Shown here: one piece after another, positions 1-64,000 of the stretch
Layout of the letters: each line of letters opens with the position of its first letter
Position numbering within the stretch: the first letter of the stretch is position 1
Assembly: GCF_900090275.1 (NCBI RefSeq)
Contig: NZ_LT607755.1
Location: forward strand, 2,604,001-2,668,000
Source: Micromonospora zamorensis
GTDB taxonomy: Bacteria; Actinomycetota; Actinomycetes; Mycobacteriales; Micromonosporaceae
Length of the DNA: 64,000 bases
Reading direction: 5' to 3'
Notes under the pieces: model-generated
The model's input: only the letters and a program-made list of their open reading frames with translations
Database searches by the model: none
Told to the model about the DNA's origin: nothing
Position numbers and translations under genes: made by a program

Positions 1-324
1 GAAGTAGATGTAGTAGCGGCCACCATCGGTGACGATCTCCGGGGCCCAGACCTCACCGAGGTTGCGGCTGTCCGTCCAGACCTGCCGCGCGGGTGCGGCG
101 GCCAGCGCGTCGGGGGAGGCCGCCTGCCGGACGGCGATCCCGCCGTTGAGCGACTGGACGGAGATGTAGGTGGCACCGACGCGGATCACGCTCGGGTCGG
201 CGGCCCGCAGGCTGGTCTGCCCGGCCGCCGCCGGCCCAGCACCGACCAGGGACAGGCCGGTGGCGAGCACGGCGGCCAGCAGGATGGAGAGGAGTCGCGG
301 AAGGGTTCGGTTACCGACGTTCAC
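1..324 (-). CDS. Secreted glycoside hydrolase, GH43-like (N-terminal part)
   Basis: The gene runs off the left edge, so only the first 108 codons are visible. The GTG start has a GAGGAGAGG ribosome-binding site about 10 bases upstream. Residues 1-34 form a Sec signal peptide: basic start with RTLPR, then a leucine/alanine-rich core ending in GPAAAGQ. After it come DPSVIRVGATYISVQS and, later, VWAPEIVTDGGRYYIYF. The DPSV motif and the WAPE motif at this spacing are typical of the five-bladed propeller of family 43 arabinanases and xylosidases. It is therefore probably an extracellular enzyme on arabinan or xylan side chains; the substrate cannot be told from this piece. The catalytic residues beyond the first Asp lie outside the window. 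Confidence 0.75.
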   Translation of the reverse strand, partial: MNVGNRTLPRLLSILLAAVLATGLSLVGAGPAAAGQTSLRAADPSVIRVGATYISVQSLNGGIAVRQAASPDALAAAPARQVWTDSRNLGEVWAPEIVTDGGRYYIYF

Positions 325-526
325 GATCGGGATTCCTCTCCTCGAACTGAGCTGGCCGGGGGTTGGCCCCGGTCAGGTCGGATCCGGTCGTGCAGCCAGG
401 GGGCGACAACGATCGATGCTCATAGATTAAGCCAGGAGTCGACGAGCCACAGCGTTGGTTGCCAGACCTGGGCGCTGCCGAGCTGCGGGTCCTGCCGCTG
501 GCATCCCTGCGCTAGCGTCTGGGCCC

Positions 527-859
527 ATGGACTCCGTGGACGTGGCCTTGGCCGTCGTGTGCGCCGCCGCCAACCTGGCCATGGCCGCCGTGCTGCTCGT
601 CAAAAGCCGTGGCGGCACGACTGTGCCCCTGATCTTCGGCCGCCCGCAGCACCTTCCACGCCTGCGGGCCGCCATGTACGCCTGCATCGGGCTGGGGCTG
701 GGCGTGGGCTGGCTCGTCAAGGACGTCTTCCCGCCGCACTCCACCGGCGACACGGTGGTGTACAACGTGGTGAGGGTCCTGCTGGTCGCTGGTGTCATCA
801 CCGCACTGCTGGGTGCCTTCCGGTACCCGCGGTCCCTCAGTGACAAGGCGGCTCGCTAG
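527..859 (+). CDS. Small three-helix membrane protein, unknown function
   Basis: A 110-aa protein starting MDSVDVALAVVCAAAN. An in-frame GTG at 455 would add 24 Arg/Pro/Ala-rich residues with no helix and poor resemblance to coding sequence, so the ATG at 527 is preferred. Three hydrophobic stretches are visible: about residues 5-23, 45-62 and 78-95, giving an integral inner-membrane protein with a short basic tail. I do not recognise a family. It is transcribed divergently from the GH43-like gene and is followed by a non-coding stretch, so it is probably a single-gene unit. Confidence 0.6.
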   Translation: MDSVDVALAVVCAAANLAMAAVLLVKSRGGTTVPLIFGRPQHLPRLRAAMYACIGLGLGVGWLVKDVFPPHSTGDTVVYNVVRVLLVAGVITALLGAFRYPRSLSDKAAR

Positions 860-899
860 GCGTTGGCCCGCTGTGGGTGTCAGCCACTCATCGCTGCGA

Positions 900-1078
900 C
901 GAATCGCGTAGAGCGTCGCTCGTCCATTCGGCGAAAGTCGTGAGGGAATGCCGAGGGCTCGCGCGTACTCCGGGCGGGCCGGCTGCCCGACCATGTTCAT
1001 CTGTTCGTGGGAGAGGCCGGCCCGCTCCGGCATCCCTGCGGCGACCGCCTCCTCCTCGGTCATGTCCCGGTCGATCAT
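900..1078 (-). pseudogene. Possible remnant of a coding region next to a palindromic repeat
   Basis: On the minus strand an open frame from 1078 reads MIDRDMTEEEAVAAG and continues through MPERAGLSHEQMNMVGQ. Codons up to about position 930 have the strong G/C third-position preference of real genes here, then this decays. There is no convincing ribosome-binding site, and the first codons lie inside palindromic repeat copy 1. I do not recognise the protein. It may be a truncated gene cut by the repeat, or a short real gene starting at 1063. The rest of 860-1157 holds only the repeat. Confidence 0.25.
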
Positions 1079-1144
1079 GGAGTTGTGGTGCCCGTTCGCA
1101 GACGGGTCGCGGCTCTTGTCACCCACCACAAGTCCATGATCGAC
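1069..1144. repeat. Dispersed palindromic element A, copy 1
   Basis: A 76-base imperfect palindrome. The left arm reads GGTCGATCATGGAGTTGTGG and the right arm ACCACAAGTCCATGATCGAC. Two more copies lie at 2430-2506 and 47280-47354. The arms are conserved while the middle differs, as expected for a mobile or structured intergenic element rather than a gene. Confidence 0.8.
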
Positions 1145-1157
1145 GGGCGCGGGCGGC

Positions 1158-1877
1158 TCAGCTGGTGCGGTCGGGTGCGGCACAGCCGTCCGGGGTGCAC
1201 ACGTCACCGGTGCCGGCAAGGGTCGGCAGTGGTTGTGGCGTGGGATGGCTCTCGGCCCACGCCTTGGCGATGACCGCGAGCAGGTCGTCGATGCCGATCG
1301 CCCCGGGAACGGCGAAGCGGCCGTCGAACACGAGGAAGGGCGCGCCTCGTGCCCCGAGGCGCTCTGCCTCGCGCTGGTCGGTCGCCACCCGGGTCCGGTA
1401 GCGGCGGCTGCGCAGGGCCTCTGCGGCGTCGGCGCGGTCCAGGCCCACCTCGGCGGCGAAGTCGAGGACCTCGTCGGCGGTCCACAGCTTGCGGGCCTGC
1501 CCGAAGTGCGCGCGGAACATCGCCGTCCAGATCTCGGTGCCGCGGCCCTGGTCGGTCGCGTAGGCGAGCAGCTCGTGGGCCAGGTCAGTCGGCCCGAGCG
1601 TGCGGTCCACCGCGTGGTAGGGAGTCAGGCCCTCCGCCTCGGCGGCCCGTTCGATGGGCCGCAGGACCCGGTCGACGGTCGTCGCGGGGGCCCCGGCCAT
1701 CGTGATCAACTCTCGTTGACTGACGCCCTCGCGGGGCAGGTCGGGGTGAAGCTGGAAGGACCGGTGGACCACCTGCACCTGATCGCCGTACGGGAACCGG
1801 TCCAGGGCCTGGTGGAGCCGGTGGTCCATCAGCCCGCAGTACGGGCAGACGATGTCCGACCAGAACTCGATCTTCAT
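1158..1877 (-). CDS. DsbA-family thiol oxidoreductase (FrnE-like)
   Basis: A 239-aa thioredoxin-fold protein of the DsbA/FrnE group. The active-site CPYC is at residues 11-14 of MKIEFWSDIVCPYC, the helical insertion covers about residues 50-155, and the cis-proline motif RGAPFLVF places Pro at 180. There is no signal peptide, so it acts in the cytoplasm, as is usual for FrnE-like proteins, probably as a dithiol oxidoreductase or isomerase. A C-terminal tail carries two further cysteines at 227 and 232. The ATG is preceded by GAGGAGGAGT, a strong ribosome-binding site. It is divergent from an HxlR-type regulator whose N-terminus holds a single cysteine, suggesting redox control of this gene by its neighbour. 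Confidence 0.88.
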   Translation of the reverse strand: MKIEFWSDIVCPYCGLMDHRLHQALDRFPYGDQVQVVHRSFQLHPDLPREGVSQRELITMAGAPATTVDRVLRPIERAAEAEGLTPYHAVDRTLGPTDLAHELLAYATDQGRGTEIWTAMFRAHFGQARKLWTADEVLDFAAEVGLDRADAAEALRSRRYRTRVATDQREAERLGARGAPFLVFDGRFAVPGAIGIDDLLAVIAKAWAESHPTPQPLPTLAGTGDVCTPDGCAAPDRTS

Positions 1878-1891
1878 GGCACTCCTCCTCT

Positions 1892-1931
1892 ATTCTCACT
1901 TCTTGTTCGTAACGCCATCATGCATGAGAAT
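1892..1931. promoter_or_regulatory. Intergenic operator candidate between dsbA-like and hxlR-like genes
   Basis: Between the two divergent genes ATTCTCA (1892-1898) is mirrored by TGAGAAT (1925-1931), with the palindrome CATGCATG (1919-1926) inside. The stretch is much more AT-rich than its surroundings. HxlR regulators usually bind such dyads between themselves and a divergent target, so this is the likely operator; the assignment is inference. Confidence 0.45.
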
Positions 1932-1993
1932 TGGAAGGCCACAAAAGGTACATTCATGTTCGTGGCAAGGGGCTGACGGAGAGGTGGCAGGGG

Positions 1994-2425
1994 ATGAGTG
2001 CAGGGGATCTTCGGCGCAGGCGCACCAACGTCCGGGCTAACGTCCGGGCGGCTCCGGGGCCCTGTGCGCACTGGAACGACGAGGACGCCGACTTCATCCG
2101 CGAGGTCCTGGACCTCGTCGGCGACAAATGGAGTGTCCTGATCATCGGCACGCTCGCCGACGGACCGGTCCGCTATTCGGACCTGGGTGACGCGATCCCC
2201 GGCATCTCGCAGCGCATGCTGACGCTGACCTTGAAGCACCTCCAGCGCACCGGCCTCGTCACCCGGACCTCGTATCCCGAGGTTCCGCCCCGCGTCGAGT
2301 ACGCCCTCACCGAGCTGGGCGGGTCACTGCTCTCCACCGTCCTGGCGCTGGCGGCCTGGTCGGCCGACCATCATGCCGAGATCCGCCGCCACCAGACAAC
2401 GTACGACAACGGCAACACGGACTGA
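1994..2425 (+). CDS. HxlR-family winged-helix transcriptional regulator
   Basis: A 143-aa protein. The HxlR domain occupies about residues 28-125: the segment DKWSVLIIGTLADGPVRYSDL is the family's first helix pair, and GISQRMLTLTLKHLQRTGLV is the recognition helix region. A cysteine stands just before the domain in PGPCAHWND, the place where redox-sensing HxlR proteins such as HypR and QorR carry their sensor thiol. An upstream in-frame ATG at 1931 lies within the divergent operator region, so 1994 is the better start. It probably represses or activates the divergent DsbA-like gene in response to thiol or quinone stress. Confidence 0.85.
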   Translation: MSAGDLRRRRTNVRANVRAAPGPCAHWNDEDADFIREVLDLVGDKWSVLIIGTLADGPVRYSDLGDAIPGISQRMLTLTLKHLQRTGLVTRTSYPEVPPRVEYALTELGGSLLSTVLALAAWSADHHAEIRRHQTTYDNGNTD

Positions 2426-2429
2426 CGCT

Positions 2430-2506
2430 GGTCGATCATGAAGTTATGGTGCCCGTCCGGGGATGAATTGTGGCTTTTGCGGACCACCAGAACTCCATGA
2501 TCAACC
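2430..2506. repeat. Dispersed palindromic element A, copy 2
   Basis: Left arm GGTCGATCATGAAGTTATGG, right arm ending in CTCCATGATCAACC. Same arms as copies at 1069-1144 and 47280-47354, with a different centre. It fills the space between the HxlR gene and the convergent membrane-protein gene. Confidence 0.8.
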
Positions 2507-2518
2507 GGGTTCGGGGCG

Positions 2519-2899
2519 TCATCGAGCCGCCCGACGCCCGGCGAGCGCGTCGCGTACGGCGAAGACGACCAGTGCGAGCGGCACGAAGACCCACAGTTGA
2601 AGAACGGTGTAGCGGCGCAGCTCCCGGTCGATGTCGACACCGGTGAGTTCGGCGTCGAGGGCACCGGGCCTCGTCAGTGCGATCGCGTGCAGGGACAGCG
2701 GCGCATAGTTGAGACCCGCCCCGGTGAACCACAGGCCGATCGCCCGGCTGCCGAGGCTGCTCGACGACGCCAGCAACCAGATGCCCAGCGCCATCATGGC
2801 AACCACGCCGACCAGGAACTCGGCCAGGATGATGCGCCGCCGGCGGGCGGTGCCTCGGGTGCCGTGCATGTCGACGGCCGCCAGGCGACGAACGTTCAT
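2519..2899 (-). CDS. Membrane protein of unknown function
   Basis: A 126-aa protein with an arginine-rich N-terminus (GTARRRR) and three or four hydrophobic helices: about residues 24-45, 50-70 and 100-118. Upstream in-frame codons to 2971 would run into the neighbouring TetR gene and look non-coding; neither the ATG at 2899 nor the one at 2869 has a strong ribosome-binding site, so the exact start is uncertain. No family recognised. It sits 68 bases downstream of the TetR gene on the same strand and may be co-transcribed with it. Confidence 0.6.
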   Translation of the reverse strand: MNVRRLAAVDMHGTRGTARRRRIILAEFLVGVVAMMALGIWLLASSSSLGSRAIGLWFTGAGLNYAPLSLHAIALTRPGALDAELTGVDIDRELRRYTVLQLWVFVPLALVVFAVRDALAGRRAAR

Positions 2900-2967
2900 C
2901 GAACGATGATGGCACCGGCGGGCAACGTCCGCGGTCAGGCCGAAAGGCCGTCGAGCGACGCTCCACC

Positions 2968-3567
2968 TCACCGCCCGTCGCGCCGCCGGCCGGCCGCGGG
3001 CGCGGTGAACTGGGTGACGAGGAAGTCGAGCCGCGCGTCCTGGCCGTCCGGCGGGATGCGGCCGCTGTCGGACAGGACGGCCATGCCGTGCAACGCGCTC
3101 CAGGTGACCTCGGCGATGAGTTCGCGGCGCTCGTCGTCCGGGTCGAAGCAGCTCACGAACTCGTCGAAGCCCGCCCGCAGGGGAGGCGGTGTCTCGGGGG
3201 TGGCGAACCTCAGGTCGGTGGGCAGGACGAACATGGCCTGGTAGAGGGCGGGTCGTTCGGTGGCGAAATCCAGGTAGGCGCGGCAGACGGCACGCAGGGC
3301 CTGCCCCGGCTCAGGGGCGGCCAGTCGCGCGCGGCGCAGGTGGGCGGCGAGTTCGCCGAAGCCGTCGATGGCGACGGCGCTCACGATCGCTTCCTTGCCG
3401 TTGAAGTGGCTGTAGAGCACCGGCTGGCTGTATTCGACGCGTTCGGCCAGGCGCCGCGTCGTCACCGCCTCCCAGCCCTCGGTCTCCGCAAGTTCGCGCG
3501 CGGCCGTGACGATCAGCTGGTGACGGTGGGCGCGTTCGCGTTCGCGGCGCTCGTTGATGCCGGACAT
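2968..3567 (-). CDS. TetR/AcrR-family transcriptional repressor
   Basis: A 199-aa regulator. Residues 12-60 form the TetR DNA-binding domain: HQLIVTAARELAETEGWEAV followed by TTRRLAERVEYSQPVLYSHF, the classic helix-turn-helix with the family's closing YxHF. The C-terminal ligand-binding half contains TWSALHGMAVL, matching the WHG-type effector domain. It is divergent from a DUF4267 gene, and the space between them holds a perfect 11-bp inverted repeat, so it very likely represses both itself and that gene. The effector is unknown. Confidence 0.9.
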   Translation of the reverse strand: MSGINERRERERAHRHQLIVTAARELAETEGWEAVTTRRLAERVEYSQPVLYSHFNGKEAIVSAVAIDGFGELAAHLRRARLAAPEPGQALRAVCRAYLDFATERPALYQAMFVLPTDLRFATPETPPPLRAGFDEFVSCFDPDDERRELIAEVTWSALHGMAVLSDSGRIPPDGQDARLDFLVTQFTAPAAGRRRDGR

Positions 3568-3576
3568 GACTGCATC

Positions 3577-3622
3577 CTAGCAACGCTTGACTTCCTGTCG
3601 AAGCTAGATCTAGCGTTGCTAG
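3577..3622. promoter_or_regulatory. TetR operator between divergent genes
   Basis: CTAGCAACGCT (3577-3587) and AGCGTTGCTAG (3612-3622) are a perfect 11-bp inverted repeat separated by 24 bases. A second palindrome, GCTAGATCTAGC, lies at 3603-3614. The position between the TetR gene and its divergent neighbour, 10 bases from the regulator's start codon, makes this the probable binding site for the TetR protein. Confidence 0.7.
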
Positions 3623-3680
3623 CACAAATAGCGCCGGCAACAGTCGCTGCGGGCGCTGCCGTCAAAAGGGGAGACAACCC

Positions 3681-4058
3681 ATGCTCACCACCGTCGCCAC
3701 CGTGCTCGCCGCACTGATCGGCGTAGGCATCATCGTCATCGGCGCGCGCGTCTTCTGGGCGCCGCAGGCCGCAGTCGGGTTCGGCATCCCCGGCACGCCG
3801 ACCGACGACCGGGCGTTTCAGGCCTGGCTGACCGTCAAGGGCGTGCGCGACATCGCGTCGGGGCTCTTCATCTTCATCCTGATCATCGGAGCGACGTCAG
3901 ACCTGTTGGGTTGGTTCATGCTGGCCGCCACCCTCATACCCATCGGCGACGCGCTGATCGTGCTGCGCAGCAAGGGCCCAAAGGCGATCGCGTACGGCGT
4001 CCACGCGAGCACGGCCCTGGTGATGCTGGCGATCAGCGTGCTCCTGCTCGTCGGCTGA
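3681..4058 (+). CDS. DUF4267 membrane protein
   Basis: A 125-aa protein with four hydrophobic helices: about residues 3-22, 50-70, 73-92 and 105-123. The motif FWAPQAAVGFGIPG followed by KGVRDIASGL is characteristic of DUF4267 proteins, small membrane proteins often placed next to TetR-type regulators. The ATG follows AAAAGGGGAG at good spacing. It is divergent from the TetR gene and probably under its control. Function unknown; a role in coping with a small hydrophobic compound would fit the context but is a guess. Confidence 0.8.
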   Translation: MLTTVATVLAALIGVGIIVIGARVFWAPQAAVGFGIPGTPTDDRAFQAWLTVKGVRDIASGLFIFILIIGATSDLLGWFMLAATLIPIGDALIVLRSKGPKAIAYGVHASTALVMLAISVLLLVG

Positions 4059-4077
4059 GCGCGTGCCGGCCGAGCGG

Positions 4078-5010
4078 TCACAACTGGGCGACGACCACAG
4101 TGGTGGCCTGGGCGATGAGCGCGTCGTCGGGGGTGGCGTCCAACTTGTCGCGGCTGGACAGCACGGCGACGACGATCGGGGCGCGATCGGGCGGCCAGAT
4201 CACCGCGATGTCGTTGCGGGTGCCGTACCCTCCGGTCCCGGTCTTGTCCCCGACCACCCAGCCGGCGGGCACCCCGGCGCGGACCAGCCCCGCGCCGGTG
4301 GTGTTGCCCTTCAGCCAGCCGCGCAGCACGTCGCGGTCCGCGGGCGTCAGGGCATCCCCCACTGTGTACGCCCGGAGGTCGCCCGCCAGAGCCCGCGCCG
4401 TGCTGGTGTCCCGTCGGTCGCCCGGCGTCGCCTCGTTGAGGGCGGTCTCGTAGCGGGCCGGGTCGGTGACCGTGTCGCCGATCCCGCGCAGCTTCTTCTC
4501 GAACCCCTGCGGGCCCCCGAGGTGACGCAGCAGCAGATTCCCGGCCGTGTTGTCGCTGTAGCGCACGGCGGCGTCGGCGAGGGCACGCAGGCTCATGCCC
4601 TCGGCGACGTGCTTCTCGGTGATCGGTGCGTGCGACACCAGGTCCTGCGCCGAATAGCGCACCACCCGGTCCAGCTCGGCGTCGGTGGTGCCGTCCAGCA
4701 CCTCGGCGGCGGCCAACGCCTTCCACGTCGAGGCGTACGCGAACCGCTCGTCGGGTCGGTGTTCCACGGTGCGGCCGGTGCCCGTGTCGACGGCGTAGAT
4801 CCCCAGTCGCGCCTGGAACGTCTTCTCCAGCCGCTGGAACTCCTGCTCGGCGGCCGGCGACGGGGAGGCCGTCACCTCGGGGCTGGCCGTCACCTCGGGG
4901 CTCGGCGTCGTGCGCGCCTCGGGTGCGTCGCCGGTGCCGCACCCCGCCAGCGACACCAGTGTCGACGCCGTCGCCACGACGGCCACCAGACGTCGGACAG
5001 GGATCGTCAT
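4078..5010 (-). CDS. Class A serine beta-lactamase, lipoprotein
   Basis: A 310-aa protein with a lipoprotein signal: VSLAGC puts the lipidated cysteine at residue 24, followed by a Ser/Pro/Thr-rich tether. All class A active-site motifs are present: STWK at 94-97 (S70xxK73), SDN at 152-154, Glu188 in [12 protein letters not shown] (E166xxLN170) and KTG at 256-258. It should hydrolyse beta-lactams at the outer face of the membrane; the spectrum cannot be predicted from sequence. Its ATG overlaps the stop codon of the upstream rifampin phosphotransferase gene by four bases (ATGA), so the two are translated as one operon. The coding region is ordinary for the genome, with no sign of recent transfer. 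Confidence 0.92.
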
Positions 5011-7667
5011 CGTCGTTCCTCCTCCTGCGCCGACGGCCCGGGCAGAATCTCGACGTACCCGTCGCTGCCGTGCACCCGGATCCGCTGCCCGTCGCGGATC
5101 AACCGGGTGGCGTCGAGCACGCTCACGACAGCCGGCAGACCATACTCCCGTGCGATCACCGCGCCGTGCGTCATCAACCCACCGACCTCCGTCACCAGGC
5201 CGGCGATGCCGACGAACAGCGGCGTCCAGCTGGGGTCCGTATGGGTCGTGACGAGGATGTCACCCGCTTCGAGATCAGCCTGTGCCATGTCGAGGATGAC
5301 GCGGGCGCGTCCTTCGACCGTCCCGGCGGACACCGGCACACCGATCAGGGCGCCGGCCGGCACGTCGTCGCGTCGGTAGGCCCCGGTGATGACCTCGCCG
5401 TCCGAGGTCAGCACCCGGGGAGGCGTGAGCGCCTGGTACGACCGGAACGCGTCCCTGCGCTGCCGGATCAGCTCGTCGTCCACCTGGTGCGAGCGCACGA
5501 CCTCGTGGAACTCCTGGAACGTGAGGTGGAAGACGTCTTCGGTCTCGGTGAGCACGCCGGCCCGCACGAGGCGCTCCGCCTCGCCCAGCAGGGCCTGCTT
5601 GTAGACGAAGTAGCGGCTGATGATGCCGTACTTCGGGTACTCCCGATAGCCGATGAAGGTCCGTACCCGGTCGATCATCCGCTCGGTCTCGTCGGCCTTC
5701 TGCTGCCCGTCCGGCAGCGCCCGCAGGCGCGTCAACACCTCCTGCGCCTTCTGCCGCGCCTGCTGCTGCCCCTGCTCGAAGCGCCGCCTGGCGGCGCCCG
5801 GCTCGAAGAGCCGGACGTTGTCGAGGATCACGGGCACGAGCGTGCTGGGGCGTTCGCTCCACCGTGGCCTGGTGATGTCGATCTCGCCGACGCAGCGCAT
5901 GCCGTACCGGTCGAGGTACGCCTCGATGGCCTCGCGCGCCTCGGTCCCGCCCGCGAGTTTCGGCAGCTCGTCGAGGAAACCGTCGTCCTCGACGCCCCGC
6001 AGGAACGCCACCACCTCCGGATGCGGACGGATCACGTCGGCGACGTCGAGCAGCGCCAGGCCCATCTCCGACGTGATGTTGCCGGGGGCCGACAGGGTGA
6101 GGGTGTCCGCGGCGTTCTTCTCGCCCAGCCACTCGTGCAGCCGGTCGTTGAGCCACCAGGTGGCCTCCATGCCAGCCATGATCGCCTGCATGTTCAGCGG
6201 CTCACCGAGGATCCGCTTGTGCTCCTGGAAGGCCTTCAGCAGGAAGTCGAACAGCGCCGTACCGGTCACCGTCGCGATGTCGCGCCGCAACGCGGCGATG
6301 GACGCCTCGCTGCGCTCGATCAGCTCGGTCACGATGGCCGGGTCGGTCTCGATCGGGGCGGACGCGCCGCCGGTCGTCGGCCTGCCGGGACCACCGTCGT
6401 CCGGGACCGTCGGAATGAAGTCCGGGCGATCGAGCAGCGTCTCCAACGCGTCCCCCATCAGCGGATCGGACTTCCCCGCCATCTCCAGGAAGCCGGCGCG
6501 GCTCGCGGGTGAGGCAAGCAGCCGGGTGGCGTCGACGAACAACCTCCCGCCGGCCTCCAGCATCGGGGCCATGGCCGTCAACTGCCACATCGAGAGCCCC
6601 AGCGGTCTCATCGCGTCGGTCATCATCTGCTGGTGACCGACCGACAGGTAGACGTGGTTCTCCTGGTCAGCGGCTGCGGGAATGGGGAACAACGTGGTGA
6701 TCGGCCGGCTCTGCACGATCTGGAAGTCGTCGTCGACCAGGCACCATTCGATGTCCTGCGGACGGCCGAAATGCGCCTCGATCCGTCGCCCGAGCCGCAC
6801 CAGCCGCACGACCTGCGCCTCGGTCAGCGCCGGCTGCTCCTGCCGCTGCGTGTCGATCGCCACTTCCCGCGTACCGCCGCCCGGCAGAGCAGCGACGGCA
6901 CGGTGTTTGGCGGCGACCGCCCCGGTGACGACCTCCCCGTCGCGCACCGTGAAGACGTCCGGGTTCACCAGGCCGGACACCAGGGCCTCGCCGAGCCCGA
7001 AGCTGGCGTCCACTGTCGCGACCTTCCGGTTGCCCGAGACCGGGTCGGCCGTGAACAGGATTCCGGCCGCATCCGGAAAAACCATCTGCTGTACGACGAC
7101 AGCCATGTCTACCGCGCGGTGGTCGATGCCGTTGCGCAGGCGGTAGATGACGGCCCGTTCGGTGAACAGCGACGCCCAGCATCGGCTGACGTGCCGCAGG
7201 ACCGCCTCCGGCCCCACCACGTTCAGGTAGGTGTCCTGCTGACCCGCGAAGGAAGCCGTGGGAGTGTCCTCTGCCGTCGCGCTGGAGCGCACGGCGTAGG
7301 CGGCCTCCTCGCCGAACCGGGCGAGCGCGCGGGTGATCGTGGCCGCCAGGTCGGCCGGAATCGCGGCCTCCTCGATGCTCCGGCGGATCTCCGCGCTGAG
7401 CGTGCCGATCGCCTCCCGGTCGTCCGGGCCCAGGCGCGACAGCTGGTCGAGCCGGTTGTCGATCGACGGCGCCTCCGCCATGACCCGCCGGAAGGCGGCC
7501 GTCGTCACGCAGAACCCGGCCGGCACGCGGACGCCGTCGATCCGCGACAGCCCGCCCAGATGCGCGGCCTTGCCACCGACGACCCCGACCTGCGTCTCGT
7601 CAACCTCCCGAAGATCCAACAACGGTGCGAGGTCGCTGCGGTCCCCGTCCATCGACAACACACTCAC
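5007..7667 (-). CDS. rph: Rifampin phosphotransferase (rifamycin-inactivating)
   Basis: An 886-aa enzyme that uses ATP and water to phosphorylate rifamycins (giving AMP and phosphate), inactivating them. It has the three Rph parts in order: an N-terminal ATP-grasp domain beginning [17 protein letters not shown]; a central rifamycin-binding domain; and a C-terminal swivelling phosphohistidine domain. The catalytic histidine is His834 in [19 protein letters not shown], preceded by [12 protein letters not shown], a signature that separates Rph from ordinary PEP synthase. Start is GTG at 7667, after a CGGGGG ribosome-binding site that also covers a two-codon ATG-ACG-TGA frame overlapping the start. 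A rifamycin-associated element lies 58 bases upstream, strong support for the assignment. It is the first gene of an operon with a beta-lactamase. Confidence 0.93.
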
Positions 7668-7724
7668 GTCATGCCCCCGTTACGTCCTGATGCTGGTCCG
7701 GCCGCAGATTCTGCGCCAGGACCG

Positions 7725-7743
7725 GGGTCTTGCCGCAAGCCCC
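7725..7743 (-). promoter_or_regulatory. Rifamycin-associated element (RAE) upstream of rph
   Basis: On the minus strand the 19-mer is GGGGCTTGCGGCAAGACCC, matching the known RAE (GGGGCTTGCGGCAAGGCCC) at all but one base. The RAE is an inverted repeat found upstream of rifamycin-resistance genes in actinomycetes and required for their induction by rifamycins. A TATATC box at 7751-7756 just upstream could be the -10 of the rph promoter, placing the RAE at or right after the transcription start. Confidence 0.85.
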
Positions 7744-7766
7744 CAGGTGCGATATACGTTAGAAGC

Positions 7767-7800
7767 GGCAGGGAGAGTTATCTCCCTGCCTTTGCTTTTT
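7767..7800 (+). terminator. Intrinsic terminator-like hairpin, plus strand
   Basis: GGCAGGGAGA (7767-7776), loop GTTA, then TCTCCCTGCC (7781-7790): a perfect 10-bp stem followed by TTTGCTTTTT. On the plus strand this is a textbook intrinsic terminator, which is rare in such GC-rich genomes. No plus-strand gene precedes it; the rph promoter region is just to the left on the other strand. It may end an antisense transcript or insulate the next gene. Confidence 0.6.
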
Positions 7801-7871
7801 GTCGCCCAGGGCGGTGCGGTGACCCGCCTGGCCGCCGCACACCCCCGTCCCGCCTCACTAGAGTCGCCACC

Positions 7872-8315
7872 ATGTGGATCCGGATCGACGGCAGCGACCT
7901 CCCGGGGCGGCGCGTCGGTGCGGAGGCCGACACGCTGCGGCTGGGCAACGTGCACGTCGGGGTCCAGCGCAAGGCCGAGGTGGTCGAGTTGGTGCCGGCC
8001 GACGCGCCGACGGCAACCTGGTGCTTCGAGGTGTCCAGCCGCGAGGTCGACGGGATGCTCGACGTCGGCGGCCCCTGGGTGCACGGGCGGCCCGGGGCGC
8101 GGTTCCTGTATCTGAGCTGGGGCGCGGTGACCGAGAACGGCTTCGCGATGTTCCGACGAGCGAAGCTGATGTTCACCGACATCCCGACCGAGCTGCTGCG
8201 CGCCGCACACGAGGGCAACGGGACACTCGTCGGCCGGGTCGGGTTGACCGATGCCGCGGGCGGACCACTGTCCGCGCGTGTCCGACCTCCCGGTGTCGCC
8301 TGGACGGTGGAGTGA
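7872..8315 (+). CDS. DUF5990 family protein
   Basis: A 147-aa soluble protein starting MWIRIDGSDLPG. It matches the actinobacterial DUF5990 pattern: NVHVGVQRKAEVVELVPAD near residue 25-45, then GPWVHGRPGARFLYLSWG near 68-85 and FAMFRRAKLM near 90. The function is unknown; the family looks like a small beta-rich protein. The start is placed at the only ATG before the conserved first strand. It stands alone between the rph operon and the MerR-HEAT operon. Confidence 0.75.
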   Translation: MWIRIDGSDLPGRRVGAEADTLRLGNVHVGVQRKAEVVELVPADAPTATWCFEVSSREVDGMLDVGGPWVHGRPGARFLYLSWGAVTENGFAMFRRAKLMFTDIPTELLRAAHEGNGTLVGRVGLTDAAGGPLSARVRPPGVAWTVE

Positions 8316-8436
8316 CCCTGTCCTACTGCCGCCGTACCCGTCTGCCGTGGCGAGACCGACGGCGCGGGTCGGTGTCGTCCGCCGACCAGCCAGCGCCGCA
8401 CTCCGGGTGACCCGCAGGGCGCCCGTCGGCCGCCTT

Positions 8437-8459
8437 GACCTTGACACAGTGGCAAGGTC
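8437..8459 (+). promoter_or_regulatory. MerR-type operator/promoter of the HEAT-repeat operon
   Basis: GACCTTG (8437-8443) and CAAGGTC (8453-8459) form a perfect dyad around ACACAGTGG. It overlaps a TTGACC -35 box (8435-8440). Dyads of this sequence between over-spaced -35 and -10 boxes are the normal binding site of MerR regulators. A MerR-family gene lies second in the operon, so autoregulation is likely. Confidence 0.65.
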
Positions 8460-8486
8460 TTCAGTGGGGTCCAGGAGGTGGTCCCG

Positions 8487-9155
8487 ATGACCAGGCCGGA
8501 AAAGGACACGAACACGATGGGGGCGCTCCAGGCGCTGGAGAACGCCGACCCGTCGGTGCGGCTGCGCGCGGCGCTGGCGGTCGGCACGGCCCCGGACCCA
8601 CTGTTCGTCGACGCCCTCGTCGAGCGGTGCGCGATCGAGCACGAGTTCTCCGTACGCGAGATGCTCACCTGGGCACTGATCCGCCACCCAACCGCGCTGA
8701 CCGTGCCGAAGCTCACCGACCAACTCAGCTCGGAGCGTGCGCAGGCCCGGAGCCAGGCGTTGCACACGTTGTCCAAGATCGGCGATCGGCGGGCCTGGCC
8801 GGCGCTGACACGGGCGCTGCTGACCGACCCGGACGACGAGGTGGCGCGAAGCGCCTGGCGAGCGGCGGTCGTCCTCGTGCCGCCGGGTGAGGAGACCGAG
8901 TTGGCCGGCGTGTTGGCGACACAGCTCGGGCGCGGCACGCGGGACACGCGGTTGAGCCTCAGCCGGGCGCTGGTCGCGCTCGGTGCGGTGACCATGCCGA
9001 TCCTGCGCGTCGCGATGACGGATCCCGACCCGCACGTACGCGCGCACGCGATCGCGACGGAACGGCTGACGCGGGACCCGGATGCCGGTGTCGAGTTCGC
9101 GATCGAGGAGGCGAAGCGCGTGGTGGCCCTCGGCGCGATCGGTGAGAAGGGATGA
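8487..9155 (+). CDS. HEAT-repeat protein
   Basis: A 222-aa alpha-helical protein. Repeats such as DPSVRLRAALAVG, DRRAWPALTRALLTD and DPDPHVRAHAIATE have the spacing and Asp-Pro turns of HEAT/PBS-lyase repeats, covering nearly the whole chain. No catalytic motif is visible; such proteins are scaffolds for protein-protein contact. The ATG at 8487 follows AGGAGG by eight bases. The next gene, a MerR regulator that also carries HEAT repeats, starts 8 bases downstream, so this protein may bind or antagonise the regulator; that is inference. Confidence 0.75.
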   Translation: MTRPEKDTNTMGALQALENADPSVRLRAALAVGTAPDPLFVDALVERCAIEHEFSVREMLTWALIRHPTALTVPKLTDQLSSERAQARSQALHTLSKIGDRRAWPALTRALLTDPDDEVARSAWRAAVVLVPPGEETELAGVLATQLGRGTRDTRLSLSRALVALGAVTMPILRVAMTDPDPHVRAHAIATERLTRDPDAGVEFAIEEAKRVVALGAIGEKG

Positions 9156-9162
9156 TGCGCAG

Positions 9163-10242
9163 GTGTTGATCGGTGACGTGGCGCGCCGGTCCGGGGTCAG
9201 CGCCCGCATGCTCCGGCACTACGACTCGCTCGGCCTGGTCCGGCCGACCGGTCGGAGTGGTGCCGGCTATCGGGAGTACTCCGACGAGGACATCCGGCTG
9301 ATCTTCCAGGTCGAGAGCCTGCGGTCCCTGGGTCTGTCGTTGCGTGACGTCCGGCGGGCACTCGACGATCCCGGCTTCGCACCCTCCGACCTCGTCGACA
9401 ACCTGATCCAGCGGACGCGACAGCGCATCGCGGATGAGCTGGACCTGCTCACCCGACTGCGTCGGATCGGTGCCGCCGAACCCGCCGACTGGGAGGACGT
9501 CCTCCAGGTCGTCGCGCTCCTACAGGCACTGGGCTCGCCGAGCGCGGGCAGGCGTCAGCGCGCGGCCCTGTCCTCGGTCGACGGGGCTCAGGTGCCCGTG
9601 GAGGCACTCGTCGAGGCGGCGCTCAACGAGTCCGACCCGAACGTCGCCGGAGCCCTGCGATGGGCGCTGGCACAGTCGGGGGACGGGGGCCTGGCGCTGC
9701 TCGCGGACGGCCTCCGCTCACCGCAGGCCGACGTACGCGAGCGTGCCGTCCAGACCATCGGCGAGATCCCGCACGACGCGGCGACCGACGTGCTGCGCGA
9801 CGCCCTCGCGAGCCCCGACGTCGTGGTCCGCAGGGTCGCGGCGTTGGCGCTCGGTGCACGGGGGGTGGCGGACGCGGTCCCGACGCTGATCGACATGGTC
9901 GTCGAGGAGACGAAGGACGCCGAAGCGGCCGACGTATTGGGCGTGCTGGCGACCGATCCCGCGGAGGCGGACCGGATCGCGACCAGCCTCGTCGACCGCC
10001 TCGCCCGGGGCACCCTGACCCCGTCCGCGCGTCGGCGGCTGACCGAGGCGCTGGCGGACATCCCGGGCAGCACCGCCGCACGCGCGCTGATGGGCCTGTC
10101 GCAGGACGACGACCGTGCCGTCGCGCTGACGGCGACATCCATCCTGACGCTCCGCGAGGAGGCCGGGAAGCTCCGCGACGGGACCGGAAGGCGTCGCCAC
10201 GGGGCTGGGCCGGGCACGATGCCGGACGGCCCCCTCGCCTGA
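9163..10242 (+). CDS. MerR-family regulator with C-terminal HEAT repeats
   Basis: A 359-aa two-domain protein. Residues 1-110 are a MerR domain: LIGDVARRSGVSARMLRHYD is the helix-turn-helix, followed by GYREYSDEDIRLIFQVESLR and the dimerisation helix. Residues about 140-340 consist of HEAT repeats, for example DPNVAGALRWALAQSGD and QADVRERAVQTIGEIPHDA. The effector domain of ordinary MerR proteins is thus replaced by a protein-binding solenoid. GTG at 9163 is chosen because the domain starts there; upstream codons overlap the preceding gene. The dyad at 8437-8459 is its probable target. Confidence 0.85.
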   Translation: MLIGDVARRSGVSARMLRHYDSLGLVRPTGRSGAGYREYSDEDIRLIFQVESLRSLGLSLRDVRRALDDPGFAPSDLVDNLIQRTRQRIADELDLLTRLRRIGAAEPADWEDVLQVVALLQALGSPSAGRRQRAALSSVDGAQVPVEALVEAALNESDPNVAGALRWALAQSGDGGLALLADGLRSPQADVRERAVQTIGEIPHDAATDVLRDALASPDVVVRRVAALALGARGVADAVPTLIDMVVEETKDAEAADVLGVLATDPAEADRIATSLVDRLARGTLTPSARRRLTEALADIPGSTAARALMGLSQDDDRAVALTATSILTLREEAGKLRDGTGRRRHGAGPGTMPDGPLA

Positions 10243-10257
10243 GCGAGAGGGCCGTCC
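10224..10257 (+). terminator. Hairpin terminator of the MerR-HEAT operon
   Basis: GGACGGCCCCCTCGC and GCGAGAGGGCCGTCC form a long stem with one bulge around the stop codon of the MerR-HEAT gene. There is no T-run, which is normal for actinomycete terminators. It also faces the end of the convergent DUF1996 gene. Confidence 0.6.
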
Positions 10258-10281
10258 GTCGACAACGGGTGGACGCGCTGG

Positions 10282-11790
10282 TCAGCCGCCGGCGAACGTC
10301 GTGTCGATGCCGCACTTGGCGTTCTGGTTGAGGCAGGACTTCACCAGGTCGGCGAGGCGTTCCGGCTCCCAGGCGTTCATGAAGTCGCCGTGCATGGAGG
10401 ACGGCTTGCCGGAGGAGAGGCTGAGACCGTCACCGCCCAGCGACTCGTAGTTGACCATGAAGGACAGGTCCGGCACCGCCACCGGGTACTTGCCGGTGCA
10501 GACGCCGTTCACCGGGTCGCCCATGTGCGACTTGTGGTCGGGCGAGTCGATGTTCTGGCCGTCCCAGCAGTCCTTGAACACGAGTTGGAAGATCAGGTTG
10601 CCGCCGGGGGCGCACCTCGGCCAGTTGCCGTCGGCGCTGCGGCCGATCTCGGCGCTGCCCGCGCACCAGAACTGGTTGCTGCCGGCGTTCTTGGGGGTGT
10701 CCACCTGCCGCTTGGCGTCACCCTCGACCACCACCAGGCCCGGCGGGAAGGGCTTGACGGTCGAGGGGTCCTTGACCCGTGAGCCGTAGTAGATGCGCAT
10801 GCTCTTGATCGGGACCGGCTTGCCGTCCTTGCGCAGCTCCGGGGTCCAGTAGGCGCTCTTGTCTCCCGGGGCGTTGCAGGTGTTCGCCGCGGCGAACAGC
10901 TTGTCCGTCGTGGTGAAGGCGTCGACCTTCGGGCCGAAGAAGGTGTGCATGTGCGAGGCGCCCGACAGGCCGGGCAGGACGATCGGGTCGTCCGCCGCGG
11001 AGTTCGCGACACCGCAGTCGGTGTGAAACTCCGGCACCCGGGTGGTGCCCGGCGGCACCGCCTTGGGCTTGAGCGCGTTGAACGCGGCCAGCTCCTTGTT
11101 CCACTTGGCCTGGTCGACCGGCACCCAACCGCCGGCCGGCGCGGTCGGCGGCACCGACGAGGAGGGTGACGCCGACGGGGTGGCACTCGGCGCGGACGAG
11201 GCGGTGGGCGTCAGCGAGGCGCTGGCCGACGCGCTCGGCGACGTGCCCGCCGGGGGACCGAACGTGAACCAGTTCAGGTTCACGAAGTCCGACGGCGACG
11301 TGCTCTTCATGACGGCGAAGACGGTCTGCGCGCCGGTCGGCACACCGGACGCCTTCGCCGTGACGGTCTTCCACTGCTGCCATCCGCCGGTCTGCGCGAT
11401 CGGGAAGCTGGCCAGCAGCTGGCCGTCCTGCGCGTCGAGGTGCAGCTCGACGGTGCCGCCGGTGGCGTTGTGCGAGGAAACCCGGGCCGCCAGGTCGACG
11501 CCGGTGATCGACACATTGTCGTACCGCAGCCAGTCGCCGTTGGCCAACCAGCCGACGTTCCGGCCGCCGCCGGTGTCGCCGGTGCCCTCGGTCTGCGCGC
11601 CGGAGTGCTCCGCGAAGGCCTCCGCCTGGACCCGGCCGGGCACGTCGACCTCTTCGGCCTGCGCGCCGGCGATGTAGATGCCACTCGCGCCGAGCGCGGC
11701 GACGACCGCGGAGGCGAGCGTGATGCGAGTGAGGCGGCGACGCTTCAGCGCCCGATCCGGGGGTGCGACGTGCGCGGGGGGAGTCCGCAT
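10282..11790 (-). CDS. Secreted CBM6-DUF1996 protein
   Basis: A 502-aa exported protein. A long basic leader (LKRRRLTRI) is followed by a hydrophobic segment and AGAQAEE, giving a signal peptide of about 43 residues. Residues 50-185 are a CBM6/35-type carbohydrate-binding module: VQAEAFAEHSGAQTEG and WLRYDNVSI are typical. A Ser/Thr/Pro linker of about 50 residues follows, then DUF1996 (about 245-500) with EFHTDCGVANSAADDPIV, SHMHTFFG and a C-terminal MHGDFMNAWEP. DUF1996 occurs in secreted bacterial and fungal proteins of unknown function, often near polysaccharide-degrading enzymes. The ATG at 11790 has GAAGGA upstream; a good promoter is visible at 11837-11865. Confidence 0.85.
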   Translation of the reverse strand: MRTPPAHVAPPDRALKRRRLTRITLASAVVAALGASGIYIAGAQAEEVDVPGRVQAEAFAEHSGAQTEGTGDTGGGRNVGWLANGDWLRYDNVSITGVDLAARVSSHNATGGTVELHLDAQDGQLLASFPIAQTGGWQQWKTVTAKASGVPTGAQTVFAVMKSTSPSDFVNLNWFTFGPPAGTSPSASASASLTPTASSAPSATPSASPSSSVPPTAPAGGWVPVDQAKWNKELAAFNALKPKAVPPGTTRVPEFHTDCGVANSAADDPIVLPGLSGASHMHTFFGPKVDAFTTTDKLFAAANTCNAPGDKSAYWTPELRKDGKPVPIKSMRIYYGSRVKDPSTVKPFPPGLVVVEGDAKRQVDTPKNAGSNQFWCAGSAEIGRSADGNWPRCAPGGNLIFQLVFKDCWDGQNIDSPDHKSHMGDPVNGVCTGKYPVAVPDLSFMVNYESLGGDGLSLSSGKPSSMHGDFMNAWEPERLADLVKSCLNQNAKCGIDTTFAGG

Positions 11791-11836
11791 TACCAGTGTT
11801 GTCCTTCGAGTCGGCGATAACGCTCCGGTCGGAAGA

Positions 11837-11865
11837 AGTATGTGCACGTCAGGAGCCTGCATCAA
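11837..11865 (-). promoter_or_regulatory. Sigma70-type promoter of the CBM6-DUF1996 gene
   Basis: On the minus strand TTGATG (11860-11865) and CATACT (11837-11842) are separated by exactly 17 bases, close to the vegetative -35/-10 consensus. The deduced start of transcription leaves a leader of about 40 bases before the ATG at 11790. The remainder of 11866-11998 is AT-rich (runs such as AATTTTTCAC) and shows no gene. Confidence 0.55.
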
Positions 11866-11998
11866 CTGGCGGGGAAAGAATTAAGGAGGCCGCTCCGCGA
11901 AGGCGCTGGTGGCCGGCTCCGGCGCTCGGGATAACAATTTTTCACGCGTGTGGTCTTAATTTTCTTTTAAGTCTCCGGCGCGCCGGGCTATTGGATTA

Positions 11999-13045
11999 TT
12001 ACGCATTCTGGGTAACGAGTTCGGGCCGATTTTCGTCGGGGTGCCGGTCGACGGAAACTGACGGCGACAGCGCGCGGAGGAAGTCGGGCGCGTCGAAGAT
12101 CTCACCAGCGGAGGCGACACCGCTCGTCCTCGTCTGACCGGCGAGGATGCGGCGGACCGCCTCGACGGCCAGGGGTGCGCTGACCGCGTAGATGTCCCGG
12201 CCGGTGGCGACGACACGTCGTGTCGCGTCGCCGCGCCGCACCACGACGTCGACGGTGAACGTCTGCGCGGAGCGGCCCGACTCGTCGGTCGCGACCGGTG
12301 CCTGCGCGGCGGCCAGGTCGGTGGCGGCATCAGCGGCCATGTAGGTGCGGACCTCGGGGATGGCCAGGTGGCTCGGGACGGTGACGACGTCGGCCATGGT
12401 GAATTCACCGAGCACCCGCCGCCGGCCCAGCGGCGGGGGAAAGTCCCACGCCAGGCTCGGCAGGTCGTGCTCGTCGACGTGGTACTCCAACCGGCCGCCG
12501 GTGTAGCGGACCCGGCGACCGTCGCGGCGCTCGCGGGAGACGGCGCCGGCGGCGACCGTCCCGGCCGTCGGGTGCCAGCTGCTCAGTCCGTACGCGACGT
12601 GCGCCTCGTCGGCCGACGTCCAGTCGCCCATCGCCGTGGTGACCAGCAGGTCGCCGAGCCCGCCGAAGAACGCCATCGCCGGAACGACCGCGATGCCAGC
12701 CGCACGGGCGGGCTCGCTGAAGTGCGCGAACGTGTCGACGTTGGCCTCGATCTCGGCCGCCACGTCCACGTACGGGATCCCGGCGCGCAGCGCGGCCTCG
12801 ATCACCGGCGCGGCGGTCGAGGCGAACGGGCCGGCGCAGTTGATGACCGCGTCCGCACCGATCAGTGCCTGGTCGAGCGAGGCCGGATCGTCGACCGACG
12901 CCACCCGGTAGGCGAGCCCCGACGCCGCCAGTCTGCTCTCGTCGCGGCCGAGCAGCAGCGGCACGAACCCGCGCTCGCGCAACTCCGTCACCACGAACCG
13001 TCCGGTGTGCCCGTACGCCCCGAACACCGCCACACTCTGACCCAT
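11999..13045 (-). CDS. Saccharopine dehydrogenase-like NAD(P)-binding oxidoreductase
   Basis: A 348-aa protein with an N-terminal Rossmann fold: VAVFGAYGHTGRFVVTEL gives the GxxGxTG dinucleotide motif at residues 9-15, and VINCAGPF around 70 is typical of the saccharopine dehydrogenase/trans-acting enoyl reductase group. Substrate unknown; these proteins usually reduce lipid-like or amino-acid-derived compounds. ATG at 13045 follows GGGGG. It is divergent, 73 bases away, from a GlxA-like AraC regulator that probably controls it. Confidence 0.8.
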   Translation of the reverse strand: MGQSVAVFGAYGHTGRFVVTELRERGFVPLLLGRDESRLAASGLAYRVASVDDPASLDQALIGADAVINCAGPFASTAAPVIEAALRAGIPYVDVAAEIEANVDTFAHFSEPARAAGIAVVPAMAFFGGLGDLLVTTAMGDWTSADEAHVAYGLSSWHPTAGTVAAGAVSRERRDGRRVRYTGGRLEYHVDEHDLPSLAWDFPPPLGRRRVLGEFTMADVVTVPSHLAIPEVRTYMAADAATDLAAAQAPVATDESGRSAQTFTVDVVVRRGDATRRVVATGRDIYAVSAPLAVEAVRRILAGQTRTSGVASAGEIFDAPDFLRALSPSVSVDRHPDENRPELVTQNA

Positions 13046-13118
13046 TGCTGCCCCCTGAGAAGATCGACTGGGTACAGCCTCCAGCAGCGGCCGATGACCG
13101 ACCAGTGTCGGGAACGCC

Positions 13119-14078
13119 ATGACCCGTACAGTTTCGGACATGGCCACTGTCGCGATCGCCGCCACCGACGGGATGCTGCACTTCGAGGTGGGCATGGCCT
13201 GCGAGGTCTTCGCCCGCGACCCCACCGGCCAGGCGGACCCGTGGTACGAGGTGGTGGTCTGCGGCCCCGGCCCGGTCCGGGTGGGACGGTTCCAGATGGA
13301 GCCCGACGACGGGCTGGACCGACTCGCTCGCGCCGACACCGTGATCATTCCTGCGGTGGAGGACGTCGACGTGGACGTGTCGCCCGACCTGCTCGACGCG
13401 GTGCGCGCCGCCCACGCGGCGGGCGCCCGGATGGTCTCGCTGTGCACCGGCGCGTTCGTGCTGGCCGCCGCCGGGGTGCTCGACGGGCTGCGCGCCACCA
13501 CGCACTGGGCCCACACCGAGGCGCTGGCCGCCCGCTACCCCCGGGTGCGGGTCGACCCGGACGTGCTCTACGTCGACAACGGCACCGTGCTCGCCTCCGC
13601 CGGCAAGGCCGCCGCGATCGACCTGTGCCTGCACCTGATCCGCCGCGACCACGGCTCGACGGTCGCCAACGCCGTCGCCCGCCGCCTGGTCGTGCCGCCG
13701 CACCGCGCCGGCGGCCAGGCCCAGTACGTCACCACCCCGGTGCCCGCCCGCGACGACCACCCGCTCGCCGCCCTGTTCCCCTGGGTCCTGCAACGGCTGG
13801 ACCGACCGCTGACCGTCGAGGACCTGGCCCGGCAGGCGAACATGAGCTCGCGCAACCTGGCTCGGCACTTCCGGGCGGTCACCGGCACCACCCCGCTGCT
13901 GTGGCTGTCGACGCAGCGGATCCGCCGCGCCCAGGAGCTGCTGGAGAACACCGACGACAGCATCGACGTCATCGCCGAGGCGGCCGGCCTGGGCACCGCC
14001 ACGACACTGCGGCGACACTTCCACCGCACCCTCGGCGTGCCGCCGGACGCCTACCGGCGCACCTTCCGCAGCGTCTGA
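13119..14078 (+). CDS. GlxA-type AraC regulator with DJ-1/PfpI domain
   Basis: A 319-aa regulator. Residues 8-180 form a DJ-1/PfpI (GATase1-like) sensor domain, with VSLCTGAFVLAAAGVLDG holding the nucleophile-elbow cysteine and ATTHWAHTEALA the following strand. Residues 215-315 are an AraC DNA-binding domain with two helix-turn-helix units: LTVEDLARQANMSSRNLARH and SIDVIAEAAGLGTATTLRRH. A second ATG at 13140 (MATVAIAATD) is an alternative start. It lies back to back with the saccharopine dehydrogenase-like gene and is probably its regulator; the ligand is unknown. Confidence 0.88.
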   Translation: MTRTVSDMATVAIAATDGMLHFEVGMACEVFARDPTGQADPWYEVVVCGPGPVRVGRFQMEPDDGLDRLARADTVIIPAVEDVDVDVSPDLLDAVRAAHAAGARMVSLCTGAFVLAAAGVLDGLRATTHWAHTEALAARYPRVRVDPDVLYVDNGTVLASAGKAAAIDLCLHLIRRDHGSTVANAVARRLVVPPHRAGGQAQYVTTPVPARDDHPLAALFPWVLQRLDRPLTVEDLARQANMSSRNLARHFRAVTGTTPLLWLSTQRIRRAQELLENTDDSIDVIAEAAGLGTATTLRRHFHRTLGVPPDAYRRTFRSV

Positions 14079-14114
14079 GGACGCCGCCTGCCCTGATCAT
14101 CACCCCAGGGCTGG

Positions 14115-16166
14115 TCAGGGTTGGTCGGGGCGGTGACGCGCGAAGGCGTCGGCCTTGCCCCAGCGGCCAGGAATGTCCAGGAGCGCGATCCGCCCGAAGG
14201 CGGCCGGTAGCGCGGGGGCCACGGCCAGGTGGTCCTCGTGCGGATCGAGGCCGAGCATGGTGCGGATGAGCAGCATGCACGCTCCGCTGGACCACGCCTG
14301 CGGGCTGCCGGCAGTCGGGTACCGGACGGGGTACCGGGTGGTGTCGCGGTCGAACCCACCGAACGCCTCGGGCAGCCGGCCCTCGAAGTAGGTGGCGGCG
14401 GAGAGGATGCTCTCGGCGATGCGGCCCGCCTCGGCGGTGAACCCGTACCGGCGCAGACCCCAGGCGATGAACGAGTTGTCGAACGGCCAGACCGTGCCGT
14501 TGTGATAGCCGAGTGGGTTGTAACGGCCCTGCCCCTCGGCGAAGGTGCGCACACCCCAACCGGAGAAGAGTCTGGGACCCATCAGGTGTTCGACGACCCG
14601 CGGTGCCCGCTCCGGCGGCACGATCCCGCTCCACAACAGGTGCCCGATGTTGGACGACAGGCTGTCGACCGGAGTGCCGTCGTGGTCGAGCGCGAGGGCG
14701 TAGTAGCCGCGGTCCTCCAACCAGAAGTCCCGGTTGAAGCGGTCGTACAGCGCCGCCGCCTCGCGCTCCAACTGGTCGGCGAAGTCCGGGTCATTCCAGA
14801 CGGTACGGGCCAGCCGCGCTCCCCGGATCTTGGCGTCGTAGGCGTACCCCTGAGTTTCGCAGGTGGCCCTCGGGAAGCCCGGCAGCCGCCCGTCGGCGTA
14901 GGAGATGCTGTCCCAGGAGTCCTTCCAGCACTGGTTGTCCAGGCCGGTGGCGCGGTTGCGTCGCTGGTACCAGATGTAGCCGGTGGAGGTCAGGTCCGCG
15001 TACTGGTCGATCCACGCCAGGGCCGCTCGCGCCTCCTGCTCCAACTCGGTCACCAGCGCCGTGTCGCCGCTCCACCGCTCGTACTCGTCGAGCAGCACGA
15101 CGAACAGTGGTGAGGCGTCCACAGTGCCGTAGTAGGGGGAGTGCGGCTGCTCCTCGAACGCGGCCGACTCCCCGTAGCGCAGCTCGTGCAGGATCCGGCC
15201 GGGGTCCTCCTCCAACACGTCGTCGGTGCGGACGCCCTGCAGCGACCCGAGGATCCGCAGCGTCGGTGGGGTCAACGAGGGGGTGACGGCCAGGGTCTGC
15301 AGGCAGGTCAGCAGGCTGTCGCGGCCGAACAGGGTCATGAACCAGGGCAACCCGGCTGCGGGTACGGCGGCGCCGCTGAGCGAGAGCGGTGCGAAGCGCA
15401 GCGCCGCCAGGTCCACCAGGCTGCGGTGGTACACCTGCTGGAGGGCGACGCTGTCGGTGTCCAGCGTCGGTGCGCCCTCGACCCAGGCCCGCAGGCTGGT
15501 GGGCAGTGTGGAGTCGTCCGGCCGCTGAGCCCGCAGAGCCGAGCGCAGGTCGACGCCGTCCGGACGCAGCGCCCTCATGTCAGCCTGTAGCTGCGTCGAC
15601 CACTGCTCGCCGGGGCGCAGTCGGACCCGGAAGCGGATGCCGTTCGGGTCGAACTCGGCCGGCTCACTCGCCGACACGACCACCTCACGTTGGTAGGTGC
15701 CGCGCCGGTAGCCCAGGCGCAACTCGTTCGGGCCCACGTGGGTGTAGTGCGTGCCGGCCTTCTCACCGACGTCGAACTTGATCTCGAAGATGTCGGCGAA
15801 GTCGGCTGCCACCTCCAGCCGTACGTCGAGGTCGGTGTCCCGGTCGCCGTAGTTGAAGATCGTCAGCGATTCGGTCAGGTCCGGGCCGATGCGCCGGCGC
15901 CGGATGGCCGACAGGTCGGCCTGCACGTAGTCGACCGCCGCGCCCGGCACCACGAAGAACGTGACCTCGTAGTACTGGCTGTCGTCCACCGACAGTGCGG
16001 TCATGCACTCGCCGTTGACGAAGAGCATCCAGCGGGACAGGAAGCGGGTGTCGGCGGCGAACAACCCGACCGGCGTGGCCGGGGACGACTCCACATCGCC
16101 ACTGGAGTCGGACACCATGAAGGTGTTCCCGTCGATGCACGCCACAGTGCCCGCGATGTCCCTCAT
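14115..16166 (-). CDS. Amylo-alpha-1,6-glucosidase / glycogen-debranching-type enzyme
   Basis: A 683-aa cytoplasmic protein. The N-terminal part (about 1-200) is the beta-sandwich found before such enzymes, with DGNTFMVSDSSGDV and GLFAADTRFLSRW. The C-terminal (alpha/alpha)6 barrel contains LPWFMTLFGRDSLLTCLQTL, YYGTVDASPLFVVLLDEY and YHNGTVWPFDNSFIAWGL, matching the MGH1/GDE-like glycosidase fold (glycogen debranching enzyme C-terminal group). It likely releases alpha-1,6-linked glucose from branched glucans or an allied oligosaccharide. It is followed upstream (same strand) by an SCP2-like gene with a 3-base gap, so the two form an operon. Confidence 0.88.
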   Translation of the reverse strand: MRDIAGTVACIDGNTFMVSDSSGDVESSPATPVGLFAADTRFLSRWMLFVNGECMTALSVDDSQYYEVTFFVVPGAAVDYVQADLSAIRRRRIGPDLTESLTIFNYGDRDTDLDVRLEVAADFADIFEIKFDVGEKAGTHYTHVGPNELRLGYRRGTYQREVVVSASEPAEFDPNGIRFRVRLRPGEQWSTQLQADMRALRPDGVDLRSALRAQRPDDSTLPTSLRAWVEGAPTLDTDSVALQQVYHRSLVDLAALRFAPLSLSGAAVPAAGLPWFMTLFGRDSLLTCLQTLAVTPSLTPPTLRILGSLQGVRTDDVLEEDPGRILHELRYGESAAFEEQPHSPYYGTVDASPLFVVLLDEYERWSGDTALVTELEQEARAALAWIDQYADLTSTGYIWYQRRNRATGLDNQCWKDSWDSISYADGRLPGFPRATCETQGYAYDAKIRGARLARTVWNDPDFADQLEREAAALYDRFNRDFWLEDRGYYALALDHDGTPVDSLSSNIGHLLWSGIVPPERAPRVVEHLMGPRLFSGWGVRTFAEGQGRYNPLGYHNGTVWPFDNSFIAWGLRRYGFTAEAGRIAESILSAATYFEGRLPEAFGGFDRDTTRYPVRYPTAGSPQAWSSGACMLLIRTMLGLDPHEDHLAVAPALPAAFGRIALLDIPGRWGKADAFARHRPDQP

Positions 16167-16169
16167 CGG

Positions 16170-16532
16170 TCACCTGCCGCTGTCGCGGTCGTCGCGCTGA
16201 AGCGGCCCCGCCTCGCGCGGGAAGAGTCGCCCGAGTCGCAGTGCCAGGCCGAGGTCACCGTCGACCAGGATGTCGCCGCGGGTGATCGCCGCCAGGCCGT
16301 TCACCTCACCGCGTGCCATCGCGTCCGCGACCTGCGCGGACACCTGGATCACGGTGGTGGCGGGACCACCGCTCCTCGTCACCCGCATCCGGCCATGATC
16401 GATGTCCAGGAGCCACTGCTCCAGGTGGCCCCCGTCCCGGATGTCGAACCGCACGCTCCCGCAGACCTTGCTGAACCGCGGGTCACGGCCGGCAACGGTC
16501 AACCGCTCGAAGAAGGCGCTCGTCGCCGTCAT
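16170..16532 (-). CDS. SCP2 sterol-carrier-domain protein
   Basis: A 120-aa protein that is a single SCP2-like domain: an N-terminal helix (SAFFERLTVAGRDPRFSKVC), central strands ending in RMRVTRSGGPATTVIQVS, and the signature AMARGEVNGLAAITRGDILVDGDL. SCP2 domains bind lipids in a hydrophobic tunnel. No membrane segment or signal peptide. It is immediately upstream of the debranching enzyme gene (3-base gap) and may be co-translated, though a biochemical link between the two is not obvious. Confidence 0.8.
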   Translation of the reverse strand: MTATSAFFERLTVAGRDPRFSKVCGSVRFDIRDGGHLEQWLLDIDHGRMRVTRSGGPATTVIQVSAQVADAMARGEVNGLAAITRGDILVDGDLGLALRLGRLFPREAGPLQRDDRDSGR

Positions 16533-16612
16533 CCCACCTCCCCGACCGCCGGTAGCAGCGGATGCCGGCTACCCGGTACGGGTCACTGTTAACTCCGGGC
16601 GGCGCGCGGTTT

Positions 16613-17821
16613 TCAGGGTTTCAGCGTGAAGCGGGTCCAGGTGGTCGCGTCCGTGGTGACGATCAGATGGTCCGGCTCGCCCGTCGACCCGTCGTCGCGC
16701 CCGAAGAGCCAGGCGTAGCCGGGCACCACACTGACCGACCCGACAACCGTGCCGTAATCACGCGCGACCGTGAAGCGCCGCCCGTCGTCCCGGCTGACCA
16801 GGAGCCGCGCGAGCTCGTTCGGCTCGGTGCCCCCGTTGGTGGTGATCGCGAGCAGGGAGCCGTCCGACCCCACCGTGAGGTCCCACGTCCGCTGCGGCAG
16901 GTCGGCACCGGTGTCCGTCCAGGTCTTCGCGCCGTCCGTGGTGTGCAGCAGCCGCATCCCGCCGCTCGTGGTCCGTGGCTCCGCCAGCGCGTACCCCTCC
17001 CGGTCGTCGAGCCCGACCACCGCTAGCACGTTCGCGTCGTCGCCCGCGTCCCAGGTGGTCCAGGTCGCGCCTCTGTCGGCGCTGCGGGCGACGGTCGACC
17101 CCGAGACGCCCCCCATCCGGTACACCGCCCAGATGGCGCCTCCGGCAGCGGGGTAGAGGCTGAACAGTGGACGCCACGAGGGTGCCGTGGTGAGGCGGTA
17201 CACGGTCCCGTTCGCCGGATCCACAGCGAGTGGTTCGGACAGTGGCTCACAACCGAACCCGCAGAAGACCGGCCGGGCCGTCGCCGGGAATCGGGGTACG
17301 GGAACGATCGCGGAATTCCCGTCCCGCCAGGTGCGACCGTAGTCGGTGGAGAGACGGGGCAGCCCGACGTCGCTCACCAGGTAGGACCGGTCACTGAGCA
17401 CGGAGACCTCGACGGGACCGGACGGTGTCGCGGTGCGGGAACTGGCCACACACCTGCTGCCCTGGAACCGGGCCGCGTCCCAGTCCGACCAGGTCCGGCC
17501 GCGGTCGCCGGTGTAGGCGAAGCGCACGACGCAGCCGTCCTCCGACACGTCGACGTCGACCCCTGACTCGGGCCCGGTCAGCGTGAAGTTGTCCCCGTGC
17601 ACGGGCGACGGTTGCGCGGGGACCACCGGGTCCGCGCCGTCCGCCCCCGCCACCAGCGGCAGGACCGCCAGCCCGGCCAGTGCGACCAGTGCAGCCGCCA
17701 CCATCGCGACCGACCGGTGTCGGCGGGACCGGGCGGTGGACCGCAGCGCGTCGAAGTGCGGTGGCGACACGGCCTCGGTCAGGGTGTTCATGTCGAACCC
17801 GGAGAACTCACGACCGGACAT
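16613..17821 (-). CDS. Membrane-anchored BNR/sialidase-like propeller protein
   Basis: A 402-aa protein with a cytoplasmic stretch of about 38 residues, one transmembrane helix (about 39-60, SVAMVAAALVALAGLAVLPL) and an extracytoplasmic propeller. Several BNR motifs are visible: YTGDRGRTWSDW, STDYGRTWRDG, SADRGATWTTW, TTDGAKTWTDT and SRDDGRRFT. No sialidase catalytic residues are evident, so it is better seen as a ligand-binding or sensor protein. Its start overlaps the end of the ECF sigma factor gene by 14 bases, implying co-translation. It may take the place of an anti-sigma factor; no zinc anti-sigma motif is present. Confidence 0.8.
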   Translation of the reverse strand: MSGREFSGFDMNTLTEAVSPPHFDALRSTARSRRHRSVAMVAAALVALAGLAVLPLVAGADGADPVVPAQPSPVHGDNFTLTGPESGVDVDVSEDGCVVRFAYTGDRGRTWSDWDAARFQGSRCVASSRTATPSGPVEVSVLSDRSYLVSDVGLPRLSTDYGRTWRDGNSAIVPVPRFPATARPVFCGFGCEPLSEPLAVDPANGTVYRLTTAPSWRPLFSLYPAAGGAIWAVYRMGGVSGSTVARSADRGATWTTWDAGDDANVLAVVGLDDREGYALAEPRTTSGGMRLLHTTDGAKTWTDTGADLPQRTWDLTVGSDGSLLAITTNGGTEPNELARLLVSRDDGRRFTVARDYGTVVGSVSVVPGYAWLFGRDDGSTGEPDHLIVTTDATTWTRFTLKP

Positions 17822-18362
17822 CGATCCTCCCGGTTTCCGTAGCGTCGGAGGCGCACTTGGTGCCAGTGCTGGTGGCGTCGGAGGTGTCGGTGTCGGCGAG
17901 CAGCGCCGCCAGGGCGACCCGGCCCCGCGACAGCCGGGACTTCACCGTGCCTGACGAGACGCCCAGCGTGGCCGCGACCTCGTCCACCGGCAGGTCGACG
18001 AGGTAGTGCAGAGCCAGGGCGTGCCGCTGCCCCTCCGGCAGCACACGCAGGGCGGCGAGCAGGGCGAGGTGCTCCGGGGAGTGGTCGGCGACAGCCGGCG
18101 GCGGGCCGATGCGGCGCAGCAACCCGTCGAGCACCCGGCGGCGGCGGTACCGGCTGCGGGCCCAGTTCACCGCGACCCGGCGCAACCACGCCTCCGGGTT
18201 CTCCAGCGCGGCGAAGCGCCGTGGGGACACCAGCGCCCGGGTGAACGCCTCCTGGACCGCTTCCTGCGCCTCGGTCAGGTCGCCGGTCACCGCGTACAGC
18301 TGGACCACCAGGCGTCGGAAACAGCCGGCGTACAGCTCGGAGATCAGATCACCGTCGGACAC
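17808..18362 (-). CDS. ECF sigma factor, SigE-like family
   Basis: A 184-aa sigma factor. Region 2 covers ISELYAGCFRRLVVQLYAVTG to NPEAWLRRVAVNWARSRYRR; region 4 contains LRVLPEGQRHALALHYL and the recognition helix VDEVAATLGVSSGTVKSRLS. There is no region 3, as in all ECF factors. The GTG at 18362 has AAGGGGGG at proper spacing; another GTG six bases earlier overlaps that site. GGAACC on the minus strand at 18408-18413 looks like an ECF -35 box and could mean autoregulation, but no matching -10 at 16-17 bp is obvious. It is co-translated with a membrane-anchored BNR protein. Confidence 0.88.
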   Translation of the reverse strand: MSDGDLISELYAGCFRRLVVQLYAVTGDLTEAQEAVQEAFTRALVSPRRFAALENPEAWLRRVAVNWARSRYRRRRVLDGLLRRIGPPPAVADHSPEHLALLAALRVLPEGQRHALALHYLVDLPVDEVAATLGVSSGTVKSRLSRGRVALAALLADTDTSDATSTGTKCASDATETGRIDVRS

Positions 18363-18479
18363 CGTCACCCCCCTTCTCCACCACTCCCACCAACGGGCCG
18401 GGAAGAAGGTTCCGGTGGCCGGCCAGAATATGTGGCCCGGTGATATTCGGCTGTCGGTGCGGCACGCGTACCGCTCAGA

Positions 18480-18995
18480 ATGTCGGCCATGGCGAGAGCG
18501 CACGTTCTGGCGAAGGTCGAGGCCGATCTGCGGCGGGGGCACGTCCACCCCGCGATGCAGCGCCTGGCGAGCCTGAACGCCGCGTACCCCGACGACCTGG
18601 AGCTGCGCGCCCGCCGTGCCGCCCTCTACCGGCAGGTGGGCAACGTGGCCGAGGCTGGGCGGTGGGGGTTCCTCACCGAGGACGCCAGCGCGCAGGAGAT
18701 CGCCGCGTTCGAGCGGTCCTACCCGAGTGCCTGGCAACGTGTGCGCCTGCTGACGGTGACCCCCGACCCCACCGACCGGCTCGGGCCGGTGGCGGGTGCG
18801 CGGCTCGGCCGGCTGGCCGAGCAGGCCGAGCGGGAAGGCCCCGCCCCGGTCACCTGGACCGAGGCCGGCCCCCGGCCGGAGGAGCACAGCTCACGGTGGG
18901 ACGCGCTGGGCTGCCTGGTCGCAGGGCTGACCGGTCTGGTCCTGGTGGCGCTCACCGTCGTCGGCCTGATCACCGTGCTCCGCTGGGCGTGGTAG
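18480..18995 (+). CDS. DUF6584 family protein, C-terminal membrane anchor
   Basis: A 171-aa protein. Residues 1-60 resemble a tetratricopeptide-like helical unit (LRRGHVHPAMQRLASLNAAYPDDLELRARRA is spread over residues 18-48), followed by a DUF6584 pattern and a single C-terminal transmembrane helix (about 148-170, LVAGLTGLVLVALTVVGLIT). Family function is unknown. It is divergent from the ECF sigma gene, with 117 bases between them. Confidence 0.65.
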   Translation: MSAMARAHVLAKVEADLRRGHVHPAMQRLASLNAAYPDDLELRARRAALYRQVGNVAEAGRWGFLTEDASAQEIAAFERSYPSAWQRVRLLTVTPDPTDRLGPVAGARLGRLAEQAEREGPAPVTWTEAGPRPEEHSSRWDALGCLVAGLTGLVLVALTVVGLITVLRWAW

Positions 18996-19160
18996 GCAAG
19001 CGGAGCAGTCGTGGCAGGAGCGTCCGCCCGCGCTGCCCGCATCGGGCGTTCTACCCCGAACCGGGCGCGCACGTCACGCCTACGGCATAGCGTCACGGGG
19101 GCGGGACCACCGCCGTTCCGCCGGCGGACCGGCGGTCACGTCCACCGGAAGGGACCAGGC

Positions 19161-20111
19161 ATGACCCGGATCGACAGTGTGCTCCTGCCCGAGCTGGACG
19201 GGCCGGTGCCGGCGACGCTGCCGAGCGCCCTGGGCCTGCTGAGCCTGGCGCTGGGCGTGGGCGCCCTGGTCGCGCCCGGACCTGTCGCGCGACTGACCGG
19301 GGTGGACGACTCCCCGTCCGCGCGGGCCGTGCTCCCGGCCGTGGGCCTCCGGGAGTTGGGCAGCGCCGCCGGCCTGCTCAGCGGCCGTCGCCCCGCCGGC
19401 TGGGCCTGGAGCCGGGTGGCCGGCGACGTCATGGACCTGACCCTGCTCGGGAGGGCACTCGCGGACCGCAGCGGTGAACGACGCCGCCGGGTCGCGCTGA
19501 GCACCCTCGCGATCGCCGGCATCACCGCCGTCGACGTGCTCTCCGCCGTGCGGATCGGGCGGGCCCAACGGGCCCGGGCCCGGATGATCCGGATGGAGAT
19601 CGCCGTGACCGTCAACCGTTCACCCGCCGAGGCGTACCGGTTCTGGCGGGACATGGAGAACCTTCCCCGGTTCATGGCGCACCTGGAGTCCGTACGCGCC
19701 GACGACCTGCGCCGCTCGCACTGGATCGCTCGTGGCCCGGCCGGCCACCGCGTCGAGTGGGACGCCGAGATCATCGACGACCAGCCGAACAAGTCGATCA
19801 CCTGGCGTTCGCTGCCGGGCACCCGGGTGCCGAACGCCGGGCGGGTCCGGTTCGTGCCCGCACCCGGTGACCGGGGCACCGAGGTCCGGGTCGAGCTGCG
19901 GTACGCGCCTCCGGCCGGCGCGCTCGGGCGGGTGGTGGCGAAGCTCTTCGGCGAGGAGCCCGAGCAGCAGGTCCGCGACGACCTGCGCCGGTTCAAGCAG
20001 GTGTTGGAGACCGGCGAGGTGGTCCGCTCCGAGGGCAGCCCCAACGGCATCTCCGTACGCCAGCAGGCCATGCAGCGTCCCGCCCAGCCGCTGCCGTCGT
20101 CGCGCCGCTGA
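19161..20111 (+). CDS. SRPBCC/cyclase-like protein with N-terminal membrane domain
   Basis: A 316-aa protein. The first 130 residues hold about three to four hydrophobic helices (for example LGLLSLALGVGALVAPGPVA and STLAIAGITAVDVLSAV) resembling DUF4267-like membrane modules. Residues about 148-290 are a START/SRPBCC domain: VNRSPAEAYRFWRDMENLPRF and later SITWRSLPGTRVPNAGRVRF. Such proteins are often annotated cyclase/dehydrase and bind hydrophobic ligands. ATG at 19161 has GGAAGGGA upstream. It is followed after 28 bases by a zinc alcohol dehydrogenase, a pair seen together in many actinomycetes and probably an operon. Confidence 0.82.
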   Translation: MTRIDSVLLPELDGPVPATLPSALGLLSLALGVGALVAPGPVARLTGVDDSPSARAVLPAVGLRELGSAAGLLSGRRPAGWAWSRVAGDVMDLTLLGRALADRSGERRRRVALSTLAIAGITAVDVLSAVRIGRAQRARARMIRMEIAVTVNRSPAEAYRFWRDMENLPRFMAHLESVRADDLRRSHWIARGPAGHRVEWDAEIIDDQPNKSITWRSLPGTRVPNAGRVRFVPAPGDRGTEVRVELRYAPPAGALGRVVAKLFGEEPEQQVRDDLRRFKQVLETGEVVRSEGSPNGISVRQQAMQRPAQPLPSSRR

Positions 20112-20139
20112 CCGTCCACGCATCCGAAAGGGACCGACC

Positions 20140-21312
20140 ATGAAGGCCACCGCCTGGATGGGCACCGACAGCGTCAAGGTGATCGACGTGCCCGACCCGA
20201 AGATCATGAACGCCCGGGACGCGGTCGTCCGGATCACCACCACCGCGATCTGCGGCTCCGACCTGCACCTCTACCACGGCTACATCCCGGCGATGCGCAA
20301 GGGCGACATCCTCGGCCACGAGTTCATGGGCGAGGTGGTCGAGGTGGGCCCGGAGGTCCGTAACCTGAAACCGGGCGACCGCGTGGTGGTGCCGTTCCCG
20401 ATCGCCTGCGGGCACTGCTCGTCCTGCCAGCGCGGCCTCTATTCGGTCTGCGAGAACTCCAACCCCAACGCCGGCATCGCCGAGAAGATCATGGGGCACT
20501 CGCCGGCCGGCATCTTCGGCTACTCCCACCTGCTCGGCGGCTACGCCGGCGGCCAGGCCGAGTACGCCCGGGTGCCGTTCGCCGACATCGGCCCGCTTAA
20601 GGTGCCCGACGAGGTCAGCGACGACCAGGCGGTCATGCTCGCCGACGTGTTCCCGACCGGCTACATGGGCGCCGAGATGTGCGACATCAAACCCGGTCAG
20701 GTCATCGCGATCTGGGGCGCCGGGCCCGTCGGGCTGCTCGCCGCGGCCAGCGCCCGGCTGCTCGGCGCGGAGCGGGTGATCGTCATCGACCGGTTCCCGT
20801 ACCGGTTGCGGCTGGCCGAGGAGCACACCGGCGCCGAGACGATCAACTACGAGCAGGCCGACGTGCTGGACACCCTCAACGAGATGACCGCCGGCCGGGG
20901 GCCCGACGCGTGCATCGACGCGGTCGGCCTGGAAGGCCACCACGGCAACGCCGCCATGTACGCGTACGACCGGGCGAAGCAGGTCGCCCGGGTCGAGACG
21001 GAACGGCCGTTCGCCCTGCGCCAGGCGATCCTCGCCTGCCGCTCGGGTGGGGTGGTCTCGGTCGTCGGCGCGTACGGCGGCTTCGTCGACAAGTTCCCGA
21101 TGGGCGCGTTCATGAACCGCTCACTGGTCATGCGGACCGGTCAGTGCCACGTCCAGCGCTACACGCGGCCGCTGCTGGAGCGCATCCAGCGCGGCGAGAT
21201 CGACCCGAGCTTCATCGTCAGCCACCGCATGCCGCTGCGCGACGCCCCGAAGGGCTACAAGATCTTCCAGAAGAAGCAGGACGACTGTACGAAGGTGCTG
21301 CTCAAGGTCTGA
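20140..21312 (+). CDS. Zinc-dependent alcohol dehydrogenase (formaldehyde dehydrogenase-like)
   Basis: A 390-aa medium-chain dehydrogenase. Catalytic zinc ligands: Cys38 in AICGSDLHLYHG and His60-Glu61 in GHEFMGEVVEVGPEV. Structural zinc cysteines are at 90, 93, 96 and 104 in CGHCSSCQRGLYSVC. The NAD-binding GAGPVGLLAAASARLLGA follows. The insertion around PAGIFGYSHLLGGYAGGQAEY and length match the glutathione-independent formaldehyde dehydrogenase-like subgroup, so the substrate may be an aldehyde or its adduct; real specificity is unknown. Start ATG follows GAAAGGGA. It is the second gene of an operon with the SRPBCC protein. A hairpin at 21359-21389 may end the transcript. Confidence 0.88.
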   Translation: MKATAWMGTDSVKVIDVPDPKIMNARDAVVRITTTAICGSDLHLYHGYIPAMRKGDILGHEFMGEVVEVGPEVRNLKPGDRVVVPFPIACGHCSSCQRGLYSVCENSNPNAGIAEKIMGHSPAGIFGYSHLLGGYAGGQAEYARVPFADIGPLKVPDEVSDDQAVMLADVFPTGYMGAEMCDIKPGQVIAIWGAGPVGLLAAASARLLGAERVIVIDRFPYRLRLAEEHTGAETINYEQADVLDTLNEMTAGRGPDACIDAVGLEGHHGNAAMYAYDRAKQVARVETERPFALRQAILACRSGGVVSVVGAYGGFVDKFPMGAFMNRSLVMRTGQCHVQRYTRPLLERIQRGEIDPSFIVSHRMPLRDAPKGYKIFQKKQDDCTKVLLKV

Positions 21313-21358
21313 CCGACGGTCAGGTCTGCCGGCGGGGGAGTGCCTCGCGCGCTGCCTG

Positions 21359-21389
21359 TGGAGCTGATGTCGTAAACGATTCAGCTCCA
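21359..21389 (+). terminator. Hairpin downstream of the alcohol dehydrogenase gene
   Basis: TGGAGCTGA (21359-21367) pairs perfectly with TCAGCTCCA (21381-21389), 47 bases after the stop codon. No T-run follows. The remaining space up to 21581 shows no gene. Confidence 0.45.
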
Positions 21390-21581
21390 TAGGAGCCGAC
21401 CACCACCGCAGCTCGCCCTGCGCGCGCGACGTGACTGGCATGTTTTGTGAGGCCCCGCCCGCCGATGGCGGGGAGTCCTGATCCGAGCGTGACCCCGTTT
21501 GTGGCCAGGGAGCCGGGGAACTCGCCCCGTTCGTCCGCAGGCAGGCCTGACGGCATGTCGAGGAGACCGAAGGAGCGGAGC

Positions 21582-21968
21582 ATGGAGTACGAGCAGATGA
21601 TCGCCACGGTACGACAGCGCGCTGGTCTCGGTGAGAACGAGGCAGTGCGGTCCGTGCAGGCCGTCCTGTCGGTGCTCGGTGAACGGCTCGCCGGACGGGA
21701 GGCCGACAACCTGGCGGCACAGCTACCGGAGCGGTTGAGCGGGTCCGTCACTCGCAATCCGGAGGGCCGTCGGTGGGATGTTGGCGAGTTCCTGAAGAAG
21801 GTCGGGGACCGCGAGCAGGTCGCGAACGCGGACCATGTGCGTCAACACGCCCAGGCGGTGCTGCGTACCGTCGCCGAGGCGCTCGACGACGACGAGCGAC
21901 ACGACCTGCTCGCCCAGCTTCCCGGCGGCATCACCGATCTCTTCGGTGTTCCCACCCCGCGAGGCTGA
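21582..21968 (+). CDS. DUF2267 protein
   Basis: A 128-aa protein made of the DUF2267 repeat pair: MEYEQMIATVRQRAGLGENE then AVLSVLGERLAGREADNLAAQLP, and in the second half AVLRTVAEALDDDERHDLLAQLP. These helical proteins are common in actinomycetes and other bacteria; their role is unknown. ATG at 21582 has AAGGAGCGG upstream. A second DUF2267 protein with a different N-terminus is encoded at 54220. Confidence 0.82.
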   Translation: MEYEQMIATVRQRAGLGENEAVRSVQAVLSVLGERLAGREADNLAAQLPERLSGSVTRNPEGRRWDVGEFLKKVGDREQVANADHVRQHAQAVLRTVAEALDDDERHDLLAQLPGGITDLFGVPTPRG

Positions 21969-21998
21969 GCCCCGCACGGATCGGGCCACCCGGGGCGC

Positions 21999-23477
21999 TC
22001 ACGGGATGGGCCACTCGTGCACCGGTCGGTTGCTGTGCATCAGGTCCACGTAGTGGCGGACCACCTCGCGCAGCGCCTCCGGCCGGTCCAGGTGGTCGGC
22101 GGACTCCAGTCGGTGCAGCGTCTCCACCTGCCAGGTCGCGCCGTTGCGACTGGTCAGGCAGCGCTGCTCGATGACGCCGAGCAGCCGGTCGCGCTCGGCC
22201 GGGTCGAGCCCCCACCGGTCCAGACCGTGATGCGCCATCGGCAACAACCGGCGCAGCACCAGCTCGGTCACCGGCAGGTAGCCGAGGCCCGGCCAGAACA
22301 CCTGCGCGTCGATGCCGTGCCGGGCGCAGCTGGTGAAGTTTTCCTCGGCGGCGCTGAACGACATCTGTGACCACAGTGGCCGGTCCGATTCGGCGAGGGC
22401 GCGGACCAGTCCGAAGTAGAAGGCGCCGTTGGCGATGGTGTCCAGCACGGTCGGGCCGGCGGGCAGCACCCGGTTTTCCACCCGCAGGTGCGGTCGGCCG
22501 CGCGACACGTCGTACACCGGGCGGTTCCACCGGTAGACGGTGCCGTTGTGCAGGCGCAGCTCGGCGAGACTGGGCACCTCACCGGCCGCAAGGGCCTGCG
22601 TCGGGTCCTCCGGGTCGCAGACCGGCAGCAGCGCCGGGAAGTAGCGCACGTTCTCCTCGAACAGGTCGAACACGTTGGTGATCCAACGTTCGCCGAACCA
22701 GACCCTGGGGCGTACCCCCTGGGCTTTGATCTCTTCCGACCGAGTGTCGGTGGCCTGCTGGAACAGTGGGATGCGGGTCTCTCGCCACAGCTCCCGGCCG
22801 AAGAACAGCGGCGAGTTCGCGCCGACCGCGACCTGGATGCCCGCGATCGCCTGGGCGGCGTTCCAGTAGTCGGCGAACTGGGCCGGGCTGACCTGCAGAT
22901 GGAACTGGGTGCTGGTGCAGGCCGCCTCGGGGGTGATCGTGTCGGCGGTGACGGCCAGCCGCTCCACGCCGCTGATGGCGATCGGCAGATCCTCACCGCG
23001 GGCCGCGAAGATCTGCTCGTTGAGCAGCTTGTAGCGGGGGTTGGCCGAGAGCGTCTCGGCGGTCAGGTGCTCCGGGCGCAGTGTTGGCAGAATGCCGATC
23101 ATGACCATGTGGGCGCCGATCGCCCGGGCCTTCACCTCAGCGGCGTTGAGGCTGGCCCGAACGTACTCCTCGAAGTCGGCGGTGCCGGTGCCGGTCAACC
23201 GGCGCGGCGGCACGTTGATCTCGACGTTGAACTGGCCCAACTCGGTCTGGAAGCTCGGATCGGCGATGGCCGCCAGCACGTCGGCGTTGCGCATCGCCGG
23301 ATTCGACGCCTCGTCGACGAGGTTCAGCTCGATCTCCACGCCGGTCAGCGGGCGGTCCACGTCGAAACGGGACTCGCGCAGCATCTCGGCGAAGACGTCC
23401 AGGCAGCGGCGGACCTTGTCGCGATAACGGGCCCGGTCTTCTCGACTGAAGGTTCGTACGCCGACGTCCTCGCCCAT
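21999..23477 (-). CDS. Glutamate-cysteine ligase family (GCS2) enzyme
   Basis: A 492-aa ATP-dependent carboxylate-amine ligase of the GCS2 group. VGVRTFSREDRARYRDKV is followed by the substrate-binding GVEIELNLVDE, then GQFNVEINVPP and CTSTQFHLQVSP, the latter being the conserved HxQ core of these enzymes. The length and C-terminal part (VLRRLLPMAHHGLDRWG) match proteins annotated as glutamate-cysteine ligase in actinomycetes. Because these organisms make mycothiol rather than glutathione, the true product may be another gamma-glutamyl compound. ATG at 23477 follows AAGGTGG; two GTG codons just upstream are alternative starts. Confidence 0.82.
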   Translation of the reverse strand: MGEDVGVRTFSREDRARYRDKVRRCLDVFAEMLRESRFDVDRPLTGVEIELNLVDEASNPAMRNADVLAAIADPSFQTELGQFNVEINVPPRRLTGTGTADFEEYVRASLNAAEVKARAIGAHMVMIGILPTLRPEHLTAETLSANPRYKLLNEQIFAARGEDLPIAISGVERLAVTADTITPEAACTSTQFHLQVSPAQFADYWNAAQAIAGIQVAVGANSPLFFGRELWRETRIPLFQQATDTRSEEIKAQGVRPRVWFGERWITNVFDLFEENVRYFPALLPVCDPEDPTQALAAGEVPSLAELRLHNGTVYRWNRPVYDVSRGRPHLRVENRVLPAGPTVLDTIANGAFYFGLVRALAESDRPLWSQMSFSAAEENFTSCARHGIDAQVFWPGLGYLPVTELVLRRLLPMAHHGLDRWGLDPAERDRLLGVIEQRCLTSRNGATWQVETLHRLESADHLDRPEALREVVRHYVDLMHSNRPVHEWPIP

Positions 23478-23626
23478 GGTCACCACCTTGTCACCGCTGG
23501 TCCCCCCTAACCTCGCACGTCCGGGGCGGGCGGGGAAAGACCCGATGGTCCCTTCCTACCCACCTGCCCGCCCTGATAGCCCAGTCAGGCCGCCCCGATA
23601 GCATTGCGGCCCTGAGAGGTGGTGGC

Positions 23627-23971
23627 GTGCGGATGCGCGAGAAGGTGACCCGGTTGTTCGTCGCGGCGGCGATCGCCGAGGCCTGCTCCTGGCTGGCCCT
23701 GCTGGTCGGCATGCTGGTCAAGTACGGCCCGCCGGACAACGAGCTGGGTGTCAAGATCTTCGGGCCGATCCACGGCGGCCTCTTCGTCGCGTACGCCCTG
23801 CTGGTGCTGGCCGTGGCCCGGCTGCGCCGGTGGAGCCTGCTGGCCACGGCGGTGGCTCTGGCCAGCGCGGTGCCGCCGTTCGCCACCCTGGCCTTCGAGC
23901 GTTGGGCCCGCCGCCGGGGGATGCTCGGCGTCGACCGCCAACCGGCCCGCGAGCCCGCCCCGGTCGGCTGA
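23627..23971 (+). CDS. DUF3817 membrane protein
   Basis: A 114-aa protein with three transmembrane helices: about residues 9-32, 44-64 and 68-88. The pattern RLFVAAAIAEACSWLALLVG followed by IFGPIHGGLFVAYALLVL is characteristic of DUF3817. GTG at 23627 follows GAGAGGTGG; the ATG six bases later is possible. An 18-base duplication spans its stop codon. Confidence 0.8.
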   Translation: MRMREKVTRLFVAAAIAEACSWLALLVGMLVKYGPPDNELGVKIFGPIHGGLFVAYALLVLAVARLRRWSLLATAVALASAVPPFATLAFERWARRRGMLGVDRQPAREPAPVG

Positions 23972-23997
23972 GCCGCCAACCCGCCCCGGTCGGCTGA
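23954..23997. repeat. 18-bp duplication spanning a stop codon (DUF3817 gene)
   Basis: CCCGCCCCGGTCGGCTGA occurs at 23954-23971 and again at 23980-23997. The first copy ends in the stop codon of the DUF3817 gene. Confidence 0.7.
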
Positions 23998-24021
23998 CCC
24001 GCCGGCCGCCTGCCTGAGCGG

Positions 24022-24561
24022 TCAGGTCAGCGCGGAGCAGGCCACGACGCCGGCCAGCAGCAGCGCGCCCAGGAACGCCTGCAACAGCAGCGGCGGCCCG
24101 AGGTGCGACCAGAGAGTCGCGGTACGCGGGGTCAGCAGCTGCCCGGTCGTGAGGTTGACGATCCGCTCGATCCGGGGCGGCAGCTCCGGGTCTCGCTGCG
24201 GGCGCAGCGTGAGCTGCACCTGGTCCGCCGGGTGCAGGGCGCTCTGCGGCAGGTGACCGTGCAGCTCCACCTCGCAGAGCTGCCCTGCGGTGTTACGCAG
24301 TCGCACCGGCGTGACCAGATATTCCGGACCCTGCTTCAACTGCTTCCAGCGCCGGCGGGTGCCGCCACCGCCGAAGGAGAAGAGCGAGCGCAGCAGCAGG
24401 GCGGGCAGCCGCGCGAACGCCGCCGCCGCGAGCACCGCCACCAGCACCGGCTGCCCGATGCGCACCTCGCGCGTGTAGCCGTCGAGCAGGCGGATCAACC
24501 GCCCGGTGACGATGCGCTCCGTCGGGTGCACGATCCGTCGGGTTTCAAGTCCGCTGTCCAT
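24022..24561 (-). CDS. Membrane-associated protein of unknown function
   Basis: A 179-aa protein starting MDSGLETRRIVHP; an ATG 30 bases earlier is a possible alternative. Two hydrophobic stretches frame it: about residues 36-55 (PVLVAVLAAAAFARLPALLL) and 157-176 (LLLQAFLGALLLAGVVACSA). The middle is a charged, beta-rich domain (YLVTPVRLRNTAGQLCEVEL), and has a Gly/Arg patch GGGGTRRRWK. No family recognised. It is divergent from the Vms1-like gene. Confidence 0.6.
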   Translation of the reverse strand: MDSGLETRRIVHPTERIVTGRLIRLLDGYTREVRIGQPVLVAVLAAAAFARLPALLLRSLFSFGGGGTRRRWKQLKQGPEYLVTPVRLRNTAGQLCEVELHGHLPQSALHPADQVQLTLRPQRDPELPPRIERIVNLTTGQLLTPRTATLWSHLGPPLLLQAFLGALLLAGVVACSALT

Positions 24562-24712
24562 TCCCACCACCGAGAGTCCGCATGTGTTCACAGATCGTAT
24601 CGACGTCCTCAGTTGAACGACGTGAATGAAACCTGGTCACGGGCTCACGGCCACGAGGTGACATCCCGGGCGACCCGGGTAAGCGGGGGGCCGAGCTGGA
24701 AAGGGGTCGAGC

Positions 24713-25837
24713 ATGCAGCTGTCCTTCCTGCGCCCGCTCTACGACCGTCCCGGGCCGTGGTGCTCGGTGTATCTGGACGCCTCCGCGGACACGGAGGACG
24801 CCCATCCCGCCCTGGACCTACGCTGGCGCGCCCTGGAGCGCCGGCTGATGGAACAGGGAGCCGACGAGGCGAGCATCGCCGCTTTGGACCGGGTGATCCG
24901 TGGCCACGACCCGATGGTCGGGGACTACGGTCTGGCGGTCTTCGCCAGTCACGGCCGGGTGGTGCTCTCCGAGTACCTGTCCGCGCCACCACTGCGCGAT
25001 CTGGCCAGTTTCGCGCCGCTTCCGCACGTGATGCCGTTGCTCGCCCAGCGGGGCGAACAGGTGGCCTGGGTGCGGGTGCTAGCCGACCGGCTGGGCGCCG
25101 ACGCGATGGCGGTCAGCGCCGGCGGGGTGCCCCGGCGGGCGCACGTCGCCGGCCGGGACGAGTTCCCGCTGCGGCGCGCGAAGCCCGGCGGGTGGTCCCA
25201 GTCGCGTTATCAGCGGGCGGCCATGGAAGCGTGGCACCAGAACGCTGGCGACGTGACAGCGGCGACCGTGGACCTGGCCGACCGTGTCGGCGCGGACGTG
25301 GTGGTCGTCGCCGGTGACGTCCGGGCGACCGGAATGATCGCCGCCCAGATGCCGGAGCGGTGGCAGGACCTCGTGGTCCGCACGGACGCCGGGTCCCGGG
25401 CCGGTGGCGCCGACCAGACGATGCTGGACGACCTCACCGTGCAGACCATCGCGGAGGTCGCCGATCAACGGATCAGCGCCGCGCTGGACAGGTTCGGTGT
25501 GCAGGAGGACGTGGGCGGCGGGCTCGACGCGGTCGTCTCGGCCCTGCAACGCAACCAGGTGGACACCATGATCATCGTGGACGACCCGTCGGCCAACGGC
25601 GAGCTGTGGATCGGCGCAGAGCCGACCGAGATCGCCGTCGACCCGGGGCAGCTGGCCGCGATGTCGGTGACCGACCCGCAGCGGGTACGCGCCGACGCGG
25701 CACTCGTCCGGGCACTCGTCGGCACCGACGCGGCGCTGACCGTGCTGGGCCCCGAGGAGGCGCCCGAGCTCACCGACGGCGTCGGCGCGGTGCTGCGCTA
25801 CGTCGACCCCAGCACACCGGGGCGCGAGAATGGCTGA
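24713..25837 (+). CDS. Vms1/Rf1-like protein (bacterial eRF1-type release factor homologue)
   Basis: A 374-aa protein of the baeRF/Vms1 group, related to eukaryotic eRF1 and the ribosome-quality-control factor Vms1/ANKZF1. The hallmark motif GGWSQSRYQR is at residues 159-168, in the loop that in relatives reaches the peptidyl-transferase centre to release a stalled peptide. The C-terminal half (about 250-370) is the eRF1 domain-3-like fold with NQVDTMIIVDDPS. The start ATG follows GAAAGGGG. The last eight bases overlap the start of the following ThDP-enzyme gene, implying translational coupling; the link between these two functions is unexplained. Confidence 0.8.
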   Translation: MQLSFLRPLYDRPGPWCSVYLDASADTEDAHPALDLRWRALERRLMEQGADEASIAALDRVIRGHDPMVGDYGLAVFASHGRVVLSEYLSAPPLRDLASFAPLPHVMPLLAQRGEQVAWVRVLADRLGADAMAVSAGGVPRRAHVAGRDEFPLRRAKPGGWSQSRYQRAAMEAWHQNAGDVTAATVDLADRVGADVVVVAGDVRATGMIAAQMPERWQDLVVRTDAGSRAGGADQTMLDDLTVQTIAEVADQRISAALDRFGVQEDVGGGLDAVVSALQRNQVDTMIIVDDPSANGELWIGAEPTEIAVDPGQLAAMSVTDPQRVRADAALVRALVGTDAALTVLGPEEAPELTDGVGAVLRYVDPSTPGRENG

Positions 25838-27584
25838 GCGGCGGGTCGCGGATCTGGTGGTGGAGCGGCTCCTGGCCTGGCGGGTGCCCCGCGCCTTCGG
25901 ATTTCCGGGTGAGGCGATCGCCCCGCTGGTCGAGGCGTTGGACCGCACCGGCGGTGAGCCGGCGTTCATCCCGGCGCGGCACGAGGAAACCGCCTCGTTC
26001 ATGGCCACCGGGCACGCCAAGTTCACCGGCGGTATCGGGGTCTGCCTCGCCACCCAGGGGCCCAGCGCCGTCCAACTGCTCAACGGCCTCTACGACGCCA
26101 AGCTGGACAGCAAGCCGGTGGTGGCGATCGTCGGGGAGGACATCTCCGGGCCGCTCGGCGGCGCCCACCAGGAGATCGGGCTGAGTCGCCTCTTCGGCGA
26201 CGTGTGCAACCAGTTCGTCCGCTACGGCCGCAGCCCGGAGGACGTGGGGGCGCTGCTGGACCAGGCGTTCCGTACGGCGGCGGCGACGCGCAGCCCGACC
26301 TGCGTCGTGCTGCCCCGGCAGTTGCAGGAAGCCGTGGTGCCCGACCTTCAGACGTACGCCGCCGGGGTGATCACGGCGACCCCGGGTGAGCCGCTGGCCC
26401 GGGTGCTGCCGCACGAGGTGGACCTCGATGCCGCCGCGCAACTGCTCGGCGGCGGCCAGCGCGTCGCGATCCTGGTGGGGCAGGGCGGTCGGGACGCGGC
26501 CCCCGAGATCATCGAGATCGCCGACCGGCTCGGCGCCGGGGTGGCCACCTCACTGCTGGGCAAGCCGGTCCTCGACGAGCGGCTGCCGTTTCACACCGGG
26601 GTGCTCGGCGAGGTCGGCACCCCGGCGGCGGCCGAGCTGATGGGTGGCTGCGACACGCTGCTGATGGTCGGCACCAACGACCCGTGGACCGACTACTTCC
26701 CGATGCCCGAGCAGGCCCGCACGGTGCAGATCGACATCGACGGTCGCCGGATCGGCACTCGCTACCCGGCCGACGTGCCGCTGGTCGGTGACGCCGCCGA
26801 AACGCTGCGGGCGCTGCTGAACCGCCTGCGCGGACGGCCCGAGCAGCAGTGGCGCGCCACCGTGGAGAGCTCGGTGGACCGATGGCGGGAGGTCGCCGCC
26901 GAGCGGGTCGCCGCGCCCGCCGACCCGGTCAACCCACAGCTCGTCCTCCAGGAGCTGTCCGCCCGGATGCCGGGCAGCGGCGCGGTCGCGGTCGACGTCG
27001 GCTCGGTCCTCTACTGGTACGCCCGGCACCTCACCCTGCCGCCGGGGGTGAAAGCTCAACTGTGCGGCACACTCGGCTCGATGGGCTGTGCCCTGCCGTA
27101 CGCGGTGGCCGCCAAGCTCGCCGCCCCCGACCAACCGGTGATCGCGCTGGTCGGCGACGGGGCGATGCAGCTCAACGGGCTCGCCGAGCTGATCACCGTG
27201 TCGCACCACTGGCAGCAGTGGCGCGATCCTCGGCTGGTGGTGCTGGTGCTCAACAACCGCGACCAGAACGGCATGGGTGGCGGGCGTGAGCCGTCGACCG
27301 ACCCGACCCGCCGTCGACCCGACGTGCCGTACGCCGGTTGGGCCCGGCTGCTCGGGCTGCACGGGGTGCGGGTGGACCGCCCGGAGCTGGTCGGCGCGGC
27401 CTGGGACGAGGCCCTCGCGGCGGACCGCCCCTGCGTACTCGAGGCGGTTGTCGACCCGGCGGTGTCGTTGGCGCCGCCGGAACCGGCGTTCGCCGACCTG
27501 CGCGGCCTGTATGCCGAAGGCGCTCCCGCCCGGAAGGTCCGGGAGCAGGTGACGCTCACCGCGAACGCCGACGACCTCGTTTAG
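25830..27584 (+). CDS. Thiamine-diphosphate enzyme, pyruvate oxidase/dehydrogenase-like
   Basis: A 584-aa ThDP enzyme in the acetolactate synthase/PoxB superfamily. N-terminal Pyr domain with the catalytic glutamate in RHEETASFMATGHAKFTGG (Glu52/53); central FAD/nucleotide-type domain; C-terminal PP domain with the GDG...NN motif, from VGDGAMQLNGLAELI to VLVLNN. The sequence resembles pyruvate dehydrogenase (quinone)/pyruvate oxidase proteins, which decarboxylate pyruvate to acetate. No C-terminal lipid-binding helix like that of E. coli PoxB is evident. The start overlaps the Vms1-like gene by eight bases. Confidence 0.85.
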   Translation: MAERRVADLVVERLLAWRVPRAFGFPGEAIAPLVEALDRTGGEPAFIPARHEETASFMATGHAKFTGGIGVCLATQGPSAVQLLNGLYDAKLDSKPVVAIVGEDISGPLGGAHQEIGLSRLFGDVCNQFVRYGRSPEDVGALLDQAFRTAAATRSPTCVVLPRQLQEAVVPDLQTYAAGVITATPGEPLARVLPHEVDLDAAAQLLGGGQRVAILVGQGGRDAAPEIIEIADRLGAGVATSLLGKPVLDERLPFHTGVLGEVGTPAAAELMGGCDTLLMVGTNDPWTDYFPMPEQARTVQIDIDGRRIGTRYPADVPLVGDAAETLRALLNRLRGRPEQQWRATVESSVDRWREVAAERVAAPADPVNPQLVLQELSARMPGSGAVAVDVGSVLYWYARHLTLPPGVKAQLCGTLGSMGCALPYAVAAKLAAPDQPVIALVGDGAMQLNGLAELITVSHHWQQWRDPRLVVLVLNNRDQNGMGGGREPSTDPTRRRPDVPYAGWARLLGLHGVRVDRPELVGAAWDEALAADRPCVLEAVVDPAVSLAPPEPAFADLRGLYAEGAPARKVREQVTLTANADDLV

Positions 27585-27633
27585 TCGGCTTGGGCCAGGG
27601 CATCAGAAGCGGCCCGACGATGCTGGAGGTCCC

Positions 27634-28737
27634 ATGTCCGAGACCGCTGACCGCCGCTACGGCCCGGCGATCCTGCCGCGGCCGCGTGGCCCGCTCTCCG
27701 CGGCGGTGGTCGAGGCTCTGCGGCGCCCGCCGCACGACCTGCCGACCGGTCTCGGCGTCGACCCCGACCCGGCGGACCCGATCACCGACGAGGACCTGCA
27801 ACTGACCCTGTTCCTCTGCTACGAGCTGCACTACCGGGGCTGGCTCGGGGTGGACGACTCGTGGGAGTGGCAGCCGACGTTGCTCGCGTTGCGCGCCCGT
27901 TGCGAACGGATCTTCGAGGCGGCACTGCGCCGGCTGGTCGGGACGCCGACGGTGCCCGCCGCCGGGGTGGCTGCCGGCCTGACCGAGCTGGTCGCGGCCG
28001 ACGACGGCCCGCCGCTGGCCGCCACGCTGCAACGACGTGCCGACCTCACCCAGTTCCGCGAGTTCGTCGTCCACCGTTCCGTCTACCACCTGCGTGAGGC
28101 GGACCCGCACAGCTGGGCGCTGCCCCGCCTGGGCGGCCCGGCCAAGGCCGCGCTCGTGGAGATCCAGACCGACGAGTACGGCAACGGCCGGCTGGACCGG
28201 ATGCACGCCGAGCTGTTCCGCCGCACCCTCGACCGGCTGGGGCTGGACACCGCGTACGCCGCTCACCTGGACGCCGTGCCGGCGGTGACCCTGGCGACCA
28301 ACAACCTGATGTCGCTCTTCGGCCTGCACCGACGGCTGCGCGGAGCGCTGCTCGGGCACCTGGCCGCGTTCGAGATGACGTCCTCGCTGCCGAACCGCCG
28401 CTACGGCAACGGGCTACGCCGCCTCGGTTTCGACGAGGTCGCCACCCGCTTCTACGACGAGCACGTCGAGGCCGACGCGGTGCACGAGCAGATCGCCGCG
28501 CACGACATGTGCGGCGGCCTGGTCCGTGTCGAGCCGGACCTCGCCCCCGACGTGCTCTTCGGCGCGGCGGCCGGGCTCGCGGTGGACCGGTTGTTCGCCG
28601 GGCACCTGCTGGACAGTTGGGCCGCCGGTCGCAGCTCACTGCGGCCACCCGCCCCGCCAACCGTGCCGCCGACCGTCTCGATCGCCGTGGCCGCGCCCGC
28701 CGCTCTGACCCCGCCGGCCCCGCCCGCGCTCGTCTGA
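27634..28737 (+). CDS. Iron-containing redox enzyme, heme-oxygenase-like fold
   Basis: A 367-aa helical protein of the heme-oxygenase-like diiron oxidase (HDO) group, called iron-containing redox enzyme family. Visible metal-ligand-type motifs include ELHYRGWLGVDDSWEWQP near residue 54, EIQTDEYGNGRLDRMHAELF around 174-194, and FYDEHVEADAVHEQIAAHDM near 273-290. The C-terminal 40 residues are a Pro/Ala-rich tail. Start ATG follows GGAGG. The substrate is unknown. It converges with a CDGSH iron-sulfur gene, an association of iron proteins that is likely functional. Confidence 0.78.
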   Translation: MSETADRRYGPAILPRPRGPLSAAVVEALRRPPHDLPTGLGVDPDPADPITDEDLQLTLFLCYELHYRGWLGVDDSWEWQPTLLALRARCERIFEAALRRLVGTPTVPAAGVAAGLTELVAADDGPPLAATLQRRADLTQFREFVVHRSVYHLREADPHSWALPRLGGPAKAALVEIQTDEYGNGRLDRMHAELFRRTLDRLGLDTAYAAHLDAVPAVTLATNNLMSLFGLHRRLRGALLGHLAAFEMTSSLPNRRYGNGLRRLGFDEVATRFYDEHVEADAVHEQIAAHDMCGGLVRVEPDLAPDVLFGAAAGLAVDRLFAGHLLDSWAAGRSSLRPPAPPTVPPTVSIAVAAPAALTPPAPPALV

Positions 28738-28833
28738 TCCGAAGGGCTCGTCACACCCGGAAGCCGACGGATCAGATCCAATCGTGTGGGGTCTGCGTAG
28801 AGCGCCGGCCGTTGGGTGAGGGCTTGCCGCTCC

Positions 28834-28902
28834 CTTTGCTCTGCACCCGCCCACGCGCCACACACGCTCCGTAACCGGTGCGTGGATGGGTGCAGAGCAA
28901 AG
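28834..28902. repeat. Palindromic element C (long inverted repeat)
   Basis: Two 23-base arms at 28834-28856 and 28880-28902 match at 21 positions. The outer arms read CTTTGCTCTGCACCC and GGGTGCAGAGCAAAG. The centre holds CCACACACGCTCCG. It lies between the convergent HDO and CDGSH genes and may act as a bidirectional terminator or be a dispersed element; only one copy is in this window. Confidence 0.8.
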
Positions 28903-28968
28903 GTGGCGTCGTGCCTATGGTCTGGGCCGTCCGGGCGCGCTCTCGCTACGTGACGAGGCGACGCGGGG

Positions 28969-29199
28969 TCACCCCTCGCGGGTGGTGCCCGCGCGGAAGT
29001 TAATCGCCTTGTGGGTGCCGTCGCAGAACGGCTTGAGCCCCGACTTGCCGCACCGGCACAACGCAACAGTGCCCCGGCGCGCGTCGATGCGCTCGCCGTC
29101 CGGCGTGACCAGCTCGAAGTCGCCGCGGACCAGCAGCGGCCCGTCCTCGTACGGGGTGATCGTGGCGGCGGGTGGCTCGCTGGTGTCCTCGGTGCGCAT
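28969..29199 (-). CDS. CDGSH iron-sulfur domain protein
   Basis: A 76-aa protein with one CDGSH domain. The cluster motif CRCGKSGLKPFCDGTH supplies three Cys and one His ligand: Cys48, Cys50, Cys59 and His63, holding a [2Fe-2S] cluster. There is no membrane anchor, unlike mitoNEET. ATG at 29199 (MRTEDTSEPP) is chosen since upstream codons are Cys/Arg-rich and unlike the family. It faces the HDO-type enzyme across a palindromic element and may pass electrons to it. Confidence 0.88.
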   Translation of the reverse strand: MRTEDTSEPPAATITPYEDGPLLVRGDFELVTPDGERIDARRGTVALCRCGKSGLKPFCDGTHKAINFRAGTTREG

Positions 29200-29405
29200 G
29201 GCCCCGGAAGTGCCCGCCCTGGCCCGGGCGAAACACGTCCCGCCGCCGTGTTCCGGCACATGGGAGAAGGCCGTTGCCGGCCCGCTCCCGCCGATCGTCG
29301 CCGAACGCCGAGGATGACCGGCGCACCCCGCCGACCGGCGGAATGTGCCGCCGGGTGGGTGATGCCCCGTTTGAACCCCATCGGGACGGGAAGCCGGGCC
29401 GCGTG

Positions 29406-30845
29406 GTGAGCGAACGAGGCAAGGTGGGCCCGGTGCACAAGGTGCACAAGGGGCTGACGGCCGATGGCGCCGGTATGGCCGGCGACCGGGTCGTGGCCGC
29501 GGGCAGCGCCGCCCGGGTTCTGGTCGCCGCCACCGCCCGGGCGCTGCGCGGGGTGGACTGCGCCGACCTGGGCCAGACCGGCCCGACGTCGCGGTTCCCC
29601 GGTGCGCCCGAGCCGGTACGCCGTGCCGCGGTCACCCGCGCCGCCGGTCGGGTCGCGCTGACCGTGGCCCAGGCCGACGAGGTGGACGCCGCCCGGGTGG
29701 CCCGCTGGTTCGTCGACCAGTACCCCCGCCGGCGCTACCCGGGAGTGCTGATCGGCTCTCCGCACGGCGGTGCGGCACACCTCGCGGTAGCCCTCGGCGT
29801 GCCGCTGCTGCCGGCCGGCTTCGACATGATCGTGCACTGGTCCGACGGAGCGGTGGACCGCCCGGCGGCCGCCCTGGAGCACGGCGCGACACTCGCCACC
29901 CGGCTGCTCGCCGGCAACGCCGACCTGCACCTGCGGCAGGTGCACTGCCCGGCCAGCCGAGGCGCTCTGGCCGGCGCGACAGTGGCGCTGACCGCCGCGT
30001 GGAGGGCCCTGCCGGCCGCGTACGCGCAGTTCCTGGCCGACCGCCTGCTCCCCGGCGCACCGGTGCTGCTGGTCCACGACGCGCGCACCTGGCCGGTCCT
30101 GGAGCGCAACGCTGGGCACAGCTTCCAGGTCGGCTGCCCCGCCAGCGGGCTGGACCCGGTGGACTTCCACCCGGACAGCCACGCGCTGCGGCAGGTCCTG
30201 CGCTCCGTCGGCGGCAGCGTGGCCCGGTGGGAGCCGCCGGAGGTTTCCGTGCCGTCGGGTCACGCCGAGCACGGCGTCGACCCGGGCTTCGAGACGGCCG
30301 CGCGGGACTGGTCGGCACGCCACGAGCACCCGCTGCACCGGCTGCTGGTGCCCCGACCGGCGGCGTTGAGCGCGGGCGTCGCCGACCTGTACCGGCGGTG
30401 GCTGCGCGGCGCCGGCAAGACCGGTGACCGGTTGGTGGTGGAATGCGGCCGGCTGCTCGACCCGTGGCAGGTGGTGCGGGCGGGGCTGGTGCCGTACTGG
30501 TGTGAGAACGCCACCCGGCGCACCGTCGACGAGGCCGAGTGGTGGCTGGCCGGCAGCGAGGCGTTCAGCTCGGTGGACGTGTTGCCCGAGCCGCCCGGGA
30601 TGCGCTCGCCCGCGCTGGCGGGGCTGCCCCAGTGGCTGGCCGTGGCCGGGTTCGGGCGACGGCGTCGGGCGTTGGACCGGACCAGCGCCCGCGGCTACCC
30701 GGTGACCTCCGTGCCCACCCGCCGGGCCACCGAGGTCATGCGTGCCCAGCCGTACGACCTGCCCGTGCCGCCCCCGCTGGGGGCCGCCGAGGCGTTGGCA
30801 GTGCTCCGCGACAGCGGCGGCCACCAGGGGTTGCTGGTCTCCTGA
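29406..30845 (+). CDS. Unrecognised 479-aa protein, probably phosphoribosyltransferase-like or hydrolase-like
   Basis: A protein of about 479 residues with no signal peptide or membrane segment. I do not recognise the family. The first third contains VLIGSPHGGAAHLAVALGVP followed by LLPAGFDMIVHWSDG, then a middle domain with VLLVHDARTWPVLERNAGHS, and a C-terminal part with VVECGRLLDPWQVVRAGLVP and WWLAGSEAFSSV. Codon use is that of a normal gene. Two adjacent GTG codons at 29403/29406 are the most likely starts; GTG codons at 29424-29450 or the ATG at 29475 are possible alternatives. Confidence 0.7.
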   Translation: MSERGKVGPVHKVHKGLTADGAGMAGDRVVAAGSAARVLVAATARALRGVDCADLGQTGPTSRFPGAPEPVRRAAVTRAAGRVALTVAQADEVDAARVARWFVDQYPRRRYPGVLIGSPHGGAAHLAVALGVPLLPAGFDMIVHWSDGAVDRPAAALEHGATLATRLLAGNADLHLRQVHCPASRGALAGATVALTAAWRALPAAYAQFLADRLLPGAPVLLVHDARTWPVLERNAGHSFQVGCPASGLDPVDFHPDSHALRQVLRSVGGSVARWEPPEVSVPSGHAEHGVDPGFETAARDWSARHEHPLHRLLVPRPAALSAGVADLYRRWLRGAGKTGDRLVVECGRLLDPWQVVRAGLVPYWCENATRRTVDEAEWWLAGSEAFSSVDVLPEPPGMRSPALAGLPQWLAVAGFGRRRRALDRTSARGYPVTSVPTRRATEVMRAQPYDLPVPPPLGAAEALAVLRDSGGHQGLLVS

Positions 30846-30887
30846 GGCGGAGCACGCCGAAACATCCTCGCGAACCCGGGGTCCCGT

Positions 30888-30912
30888 GATTGAGTACCTA
30901 CGGAGCGGGAAC
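30888..30912 (+). promoter_or_regulatory. Possible stress-sigma promoter before the sigma-STAS gene
   Basis: GATTGA (30888-30893) and GGGAAC (30907-30912), 13 bases apart, faintly resemble SigB/SigF-type boxes (GTTT and GGGTAT). Since the gene downstream encodes a SigB/F/G-family factor, autoregulation would fit. The match is weak. Confidence 0.25.
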
Positions 30913-31068
30913 ATCGCTGGCTGCGACGGCCTGATTGCGCTGCGTAGAGGCGGTGTCGCCCGCTGGCATCCCAGTCACTGACCCACTTTTCCGGCCCGGT
31001 GCGTGGCTCGACCACGCGCACGACCGGTTTCCCGATCCGGGCGGGGGACCTTCCTGAGGGAGGCGCGG

Positions 31069-32211
31069 ATGTTCGGACAGACGAGTACGACCACGACCAC
31101 ACCACCACCCACCGAGCGAGGTCTGGAGGATCTCGACGCGGCGGCACTGGCGTACGCGGCCCGGATCGAAGGGCTGCCACCGGAGCGGCGGGGAGAGGCC
31201 CGGGACGACCTGGTTCGCTTCGCGTTGCCCTTCGCCGGGCGACTGGCCCGCCGGTACCGGGGTCGTGGAGAGCCGCTGGAGGACCTGGAGCAGGTGGCCC
31301 GGCTGGGGCTGGTCAACGCCGTCGACCGGTATGACCCGGAACGGGGCTCGTTCACCGCGTACGCCGCGATCACCATCGTGGGCGAGATCAAACGACACTT
31401 CCGGGACCGGACCTGGGGCGTACACGTGCCCCGCCGGCTGCGCGACCTCATCCTCGAGGTGGGGCAGGCCACCGCCGCGTTGACCAGCGAGCTGTCCCGA
31501 GCCCCGTCGGTGGCCGAACTGTCGGCCCGGCTGGAGACCCCGCAGGCGGAGATCCTCGCCGCGCTGGAGTCGGCGGCCGGCTACAGCCCCGCCTCACTCA
31601 ACGCCCCGGTGGGCGGGGAGAGCTCCGCGGAGTTCGGGGACCTCGTCGGCGAGTCGGACAACGCGCTCGAATCCGTCGACGACCGGGTCACGGTGAGCGG
31701 CCTGCTGCACCGGCTTCCCTGGCGTGAGCGGCGCATCCTGGCGATGCGGTTCTACGGCAACCAGACCCAGGCGGAGATCGCCGCCCGGTTCGGCATCTCG
31801 CAGATGCACGTGTCCCGGCTGCTGTCGCGGGCGCTCACCTGGCTGCGCCAGGCAATGCTCGCCGACGCGCCGCCCCCGTGGCAGAACGGCGCCGCCGAGC
31901 CCGACCCGGGCAAGACCCGGATCTCGGTCAAGCAGAACGGCGACCGGGTGGTCGTCGAGGTCGGCGGCGAGATCGACCGCGACGGCGCGGACCAGCTGCG
32001 CCGGGCCATGCTGGAGGCGGTCACCGGCCAGCCCAGCGAGGTGGTCGTCGACCTGGTCGGCGCGGGTGGTTTCGACGCCGGCGGGATCGCCGCGCTGATG
32101 GCCGGACGGGACGCGGCGGAGCGGACCGGGGTGCCGCTGCGGCTGACCCGGGTGCAGCCCGCCGTGCGCCGCTCGCTCACCGCCGCCGGCCTGGCGCCGG
32201 CCCGGGACTGA
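31069..32211 (+). CDS. SigB/SigF/SigG-family sigma factor fused to a STAS domain
   Basis: A 380-aa protein. Sigma region 2 spans about residues 45-115 (EDLEQVARLGLVNAVDRYDP, then GSFTAYAAITIVGEIKRHFR), region 3 about 120-195 (TSELSRAPSVAELSARL) and region 4 about 205-262 (LPWRERRILAMRFYGNQTQA, then ARFGISQMHVSRLLSRAL). An extra C-terminal STAS domain covers about 285-378 (VVVEVGGEIDRDGADQLRRA). In STAS antagonists the phosphorylated serine lies in a DSSG loop; here the loop reads FDAGGIAALM with no serine. The factor thus carries its own antagonist-like domain. ATG follows GAGGGAGG. A perfect terminator ends the transcript. Confidence 0.88.
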   Translation: MFGQTSTTTTTPPPTERGLEDLDAAALAYAARIEGLPPERRGEARDDLVRFALPFAGRLARRYRGRGEPLEDLEQVARLGLVNAVDRYDPERGSFTAYAAITIVGEIKRHFRDRTWGVHVPRRLRDLILEVGQATAALTSELSRAPSVAELSARLETPQAEILAALESAAGYSPASLNAPVGGESSAEFGDLVGESDNALESVDDRVTVSGLLHRLPWRERRILAMRFYGNQTQAEIAARFGISQMHVSRLLSRALTWLRQAMLADAPPPWQNGAAEPDPGKTRISVKQNGDRVVVEVGGEIDRDGADQLRRAMLEAVTGQPSEVVVDLVGAGGFDAGGIAALMAGRDAAERTGVPLRLTRVQPAVRRSLTAAGLAPARD

Positions 32212-32227
32212 CCGCACACGTACGGGC

Positions 32228-32260
32228 GAAGGGCCGACACCCACCGGGTGTCGGCCCTTC
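32228..32260. terminator. Bidirectional hairpin terminator
   Basis: GAAGGGCCGACACCC (32228-32242) and GGGTGTCGGCCCTTC (32246-32260) are a perfect 15-bp stem with a three-base loop. It sits between the convergent sigma-STAS and cytochrome oxidase genes and can serve both. Confidence 0.85.
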
Positions 32261-32277
32261 TGTGCGCGTACCCCTGG

Positions 32278-34269
32278 TCAGCGCTCCTCGGGGTTGCCGT
32301 CGCTGTGCGGGTGGCGCCAGCGTTCGTGCGGCTTCGGCGCGTCGTCGGCGTCCTCGGGCGGGTCGCTCTCCTCGAAGCTGGGCCGGCGGACGCCGTCCGG
32401 GTCCGGCACGTCCACCGGCCGTGCCCCGGACCGCGGCGCCGGCTGGTACTCGGCCGCCTCGGTGGCGCCGTGCGCGCCCTCGGCCGACGGCGACTCCGGG
32501 GCGTGGTGTTCCATCCGCAGCTCGTCGCTGAACTGCTGCGGCGGCTTGGTGGTGCGTTGCGGCAGATCCCGGCCCAGGTCGGCGACGAGCGGGCCGTACT
32601 TCAGGTCGAACGCCGGCCGTTCCGACCGGATCCGGGGCATCCGGTCGAAGTTGCGCAGCGGCGGCGGGCAGCTGGTGGCCCACTCCAGAGAGTTGCCGAA
32701 GCCCCACGGGTCGTCCACGGTCACCATCGCCCCGTACCGCCAGGACTTCCACGCGTTGTAGATGAAGAACAGGGTGGACGCGCCGAGGATGAACGAGAAG
32801 ATCGTGGAGATGGTGTTCAGGGTGGTGAAGCCGTCGCTGGGCAGGTAGTCGGCGTACCTCCGGGGCATGCCCTCGTTGCCCAGCCAGTGGTGCACGAGGA
32901 AGGTGCCGTGGAAGCCGATGAACATGGTCCAGAAGTGCAACTTGCCGAGCCGCTCGTCGAGCAGCCGCCCGGTCATCTTGGGCCACCAGAAGTAGTAGCC
33001 GGCGAAGAGCGCGAAGACCACGGTGCCGAACACCACGTAGTGGAAGTGCGCCACCACGAAGTAGCTGTCGTGGGTGTGCCAGTCGACCGGCGGGCTGGCC
33101 AGCAGCACGCCGGTGAGGCCACCCAGCAGGAACGTGACCAGGAAGCCGATGGCGAACAGCATCGGTGTCTCGAAGGTGAGCTGGCCCTTCCACATGGTGC
33201 CGATCCAGTTGAAGAACTTCACGCCGGTGGGCACCGCGATCAGGTAACTGAGGATGCTGAAGAACGGCAGCAGCACCTGCCCGGTGGCGAACATGTGGTG
33301 CGCCCACACGGTCATGGACAGCACGGTGATCGCGATGGTGGCGAGCACCAGCCCGGTGTAGCCGAAGATCGGCTTACGGGAGAAGACCGGGATGACCTCG
33401 GTGATGATGCCGAAGAACGGCAAGGCGATGATGTAGACCTCGGGATGGCCGAAGAACCAGAACAGGTGCTGCCAGAGCATCGGGCCGCCGGTCGCCGCGT
33501 CGTACACGTGAGCGTTGAGCAACCGGTCGGCGGAGAGCGCCAGCAGCGCGGCGGCCAGCAGCGGGAAGACGAGGATCACCAGCACGCTGGTGAACAGCAT
33601 GTTCCAGGTGAAGATCGGCATCCGGAACATGGTCATGCCGGGGGCGCGCAGGGTCAGGATCGTGGTGATCAGGTTGACCGCGCCGAGGATGGTGCCGAGC
33701 CCGGACACGACCAGGCCGAGCACCCACATGTTCGCGCCCACCCCGGGGGAGTTCTCGACGCTGCTCAGTGGGGTGTAGGCGGTCCAGCCGAAGTCGGCCG
33801 ACCCCTGCGGTGTGAGGAAGCCGCCGACCACCATCAGCCCGCCGAACAGGTACAACCAGTAGGCCAGCGCGTTGAGGCGGGGGAACGACACGTCCGGCGC
33901 GCCGATCTGGATCGGCACGATGTAGTTGGCGAACCCGAAGGCCGCCGGCGTGGCGAACAGCAGCAGCATCACCGCGCCGTGCGAGGTGAAGAGCTGGTTG
34001 TACTGCTCCGGGGACAGGAACTGCATCCCCGGGCGGGCCAACTCGGCCCGCATCACCATCGCCTCCAGGCCGGCCAACACGAAGAAGGCGAAGGAGGTCA
34101 GCAGATACAGCAGGCCGATCTGCTTGTGGTCGGTGGTGGCGAGGAACTTGAGTAACGAGTTGCCGGGGACCGGCGCGCGTACCTGTCCGGGGAAGCCCCC
34201 GAAGCGGGCCGGAGCCAGGATCGCCGGGCCCCGATCTCGACCGGGTTCCGTGGTTACCCGCTTGGGCAT
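32278..34269 (-). CDS. ctaD: Cytochrome c oxidase subunit I
   Basis: A 663-aa heme-copper oxidase subunit I with about 12 transmembrane helices. It has the heme and CuB ligands of A-type oxidases: [13 protein letters not shown] (heme a His), [17 protein letters not shown] (CuB His with the cross-linked Tyr), [10 protein letters not shown] (two CuB His) and [15 protein letters not shown] (heme a3 and a His). It reduces oxygen to water while pumping protons. The last 100 residues are a charged, Pro/Glu-rich tail ([17 protein letters not shown]). No ctaC, ctaE or ctaF gene is adjacent, so this is a separate copy or an isolated locus. Start is the ATG at 34269. Confidence 0.93.
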
Positions 34270-34393
34270 GGTTGCTCACCCCGTCGTGACGGCAGAAAGG
34301 ACGGGCGTGCCTACCCGACCCTCTCCCCATGTAACCAGCCCAGAGCGGTAATTTCGGTCAGATCGCCAGTACCGGCGCACCTACCGCCATCGT

Positions 34394-35122
34394 TCAGGTC
34401 GCGGGCAGCATCGCCCAGACGGCCTTGCCCTGACCGGCCGGCACGCTGCCCCAGCGCTGGGTGAGCTCCCGGACCAGCAGCAACCCCCGCCCGCCCTCGG
34501 CGTGCAGGTTCGTCCCGCCCTCCCGGGCCTGGGCGCTGCTGCCGTCCACCACGGCCAGGTGCAGATACGGCCGGCGCAGGGTCACCGTCACCTGCATCGG
34601 CGTGCCGGCGTGCCGGACCACGTTGCCGACCAGTTCGCTGAGCACCAGGGCCGCCGGGCCGGACGCGTCCGGCAGGTTCCAGCGCGCGCACGCCTCGGTG
34701 ACCAGCTCCCGGGCTCGCCGGCAGGCGCCGGCAACGGGCTCCAGTCGGGCCCGCATCCGCAACGGGGACGTCGTGCCCGCCACCCGGGTCGCCTCCGCGC
34801 AGTCGGGGGACACCGGGACCACCCGGCACGTCGTCGACTCGGACAGCCAACGGGCGGCGACCGGCGACGGGGCGCAGAGCACCACCGGCACGCCCGGCCA
34901 CTCCTCGGCCCGACGGGCCGTCGCGGCGAAGACGGACAGGGCCAGCCGGTCCTTGACGTCGACCTCGGCCATGTCGACCACCAGCGCGTCCGGCTGGTCG
35001 ACCAGCGCGTCGCGGAGCGCGTGGTGCACCGACCGCATGGTGCCCAGGTCCAGGGCGCCGGTGAGTCGGACGACCGCCACCGGTGCCGTGGTGCGCACCT
35101 CGCAGGTGATCCGGCTCGACAT
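34394..35122 (-). CDS. STAS-HATPase fusion, anti-sigma regulatory protein
   Basis: A 242-aa protein. Residues 1-100 resemble a STAS domain (VAVVRLTGALDLGTMRSVHH then ALVVDMAEVDVKDRLALSVF) but without the usual DSSG serine. Residues about 115-240 are a GHKL/HATPase domain of the RsbW/SpoIIAB kind: LVLSELVGNVVRHAG is the N-box, LHLAVVDGSS the G1 box and EGGRGLLLVREL the G2 box. Such proteins bind sigma factors or antagonists as switch partners. The sigma-STAS fusion gene is two kilobases away and is a natural candidate partner; that pairing is inference. Confidence 0.85.
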   Translation of the reverse strand: MSSRITCEVRTTAPVAVVRLTGALDLGTMRSVHHALRDALVDQPDALVVDMAEVDVKDRLALSVFAATARRAEEWPGVPVVLCAPSPVAARWLSESTTCRVVPVSPDCAEATRVAGTTSPLRMRARLEPVAGACRRARELVTEACARWNLPDASGPAALVLSELVGNVVRHAGTPMQVTVTLRRPYLHLAVVDGSSAQAREGGTNLHAEGGRGLLLVRELTQRWGSVPAGQGKAVWAMLPAT

Positions 35123-35211
35123 TGGTGCCCTCGATTCGCTGGGGGTCGGGATCTCACCACTACCCGAGGTCGAAGCGGATCAAACGGGCCCGGTGCCGAG
35201 GGCGAGGCAGG

Positions 35212-35670
35212 TCACCGACGGGGTCGCCCGGTCAGCAGGCCCAACGCGATCATGCCGATGCCCAGGCCCAGGTGCAGCCAGCCGTCGGCGTCGTTCACCG
35301 GCAGCACGTTCGCCCCGGTGTCGTGGTCCACCGCCAGCCCGTACAGCCAGAGCACCAGGTAGACGGCGCCGCCGCCAACCAGGAACGCCCGCGCACCGGT
35401 GACCGTCCGCGCCAGCACCAGCCCCGCCACCCCGAACGCCAGGTGCACCAGGTTGTGCAGCACCGACACCTGGAAGACGCCGAACAGGAAGGCGCCCGAG
35501 CCGTGGCCGGCGAAGCGCAGGTCGTTGGTGCCGCTGGTGATCCCCGGCACGAAGCCGAGCACACCGATCAGCAGGAACAGCACCCCGACCGTCGCCGCCG
35601 CCCGCCGGACCAGCGGCTTGCCGTCGGCCGGGTTGGGTCGGGCCCGGGAGTGGGCCATCGGTCCGACCAT
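35212..35670 (-). CDS. DUF4383 membrane protein
   Basis: A 152-aa protein with four transmembrane helices: about residues 26-45, 62-83, 90-110 and 128-145. The phrase NLVHLAFGVAGLVLARTVTG and the preceding FGVFQVSVLHNLVHL mark the DUF4383 family, common in actinomycetes and of unknown role. ATG at 35670 follows GAGGAG by six bases; upstream in-frame ATG at 35733 lies in less coding-like sequence. Confidence 0.82.
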   Translation of the reverse strand: MVGPMAHSRARPNPADGKPLVRRAAATVGVLFLLIGVLGFVPGITSGTNDLRFAGHGSGAFLFGVFQVSVLHNLVHLAFGVAGLVLARTVTGARAFLVGGGAVYLVLWLYGLAVDHDTGANVLPVNDADGWLHLGLGIGMIALGLLTGRPRR

Positions 35671-35763
35671 TCCCGGCTCCTCGCTGCGCGGCGGGCATGA
35701 GCGCTGCCGCCTACCCGCTGTCGACGCCGACAAACCAGCCGCCAGACACCGCCGCGCCTACCT

Positions 35764-36921
35764 TCAGGCCGGCAGCAGCCTCGGCGCGCTGGACAGCTTG
35801 CGGACCCGCTCGTACAGCTCGACGTAGCGCTGGGCCATCACCGCCGGAGTGAAACGCTGCGCGGCCACCCGCCGGCACTCGTCGGGATCGAGGAGGTCGG
35901 CGGCGACCACGAGGTCGCCCAGCTCCTCCTCGTCGGTGGTGAGCAGCCCGGTGCGGCCGTGCTCGATCAGCTCCGGCAGGCAGCCCCGGGCGGTCGCCAC
36001 CACCGGCGTGCCCAGGGCGAGTGACTCGACCACCGCCGTGCCACCGGGCTCCTCCCAGCGCAACGGGAACAGCGACGCGCGGGCGCTGGCGAGCAGGTCG
36101 TCCCGCTCCTGACCGGCCACGGTGCCGATCCAGCGGACCAGGTCACCGTCGACGTGCGGCGCCACCTCGTCGAGGAAGAACCGCACGTCCGGGTTCTGCC
36201 GGGCCTCGTCGCCCGCGGCAGCCAGATCGGCGGGCCGATGGTACGGGCCGACCGGCCCCGCCAGGACCAGTGGGAACCCGACCCGGTGTGCCAGCCGGGC
36301 ACCCACGTCCTGCCCCTTGCCCGGGTTGATCCGACCGAGGATGAGCAGGTGTTCGCCCTTCTCCGGTCGGGGCCGCCGGTCGGCGTCCACGGCGAGCGGG
36401 GTGGACAGGTGCACGTGCCCCACCGAGTGTTCCCGCAACGCGAGCGGGGCGCGGGCCAGCTGCGACGCGGAGACGCCGTTGACCCGGACCCGGTCACCGC
36501 CGTCCAGCCCGCCGTAGAGCGCGGGGTGCTTGGCCAGGTCCCAGTGCAGGGTGTGCAGGGTCGGCGGGCCGGCGGGACCCATCGCGGCGAGAGTGGCCAG
36601 GCCGACCGCCTCCACGTGGTCGTGCACCAGGTCGATGTCGTCGCGGGAGTGCAGCTCCCGGACCACACCGGCCAGGTGCGCCTGGGCGATCCCGCAGACC
36701 TGGTTGTACGGCCGTTGCAACGCCGCGAACTGCCCGTCGTCGAAGACCGACATCTGTTCGTCCACCGGCAGGGTGCTGCTGCCCACCGAGGCGAGCACCA
36801 CCCGGACGCCGAGTCGCCGCAGCTCCGGCACCAGCGTGGCGATCACGTTCTCGATGCCGCCGTAACCGGGCGGCGGCACGGACAGCCACGGACCGGCGTT
36901 CATCAACACGGTGAGGCTCAT
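35764..36921 (-). CDS. GT4-family glycosyltransferase
   Basis: A 385-aa GT-B fold transferase. The N-terminal half begins with GPWLSVPPPGYGGIENVIAT, the usual acceptor-side loop of GT4 enzymes, and DLVHDHVEAVGLA. The C-terminal half contains HLLILGRINPGKGQDVGARL for nucleotide-sugar binding and the ExxxxxE motif in PLRWEEPGGTAVVESLALGT. Donor and acceptor are unknown. It lies 22 bases downstream of a GpgS-like gene on the same strand, so it may act on glucosylglycerate or a related glycoside. Confidence 0.85.
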   Translation of the reverse strand: MSLTVLMNAGPWLSVPPPGYGGIENVIATLVPELRRLGVRVVLASVGSSTLPVDEQMSVFDDGQFAALQRPYNQVCGIAQAHLAGVVRELHSRDDIDLVHDHVEAVGLATLAAMGPAGPPTLHTLHWDLAKHPALYGGLDGGDRVRVNGVSASQLARAPLALREHSVGHVHLSTPLAVDADRRPRPEKGEHLLILGRINPGKGQDVGARLAHRVGFPLVLAGPVGPYHRPADLAAAGDEARQNPDVRFFLDEVAPHVDGDLVRWIGTVAGQERDDLLASARASLFPLRWEEPGGTAVVESLALGTPVVATARGCLPELIEHGRTGLLTTDEEELGDLVVAADLLDPDECRRVAAQRFTPAVMAQRYVELYERVRKLSSAPRLLPA

Positions 36922-36943
36922 CGCGCTCGTCCCTTCCTGGCGT

Positions 36944-37954
36944 TCACGCGGCGGCCACCCGGCGACGGGGCACGCGGTGGCGCAGTTCGGCCAGCGGCGG
37001 GCGTTCCTCGATGGACACGTCGCTGACCACGATCTCCCGGTCCAGGTGCGGCAGCGTGTCCGACCCACCGCGACGGAACTGGGTCAGCAACGCCTCCGGC
37101 GTCGCGCCGGGGACCGCCCAGCCGCGCCGCTGCAACCGGGACCAGGCGGTCAGCATGATCTGGGCGGACATTCGGCCGAGGGCCGCCGTGTCCTGGTGGC
37201 GGTGCTTGCGCTCGCCCAGGTCGACCTGGGCCAACGCGTCCAGCCCGACCAGCTCGAGCAGGTCGATCAGCATGGCCGTCTCCACGCCGTAACCGGAGAC
37301 GAACGGCACCCGGGCCAGCACGTCACGGCGGCCGGCGTACTCGCCGGCCAGCGGCTGCACGAAGCCGGCCAGCTCGGGCCAGAAGAGGTTGAGCAGCGGG
37401 CGGGCCATCAGCTCGGTCACCCGGCCCCCGCCGTCCGGCTCCACGCTGGCGCTGCCCACCAGCGGGCGGTGGTAGAAGCCCTTCACGAAGTCCACCGACG
37501 GGTCGGTGAGCAGTGGGCCGAGCAGCCCGCTCACAAAGTGCGGGCGGAACTCCCGCAGGTCGGCGTCAATGAATGCCACCACGTCCCCTTCGGCGGCGGC
37601 GAGCCCGGCCCAGAGCGCATCGCCCTTACCGGTGAGCTGCGGCAGCCCTCGGGTCATCTCGTCCTGACTGACCACCTCCGCGCCGGCGGCACGGGCCACC
37701 TGCGCGGTGCGGTCGGTCGACCGCGAGTCCACCACGATCAGCTCGTCGACCAGGGCGACCCGGTCCATCAGGTGCTCGCGGATGGTCGACACGATCGCGC
37801 CGACGGTGGCCTCCTCGTTGCGCGCCGGCAGCACCACGCTGACCCGGCTCCCTCCCTTGGCGCGTAGCAGCCGGCGTGCCGGCCAGTCCGCCGCCGAGGT
37901 GGTCCGGTACGTGGCCCACGCCTCCACCACCGGTGACACGGTCGTATCCCGCAC
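36944..37954 (-). CDS. gpgS: Glucosyl-3-phosphoglycerate synthase
   Basis: A 336-aa GT-A (GT81) enzyme that transfers glucose from a nucleotide sugar to 3-phosphoglycerate, the first step to glucosylglycerate and, in mycobacteria, methylglucose lipopolysaccharide. SVVLPARNEEATVGAIVSTI is the nucleotide-binding start, DELIVVDSRSTDRTAQVA follows, GKGDALWAGL and VVAFIDADLREF (the DxD metal site) are diagnostic, and GYGVETAMLIDLL is conserved in GpgS. GTG at 37954 is preferred because GGAGGGGG has proper spacing to it; the GTG at 37960 overlaps that site. It forms an operon with the GT4 gene. Confidence 0.88.
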   Translation of the reverse strand: MRDTTVSPVVEAWATYRTTSAADWPARRLLRAKGGSRVSVVLPARNEEATVGAIVSTIREHLMDRVALVDELIVVDSRSTDRTAQVARAAGAEVVSQDEMTRGLPQLTGKGDALWAGLAAAEGDVVAFIDADLREFRPHFVSGLLGPLLTDPSVDFVKGFYHRPLVGSASVEPDGGGRVTELMARPLLNLFWPELAGFVQPLAGEYAGRRDVLARVPFVSGYGVETAMLIDLLELVGLDALAQVDLGERKHRHQDTAALGRMSAQIMLTAWSRLQRRGWAVPGATPEALLTQFRRGGSDTLPHLDREIVVSDVSIEERPPLAELRHRVPRRRVAAA

Positions 37955-38079
37955 GGGCACCCCCTCCGTTCGTGCGTGGAAATAGCGACACAGTTACTTC
38001 CCATTCGCCACCACGCGCTAACCGCTTCCAGGGCGTCAGCTTGATCACAACAGTGACATTGTCGCGTTCCCAGGGCATG

Positions 38080-38132
38080 AACGTTTGATTGCGGACACCC
38101 CAGGGGACTGCTCCCATCGAAAAGGAAACGTT
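38080..38132 (+). promoter_or_regulatory. Two AACGTT-centred sites upstream of the oxidoreductase operon
   Basis: GAACGTTTGA (core 38080-38085) and GGAAACGTTCTC (core 38127-38132) share the AACGTT centre typical of LacI-family operators. No LacI gene is in the window, so this is a weak suggestion of carbohydrate control. Confidence 0.25.
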
Positions 38133-38150
38133 CTCGAAAGAGGTTGTCGC

Positions 38151-39161
38151 ATGCGGAAATGCCGGGTTGGTCTCGTGGGCGCTGGCGGGGTGGCACAGCG
38201 CCACGCCCGGGTGCTGTCCGGGTTCGACGACGTCGAGCTCATCGGGGTGACCGACGTGGCACCGGAGGCGGCGTCAGCGCTGACGGCGCAGCACGGCGGC
38301 CAGGTCTTCCGCGACGTCACCGAGTTGCTGGCCGCGGCCCCGGACGCGGTGTACGTCTGCGTCCCGCCCTTCGCGCACGGTCCCGCCGAGGAGGCGGTGA
38401 TCGAGGCCGGAGTGCCGATGTTCGTCGAGAAGCCCGTCGCGGTCGACCTGGGCACCGCCGAGCGGATCGCCGACCTGGTCGCACGCACTGGGCTGCGCAC
38501 CGCCGTCGGCCACCACTGGCGCTACCTGAGCGTGCTCGACCAGGCCCGAGACCTGCTCGCCGACCGCCCGGTGCGGATGGTCAGCGGCGCCTGGCTCGAC
38601 AAGGTCCCCCCGGTGGCATGGTGGTCGCGCCGGGACCGCTCCGGCGGGCCGGTGGTCGAGCAGGCCGCCCACGTGCTGGACCTGATCCGTGTGCTGGCCG
38701 GCGAGGTGACCGAGGTCACCGCGTACGGCAACGGCACCCCGCCGCCGGTCGACGGCGCCGACATCGACTCGGTCACCACCGCCGCGCTGCGCTTCGCCGA
38801 CGGGGCGGTCGGCACCCTCAGCGCGGCCTGCGTGCTGGGCTGGAAGCACCGCGCCGGCCTGGAGATCCTCGCCGACGGGCTGGCCCTCTCGCTCACCGAG
38901 GACGGCCTGACGATCCGCGACGCCGACGGTGAACGACACGTCCCCGCCGACCCGGAGGCCGCCCGGATCGCGGTGGACCGCGCCTTCGTCGACGCCGTCC
39001 GCGGCATCGGCGACGACGTCCGTGTGCCGTACGCCGAGGCGCTGGCCACCCAACGGCTGGCCCTCGCGGTGGCCGACTCGGCCCGCACCGGCACCACCGT
39101 GCGGCTCGCCACCCCGACCGCCCCGGCGGCAATCAGCACGGGGGTGACCGTCGATGCGTGA
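38151..39161 (+). CDS. Gfo/Idh/MocA-family NAD(P)-dependent oxidoreductase
   Basis: A 336-aa dehydrogenase. The N-terminal Rossmann fold starts with RVGLVGAGGVAQRHARVL; the EKP motif is in MFVEKPVAVDLGTAE (about residues 85-99), and HHWRYL followed by the C-terminal alpha/beta domain completes the family pattern. These enzymes oxidise or reduce sugars, inositols and similar polyols. ATG follows AAAGAGG. It overlaps the next gene by eight bases; the pair is divergent from the gpgS operon. Substrate unknown. Confidence 0.87.
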   Translation: MRKCRVGLVGAGGVAQRHARVLSGFDDVELIGVTDVAPEAASALTAQHGGQVFRDVTELLAAAPDAVYVCVPPFAHGPAEEAVIEAGVPMFVEKPVAVDLGTAERIADLVARTGLRTAVGHHWRYLSVLDQARDLLADRPVRMVSGAWLDKVPPVAWWSRRDRSGGPVVEQAAHVLDLIRVLAGEVTEVTAYGNGTPPPVDGADIDSVTTAALRFADGAVGTLSAACVLGWKHRAGLEILADGLALSLTEDGLTIRDADGERHVPADPEAARIAVDRAFVDAVRGIGDDVRVPYAEALATQRLALAVADSARTGTTVRLATPTAPAAISTGVTVDA

Positions 39162-40242
39162 CAAGGTCGTGGTGGTCACCGGCCCCGGCCGGGTCGAGCT
39201 GGTCGAGCAGGACGCCGCGCCGCTGCGTCCTGGCACGTTCCGGGTGGAGACGCTCTACAGCGGCGTCTCCGCCGGCACCGAGCTGAGCTACGTCAAGGGC
39301 ACGAACCCCTACCTGAACGTCACCTGGAACGCCGACCTGGGGCTGTTCCAACCCGGCGAGGCGAGCACCCCGTACCCGGTGAACCGGCTCGGCTACATGC
39401 AGGTCGGCCGGGTGGTGGAGAGCGACACCCCGGCCGTCGCCGTGGGCACTGTCGGCGCGATGACGTACGGGCACCGCACCGGCTGGCTCGCCGACCCGGT
39501 CGCCGAGCGGTTCGTGCCGTTGCCGGACGACCTGGATCCGCTGCTCGGCGTCTACGTCGCGCACATGGGTCCGATCTGCGCCAACGGTCTGCTGCACGCC
39601 GCGGCCGACCTGCACGGCACCGACGTCCGCTCCCTCGGCGACGGGGTACGCGGCCGGCGCGTCGCCGTGGTCGGCGCCGGGGTGGTGGCGCTGCTGACGG
39701 CGCTGTTCGCCCGGCGCAACGGCGCCGCCTCGGTGGTGGTGCTCGACCCCACCCCGCACCGTCGCCAGGTCGCCGAGGCGCTCGGTCTGGAAACCCTCGA
39801 CCCGGACGCGGACGACCCGGCGGTCGTACTCAAGACCCGGTGGGCCCACACCGCCGGTGACCGGGGCGCCGACGTGGTGTTCCAGTGCCGGGGGCAGGCG
39901 TGGGCGTTGCAGCTCGCCCTGCGGCTGCTGCGCCCCCAGGGCACGGTCATCGACCTCGCCTTCTACCAGGAGGGCGCGGACGCGGTGCGGCTCGGTGAGG
40001 AGTTCCACCACAACGGGCTCTCGCTGCGCTGCGCGCAGATCGGCCGGGTGCCGCGCGGGCTCGCACCCACCTGGGACCGCGAGCGGCTCTCCGCCGAGAC
40101 CATCGACCTGCTCCGGACGTACGGGGACGTGATCCGCAAGCACCTCGTCTCGGCGGTGGTGCCGTTCGACGAGGCGCCCACCCTGCTCACCGATCTGGCC
40201 GACCGTCGTCGCCAGGAGCTTCAGGTGGTGCTGTCCGCCTGA
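39154..40242 (+). CDS. Zinc-binding-type medium-chain dehydrogenase
   Basis: A 362-aa MDR protein. The N-terminal GroES-like domain has SGVSAGTELSYVKG in place of the usual zinc-binding CGSDLH, so a catalytic zinc is doubtful. The Rossmann part begins VAVVGAGVVALLTALFARRN. Its closest functional relatives are MDR proteins paired with Gfo/Idh enzymes in sugar or cyclitol modification. It overlaps the Gfo/Idh gene by eight bases and ends in an 18-base tandem duplication that contains the stop codon. Confidence 0.83.
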   Translation: MRDKVVVVTGPGRVELVEQDAAPLRPGTFRVETLYSGVSAGTELSYVKGTNPYLNVTWNADLGLFQPGEASTPYPVNRLGYMQVGRVVESDTPAVAVGTVGAMTYGHRTGWLADPVAERFVPLPDDLDPLLGVYVAHMGPICANGLLHAAADLHGTDVRSLGDGVRGRRVAVVGAGVVALLTALFARRNGAASVVVLDPTPHRRQVAEALGLETLDPDADDPAVVLKTRWAHTAGDRGADVVFQCRGQAWALQLALRLLRPQGTVIDLAFYQEGADAVRLGEEFHHNGLSLRCAQIGRVPRGLAPTWDRERLSAETIDLLRTYGDVIRKHLVSAVVPFDEAPTLLTDLADRRRQELQVVLSA

Positions 40243-40274
40243 CCCGGCGGGCCGGACTGACCCGGCGGGCCGGA
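40239..40274. repeat. Tandem 18-bp duplication spanning a stop codon
   Basis: CTGACCCGGCGGGCCGGA is present twice in tandem with no gap. The first copy contains the stop codon of the MDR dehydrogenase gene. Confidence 0.75.
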
Positions 40275-40315
40275 GCGCGCCCGGCCGGGTGACGCGGCGG
40301 ACTACCGTTCCCGGC

Positions 40316-42121
40316 ATGAGCACCTCGACGCACCGGCCGACCGGCGGAACCTCGACGGACCGGTCGGCCGGTGGTGGCGCCGCGGGTCGACCGGTCGGTC
40401 TGGGGGCGCTGCTGCCGTACCTGCGGGAGCACCGCGGCACCCTGGTCGTGGTGGGCGTGCTGTCGCTGGTCGGCGCGGCCGCGTCGCTGGCGCAGCCGCT
40501 GCTCACCCGCACGGTGCTCGACCGCATCGGTGCCGACCATCCCGTCGCCGACCTGGTGGCGGTGCTGGTGGCGCTCGTGGTGCTGGGCGCGGCCATCGGC
40601 GGGCTGCGCGACTACCTGCTGCAACGCACCGCCGAAGGTCTGGTGCTGGGCACCCGGCGACGGCTCGCCGGTCACCTGCTGCGGCTGCCCATCGCCGAGT
40701 ACGACCGCCGGCGCACCGGCGACCTGCTGTCCCGGGTCGGCTCGGACACCACCCTGTTGCGAGCGGTCGTCACCTCCGGGCTCTTCGAGACGGTCACCGG
40801 GGCGGTGACGGTGGTCGGCGCCGGCATCGCCATGGTGCTGCTCGATCCGCTGCTGTTCGGCGTCACCCTGCTCGGTGTGGCACTGGGGCTGGGCTTCGCC
40901 GCCACCTTCGCCCGCCGGGTCCGGGCACTGGCCCGAGCCGCCCAGGAGCGGATCGGTGAGATGACCTCGGCGGTGGAGCGGGCCATCTCGGCGGCCCGGA
41001 CCATCCGGGCCAGTCGCGCCGAGGCCCGGGAGGCGGAGACCGTCACCGGCAGCGCGCGGGAGGCGTACGACGCCGGCCTGCGGGTGGCGCGGGTGCAGTC
41101 ACTGGTCGGCCCGATCGGCTCGATCACCGTGCAGGGCGCGTTCCTGCTGGTGCTCGGCATCGGCGGTGCACGGGTCGCTGCCGGGGCGATCTCCGTCGGT
41201 GACCTGGTCGCCTTCGTCATGTACCTGTTCCTCCTGGCGCTGCCGCTGGCCCAGGTGCTGCGGGCGTACACCCAGTTGCAGTCCGGTCTGGGTGCCCTCC
41301 AGCGGATCGAGGAGATCCTGGCCGTGCCCGCCGAGGGCGCGGCCGACCGGGCCGCTCCCGCCGCCGCCACGAGCACCCCGCGCCGGCCCGCACCGATGCT
41401 CGAGTTCGATCGGGTGGGGTTCGGCTACCCGGGCGGAGAGCCGGTGCTGCACGAGGTCAGCTTCGCGGTGCCCGCCGGTACGCGTACCGCGCTTGTCGGC
41501 CCCTCCGGCGCCGGCAAGTCCACACTGCTGGCCCTGGTCGAGCGCTTCTACGAGGTCAGTGCCGGCACGGTCCGACTGGACGGCCACGACGTACGGGACC
41601 TGCCCCGCGACGCGCTGCGGGCCCGGCTCGGCTACGTCGAGCAGGAGGCACCCGTGCTGGCCGGCACGCTGCGGGAGAACCTGCTGATCACCACCCCGGA
41701 CGCCACCGACGACCGGTTGCGCCAGGTGCTCGACGAGGTCAACCTCGCGCACCTGGTCGAGCGCACCCCCGAAGGTCTGAACGTCCAGGTGGGGGAGGGT
41801 GGGGTGCTGCTCTCCGGGGGTGAGCGGCAGCGACTGGCGATCGCCCGCGCGCTGCTCGCCGGCCCGCCGGTGCTGCTGCTGGACGAACCGACCAGCAACC
41901 TCGACTCGCGCAACGAGGCCGCACTGCGCCGCGCCATCGACGCGGTGGCCGTCCGCCGGACGCTGTTGATCGTGGCGCACCGGCTCGCCACCGTCGTCGA
42001 CGCCGACCAGATCGTCGTCCTCGACGGCGGCCGTGTGGTGGCCGTCGGCACCCACGCCGAACTGACCGCCACCGACCCGCTCTACCGGGAGCTCGCCACC
42101 CACCAACTGCTGGTCGGCTGA
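40316..42121 (+). CDS. ABC exporter, fused membrane and ATPase domains
   Basis: A 601-aa half-transporter of the MsbA/multidrug-exporter type. Residues about 30-325 hold six transmembrane helices, with EYDRRRTGDLLSRVGSDTTL as the coupling region. The ATPase follows: Walker A GPSGAGKST near 398, Q-loop in GYVEQEAPVLAGTLRENLL, signature LLSGGERQRLAIARALL near 499, and Walker B VLLLDEPTSNLDSR near 519. It works as a dimer to export a hydrophobic compound; substrate unknown. ATG at 40316 is chosen from an upstream in-frame GTG at 40289 because the N-terminal Ser/Thr/Gly-rich leader starts there. Confidence 0.88.
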   Translation: MSTSTHRPTGGTSTDRSAGGGAAGRPVGLGALLPYLREHRGTLVVVGVLSLVGAAASLAQPLLTRTVLDRIGADHPVADLVAVLVALVVLGAAIGGLRDYLLQRTAEGLVLGTRRRLAGHLLRLPIAEYDRRRTGDLLSRVGSDTTLLRAVVTSGLFETVTGAVTVVGAGIAMVLLDPLLFGVTLLGVALGLGFAATFARRVRALARAAQERIGEMTSAVERAISAARTIRASRAEAREAETVTGSAREAYDAGLRVARVQSLVGPIGSITVQGAFLLVLGIGGARVAAGAISVGDLVAFVMYLFLLALPLAQVLRAYTQLQSGLGALQRIEEILAVPAEGAADRAAPAAATSTPRRPAPMLEFDRVGFGYPGGEPVLHEVSFAVPAGTRTALVGPSGAGKSTLLALVERFYEVSAGTVRLDGHDVRDLPRDALRARLGYVEQEAPVLAGTLRENLLITTPDATDDRLRQVLDEVNLAHLVERTPEGLNVQVGEGGVLLSGGERQRLAIARALLAGPPVLLLDEPTSNLDSRNEAALRRAIDAVAVRRTLLIVAHRLATVVDADQIVVLDGGRVVAVGTHAELTATDPLYRELATHQLLVG

Positions 42122-42244
42122 CTCCGTCCGTTCGGGGGCCGACCTGCACTCCTCCGCCGGGGTCGAGGTGCTCTCCCCGTTCGGTGTCGACTTGCCGGCG
42201 GCCGGGCCGCGCAAGCCGGCCGGAATCGCGTACCGTTGCCGCTC

Positions 42245-44536
42245 ATGGGTGTGTCGCAACGGTTCAAGAGCAAGTTCCGGCGGTTCCTTCAGCGCCCCGG
42301 CTCGACCGTGGATCTTGCTCCGCTGGAGAAGCTGCTGCCGGCTGTCGAGGCGCGCGAGGACGAGCTCGCCGCGCTGGACGACGCCGAGCTGACCGAGGCC
42401 GCGGGTGCCGCCACCGGCTACGAGGAGATCTGCGCGATCGGCCGCGAGGCCGCCCGCCGCGGCCTCGACCAGCGGCCGTACGACGTGCAGCTGCTCGGCG
42501 CGATGTCGCTGCTGTCCGGCAAGGTCGCCGAGATGGCCACCGGTGAGGGCAAGACACTCACCGCCACGATCGCCGCGTACGGGCACGTCCGGCTCGGCAA
42601 CGGGCCGGTGCACGTGCTCACCATCAACGACTACCTGGCCCGACGCGACGCCCAGTGGATGGAGCCGGTCTACACCCTGCTCGGCCTCACCGTCGGCTGG
42701 GTCAACGAGGCCTCCACCCCGCAGGAGCGGCGCGACGCGTACGCCTGCGACGTCACCTACGTCTCGGTCAGCGAGGCGGGCTTCGACTACCTGCGCGATC
42801 AGCTGGCCACCGACGTGGAGGACCGGGTGCAACCGGCCCTGACCACCGCGATCGTCGACGAGGCCGACTCGATCATGATCGACGAGGCTCGGGTGCCGAT
42901 GGTCCTGGCCGGCGCCGTGCCGGGCGAGCAGGACCCGGTGCACGCCGCCGCCGCGCTGGTCCGTGGCCTGCGCAAGGGCAAGCACTACACGGTCGCGGAC
43001 GACGGCCGCAGCGTGGCGTTCACCTCCGCCGGCCTGGCCGCCATCGAGGCCAAGCTAGACATCGACCTGTACGACGAGGAGCACGTCGAGCAGCTCTCCG
43101 CGGTCAACGTGGCGCTGCACGCGCACGCCCTGCTGCACCGTGACGTGGATTACATCGTCCGGGACGGCTCGGTCGAGCTGGTCGACGAGATGCGCGGCCG
43201 GGTGGCCCAGCGCCGCCGCTGGCCGGACGGGCTCCAGGCCGCGGTCGAGGCCAAGGAGGGCCTGGACGCCACCGCCGAGGGCGAGGTGCTGGGCACGATC
43301 GCCATGCAGGCGTACATCGCGCTCTACCCGAAGGTCTGCGGCATGACCGCCACGGCGGTGCTGGTCGGCGACCAGCTGCGGGAGTTCTTCGGACTTGAGG
43401 TCGCGGTGATCCCGCCGAACACCCCCTGCATCCGCGAGGACGAGCCGGACCGGATCTACGCCACCCGGGCCGAGAAGGACGAGGCGCTGATCGACGAGAT
43501 CCAGCGCTGGCACGCCAAGGGGCGGCCGGTGCTGGTCGGCACGTTGGACGTCAAGGAGTCCGAGGGCCTGGCCGCCGGTCTCAACGCGGCCGGGGTGCCC
43601 TGTGTCGTGCTGAACGCCAAGAACGACGACGAGGAAGCGTCGATCATCGCCGAGGCCGGCGCGTACGGCGCGGTGACCGTTTCCACCCAGATGGCCGGCC
43701 GGGGCGTCGACATCCGACTGGGCGGCAGCGACGGACGCGATCAGGAGCGGGTCGCCGAGCTGGGCGGCCTCTACGTGATCGGCAGCGGCCGGCACGACAG
43801 CCGCCGGGTGGACGACCAGCTGCGTGGTCGTGCCGGCCGGCAGGGCGACCCGGGCGGCTCGGTCTTCTTCGTCAGCCTGGAGGACGACCTGGTCGTCCGG
43901 CACGCCGCCGACTCGGTGCCGGCGTCGCCGCGGATGAACGCCGACGGCCTGGTGACCGACGAGCAGGTCGACTACGCGGTGGAGCACGCCCAGCGGGTCG
44001 CCGAGGGCGTCAACCACGAGATCCACCGCAACACCTGGCGCTACAGCGTGGTGATCGAGCAGCAGCGCAAGGCTCTCGCCGCGCGCCGCGAGCGGTTGCT
44101 GACCAGTGACGTGGCCGCCGTGATGCTGCTGGAGAAGGAGCCCGAGAAGGCCGGCGAGATGGACGAGGACCTGCTCGCCCGTGCGGCCCGCTCGATCGCG
44201 CTCTTCCACCTGGACCGGCTCTGGGCCGAGCACCTGGCCGAGTTGTCGGAGGTCCGCGAGGGCGTGCACCTGCGCGCGCTGGGCCGGCTCGACCCGCTGG
44301 ACGAGTTCCACCGGGCCGCCGTGCCGGCGTTCAACGACCTGATCCCGGAGATCGAGGCCCGCACCATCGCCACCTTCACCGAGACCGAATTCGATGAGGA
44401 CTGGCAGCCCGACGACGGCACCCTGGTCCGGCCCACCGCCACCTGGACGTACCTGGTGCACGACAACCCGTTCGGGTCCGAGCTGGACCGGCTGATCGCG
44501 TCGATCGGGCGGCGACTCAGCGGCACCTCGCGCTGA
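42245..44536 (+). CDS. secA2: Accessory preprotein translocase ATPase SecA2
   Basis: A 763-aa SecA-type ATPase. Walker A is MATGEGKT with GEGKT at 100-104; the DEAD-like Walker B is VDEADSIMIDEARVP near 200; MTATAVLVGDQLREFFGLEV and STQMAGRGVDIRLGGS carry the second nucleotide-binding domain motifs. It is about 150 residues shorter than the housekeeping SecA and lacks the C-terminal zinc-binding SecB site, which identifies SecA2. In actinomycetes SecA2 exports a small set of proteins together with the normal SecYEG channel. No SecY2 or glycoprotein substrate gene is adjacent. Confidence 0.88.
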   Translation: MGVSQRFKSKFRRFLQRPGSTVDLAPLEKLLPAVEAREDELAALDDAELTEAAGAATGYEEICAIGREAARRGLDQRPYDVQLLGAMSLLSGKVAEMATGEGKTLTATIAAYGHVRLGNGPVHVLTINDYLARRDAQWMEPVYTLLGLTVGWVNEASTPQERRDAYACDVTYVSVSEAGFDYLRDQLATDVEDRVQPALTTAIVDEADSIMIDEARVPMVLAGAVPGEQDPVHAAAALVRGLRKGKHYTVADDGRSVAFTSAGLAAIEAKLDIDLYDEEHVEQLSAVNVALHAHALLHRDVDYIVRDGSVELVDEMRGRVAQRRRWPDGLQAAVEAKEGLDATAEGEVLGTIAMQAYIALYPKVCGMTATAVLVGDQLREFFGLEVAVIPPNTPCIREDEPDRIYATRAEKDEALIDEIQRWHAKGRPVLVGTLDVKESEGLAAGLNAAGVPCVVLNAKNDDEEASIIAEAGAYGAVTVSTQMAGRGVDIRLGGSDGRDQERVAELGGLYVIGSGRHDSRRVDDQLRGRAGRQGDPGGSVFFVSLEDDLVVRHAADSVPASPRMNADGLVTDEQVDYAVEHAQRVAEGVNHEIHRNTWRYSVVIEQQRKALAARRERLLTSDVAAVMLLEKEPEKAGEMDEDLLARAARSIALFHLDRLWAEHLAELSEVREGVHLRALGRLDPLDEFHRAAVPAFNDLIPEIEARTIATFTETEFDEDWQPDDGTLVRPTATWTYLVHDNPFGSELDRLIASIGRRLSGTSR

Positions 44537-44546
44537 CGTAGGCCAC

Positions 44547-44586
44547 CGGGGCCCCTGTCGTGCCTCCGCGTGCGGCAGGGGCCCCG
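44547..44586 (+). terminator. Terminator of secA2
   Basis: CGGGGCCCCTG (44547-44557) pairs with CAGGGGCCCCG (44576-44586), 11 bases after the stop codon. An outer GACGTA/TACGTC pair at 44535-44540 and 44590-44595 extends it. A short ATTTA follows. Confidence 0.75.
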
Positions 44587-44715
44587 ATTTACGTCGTTTC
44601 GACCCAGGTTTCCTCGGGTAGTAGCGCTGGTCGGTCAAGTCGGGAGAGAGCAGACGATGACACAGGTGACGATGATCGCGGGCCGGGCGCGAGGGCGCAC
44701 GGAGGCTGCGAACCG

Positions 44716-45456
44716 GTGAACCTCGACACGCGGGAGCCGATGGTGCAGACCCTCGGTGTCCTGGAAACCGCAGCCCTGTTACGCGAGCTGACCGCCGGCC
44801 TGATCGCCCTGACCGACTTTGACGAGGCGCTGCTGGCGCTGGTCCGGGTCACCCGGGACGCAGTGGCCGGAGTGCGCTGGTGCGGGTTCACCGCCCTGCG
44901 CGCCGGCGAACCCGCCGGTGTGGCCGCCTCCGACGAGCGGCTGGCCGGGCTGGACGACCTGCGACACGGGCCGGACTCGCCGGCGATGAGCGCCATCCAA
45001 CGCCGCGAGATGATCCTCGCCGCCGATCTGGCCGGCGAGACCCGCTGGCCGCTCTGGACGGCGCGCGCCCGGGATCTCGGCGTGCGCGGGGTCATCTCCG
45101 CGCCGGTGGACATCGACGACCAGGTGATCGGCGCGATCAACCTCTACGCCGCCTCGCCGGAGCTGCTGACCCCGCAGCACCAGTTGACCGCGATGCTGCT
45201 CGCCGAACACGCCGGCCTGCTGCTGGCGGCCGTCCGTGACCGCAAGCGGCAACTCACGCTCGCCGGCGAGCGGGACGCCTCACTGCTGCACGACGGGGTG
45301 GTGGGCCAGGCCGTCGGGGTGATCATGACTCAGCGCGGGTGCCCGCCAGCCGAGGCCCTCGACGTGCTGCGCACCGCGGCGTCGTCATTGGACATTCCGC
45401 TGCGCGAGGTGGCCGAGCGACTGGTCCGGACGGTCTCCCGCCCCCGCGACGCCTGA
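44716..45456 (+). CDS. GAF-ANTAR transcription antitermination regulator
   Basis: A 246-aa protein. Residues about 18-165 are a GAF sensor domain (FDEALLALVRVTRDAVAGVR, then LGVRGVISAPVDIDDQVIGA). Residues about 180-240 are an ANTAR RNA-binding domain (VVGQAVGVIMTQRGCPPAEA, then DVLRTAASSLDIPLREVAER). ANTAR proteins bind paired hexaloop hairpins in nascent RNA to prevent termination. GTG at 44716 follows GGAGG. A 16-base tandem duplication spans its stop codon. Targets are unknown; no paired-hairpin ANTAR site was recognised here. Confidence 0.88.
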   Translation: MNLDTREPMVQTLGVLETAALLRELTAGLIALTDFDEALLALVRVTRDAVAGVRWCGFTALRAGEPAGVAASDERLAGLDDLRHGPDSPAMSAIQRREMILAADLAGETRWPLWTARARDLGVRGVISAPVDIDDQVIGAINLYAASPELLTPQHQLTAMLLAEHAGLLLAAVRDRKRQLTLAGERDASLLHDGVVGQAVGVIMTQRGCPPAEALDVLRTAASSLDIPLREVAERLVRTVSRPRDA

Positions 45457-45476
45457 CCGGCGCGACGCCTGACCGG
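45445..45476. repeat. Tandem 16-bp duplication spanning a stop codon
   Basis: CGCGACGCCTGACCGG occurs twice in tandem (45445-45460 and 45461-45476). The first copy contains the TGA of the GAF-ANTAR gene. Confidence 0.75.
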
Positions 45477-45538
45477 ACCGCGCGCCGCAGCTCGCCCAGG
45501 CGGGTCGGCGTTCGTGGTTCGGCGTTCGGCGCTACGGC

Positions 45539-45619
45539 GTTGATCGACTCGGGTTCCTTGAATCCGGGGTGTTCGCGGCTCGTGGATGGACCGGTTTCCT
45601 GAATCCCGAGTCGATCAAC
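45539..45619. repeat. Palindromic element B
   Basis: Perfect 15-bp arms GTTGATCGACTCGGG (45539-45553) and CCCGAGTCGATCAAC (45605-45619). The interior holds a near-direct repeat, TTCCTTGAATCC and TTCCTGAATCC. It occupies the 332-base gap between the GAF-ANTAR and DUF2231 genes, in which I see no gene. Sequence differs from elements A and C, but the size and design are similar. Confidence 0.8.
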
Positions 45620-45788
45620 CTCCCGGCGGTCCGTGTGCGCGCGGTGGTGCCTGTGCCCGCGGCGGTGCGTGTTCTTTCGGTGGTGCCCGTTCTCTCTCTC
45701 GGCGGCGAGTCGGGCGGCGTCGTTTCGTCCCGACCGGCCTCGGGTAGCACTCTGGTCAGGTGAGCTGCGCCGACCCGGGGGAGGACCG

Positions 45789-46280
45789 ATGCAGAGCCGG
45801 CTGCGGGTGCAGGGGCACCCGATCCAACCGATGCTGGTCACGTTCCCGCTCGGGCTCTTCGTCAGCGCCACCGTCTTCGACTTCACCGATGTCGTCGGCG
45901 GACCGGCGTTCCTGGGCGAGGTCGGCTACTGGACCGGCGTCGCCGCCCTCGTCGCCGCGGCACTGACCGCGGTGGCCGGCATGATCGACCTGTGGGACGT
46001 TCCGGTCGACCGCACTCGCCGCACAGCGGTCGCCTTCAACCTGGTGAACGCGGTGATGGCCGGCTTGTTCCTGCTCACCTGCCTGGTCCGGTCGCAGTCA
46101 CCGGAGCACGGCGCGTCGGCCGCGATCCTGGTCACCGAGTTGGTCGCGCTCGCCGCCGGTGGCATCGGCGTGCACCTGGGCGCCCGGCTGATGCGGCAAT
46201 TCGACAGCGGGCGCACCGAGACGGGCGGCCTCGACGCGCTCGCCAACGGCACCGTCGAGATCGTCCGCCCGCGCCCCTGA
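45789..46280 (+). CDS. DUF2231 membrane protein
   Basis: A 163-aa protein with four transmembrane helices: about residues 13-33, 42-64, 76-95 and 108-128. The opening RLRVQGHPIQPMLVTFPLGL is the DUF2231 signature (HP...PxP), and the central DFTDVVGG and GMIDLWDVP are conserved. Some family members bind heme or act near redox proteins; here no partner is evident. The C-terminal 30 residues are cytoplasmic and charged. Confidence 0.82.
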   Translation: MQSRLRVQGHPIQPMLVTFPLGLFVSATVFDFTDVVGGPAFLGEVGYWTGVAALVAAALTAVAGMIDLWDVPVDRTRRTAVAFNLVNAVMAGLFLLTCLVRSQSPEHGASAAILVTELVALAAGGIGVHLGARLMRQFDSGRTETGGLDALANGTVEIVRPRP

Positions 46281-46303
46281 CGCGCACTGCCGGGAGAGCG
46301 TTA

Positions 46304-46324
46304 CAGGCCCCAGGCCCCAGGCCC
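46304..46324. repeat. Three tandem CAGGCCC units
   Basis: Seven-base tandem repeat (CAGGCCC) three times, in the gap between the DUF2231 and methyltransferase genes. The gap from 46281 to 46508 shows no gene. Confidence 0.7.
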
Positions 46325-46508
46325 CACACCTGCCAGCCCAATGCCTGCCGGCCCGTGACCCGACCCGCCTGGTTCGTCCGACCTGTGACCCGGTTGGCCG
46401 GGCGATGAGCGGTTCGGACGGATCGGCCCTGACCCGACCCGTCCGGCGGGGCCGTGGCGGGCGCAAATGAGTTGCCGGTCGGGTGGCCGGCCGGTGAGGC
46501 TGACCGCC

Positions 46509-47267
46509 ATGACCGATCTGCGGAACGCCGAGGAGTTGATCGCGGAGGCAGCCGCCGCGCCGATCGACGGGTGGGGCTTCGACTGGCTGGCGGGCCGGGC
46601 TACCGAGGAGCGTCCACAGTGGGCGTACGCCCGACTGGTCGCCGATCGGATGGCGCGTGCCACCGCCGCTCTGGACGTGGACACCGGCGGCGGTGAGGTG
46701 CTCGCCGAGGTGCCGCATCCGCCGAAGCTGCTGACGGCCACCGAGGGCTGGCCGCCCAACGTGGAGGTTGCCCGGCGCACCCTGCGCCGGGTGGGCGCGA
46801 CGGTGGTGGCGGTCGACCCGGACGGGCCGCTGCCCTTCTGCGACGCCTCGTTCGACCTGGTGGTCAGCCGGCATCCGGTGCGGACCGACTGGGCGCAGAC
46901 CGCTCGGGTGCTGCGGCCGGGTGGGACGTTCCTGTCCCAGCAGATCGGGGCGGGCACCATGCGGGAGTTGAGTGAGGCGATCCTCGGCCCGCTGCCGCCG
47001 CCGGCCCACCGGCATCCCGAACACGCGGCGGCCGCCGCCGAAGACGCTGGTCTGCGGGTGGTCGACCTGCGTCGGGCCACCCTGCGGGCCACCTTCTCCG
47101 ACATCGGTGCGGTGGTCTGGTTCCTGCGCAAGGTGATCTGGACGGTTCCCGGGTTCACCGTGGACCGCTACCGCGAAGAACTCCTGGCCCTGCACGAGCG
47201 CATCACCACCGAGGGCCCCTTCACCGCCCACGCCCAACGCTTCCTCATCGAGGCGACCCGGCCCTGA
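46509..47267 (+). CDS. Class I SAM-dependent methyltransferase
   Basis: A 252-aa enzyme. The SAM-binding glycine-rich loop is ALDVDTGGGEVL at about residues 56-67; motif II-type VVAVDPDG follows near 95, and FDLVVSRHPVRTDWAQTARV with LRPGGTFLSQQIG completes motifs III-IV. The N-terminal 45 residues (ELIAEAAAAPIDGWGFDWL) are typical of small-molecule methyltransferases in this group. Substrate is unknown. ATG at 46509 is preferred; upstream in-frame codons are not conserved-looking. Confidence 0.85.
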   Translation: MTDLRNAEELIAEAAAAPIDGWGFDWLAGRATEERPQWAYARLVADRMARATAALDVDTGGGEVLAEVPHPPKLLTATEGWPPNVEVARRTLRRVGATVVAVDPDGPLPFCDASFDLVVSRHPVRTDWAQTARVLRPGGTFLSQQIGAGTMRELSEAILGPLPPPAHRHPEHAAAAAEDAGLRVVDLRRATLRATFSDIGAVVWFLRKVIWTVPGFTVDRYREELLALHERITTEGPFTAHAQRFLIEATRP

Positions 47268-47279
47268 CCCCTGACCGCG

Positions 47280-47354
47280 GCGACCATGCACTTGTGGTGC
47301 CCCGCAAAAGTGGCGCACCGGGCCAAGCCGCCCACCACAAGTCCATGATCGACC
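47280..47354. repeat. Dispersed palindromic element A, copy 3
   Basis: Right arm CCACCACAAGTCCATGATCG is near-identical to copy 1; left arm reads GCGACCATGCACTTGTGG. It fills the gap between the convergent methyltransferase and DUF3500 genes. Confidence 0.78.
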
Positions 47355-47385
47355 GGGCGGGCGGGGCGGGCCAGGCCAGGGCGGA

Positions 47386-48333
47386 CTAGTGGTGGGCCTC
47401 GTGGTGGGTTGCCAGGATGTCGGCGCCGAAGTCGCTGGCGGGGCGGCGTAGCACTGTGTGGGCGTGGTTGCCGTCGGCGCTCGTGTTGTCGTACTCGATC
47501 AGCAGGTCATCGCCCTGCACCCGGTAGTAGTGCCGCTGCCCGGGGTGGGTCGGCCCGGCCCAGGCGAAGTGCAGCCGGCCGGCGTCCAGTCGGCGCGCCT
47601 CGCGGATGGCCAGCTCGGGCGGCAGCCGGTCCAGGTAGAGCGCGACCACCTGGTCGAGCAGTGCGCGCCCGGTCGGCCCCAACCGGTCGGACGGCACGCC
47701 GAGCGGCTCCAGCGGGGCGTCGACCTGCCCGCGGGTGGCGCTGATGATGTCCGCGGGTGCCTCGTCGGCGATGATCGCGGCGGATCGCTCGGCCGGCCCG
47801 ATCGCGTCGAGCAGTGCCCGACCCAGGTCCTCCTCGATGCCGAGTGGGCGGGAGACCGGGCGGCCGGCGTAGCGGACCGCTGCCGGGTTGGCGCCGAAGA
47901 AGATCGGTGCGGGGGAGACCTGACCGTCCACCACTGTCATGTTCACCGACAGGTGGTGCCCTTCGAGTCGCCACGCCCAGCGGTCGTCGCGCGCCGGGTC
48001 ACCGAAAACGGCCACCCAGTAGTCACCGCTGTGCCGCCCTCGGTGCCAGCCTTCGGCGCGGTCCAGCACCTCCTCCAACGCGATGATCGCCATCGCCTGG
48101 GCGTACGCCGAAGGGCTGAGCGCGGTGGCCAGCAACCGGTGCGCGGCCTTGCGGCCGGCGGCGTCGAGCTCGGCGAGGCAGACGCCGGGCCGGGGTCGAG
48201 GCCGGTATTCCAGCCAGCGTCGGGACGACTCGTCGTCGAACGGGTGCACGGCGCTGTCGCGGGCGGCGGGGTCGAGCGCGGCCAGCAGCGTGGTGCCGGC
48301 GGCCCGCATCTGCTCGGGCAGGGGATCTTCCAC
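47386..48333 (-). CDS. DUF3500 protein
   Basis: A 315-aa protein of the DUF3500 family. Recognisable parts: FDDESSRRWLEYRPRPRPGV near the start, SGDYWVAVFGDP, HHLSVNMTVVDGQVSPAPIF, FFGANPA and a C-terminal FAWAGPTHPGQRHYYRVQGD with EYDNTSADGNHAHTVLR. No signal peptide, unlike many family members. The His- and Glu-rich conserved sites suggest metal binding; the reaction is unknown. GTG at 48333 is chosen from the start of similarity. It lies 32 bases downstream of an ankyrin-repeat gene on the same strand, so the two may be an operon. Confidence 0.8.
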   Translation of the reverse strand: MEDPLPEQMRAAGTTLLAALDPAARDSAVHPFDDESSRRWLEYRPRPRPGVCLAELDAAGRKAAHRLLATALSPSAYAQAMAIIALEEVLDRAEGWHRGRHSGDYWVAVFGDPARDDRWAWRLEGHHLSVNMTVVDGQVSPAPIFFGANPAAVRYAGRPVSRPLGIEEDLGRALLDAIGPAERSAAIIADEAPADIISATRGQVDAPLEPLGVPSDRLGPTGRALLDQVVALYLDRLPPELAIREARRLDAGRLHFAWAGPTHPGQRHYYRVQGDDLLIEYDNTSADGNHAHTVLRRPASDFGADILATHHEAHH

Positions 48334-48365
48334 CGACCCTGTATACCGGCCCGTCGGCGCTGGTG

Positions 48366-48758
48366 TCAGCCGGCGCGCAGTAGCTCCGTCATCTCCGGCA
48401 GGTCGAAGAACTGCGCGGTCTCCAGTGCCGAGGGGTTGCCGTGTGCCGGGTCGGCGCCGGCGGCGAGGAGCGCGCGGACCGCTTCGGTGCTGCTGCGGAA
48501 CACCGCGGCGGCCAGCGCGGTCTGACCCCGGTCGTTGGCCCGGGAGTGGTCGGCGCCGCGACTGAGCAGGGCGGCCACCGTGTCCGGGTGGGCGTGGTAC
48601 GCGGCCAGGATCAGCAGCGTGTCGCCCTTGTCGTTGGTGAGGTTGACGGGCAGGCCGGCGTCGAGCTGTGCGGCCAGCTCCTCGGTGGAGCCGGCCCGGG
48701 CCAGGTCGAACATCCGGTGCGCGAACGCCAGCGTCTCGGCGTCGAGGTGGTCGGTCAC
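48366..48758 (-). CDS. Ankyrin-repeat protein
   Basis: A 130-aa protein with three ankyrin repeats: LTNDKGDTLLILAAYHAHPD, RANDRGQTALAAAVFRSSTE and a shorter final GNPSALETAQFFDLPEM unit. It has no catalytic domain and likely mediates a protein contact. It is transcribed just ahead of the DUF3500 gene. Confidence 0.88.
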   Translation of the reverse strand: MTDHLDAETLAFAHRMFDLARAGSTEELAAQLDAGLPVNLTNDKGDTLLILAAYHAHPDTVAALLSRGADHSRANDRGQTALAAAVFRSSTEAVRALLAAGADPAHGNPSALETAQFFDLPEMTELLRAG

Positions 48759-48822
48759 CGCTCCAGGTTAGTCGCAGCGGTCCTGATACGTTGCTCGGCC
48801 GGTGTGCTGGGGGAGGGGTCCG

Positions 48823-49200
48823 ATGGCGGAGACGGTGTACGTGGGCAACGCGGGTGTCGACGGTGCCACCAATGCCGGTTGGCTGCTCGGGCACTTCGCG
48901 CCGCCGGGGGAGATCCGGCACAGCGCCGACGTCGAGGTGAAGTGGGGAGTGCACCCGCCCGGGCAGGCCCGGTCCCAGTGGGCGACCGGGGAGCGGCGCA
49001 CCACTCTGCTCGTACTCATTGAGGGGTGCTTCCGGGTGGAGTTGCCGGACCGCACGGTACGGCTGGCCGCGCCGGGCGACTACGTGGTGTGGGGTCGGGG
49101 AGTGGACCACTCCTGGTTCGCGGAGCGCGCGTCGGTGGTCCTGACCGTGCGGTGGCCCTCGCTGCCCGGCTACCGGGTGGACCCGCCGGTGCTGCGCTGA
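48823..49200 (+). CDS. Cupin-like small protein
   Basis: A 125-aa beta-rich protein. The strand-turn pattern TTLLVLIEGCFRVELPDRTV followed by LAAPGDYVVWGRGVDHSWFA fits a cupin barrel; one histidine pair (VDHSW) is visible but the full metal-binding set is not. Related proteins are sometimes labelled signal peptidase I, for which there is no support here. ATG at 48823 follows GGGAGGGG. Divergent from the ankyrin gene. Confidence 0.65.
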   Translation: MAETVYVGNAGVDGATNAGWLLGHFAPPGEIRHSADVEVKWGVHPPGQARSQWATGERRTTLLVLIEGCFRVELPDRTVRLAAPGDYVVWGRGVDHSWFAERASVVLTVRWPSLPGYRVDPPVLR

Positions 49201-49240
49201 TCGACACCAGGTCTGACCTGCGTCCCAGCAGGTGGAATTA

Positions 49241-49257
49241 CCTACTAAACCTATAGG
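49241..49257 (+). promoter_or_regulatory. Candidate operator before the cysteine dioxygenase gene
   Basis: CCTACTAAACCTATAGG contains the palindrome CCTATAGG inside an unusually AT-rich patch (GGAATTACCTAC to AGGCTTTG). It lies 55 bases upstream of the first gene of a sulfur-oxidation operon, the place for a sulfur-responsive regulator site; which regulator is unknown. Confidence 0.4.
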
Positions 49258-49311
49258 CTTTGCCGTCTAGAGTACGAGGGCACCCCGCCGAACGACCCGC
49301 GAGGAACCGCC

Positions 49312-49767
49312 ATGACGCACCGCCGCCCGGAGCTTGACCTGCTCACCGTCGCCGCCCGGTGGGCCGACCCGGCCGGCTGGCCGGTCGCGCTGCGCTTCGA
49401 CCCGGCCGAGCGCTGGTACGCGCGCCTCGACGTCGGCGACGACCACGAGGTGTGGGCACTGAGCTGGCTGCCCGGGCAGGGCACCGACCTGCACGACCAC
49501 GGTGGTTCGGCCGGAGGGTTCCGCGTCGTCAGCGGCACGCTCACCGAGGAGACGGTCGCCGCCGGCCGGTTGCGCCCACGACTGCTGCCCGCCGGCGCCG
49601 GTCGCCGCTTCGGCCCCCGACACGTGCACCAGGTGACCAACCAGGGGCCGGCGCCGGCGGTCAGCGTGCACGTCTACCGGCCGGCGTTGCTGCGGATGAC
49701 CCGCTACCACCTGGTGGACGGGCGGCTGCGGGTCGCCGAGGTCGCCGAAGCCGGCCGGTCCTGGTGA
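49312..49767 (+). CDS. Cysteine dioxygenase family protein
   Basis: A 151-aa cupin. Iron ligands are visible in DLHDHGGSAGGFRVVSG (His61 and His63) and GPRHVHQVTN (His104 or His106), matching type I cysteine/thiol dioxygenases, which convert cysteine to cysteine sulfinate. The protein is short for the family, as bacterial forms often are. The start ATG lies 51 bases after the AT-rich operator candidate. The rhodanese gene follows 46 bases downstream, an arrangement found in actinomycete cysteine catabolism. Confidence 0.87.
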   Translation: MTHRRPELDLLTVAARWADPAGWPVALRFDPAERWYARLDVGDDHEVWALSWLPGQGTDLHDHGGSAGGFRVVSGTLTEETVAAGRLRPRLLPAGAGRRFGPRHVHQVTNQGPAPAVSVHVYRPALLRMTRYHLVDGRLRVAEVAEAGRSW

Positions 49768-49813
49768 CCGCGGCCAGCCACGATCCACTCCCTGTCACCG
49801 GAAGGAACCGATA

Positions 49814-50299
49814 ATGCAGGTAACCGCCGAGCACTGTCCGGCCCCCGTGCCGCCGCCGGGCTCCCGGGGCATCGACGAGATCCTGGCCGCCGCGCGTGCC
49901 CGGCTGCACCGGTTGGACCCGGAGCGCGCGCACCTGGCGTACCGGGCCGGAGCACTGCTGGTCGACATCCGACCGGCAGCGCAGCGGGCCGCGCACGGCG
50001 TGGTGCCGGGCTCGCTCACTGTCGAGCGCAACGTGCTGGAATGGCGCTTCGACCCCCGCTGCCCGGCCCGACTGCCGCAGGCGGTCGACTACGACGTGCC
50101 GGTGATGATCCTCTGCCAGGAGGGCTACACCTCGTCGCTGGCCGCCGCCGCCCTGCAGGACGTCGGCCTGCACCGGGCCACCGACGTGGTCGGCGGCTTC
50201 GCGGCCTGGCGGATCGCCGGCCTGCCAGCCCTCGGCCCGACCCCGCTGCACACCTCCCCACTCGCGTCCCCCGTCAAGACCGGGTGGGCGCGCCGCTGA
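49814..50299 (+). CDS. Rhodanese-like sulfurtransferase
   Basis: A 161-aa protein with one rhodanese domain. [20 protein letters not shown] is the start of the fold and the active-site loop is CQEGYTSS with the nucleophile Cys101. It could carry persulfide sulfur from cysteine breakdown. The N-terminal 30 residues are an extra helix. It lies in the same operon as the cysteine dioxygenase and is followed by a winged-helix regulator. Confidence 0.88.
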
Positions 50300-50349
50300 C
50301 CGTCACGCCGCACCCGGCGTGGCGGGCGTACCGCCACTCAGGAGGCACC

Positions 50350-50898
50350 ATGTCCGTCGTCGCCATCCCCACGCGCCGCCACCCGGGCACCCGCCCGGCC
50401 CGCCCGCGCACCGGCCCGACCCTCACCATCACCCTCGACCTCGTCCCCGGGCCGCTGAGCCCCCGGCTGGCCCGGTTGGTGCAACTGCTCGGCGAGCTGG
50501 CCGAGTCGGGGGAGGGCCAGCTGCGTACCGTCGAGGACGTGGTGCCCGCGCCGCGACCGGCCGCGAGCCCCGCCGCCGGCGCGCCGTCCGCCGACGCCGC
50601 CCACGTCCGCATCCTGGCCGGCTCGCGGATGGTCCGCCAGGGCGACCGGGTCGTCCCGCTGACCCGCATCGAGTACGAGCTGCTGCTGTTCCTGGCCGAG
50701 CGGCCACGCCGGGTCTTCACCCGCCTCCAGCTGTTGTCCAGTGTGTGGGGGTACGAGCACGCGGTAGCCCGGACCGTGGACGTGCACGTTCGACGGCTGC
50801 GCGCCAAGCTGGACGGCTCGGAGGTGGTGACCACCGTCTACGGGGTTGGTTACCGGTTGGCCGACGAGGCGCGGATCAGCGTGGACCACAGCCGATAA
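50350..50898 (+). CDS. OmpR-type winged-helix regulator lacking a receiver domain (copy 1)
   Basis: A 182-aa protein. The C-terminal half (about 95-180) is an OmpR/PhoB DNA-binding domain: [20 protein letters not shown], then [26 protein letters not shown] and [11 protein letters not shown]. The N-terminal half is a low-complexity Arg/Pro segment followed by one short helix and has no phosphoacceptor receiver domain. It therefore cannot be controlled by a histidine kinase in the normal way. ATG follows AGGAGG. A close relative is encoded at 51146. Confidence 0.85.
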
Positions 50899-51145
50899 GC
50901 CCTGGTCCGGCGGCCTGCGAGCATCCCGGTGAACCGGGCGGGGACCCCCGTATCGGGGCATCTCGGCGACTCTGCTGTAATCATCAGGCTTCGTACGCAG
51001 AGCGAGCGTCTGGCTCCGATGTGTTCGTCAATTGTCACATTCATGCAACGCAGCCGCCTCTTGATTCTCGCCCGGGCGCCGGGAAGCATCGATGAAGCGG
51101 CGTCCCGGGCCGTGGGGAGATACCCGGACCAGCCCAAGGAGGACC

Positions 51146-51751
51146 ATGTCGGTCAGCCCTGCCTCGTCGCGCGCCGGATGGCATACGTCGCAACCCGCGG
51201 TGCCCGGTCGACCGCCCGGCGGTCAGCGTCGCCCGGCGAACACCGCGACGCCCGTGCTCACCGTGACGCTGTCCATCCCGCTGGCCTGTGAGGAGTCGCT
51301 GACCCCAGCGGCACGTCGGCTGCTCGAAGCCGCCCGGGAGATGCTGGAGCGCGGCGAGGGCGTGATCATCGGGTCCGTTCCGACCGAACGCCGCCCCGAC
51401 CAGGCGCCCGCCAACCGGTCACCGACCCGGGCCCTCAGCCCGACCATCCCGGCCCTGCACATCCTCGCCTCGTCCCGCTCGGTGCTGCGCGACGACGAGC
51501 CGCTGCCGCTGACCCGGCTGGAGTTCGACCTGCTGCTGCACCTGGTCGCCCACCCGCGCCGGGTGTTCACCCGGCTGCAACTGCTCAACGCCGTCTGGGG
51601 CTACGAGCACGCCGGCGTACGCACCGTCGACGTGCACGTGCGTCGGCTGCGCGGCAAGGTCGGCGTGGACGTACCCCTGGTCACCACCGTCTACGGCGTG
51701 GGCTACCGGCTGGCCGACGACGCCCGGGTCACCATCGACCGCAGCAGCTGA
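51146..51751 (+). CDS. OmpR-type winged-helix regulator lacking a receiver domain (copy 2)
   Basis: A 201-aa paralogue of the preceding gene. The DNA-binding domain (about 120-195) shares the same core: [46 protein letters not shown] and [11 protein letters not shown]. It too lacks a receiver domain, but the N-terminal portions of the two proteins are quite different apart from a conserved helix near [17 protein letters not shown] follows AAGGAGG. The 247 bases between the two genes hold no other gene. Confidence 0.85.
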
Positions 51752-51792
51752 CCGGCGTCACCCGCCCACCCGACGCGGGGCAGGATGGTCCG

Positions 51793-52446
51793 GTGCGCAT
51801 CCGTCCCATCTCGCCCGACCTGCTCGTCACCGAGCTGACCGGCCGGCTGGCCGACGCCGCGACCCGCGCCGCCACCGGGCCCGCCCGGCTGCGGGTGGCG
51901 GTGGACGGTGCTCCCGCCGCCGGCCCGGACGAGCTGGCCGCCGCGCTCGTCGACCCGCTGCGCGCCCGGGGCCGTCCGGTGCTGCACGTACGCGCCACCG
52001 ACTTCCTCCGCCCCGCGTCCCTGCGCTACGAGCTGGGCCGCACCAACCCGGACTCCTTCTACGAGAACTGGGTCGACGAGGCCGGCCTGCGCCGGGAGGT
52101 GCTCGACCCGGCCGGCCCGGGCGGCACCGGGCGGGTGCTCCCGTCGCTCTGGGACGCCGACGCCGACCGGGCCAGCCGTGCTCACTACGTCGACCTGCCA
52201 CCCGGAGGCGTCGTCCTCGTCAGCGGCCCGCTGCTGCTCGGCGGCGGCCTGCCCTTCGACGTCACCGTCCACCTGGAGCTGTCCCCGGCGGCGCTGCGTC
52301 GACGCACCGAACCGGCCCAGGAGTGGGCGCTGCCCGCCTTCGACCGCTACGCCGAGGAGGTCGTCCCGGCGAGCTTCGCCGACGTGGTGGTACGAGCCGA
52401 CGACCCCCGCCGCCCCGCGCTCGTGGAGCCCGGCGGAGACGGCTGA
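51793..52446 (+). CDS. Uridine kinase-like protein with a degenerate P-loop
   Basis: A 217-aa protein resembling actinobacterial uridine kinase-like P-loop proteins in length and layout (VAVDGAP... near residue 37, then LHVRATDFLRPASLRYELGR, FYENWVDEAGLRREVL, VLVSGPLLLGGGLPFDVTVH). The Walker A motif should be GxxxxGK[ST]; here it reads GAPAAGPD, with Pro for the lysine and Asp for the Ser/Thr. ATP-dependent kinase activity is thus doubtful. Start GTG at 51793. It could be a pseudoenzyme or bind a different ligand. Confidence 0.72.
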   Translation: MRIRPISPDLLVTELTGRLADAATRAATGPARLRVAVDGAPAAGPDELAAALVDPLRARGRPVLHVRATDFLRPASLRYELGRTNPDSFYENWVDEAGLRREVLDPAGPGGTGRVLPSLWDADADRASRAHYVDLPPGGVVLVSGPLLLGGGLPFDVTVHLELSPAALRRRTEPAQEWALPAFDRYAEEVVPASFADVVVRADDPRRPALVEPGGDG

Positions 52447-52610
52447 CAAGCCCCGGGAATTCGCCGGTTTGCCCGGCCGATCCCGTGGGTAATCGCCCGG
52501 CTCACAGAGCGCAGGTGATCGCCCGCGCACCGTTTGCGACCGTGACCGGGGCTTCACGCCGCCGGCACCCGGTTCACAGTGAGCCACAGGCCCAGGAAAG
52601 GCAGGCAGCG

Positions 52611-53009
52611 ATGCTCGTCCACGACACGGTCGGTACGACCCGTTCCCAGACGGAGATCGACCAGATCCGGCTCTCTCTGCAGGCGCGCTACGACGAGCTG
52701 ACCGCCGAGTACGACCAGGCCGTGCTCCAGAGCCAGGTGCTGCGGCTGGTGGAGGTCGGCGACACCGCCGGCGACGACCAGGCCGACAGCGGCACCAAGA
52801 CCGCCGAGCGGGACACCGCGCAGTCCCTGTTGCGCACCATCCTCGACCGCCGCGCCCAGTACGAGCACGCGCTCGGCCGGCTCGCCGAGGGCACCTACGG
52901 CTGGTGCGAGGGCTGCTCGGCGGCGATCCCGGTGGAGCGACTGGAGATCTTCCCGGCCGCCACCACCTGTGTGACCTGCAAGCAGACCCGCGAACGGCGG
53001 GCGGCCTGA
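52611..53009 (+). CDS. TraR/DksA-type zinc-finger protein
   Basis: A 132-aa protein with a long N-terminal coiled-coil (about residues 11-95) and a C-terminal C4 zinc finger: CEGC at 99-102 and CVTC at 120-123. This is the DksA/TraR layout, in which the coiled-coil reaches into the RNA polymerase secondary channel. Typical acidic tip residues are present in QADSGTKTAERD. It probably modulates transcription with or without ppGpp. ATG at 52611 has CAGGAAAGGCAGG upstream. Confidence 0.85.
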   Translation: MLVHDTVGTTRSQTEIDQIRLSLQARYDELTAEYDQAVLQSQVLRLVEVGDTAGDDQADSGTKTAERDTAQSLLRTILDRRAQYEHALGRLAEGTYGWCEGCSAAIPVERLEIFPAATTCVTCKQTRERRAA

Positions 53010-53057
53010 GCGACGTCAGCGGTTGCCGGTCGGTCCGTGACGCGATGGACTTGAACC

Positions 53058-53930
53058 ATGGGTGACATCCTCGTGGGCACCGCGTCCTGGACCGACCGCA
53101 CCTTGCTGGACTCGGGTTGGTACCCGCAGACGGCGGACACCCCGGAGAAGCGGCTGGCCTACTACGCGCGGCAGTTCCCGCTGGTCGAGGTGGACGCCAC
53201 CTACTACTCGCCGCCCGCCGAGGCGACCGCGAAGCTGTGGGCCGAGCGCACACCGGCCGGTTTCACCTTCAACATCAAGGCGTTCAGTCTGCTGACCGGG
53301 CATCCCACCCGGGTCAACGCCCTCTACAAGGACCTGCGTCCGGAGACCGACAAGAAGAACGTCTACCCCGACGACCTGCCCGCGCAGTCGTACGAGGAGG
53401 TCTGGACGCGCTTCCTGTCCGCCCTGGACCCGCTGGTCGAGGCGGGCAAGCTGGGTGCGCTGCTGTTCCAGTTCCCACCCTGGTTCACCATCAAGCGGGC
53501 CAACAAGCAGTACCTGCTGGAGGTGGCGAAGCGCTGCGCGCCGCTGCGCCCGGTCTACGAGTTCCGGCACGCCTCCTGGTTCGACGGCGACAACGCCGAC
53601 GAGACCCTGGCCTTCCTGCGCGAGCACAAACTGCCGTACGTCTGCGTGGACATGCCGCAGGGCCACCGCTCGTCGCTGCCCCCGATCCTGGCCGCCACCG
53701 CGGACCTCGCGGTGGTGCGCTTCCACGGCCACAGTGACAAGTGGACCAGCAAGGACATCCACGAGAAGTTCGGCTACCACTACTCCAAGCGGGAGCTGGC
53801 CGACTGGGCGCCGAAGTTGCGCGAGCTGGCCGACGAGGCCGGTCAGACGCACGTGTTGATGAACAACTGCTACCGCGACTACGCCCAGACCAACGCGAAG
53901 ACCCTCGCTGGCCTCCTCGACGCCAACTGA
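53058..53930 (+). CDS. DUF72 (YecE-like) protein
   Basis: A 290-aa TIM-barrel protein. The start GDILVGTASWTDRTLLDSGW and later FNIKAFSLLTGH, PPWFTIKRANKQYLLEVAKR and VYEFRHASWFDGDNADETLA are the DUF72 pattern. YecE-type proteins have unknown biochemical function, though the fold resembles sugar-binding or endonuclease-like TIM barrels. A second, more divergent DUF72 gene lies at 54694-55476 on the other strand. Confidence 0.85.
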   Translation: MGDILVGTASWTDRTLLDSGWYPQTADTPEKRLAYYARQFPLVEVDATYYSPPAEATAKLWAERTPAGFTFNIKAFSLLTGHPTRVNALYKDLRPETDKKNVYPDDLPAQSYEEVWTRFLSALDPLVEAGKLGALLFQFPPWFTIKRANKQYLLEVAKRCAPLRPVYEFRHASWFDGDNADETLAFLREHKLPYVCVDMPQGHRSSLPPILAATADLAVVRFHGHSDKWTSKDIHEKFGYHYSKRELADWAPKLRELADEAGQTHVLMNNCYRDYAQTNAKTLAGLLDAN

Positions 53931-54041
53931 CCTCACCCGATCCGGGTGGGGCCGGGTCACCCGCAGCGCCGGCAGGCTGGGGACGGTGGGTACGACCGCC
54001 CGGGGGTGGTCGACGCCGCAGACGACACGGAGGTGACGGGG

Positions 54042-54227
54042 ATGACGGTTCGAGTGGTGACGGATCGACGGCGCGGTGCCGTCCTGCACGTGGTCGGTAC
54101 GGCGGACAACGCCCGCCGCGCGCCGCAGGGCAGCCCGGTGCGGGCACGCCGCGGCCCATCGGGGCCGCCTCGCCGCGCCGATGACCGACGGTGGGACAGC
54201 ACGGAACGGGGGTCGACCGATGGCTGA
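54042..54227 (+). CDS. Possible small basic protein overlapping the DUF2267 gene
   Basis: A 61-aa frame starting MTVRVVTDRRRGAVLHVVG, with GGAGGTGACGGGG before the ATG. It is rich in Arg and overlaps the next gene's start by eight bases, an arrangement common in this genome. No family recognised and the third-position bias is only moderate, so it may be a chance frame. Confidence 0.3.
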   Translation: MTVRVVTDRRRGAVLHVVGTADNARRAPQGSPVRARRGPSGPPRRADDRRWDSTERGSTDG

Positions 54228-54648
54228 CTCGATGATCTCAGCGTTCGAGTCCTCGCTGGACAAGACGAACCTCATTCTCAAGGACATCGAGAACGCCTAC
54301 GGCTGGCCGAAGGAACGGCGCAACCAGTCGTACGCGGCTCTGCGCACGGTGCTGCACCTGCTGCGCGACCGGCTGCCGGTGGACGAGAGCGTCGAGTTCG
54401 CCCAGCAGTTGCCGGTGCTCGTGCGGGGGATCTACTTCGACGGCTGGGTGCCATCCGACGTACCGATCAAGCTCAACCGGGACGACTTCCTCTACGAGGT
54501 CCGTCAGGGCTTCCCGTACGACGCGGAGGGCGGCCCGGAACGGGTGACGCAGGTGGTGCTGGACACCCTGCGACGACACGTCACCCAGGGCGAGTGGCAG
54601 GACGTGAAGGACACCATGCCCAAGGACCTCGCCAAGATGATGCCGTGA
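54220..54648 (+). CDS. DUF2267 protein (second copy)
   Basis: A 142-aa helical protein. DUF2267 hallmarks: ENAYGWPKERRNQSYAALRT, VLHLLRDRLPVDESVEFAQQ, LPVLVRGIYFDGW, then RHVTQGEWQDVKDTMPKDL. Role unknown. Converges with the second DUF72 gene; a perfect hairpin terminator separates them. Related to the DUF2267 protein at 21582 but with a different, longer N-terminal part. Confidence 0.85.
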   Translation: MADSMISAFESSLDKTNLILKDIENAYGWPKERRNQSYAALRTVLHLLRDRLPVDESVEFAQQLPVLVRGIYFDGWVPSDVPIKLNRDDFLYEVRQGFPYDAEGGPERVTQVVLDTLRRHVTQGEWQDVKDTMPKDLAKMMP

Positions 54649-54662
54649 CGACCTGACGCTCG

Positions 54663-54696
54663 TGAGCCCGCCCGAGGAACGCCTCGGGCGGGCTCA
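54663..54696. terminator. Bidirectional hairpin terminator
   Basis: TGAGCCCGCCCGAGG (54663-54677) and CCTCGGGCGGGCTCA (54682-54696) form a perfect 15-bp stem with loop AACG, between the DUF2267 gene and the convergent DUF72 gene, whose stop codon is included in the right arm. Confidence 0.85.
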
Positions 54697-55476
54697 GTCG
54701 CCGGAGGTGTCCGCCTCGGCCGGCGTCGGCACCCGCGACACCGGGTGCCCGGCCGCACGGGCCAGCGCGGCGAACGCGACAGCGTCCACGATGGCGGCGC
54801 CGCCCGGGTCGTTGTTGAAATAGACGTACGCCGGCTCGTCCTCGCCGAAGGCGTCGGTCAGCCGCCGCACCCATGAGGTGAGCGCCGCGCGGCCGTAGCG
54901 GGGCCACGGCCGTGCCCGCCCCTCGTGCAGGCGCAGGTACCCGAAGTCCGTGGTGCGCCAGCGCGGAGCGACCGGGCGCCCCAGCCGGTCGGCCCAGACC
55001 AGCGCGGCCCGACGCCGTTCCAGCACCGCCCGGGTGGCGTCGGTCCACCAGGAGGGGTGCCGGGGCTCGACGGCGACCCGCACCTCGGCCGGGAACAGCC
55101 GCAGGGTCGCGTCGAGCGCGTCGACGTCCGCCCGGAGGTTCGGCGGCAGTTGCAGCAGCACCGGGCCGAGACGGTCACCGAGCGCGGTGGCGCGACCGAG
55201 GAACCGGGCCACCGGCTCGTCCGGATCGCGCAGCCGCTTGATGTGGGTGAGGTAGCGGCTCATCTTCACCGTCACGCAGAAATCCGCCGGTGTGCGCGCC
55301 CGCCAGGCGGCGAAGGTCTCCCGCTCCGGCAGCCGGTAGAAGGCGTTGTTGACCTCGACCGTGGCGAACCCGGCCGCGAAGTGCTCCAGCCAGAGCCGCT
55401 GCGGCAGTTGTTGCGGGTAGAAGCGGCCCCGCCAGTCCCGGTACTGCCAGCCGGACGTGCCCACCAGGATCACCAC
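54694..55476 (-). CDS. DUF72 (YecE-like) protein, divergent copy
   Basis: A 260-aa DUF72 protein. It starts with ILVGTSGWQYRDWRGRFYPQ, then NNAFYRLPERETFAAWRART, VKMSRYLTHIKRLRDPD, LLQLPPNLRADVD, AVEPRHPSWWTDA and YVYFNNDPGGAAIVDAV. This is closer to the canonical YecE than the copy at 53058. Two GTG codons (55476 and 55473) follow AGGATGGGG and either can be the start. Function unknown. Confidence 0.83.
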   Translation of the reverse strand: MVILVGTSGWQYRDWRGRFYPQQLPQRLWLEHFAAGFATVEVNNAFYRLPERETFAAWRARTPADFCVTVKMSRYLTHIKRLRDPDEPVARFLGRATALGDRLGPVLLQLPPNLRADVDALDATLRLFPAEVRVAVEPRHPSWWTDATRAVLERRRAALVWADRLGRPVAPRWRTTDFGYLRLHEGRARPWPRYGRAALTSWVRRLTDAFGEDEPAYVYFNNDPGGAAIVDAVAFAALARAAGHPVSRVPTPAEADTSGD

Positions 55477-55630
55477 CCCATCCTGGCACTCTCCGCCGCC
55501 GCTCGCGAACTGCCCGTGTCGCCCCGGTTCGGCGTCTACGGTGAGGGTTAGAGAAGATCGCGCGTGGGGTACCACCCGCAGCACGACGGACCCCGGCGCA
55601 CGGCGGGGCGGCACACCCAAGGGAGTACCG

Positions 55631-55936
55631 ATGGCACTCAACGATGACGACATGCAGACCATGGGCGGCGGCGGCGCGGAGGGCCCGGCCGACGGTGGCG
55701 CGACCCCCGGTCAGCACGACGGTGGCGCCGACGGTGGCGCGGAGGGTCCCGCCGACGGTGGTGCCACCCCGGGTCAGCACGACGGTGGCGCCGATGGCAG
55801 CGCGGAGGGTCCCGCCGATGGCGGTGCCACCCCGGGTCAGCAGGACGGCGGCGCCGACGGTGGCGCGGAGGGTCCCGCCGATGGCGGTGCCACCCCGGGT
55901 CAGCAGGACGGCGGCGCTGACGGCAGCGCCCGGTAG
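55631..55936 (+). CDS. Repeat peptide: leader plus four 21-aa Asp/Gly-rich repeats
   Basis: A 101-aa protein. Residues 1-15 are MALNDDDMQTMGGGG, then four near-identical 21-residue units starting AEGPADGG and continuing ATPGQHDGGADG, ending in two residues AR. Units 1 and 2 have GQH, units 3 and 4 GQQ; the last residue alternates G, S, G, S. It is acidic, with no Lys and almost no hydrophobic residues, so it is likely unfolded. ATG follows AAGGGAG. The next gene, a JmjC/cupin-type oxygenase, begins 9 bases downstream. The layout of leader plus repeated core next to a modifying enzyme is that of a RiPP-like precursor or a hydroxylation substrate; this is inference. Confidence 0.8.
   Translation: MALNDDDMQTMGGGGAEGPADGGATPGQHDGGADGGAEGPADGGATPGQHDGGADGSAEGPADGGATPGQQDGGADGGAEGPADGGATPGQQDGGADGSAR
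55676..55930 (+). repeat. Four tandem 63-bp coding repeats
   Basis: The DNA under the repeat peptide is four in-frame 63-base units (starting GCGGAGGG), with few differences, mainly CAC versus CAG and GGC versus AGC. The high identity at synonymous positions points to recent duplication or ongoing gene conversion. Confidence 0.8.
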
Positions 55937-55945
55937 CGGCACATC

Positions 55946-57220
55946 ATGACGCACCTCGACCCGCCGGGCGGCCACGGCCGCCCGGCGGTTCCGTCCGCGA
56001 ACGCCGCCGAGGCACTGGCCCGTTGCGTCTCGGTCGAGCCGGCCAAGTTCGCCGCCGCGCACTGGGGACACACCCCGCTGCTCTCCCGCGCCGCCGAGCT
56101 GCCCAACGCGTCCGGCTTCGCCGACCTGCTCAGCCCCGCCGACGCCGACGAGCTGCTCAGCCGGCGCGGTCTGCGTACCCCCTTTCTGCGCGTCGCCAAG
56201 GACGGCCAGTTGGTGCCGGCGGCGCGCTGGACCGGCGGTGGTGGCGCGGGCGCCGAGATCGGCGACCAGGTGCTCGACGAGCGGGTCCTGGAGCAGTACG
56301 CCTCCGGCGCCACGCTCGTGTTGCAGGGTCTGCACCGGATCTGGCCACCGCTCGTCGACTTCGCCCGTGACCTGGGCCTCGCGCTCAACCAGCCGTTACA
56401 GATCAACGCCTACCTCACCCCGGCGGGCAGCCAGGGCTTCGCCACCCACTACGACACCCACGACGTGTTCGTCCTCCAGGTCGACGGCCGCAAACACTGG
56501 CGGATCCACCCGCCCGTGCTGCCCGACCCGCTGGAGAAGCAGCCGTGGGGTGGCCGCGCCGACGAGGTCGGTGCCACCGCGCAGGGTCAGGCCGCGCTGG
56601 ACGTGGTGCTCGCCCCCGGCGACGCCCTCTACCTGCCCCGGGGTTGGCTGCACAGCGCGCAGGCGCAGGACGCCAGCTCGCTGCACCTGACCGTGGGCAT
56701 CCGTGCGCTCACCCGCTACGCCCTGGTCGAGGAGCTGTTGGCGCTGGCCGCCGAGGACCAACGGCTGCGGGCCAGCCTGCCGTTCGGCACCGACGTCGCC
56801 GACCCGGACGCCATCGAACCGGAGCTGACCGAGACGGTCGAGGCACTGCGGGACTGGCTCCTGCGCGCCGACCCCGGTGCGGTCGCCGCGCGCCTGCGCC
56901 AACGCGCCTGGCCGGCCGCCCGCCCTGCACCCATCCGGCCGCTCGCCCAGGCCGACGCGGTGGCCGCGCTTGACGCCGACTCCCAGGTCACCCTGCGGCC
57001 GGGCCTGCGCTGGCAGTTGGTGCCGCACGGGTCGGACACGGTGGCGTTGCGGCTGTTCGACCGGACGATCACCCTGCCCGGTGACTGCGAGGCGGCGGCT
57101 CGTGTCCTGCTCAGCGGCGCAGTGACCCGGGTTGGTGACCTGCCCGGGTTGCCCGACGACGCCGACCGGGTCACCCTGACCCGTCGACTGCTGCGCGAGG
57201 CCGTCCTGGTCCCGGCCTGA
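55946..57220 (+). CDS. JmjC/cupin-type 2-oxoglutarate-iron oxygenase
   Basis: A 424-aa protein of the cupin_4/JmjC group that contains the ribosomal oxygenases RoxA (YcfD) and human MINA53/NO66. The iron triad is visible: His168 and Asp170 in GFATHYDTHDVF, and His236 in LPRGWLHSAQ; GRKHWRIHPP supplies the usual Lys for 2-oxoglutarate. After the barrel (about 60-260) comes a helical dimerisation part and a C-terminal winged-helix-like domain (about 330-420), as in RoxA. Known members hydroxylate His or Arg side chains in proteins. Here the gene starts 9 bases after the repeat peptide gene, which is a likely substrate; a ribosomal protein is the alternative. Confidence 0.87.
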   Translation: MTHLDPPGGHGRPAVPSANAAEALARCVSVEPAKFAAAHWGHTPLLSRAAELPNASGFADLLSPADADELLSRRGLRTPFLRVAKDGQLVPAARWTGGGGAGAEIGDQVLDERVLEQYASGATLVLQGLHRIWPPLVDFARDLGLALNQPLQINAYLTPAGSQGFATHYDTHDVFVLQVDGRKHWRIHPPVLPDPLEKQPWGGRADEVGATAQGQAALDVVLAPGDALYLPRGWLHSAQAQDASSLHLTVGIRALTRYALVEELLALAAEDQRLRASLPFGTDVADPDAIEPELTETVEALRDWLLRADPGAVAARLRQRAWPAARPAPIRPLAQADAVAALDADSQVTLRPGLRWQLVPHGSDTVALRLFDRTITLPGDCEAAARVLLSGAVTRVGDLPGLPDDADRVTLTRRLLREAVLVPA

Positions 57221-57302
57221 CCGCCACCCTCGCCTGTCGGCGCGCCCCGCCGGCCTTGCGCTGTCGGCCCTGCCGGCGGCGTCCACCCGGCCACCCGGCG
57301 CG

Positions 57303-57965
57303 TCAGCGGCCGAGCACCAGCAGCAGCACCGTGGTGACCACCCCGACGCCGAGGACCACGGTGATCGGCCGGGGACCGAGCATCGCGTGCCGGCGGTCGG
57401 CCAGCACCCGCGCCGGCACCAGGCCGATCAACGGCCCGAACAGGGTCACCACCAGCGCCAGCACCGGCATCCCGACCGCGAGATCGCCGCCGTACCCGAC
57501 GCCCAACGCCCGCGCCCCAACCCCCAGGGCGTACGCCAGGACGGCGCCGGCCACCCCGCACAGCGCCAGCAGCGGGTTGACCGAACCCGGCAGCTCACCC
57601 GGCTGCCCGGCGCGGTCGAGCAGGTCACGGGCCTTGCCGAGCAGCAGCACCGGGTCGGTGGCCGTGGTGCCGTTCGCGGGTGCGGGCGGGCCACCGAGGC
57701 GACGGGCGCCGAGGCGCGAGCGGACCTGCTGCCACAGGTGAGCTACCTCCGCATCGACGCGTTCCTGCTGCTCGCGGGCGGCGACCAGCTCCTCCTCGGC
57801 GTACTGGAGCTGCTCGGCGGCGTCGGCGACAGCCTGCTCGGCAGCGGCGCACTGCCGCTCGTACCAGGTGTGCGCCTCAGCGCGCTGCTCACCCACTCGT
57901 GCGGTCAGGTCGGCCAGCCGTCGGAGCTGGGCCGTGTACGTCTCGCTGGCCACCGGTTCGTTCAT
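57303..57965 (-). CDS. Coiled-coil membrane protein (fourth gene of the FtsK-like operon)
   Basis: A 220-aa protein. Residues about 8-85 are a long coiled coil (RLADLTARVGEQRAEAHTWY, then EQAVADAAEQLQYAEEEL). Three transmembrane helices follow at about 131-152, 162-185 and 201-219. The N-terminus would be cytoplasmic. No family recognised. Its ATG overlaps the stop codon of the FtsK-like ATPase by four bases. It may be the membrane platform that docks the ATPase. Confidence 0.75.
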   Translation of the reverse strand: MNEPVASETYTAQLRRLADLTARVGEQRAEAHTWYERQCAAAEQAVADAAEQLQYAEEELVAAREQQERVDAEVAHLWQQVRSRLGARRLGGPPAPANGTTATDPVLLLGKARDLLDRAGQPGELPGSVNPLLALCGVAGAVLAYALGVGARALGVGYGGDLAVGMPVLALVVTLFGPLIGLVPARVLADRRHAMLGPRPITVVLGVGVVTTVLLLVLGR

Positions 57966-60637
57966 CGCGACGGACCATAAGGGATGATCACCTGTCCGGT
58001 GCGGTGCACCGCCCGGTCGAAGAAGAGGCCCCGCCAGGGGCGGGGATACCAGTCCGGGCCGCCGGTGCCCGGGTAGAGCGAGGAACCCAGCTCGCCGCCG
58101 TGGGTGTCCAGCGCCACCCAGGCGCCGATCTGGTCGGTACGCGCGGCGGGCCCGCCGAGGTCGGCACGCATCCGTGCCACTCCCCGCCACCAGGCCAGCA
58201 CGTGCGTCCGTCGTTCCGGCCCGTCGTGCAGGATCCGCCGCAGCTGCTCCAGCCCGGTGCGTCGGCCGGCTCGGGCGGCCAGCGCGCCGGCCGCCGCGTC
58301 GACGGCGAACAGCAGCAGGTAGTGCGGGCTCCCCGGGCCGGTCAGCCCGTCGGCCGTCTCGGCCATCAGCTCACCGACTGTCTCCTCGTCGTACCAGGCG
58401 GCGTCGTCGGCCAGGTCGTCGTAGAGCGCACGGGCGATCGGGTCAGCGTCGGCGTCGAGGCAGGCGATGGAGAACCGGGCGGTGCCCGGCGGGTGCTGGC
58501 GGGCCAGTGAGCGGGCTGCCGCGTCCAGCACCGCGCAGGCCTCGTCCACCCGGGTGCCGAGCACGGCGAGGTTGCGCCCGGGGGCGCGCGGCAGTCGCAG
58601 CGCCGCCGAGCGGGACTGCACGTCGATGATCTCCCCGAGTAGGGCAACCGGGCTGCGCGGCACGCTCCCGTCCGCGGGCGCGGCGAGCGTACGGAAGTCC
58701 GGGGCGTCCGCCAGTCGGGGAATCGCGTCGCCGTCGAAGAGCCGGGCCGGTGCCGCGTCGGCCGGGCGCATCCGCCACAGCCGGTGCTGCAAACCGCTCC
58801 ACGTCTCCCAGTCACTGGCCGACGGGATCCGGGCGACCTCGTTGCCCTCCACCATGCCCGACTCGGCGTTGACCACCGCGTGCCAGCGAGGCAGCGACTG
58901 TGCCGCGTCGTTGCGTTCGGCGAGGATCCGCAGCGCCTTGGGCAACGCGATGCGCAGGGTGAACTGGGCGACCAGCGCGGGGCGGCCCCACAGGGCCTCG
59001 ATGCCCCGCACGTCCTGTGAGGCGAGCACCAGGTGGATGCCCTGGGACCGGCCGCGTCGGGCCAGGTCCTCCAGCAGGTCGGCCGACTCCCGGGCGACCA
59101 CGTCCCGACCGGCCAGCAGCATCTGGAACTCGTCGACCACCGCGACGATCCGTGGCCAGTGCCCGGTCGGGTCGACGGCCCGCAGCTCGGCCAGCTTGGT
59201 CACCTCGTGCTTCTTGGCCGCGTCGGCGCGGCGACGCAGCTCCTCGGCGAGGAAACGCAGCAGCGCCAGGCCGAACTCCCGGTCGGTGTTGACGTTGATC
59301 CCGACCAGGCGCATGTGCGGCAGCCAGCTCGGGTCGCGCCGGCCCTGCGCGAACCGCGCGAAGGACACGCCCTCCTTGAAGTCCAGCAGGTAGAACTCCA
59401 GCTCGGCGGGGGAGTAGCGGGCGGCAAGGGCGCCGATCCACGCGAAGATCAGGTTGGTCTTGCCGGTGCCGGACGGTCCGCCGATCAGCGCGTGCGGTGG
59501 ATAGTCGCCCAGCGTCAGCCGCACCGGCCGGCCCTGCGGCCCCTCGCCGATCGGCGCGGTCAGCCCGTCGGATGAGTCCTCCCGCCACATCAGCTCCGGC
59601 GGGGGCAGCAGGTCCGCGAACGGGGTCGGCGGTGGGCCGGCGTTCACCCGGGCGGCGATCTCCCGGCACGTCTCGGTGACCAGCGTCGCCGGTGGCGGTG
59701 GATCGAGACGGACGGGCAGCCCGGCCGACCCGCCGATGCGTGCGCCGGACACCCCGGCCACCACCCGGGTCACCGTCGGGTCCTCCGGCAGCGGCACACC
59801 GTGGACCACCAGGTGCACCCCGCAGGCCGCGCCGGCGCGTACCACCCGGTCCAGTTGCCCGCGCTCGTGCCGGTTGAGCTCATCACCGCCGAGCAGCACC
59901 GCCACCCGCCATGGCTCGGGTCGTCGGCCGGTCGCCGCGGCCAGCTCGCGCAACGACGCGTACTCGCCGGCGAGCACCGTCTCGTTGATCCGGCGGATCT
60001 GCTCCACCAGGTCGTCGAGCAGTGGGCCCAGACCGCCGGGGCCGACGAAGGTGAGCAGCCCCGCCGTGCCCAGCGGCGCGAACCCGGCCAGGCCACCGCC
60101 GAGCTGCTCCGGGTCGTACCCGACCAGGCGTACCGCGCCCGGGTCGGCGCGGCCGGCGGCCCGCAGCAGCAACGCGGACACCACGGCGTCGCAGCCGGCG
60201 CGATCGTCCCCGGACAGGTGTACGTGCCCGGCGTCGAGCAGCGGCACCAGCGCGGGCACCGGGTCGACGCCGTCGATCCGGACCGTGCCGACCCGTAGCG
60301 CGCCGGGTGGCTCCGCACGGCGGGCGGGCGTCGGGGCCCACCCCGCCCAGTCGGCCCCCGCGCAGCCCGGCGCCTCCTGCCGGGCCGCGTCGGCGGCGCG
60401 CCGGGCCAGTTCGGCGATCCGGGTCGAGTAGCGGGCGTCGATCTCGGCGACGCGGCGGTCCCGCTGGGCGCCCACCCGTGCCGGTACGGCCGCAGCCGCC
60501 CGCTCGACCCGGGCCAGCCGTTCGCGCCCGGCGGTCAGCTCGGCCTGGGCTGCGGACAGGCGGGTACGGGTCGCGCCCAACGCCTCGGCGAGGGTGTCGC
60601 GGACCCGGCTGGCCAACTGGCCGCGCCGGTCAGCCAT
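57962..60637 (-). CDS. FtsK/SpoIIIE-type ATPase
   Basis: An 891-aa soluble protein. Residues 1-85 are a coiled coil. Residues about 115-340 resemble a degenerate P-loop domain (LVGYDPEQLGGGLAGF). The motor domain has Walker A GGPSGTGKTN at 386-395, FYLLDFKEGVSFARFAQGRR, Walker B IVAVVDEFQMLLAGR (Asp502, Glu503) and ARRGRSQGIHLVLASQDVRG. Residues about 630-890 form a third, degenerate ATPase-like domain. The three-domain order recalls EccC of type VII secretion, but there is no N-terminal membrane anchor. It overlaps its upstream and downstream genes by eight and four bases, so the operon is tightly coupled. Substrate, protein or DNA, is unknown. Confidence 0.85.
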   Translation of the reverse strand: MADRRGQLASRVRDTLAEALGATRTRLSAAQAELTAGRERLARVERAAAAVPARVGAQRDRRVAEIDARYSTRIAELARRAADAARQEAPGCAGADWAGWAPTPARRAEPPGALRVGTVRIDGVDPVPALVPLLDAGHVHLSGDDRAGCDAVVSALLLRAAGRADPGAVRLVGYDPEQLGGGLAGFAPLGTAGLLTFVGPGGLGPLLDDLVEQIRRINETVLAGEYASLRELAAATGRRPEPWRVAVLLGGDELNRHERGQLDRVVRAGAACGVHLVVHGVPLPEDPTVTRVVAGVSGARIGGSAGLPVRLDPPPPATLVTETCREIAARVNAGPPPTPFADLLPPPELMWREDSSDGLTAPIGEGPQGRPVRLTLGDYPPHALIGGPSGTGKTNLIFAWIGALAARYSPAELEFYLLDFKEGVSFARFAQGRRDPSWLPHMRLVGINVNTDREFGLALLRFLAEELRRRADAAKKHEVTKLAELRAVDPTGHWPRIVAVVDEFQMLLAGRDVVARESADLLEDLARRGRSQGIHLVLASQDVRGIEALWGRPALVAQFTLRIALPKALRILAERNDAAQSLPRWHAVVNAESGMVEGNEVARIPSASDWETWSGLQHRLWRMRPADAAPARLFDGDAIPRLADAPDFRTLAAPADGSVPRSPVALLGEIIDVQSRSAALRLPRAPGRNLAVLGTRVDEACAVLDAAARSLARQHPPGTARFSIACLDADADPIARALYDDLADDAAWYDEETVGELMAETADGLTGPGSPHYLLLFAVDAAAGALAARAGRRTGLEQLRRILHDGPERRTHVLAWWRGVARMRADLGGPAARTDQIGAWVALDTHGGELGSSLYPGTGGPDWYPRPWRGLFFDRAVHRTGQVIIPYGPSR

Positions 60638-61778
60638 CGGAGCTCCGTCGAGCCGGCGCGTCCCGCCACGGGCTACCCGAGCGCGGCGGCACACCACCGG
60701 AGCGGGGCGGCCCACCATCCGTGCGCGGCGGCAGGCCACCGGGGTGCGGCGGCAGGCCACCGGAGCGCTGCGCGCCCGGCCGCTGAACAGCACCGCCGAC
60801 GTGCGCGCCCGCGCCCGCCGACTGTCCGGCCCCGCCCGACTGCCCCGCGCCGGCCGGCCGCCCGGCCCGCGCCGGCTGCCCCGCACCGCCTCGTTGCTCC
60901 GCGCCGTTCGCTTGTCCCGCGCCCACCGGCTCTTTCACGCCGCCTGCGGGGAGGTCCCGGCCGAGTCGGGCGAGCAGCAGCCCGGTCGCCACCCCGGCGG
61001 TGACCGCGGAGTCGGCCGCGTGCGGCGGCTCCCCGGAGGCGCGCGGTGGCGGCATCCGGCACACCCGGGTCAGCAGTGTCTCCAGCACCGGCGGCGGCAG
61101 CCCGGGCAGCAGGTCGCGTACCCGCCCGTCCAGCTCACCGCGCAGCCGCCCGAGGTCGGTGGCGCGGGGCGGGTGCCCCAGCAGCTCACCGGCCAGCTCG
61201 CGCAGCAGGGGCGGCGCCAGCGCCGCCATGCCCAGCCCCACGTCGGCCGGAGCCCGGCGCAGCTCCTTGCGGAGCCGGTCCCGGTCGCCGGAGCGGACAC
61301 CACCCACCACTCGGCGCAGCAACTCCTGGGAGTCGTCCACCCGCTCGTCGGGTTCGTCGTCGGTGCCCTCGCGCCCGCCGGTCAGCTCGGCCACCCGCAC
61401 CGACCACCAGCGGCTCATTCGCACCTGCTCCGCCGGCTCCGGCGCGACCGCTGTGGGCCCGGTGGCCGGCGGCGTGTCGTGTCGGGGAGCGCGTTGTTCT
61501 GGGCGGGGCGCCGGGGTGCCGTCCGCGCCCAGCCCGATCGCGGTCAGGTACGCCGAGAGCTGCTCCTGTGCCACCCGCAACGCGTAGCCGGCGCTCTCGG
61601 CGTGCTCGGTCGCGGCGGACAGCTCCGGCACCCCCATCGGGTTGGCCGACTCCTGGCGTACCCAGCGCAGTCTCTCCGCGGCCAGGCCGAACTTCTCCAG
61701 CGCCTGCCCGAGCAGGGCCACCGGGAACTCCTCGCTGGCGGCACGGACCTGCCCACCGACGTCCTCGATGATGGACAT
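60630..61778 (-). CDS. 382-aa adaptor-like protein with low-complexity tail
   Basis: Residues 1-80 are helical (VGGQVRAASEEFPVALLGQA, then TEHAESAGYALRVAQEQLSA), in size and style like ESX/WXG-type helical hairpins. Residues about 115-290 are a second, mostly helical domain (SQELLRRVVGGVRSGDRDRL, RELAGELLGHPP). The last 90 residues are Gly/Ala/Pro/Arg-rich (GGAGQPARAGRPAGAGQ) and likely unfolded. No family recognised. Gap to the 86-aa gene is 6 bases and the 3' end overlaps the ATPase gene by eight bases. It may bring a substrate to the ATPase. Confidence 0.75.
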   Translation of the reverse strand: MSIIEDVGGQVRAASEEFPVALLGQALEKFGLAAERLRWVRQESANPMGVPELSAATEHAESAGYALRVAQEQLSAYLTAIGLGADGTPAPRPEQRAPRHDTPPATGPTAVAPEPAEQVRMSRWWSVRVAELTGGREGTDDEPDERVDDSQELLRRVVGGVRSGDRDRLRKELRRAPADVGLGMAALAPPLLRELAGELLGHPPRATDLGRLRGELDGRVRDLLPGLPPPVLETLLTRVCRMPPPRASGEPPHAADSAVTAGVATGLLLARLGRDLPAGGVKEPVGAGQANGAEQRGGAGQPARAGRPAGAGQSGGAGQSAGAGAHVGGAVQRPGAQRSGGLPPHPGGLPPRTDGGPPRSGGVPPRSGSPWRDAPARRSSDG

Positions 61779-61784
61779 GGTGGC

Positions 61785-62045
61785 CTACAGGGTGGCGACG
61801 TAGAGCTGCGCCTGCTCCACCGCGACCAGTGTCGCGGCGAGACACTCCTCCAGCTCCTGGCTGGCCTGCGTCAGCGACGACTGGGCCGCCTCCACCGTCT
61901 CGTGCCCGCTGCCCTCGAGCGCGCCGGCGAGGGTCTGCTGCGCCTCGGACAGTTTCTCGCCGGCCGCCTGCACGGCTGTCTGCCCGTCCCCGATCTGTTG
62001 GAGGGCAACATCAATGGCAGCCTTCAACTCGGCGACGCTCGCCAC
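61785..62045 (-). CDS. 86-aa helical protein, possibly DUF6244 (first gene of FtsK-like operon)
   Basis: An 86-aa all-helical protein: ASVAELKAAIDVALQQIGDG, then QTAVQAAGEKLSEAQQTLAG, and SSLTQASQELEECLAATLVA. Size and two-helix design are like WXG100 proteins, but the WxG turn is missing. It may belong to DUF6244. GTG at 62045 is chosen because AGGAGG lies seven bases upstream; an ATG at 62078 has no ribosome-binding site. It heads the four-gene operon and could be an exported substrate or a structural subunit. Confidence 0.75.
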   Translation of the reverse strand: MASVAELKAAIDVALQQIGDGQTAVQAAGEKLSEAQQTLAGALEGSGHETVEAAQSSLTQASQELEECLAATLVAVEQAQLYVATL

Positions 62046-62197
62046 GGCGGAACCTCCTGGGGGCGGGGAGATCTCCATTAGAGCCTATCGGGGGCCGCGA
62101 AAGAACATCCGCCCTGTCGGTGTTCCTGCCCGCCTGTCCGGAAGGCACCCGGAAGTGCCGGGAGTCCGTTCTGTGGGAGTCCCAGTGCGAGAATTTC

Positions 62198-62590
62198 TCA
62201 GTTGCTGGCGGGGGCCTCGCGGAGCCAACGCGGGCCGTACACCTCGGCGCCCAGCGCCGTCACCCGCCCGCGCAGCTCCCGGTCCGCGGTGACCACCAGC
62301 CGACGGCGCTCGGGCGCGTCGGCCACCAGCTCGACCACTGTGTCGTCGCCGGAGCCGGCGGCGGAGACCACCCGCACGCCCTCGGTGCCCGGCACGTCCC
62401 GCGCCGCACCCTCGACCACCAGCACCACCTCGACCGGGGCGGGCAGCCGGGCCGGCAGTCCGACGGTCGCCACCGGGGCGAGCGAGTCGCGTAGCCGGGC
62501 CGCGGCGCCGGCGCGGTCACGCCACCACCCGTTCGGGCGGGAGCCGACAACGTTGGCGCCGTCCACGATCAGCAGCGGGGTCTCAGTCAT
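62198..62590 (-). CDS. NYN/YacP-like PIN-fold nuclease-type protein
   Basis: A 130-aa protein. [20 protein letters not shown] is the N-terminal NYN-domain motif with the metal-binding Asp, [10 protein letters not shown] carries the second acidic pair, and [20 protein letters not shown] the third conserved Asp. This is the PIN-like fold found in Rae1/YacP RNases and related proteins, so an RNA endonuclease role is likely. It lies 119 bases upstream of the FtsK-like operon on the same strand; it may or may not be co-transcribed. Confidence 0.82.
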
Positions 62591-62731
62591 CCCCTCAGCC
62601 TGCCACCAAACGGCCGGCCCCGGCCGGACGCCACTCCCGGAATGCCGGTGCTCCACCACCTGCGGCGTTTGTCGGGGCGCGCGCCGGGTAGCCCCTGCCG
62701 ACCGTGCCGCGCCCGACTGCGGAGGACAGAC

Positions 62732-64000
62732 ATGATGGGACCCGGTGACATCGGCTCCGACCCGTGGGACGAATTCCTGGCCAGATACTTCGGCCGGGGC
62801 GAGGGAGGGCGCCGGCCACCGCACCGGGTCGACATCACCCGTCTGATGACGGCCGACGCCCGGGAGATGCTGGCCGACGCCGCCCGGCGGGCCGCCCAGC
62901 GCCAGAGCAGCGACCTGGACACCGACCACCTGCTCTGGGCGGCGCTGCAACGCGAACCCCTGCGGGACCTCGTACGCCGGGCCGGCGCCGACCCGGACAC
63001 CCTGCTCAACGCGCTCGGGGGGAAGGGCGACGGCGCACCGCGCGGGGAGGTGCCGCCGAACCTGTCGTTGACCCCCGCCGCCAAGCGGGCGCTGCTCGAC
63101 GCCCACCAGCTGTCCCGGGCGATGGGCGCCAACTACATCGGCCCTGAGCACATCCTGATGGCGTTGCCGCTCAACCCGGAGTCGCCGGCCGGGCGGATGC
63201 TGGCCGCCGGCCGGATCCAACCCGAGTCGTTGCAGGCGGCCAACGCCGAGCGCGGGCCGATGAACGGCCCGAAGCCGGATCGCGGCACGCCCACCCTGGA
63301 CCAGTACGGGCAGGACCTCACCGACCTGGCCCGCAACGATCAGATCGACCCGGTGATCGGACGGGCCGACGAGATCGAGCAGGCCGTGGAGATCCTGTCC
63401 CGGCGTACCAAGAACAACCCGGTGCTGATCGGCGAGGCCGGTGTGGGAAAGACCGCCATCGTCGAGGGGCTGGCCGAGCGGATCTGCGACGGTGACGTCC
63501 CGCAGACCCTGCTCGGCAAGCGGGTCGTCCAACTCGACCTGGCCGGTCTGGTCGCCGGCACCCGCTACCGGGGCGACTTCGAGGAGCGGCTGAAGAAGGT
63601 GATCGACGAGATCCGGGCGCACCGGGACGAGCTGATCATCTTCATGGACGAGATCCACACCCTGGTCGGGGCGGGTGGCGCCGGCAGCGAGGGTGGGATG
63701 GACGCGTCCAACATGCTCAAACCCGCACTGGCCCGTGGCGAGCTGCGGGTGATCGGCGCGACGACGCTGGACGAGTACCGCAAGAGCATCGAGAAGGACG
63801 CCGCGCTGGCCCGGCGCTTCCAGCCGGTGCTGGTGCCCGAGCCCGGCGTCGACGACACCATCGCCATCCTGCGTGGTCTGCGCGACCGGTACGAGGCGCA
63901 CCACCAGGTGCGTTTCACCGACGAGGCGCTGGTCGCGGCCGCCGAGCTGTCCGACCGGTACGTCACCGACCGGTTCCTGCCGGACAAGGCCATCGACCTC
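62732..64000 (+). CDS. Clp-family AAA+ chaperone (ClpC/ClpB type), N-terminal part
   Basis: The gene runs off the right edge; 423 codons are visible. A Gly/Asp-rich start ([15 protein letters not shown]) is followed by two Clp-N repeats (about 35-100 and 110-170: [38 protein letters not shown]) and the first AAA+ module with Walker [10 protein letters not shown] at 234-242, Walker B IIFMDEIH near 293-300 and [20 protein letters not shown]. It unfolds or disaggregates proteins using ATP. The ClpB/ClpC distinction needs the missing middle region. ATG at 62732 follows GGAGGA. Upstream 62591-62731 shows no clear HspR or CtsR site. Confidence 0.92.

Follow-up and report, generated by a model that had tools for sequence, protein, structure and literature searches.

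Peptide and oxygenase genes at the locus

The window, a stretch of 64,000 nucleotides from the Micromonospora zamorensis genome, encodes a repetitive peptide followed immediately by a JmjC/cupin_4 oxygenase (Table 1). The ORF coordinates and TRF (period 63, 4.1 copies, 90% matches) bear out the arrangement originally predicted here: a 101-residue product with four nearly identical repeats, and an oxygenase gene that begins 9 bp after the stop codon of the peptide gene. The peptide consists of a leader-like head, which is 16 residues long (MALNDDDMQTMGGGGA) rather than 15 as first proposed; four 21-residue repeats with the consensus EGPADGGATPGQ[HQ]DGGADG[GS]A, which contain no lysine, tyrosine, tryptophan or cysteine; and a terminal arginine. 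A GGAG-type motif, like the ribosome-binding site in the window, is also found 5' of orthologous peptides.

Table 1. Features of the peptide-oxygenase locus and its surroundings, in window coordinates
Feature	Position	Strand	Remarks
Two DUF72 (PF01904) genes with a DUF2267 gene between them, immediately before the pair	53058-53930; 54694-55662	+; -	
Promoter-like element GGTTAGAGAAGATCGCGCGTGGGGTAC, GGTTA-N16-GGGTAC	55546..55572	+	sigma-B/sigma-F type, approximately -85 of peptide start
Ribosome-binding site GGGAG, 5' of peptide	55621..55625	+	sequence
Peptide ORF	55631-55933, stop 55934-55936 (TAG)	+	101 aa
Leader-like head MALNDDDMQTMGGGGA	55631..55678	+	LxDDD[IM]xT-type motif in most orthologs
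Repeat 1 EGPADGGATPGQHDGGADGGA	55679..55741	+	sequence, TRF
Repeat 2 EGPADGGATPGQHDGGADGSA	55742..55804	+	sequence, TRF
Repeat 3 EGPADGGATPGQQDGGADGGA	55805..55867	+	sequence, TRF
Repeat 4 EGPADGGATPGQQDGGADGSA	55868..55930	+	sequence, TRF
JmjC/cupin_4 (PF08007) 2-oxoglutarate-type oxygenase	55946..57220	+	424 aa; Pfam 101.8 bits
JmjC_2 domain, residues 151-256	56396..56713	+	Pfam
Iron ligands His168 and Asp170 (H-Y-D)	56447..56455	+	invariant in 28 orthologs; aligned with HYD of NO66
Iron ligand His236	56651..56653	+	invariant in 28 orthologs
C-terminal winged-helix domain, residues 328-424, weakly RRE-like	56927..57217	+	AF2 mean pLDDT 94 (modelled alone); Foldseek
Large ORF	57962-60886	-	974 aa; 21-bp tandem repeat at 60675-60772 in 5' part

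Pairwise codon comparisons of the four repeat copies reveal 40 synonymous and 8 non-synonymous differences, and eleven comparisons of the peptide with equal-length orthologs, two of which have identical values and apparently represent one strain, give dN of 0.011-0.075 and dS of 0.196-0.739 (dN/dS approximately 0.04-0.23). The peptide is under strong purifying selection; the mostly synonymous differences between repeats and the low dN/dS therefore identify it as a selected protein. A frame artefact or low-complexity DNA was considered as the source of the ORF and is ruled out by this codon-level selection.

The predicted iron ligands of the oxygenase (His168, Asp170 and His236) are intact and, together with Lys183, are invariant across 28 aligned orthologs. 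Among solved relatives, a sequence profile ranks NO66 best (E 7e-36), followed by MINA53, a cupin 4 protein (4csw, YcfD-like, from Rhodothermus), YxbC and YcfD, and the ranking by fold is much the same; the JmjC fold, the HxD...H triad and the 2-oxoglutarate lysine, hallmarks of ribosomal oxygenases, are all present. A search of the source genome (7.1 Mb, single contig) with the oxygenase finds only the query itself, and the closest named relatives, judged from the best 80 kept of at least 570 in the collection of named-species genomes, belong to Micromonospora.

The second, divergent DUF72 ORF overlaps the start of the peptide gene, and the true start of this DUF72 gene is therefore probably further inside. 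The large ORF downstream of the pair presumably encodes a nucleotide-binding translocase resembling FtsK. The DUF72 genes and this ORF were rejected as members of a cassette; they are conserved inside Micromonosporaceae and look like plain synteny.

The promoter-like element resembles stress promoters of the actinobacterial sigma-B/sigma-F consensus, which we take to be GTTT-N14-17-GGGTAC. Upstream stretches, extracted for 135 of 170 distinct loci, were searched for the pattern GTTT-N14-17-GGG[TA]A[CT], with one mismatch allowed. Such an element, approximately 85 bp ahead of the peptide gene, is present in 59 of 80 unique Micromonosporaceae loci (mean in shuffles, 1.35) and is weaker elsewhere (12 of 55 unique loci, nine of them from family f8, versus 1.1 in shuffles), all counts being inflated by shared descent, since shuffling does not remove relatedness.

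Linkage of the peptide and the oxygenase

The oxygenase was used to search 41 relatives, 296 genomes of the class, 296 genomes of the phylum and the named-species genomes. Some match occurs in 99 of the 296 class-sample genomes and a strong match (E <= 1e-60) in 49. A profile of the peptide (A3) matches 35 genomes of this sample, all within the 49, compared with approximately 6 expected by chance; in all 35 the peptide gene is directly beside the oxygenase gene, on the same contig and strand and 5' of it, with a gap of -44 to 114 bases. De-duplication of 216 loci left 170 distinct enzymes: 165 close relatives (86 from Micromonosporaceae and 79 others) whose score against the A1 profile is 220 bits or more, a cut-off chosen after the scores were known, and 5 weaker homologs. 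An automatic filter that requires a small, Asp-rich ORF immediately 5' of the enzyme is passed by 157 of the 165 close relatives and by 5 of 639 control windows elsewhere in the same loci. Where it fails, the peptide is present nonetheless (L083 and L206), the repeats are cut by a contig end (L014, L080 and L136) or lie in a broken frame (L103 and L135), or, at the one remaining locus (L198), the enzyme starts at the contig edge.

The pair is widespread in actinobacteria, Asp-rich peptides preceding relatives of the enzyme in other classes of the phylum also, and its anticipated co-occurrence in other genomes proves to be two-way. An oxygenase that is common without the peptide, the outcome named beforehand as adverse, was not seen among close relatives; from the approximately 50 class-sample genomes with only matches weaker than 1e-60, eight were fetched, of which three reached 220 bits and were counted among the 165, and five make up the weak set. 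Two of these five weak homologs pass the filter. At L158 and L187 the passing peptides are Asp-rich with no clear repeats.

Some more distant homologs have distinctive neighbours. On plasmid pF1D18A of Streptomyces clavuligerus, a distant cupin_4 homolog (L217, 4832-6227; 252 bits; fetched later and outside the counts) stands behind a 48-residue peptide (MDDKKTSLEPDEIEVIPPVSTPDFVIADNDPSDPPIAIADPDPFDPVI); next come a gene for an S9 peptidase, oppositely oriented, and one for an ABC transporter. The locus is possibly an exported Asp-rich relative of the system; the listed features include no ferredoxin gene beside the homolog. Just 5' of a weak homolog (L175) is a short peptide (MDPIEVEVEDLAEVTSRDITAGGDSDGTDSSSDFI) with a leader-like head and an Asp/Ser/Gly tail. 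At L172, the gene preceding the weak homolog is presumably TfuA-like, a partner of YcaO RiPP enzymes, and some other cupin_4 proteins may therefore sit in thioamide-type RiPP clusters.

Conserved head and variable cores of the peptide

The head reads MALNDDDMQT in the window, MALDDDDITT, MSINDDDITT and similar in relatives, and contains LTDEDIRT, VEDEDIVT or LRDEDITT in other classes. Conservation of the first residues, which the original prediction had proposed to check, holds for most orthologs and fails in some families: a strict regular expression for the head matches 106 of 157 peptides, and among the other 51 some were trimmed by automatic start choice and others truly lack the motif, as do groups of families f31 and f37, among others. 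The core is EGPADGGATPGQHDGGADGGA in Micromonospora, EGPADGGSNPEGHDGGADGTA in family f8, DPAGSDPAGADPAAS at L030, DADTTDGG at L160, of the types DGTDGDGTDG and DGDASDAS at L188 and L202, and essentially (ADGG)n at L056; the DGTDGDATDG type also occurs among divergent repeats. The head motif is thus mostly kept while the core type changes, the pattern of a leader with a variable core.

The Gln-His/Gln-Asp-Gly stretch, put forward earlier as an example of the modified site, is not conserved: His is missing from 41 of 157 cores, Gln from 65, both from 14, and His, Gln and Pro together from six, which makes the Gln-His site unlikely. Asp, Gly and Ala are present in all 159 peptides scored, for Asp partly by construction because the filter asked for it; most core Asp residues have Ala before and Gly after them, and no Asp-poor partner peptide was found among close relatives. 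Since the repeats diverge as far as (ADGG)n or DGTDGDATDG, the side chain that they share is that of Asp, which on this comparison appears to be the best candidate for the modified residue.

Two unusual peptides were also encountered. A divergent precursor (L194) has repeats of the form DGTDQGVxGGTYGPRDA, most of which contain Tyr and Arg, and has no ferredoxin gene beside it. In protein P0024, a one-repeat peptide runs into the start of the oxygenase, followed by an apparent frameshift, which could reflect either a natural fusion or an assembly error.

C-terminal domain of the oxygenase

Foldseek comparison of the C-terminal winged-helix domain of the oxygenase gives 9 matches with E <= 0.001, every one a ribosomal oxygenase. 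The next matches are RiPP enzymes (ThcOx, E 0.028; the heterocyclases 4v1t and TruD, 0.034; McbBCD, 0.13; TigE, 0.14), and presumably run through their leader-binding domains. The modelled domain may therefore be said to resemble, weakly (E >= 0.028, below the ribosomal oxygenases), a RiPP recognition element (RRE). When peptide and enzyme were modelled by AF2 as a read-through chain, the peptide part had a pLDDT below 50, so that the model says nothing on binding and contact between head and enzyme is deduced rather than seen; the placement of the peptide on the enzyme in this model was dropped.

Because of the two-way co-occurrence, the adjacency, the mostly conserved head and a C-terminal domain like those that bind leaders, the peptide is very probably a dedicated partner of the oxygenase. 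To this extent the idea of a dedicated substrate, with which the analysis began, is sustained; the Gln/His site attached to it is not.

A ferredoxin gene in the cassette outside Micromonosporaceae

Outside Micromonosporaceae, the gene directly downstream of the oxygenase gene on the same strand normally encodes a Suc_Fer-like protein (PF06999 in 5 of 5 tested), detected with a profile built from eight such sequences at 68 of 78 testable loci (56 of 65 strong and 12 of 13 mid-score) and absent from the other ten. The 68 distinct sequences conserve Cys-x-x-Gly-x-His-Asp-x-Cys-Cys...His-x-Gly-Gly-Asp-Arg-Phe-Ala and one Cys near each end. The same profile finds no Suc_Fer-like gene downstream at any of 80 testable Micromonosporaceae loci or beside any of the 5 weak homologs, and the genome of the window has no PF06999 match, next to the pair or elsewhere. 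The window thus contains a two-gene form of what is normally a three-gene cassette elsewhere, and the description of the locus as a stand-alone JmjC pair has to be amended accordingly. Suc_Fer proteins also exist without the cassette (167 of 296 genomes, versus 49 of 296 for the enzyme).

In 37 loci examined with a crude gene caller based on codon composition, which missed the enzyme itself in 3 of the 37, neither a protease nor an exporter was seen to recur, though a protease may be encoded elsewhere in the genome. Enzyme and Suc_Fer gene aside, a single gene cluster reaches a count of 4 loci or more; it occurs in 4 of the 37 and presumably encodes an acyl-CoA dehydrogenase.

Proposed modification of the peptide

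Drawing on the gene arrangement, the purifying selection, the two-way co-occurrence, the third gene and the weakly matched RRE-like fold, we consider it on balance probable that this is a RiPP-like cassette whose oxygenase would bind the head of the peptide and oxidise the Asp residues of the repeats, most likely by beta-hydroxylation. The 101-residue peptide would be a precursor composed of a conserved acidic head (LxDDD[IM]xT) and four substrate repeats; the RRE-like winged helix at the C-terminus of the oxygenase would grip the head; the JmjC site would hold Fe(II) on His168, Asp170 and His236 and 2-oxoglutarate on Lys183; and oxidation, most likely beta-hydroxylation, would proceed in succession over the Asp residues that recur in the DGG/ADGG tetrads, at up to 12 sites, since each repeat has three conserved Asp. 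Outside Micromonosporaceae, the neighbouring Suc_Fer-like ferredoxin would probably give electrons to the iron of the oxygenase or to iron that the product has bound; within Micromonosporaceae the ferredoxin may have been lost or another donor may be used. We infer the Asp target and the beta-hydroxyaspartate product from the conserved residues and the chemistry of the enzyme family, whose solved members are side-chain hydroxylases that act at C-beta. As in RiPP pathways, where the precursor is encoded beside its modifying enzyme, the peptide gene adjoins and co-occurs with the gene of the enzyme that would modify its product. The absence of a recurrent protease or exporter is unusual for a secreted RiPP and counts against this RiPP-like reading; because of it, the product may stay in the cell. 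The cassette, whose enzyme is a relative of ribosomal oxygenases, would be classed as RiPP-like, short of a proven RiPP.

It is also conceivable, with a smaller though appreciable chance, that the peptide is the dedicated substrate of another chemistry or at another residue: C-alpha hydroxylation of Gly with backbone cleavage, hydroxylation of Pro or of His/Gln, oxidative decarboxylation, or cross-linking of Asp. Every core contains Gly and Ala, just as it contains Asp, which would allow C-alpha chemistry on Gly, but His, Gln and Pro are dispensable, the repeats in the window lack the Lys, Tyr, Trp and Cys of the usual cross-links, and the nearest solved relatives hydroxylate side chains. That the peptide is instead a non-substrate partner of the oxygenase or ferredoxin, such as an iron-donating or regulatory disordered acidic chain, seems improbable: its very low model confidence is that of disordered chains, poly-Asp chains bind metals, and no protease or exporter recurs, but, as in leader-bearing substrates, its head is mostly conserved whereas the repeats differ in number and sequence, and the enzyme carries an RRE-like domain and retains its catalytic residues. 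An ordinary RoxA/NO66-type ribosomal oxygenase acting on a ribosomal protein beside an incidental peptide gene is highly improbable given the patchy presence of the enzyme (strong match in 49 of 296 genomes), its strict two-way linkage to the peptide and the Asp-rich peptides that precede its relatives in other classes of the phylum, even though the closest solved proteins by both sequence and fold are NO66, MINA53 and YcfD-type enzymes.

Extending the RiPP-like reading to function is speculative. Strings of hydroxyaspartate would be good ligands for iron or calcium, as in siderophores and EGF domains, and the products might be undescribed actinobacterial poly-(beta-hydroxyaspartyl) peptides: multidentate chelators of iron (or calcium) made by a JmjC enzyme, served in redox by the Suc_Fer [2Fe-2S] protein, expressed from the sigma-B/sigma-F-type stress promoter and acting as an intracellular metal buffer. 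Taken as a whole we think this scenario unlikely, and we offer iron chelation and stress induction as hypotheses; a ferredoxin beside a hydroxyaspartate peptide would fit the handling of iron redox.

The analysis provides a candidate dedicated substrate for a large set of JmjC oxygenases from many actinobacteria of several classes, and a genetic context for the little-studied bacterial Suc_Fer ferredoxins. If the proposed modification is correct, the cassette would represent a RiPP type whose sole modifying enzyme is a relative of ribosomal oxygenases, would hint at how ribosomal oxygenases and RiPP leader recognition relate, and would yield peptides with many hydroxyaspartates, a metal-binding residue; to our knowledge, hydroxyaspartate is hardly known from ribosomal products.

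Comparison with known systems

Searches of open-licence PMC papers for the peptide-oxygenase pair and for its parts found no description of the pair, and the name BatC protein, borne by two homologs, also led to nothing. The third gene of relatives shares PF06999 and the conserved Cys/His set with the Apd1/Suc_Fer thioredoxin-like ferredoxins, whose cluster is presumably of the [2Fe-2S] type, and these have no counterpart in the genome of the window. RiPP precursors with multiple cores in tandem have one leader followed by several near-identical cores; the peptide shares the leader and the near-identical repeats, whereas no cleavage sites are evident between its repeats and its core type is not one known from such precursors. 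RRE-dependent RiPP systems are represented by LynD/TruD, ThcOx and McbB, which contain an RRE and whose structures match the C-terminal domain of the oxygenase next after the ribosomal oxygenases (E 0.028-0.14); their catalytic domain is different, and the present cassette has no recurrent protease or transporter. One report describes PF08007 fused to RRE-like folds in fish and algae and places the closest bacterial homologs in RiPP-like contexts (PMC12710340).

Two further reports describe the JmjC/cupin hydroxylases BipG and PbsQ, which act on ornithine of RiPP precursors (PMC12707348, PMC12257519). BipG/BpmG and PbsQ of the biphenomycin-type RiPPs are, likewise, JmjC/cupin hydroxylases of a RiPP pathway. 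There, hydroxylation of ornithine is one step in an MNIO/B12-rSAM pathway of many enzymes, which also includes genes for peptidase and MFS transporter proteins, whereas the oxygenase described here has no other modifying enzyme beside it in the cassette and its precursor is built of Asp-Gly-Ala repeats. The ribosomal oxygenases (NO66, MINA53 and YcfD/RoxA) have in common with the enzyme the JmjC/cupin_4 fold, the HxD...H triad, the 2-oxoglutarate lysine (aligned with that of NO66) and the C-terminal winged helix. NO66 has another sequence where the enzyme family has the invariant His172-Asp173. The related ribosomal oxygenases hydroxylate His or Arg. Unlike them, the enzyme of the window is patchily distributed and genetically tied to a repeat peptide.
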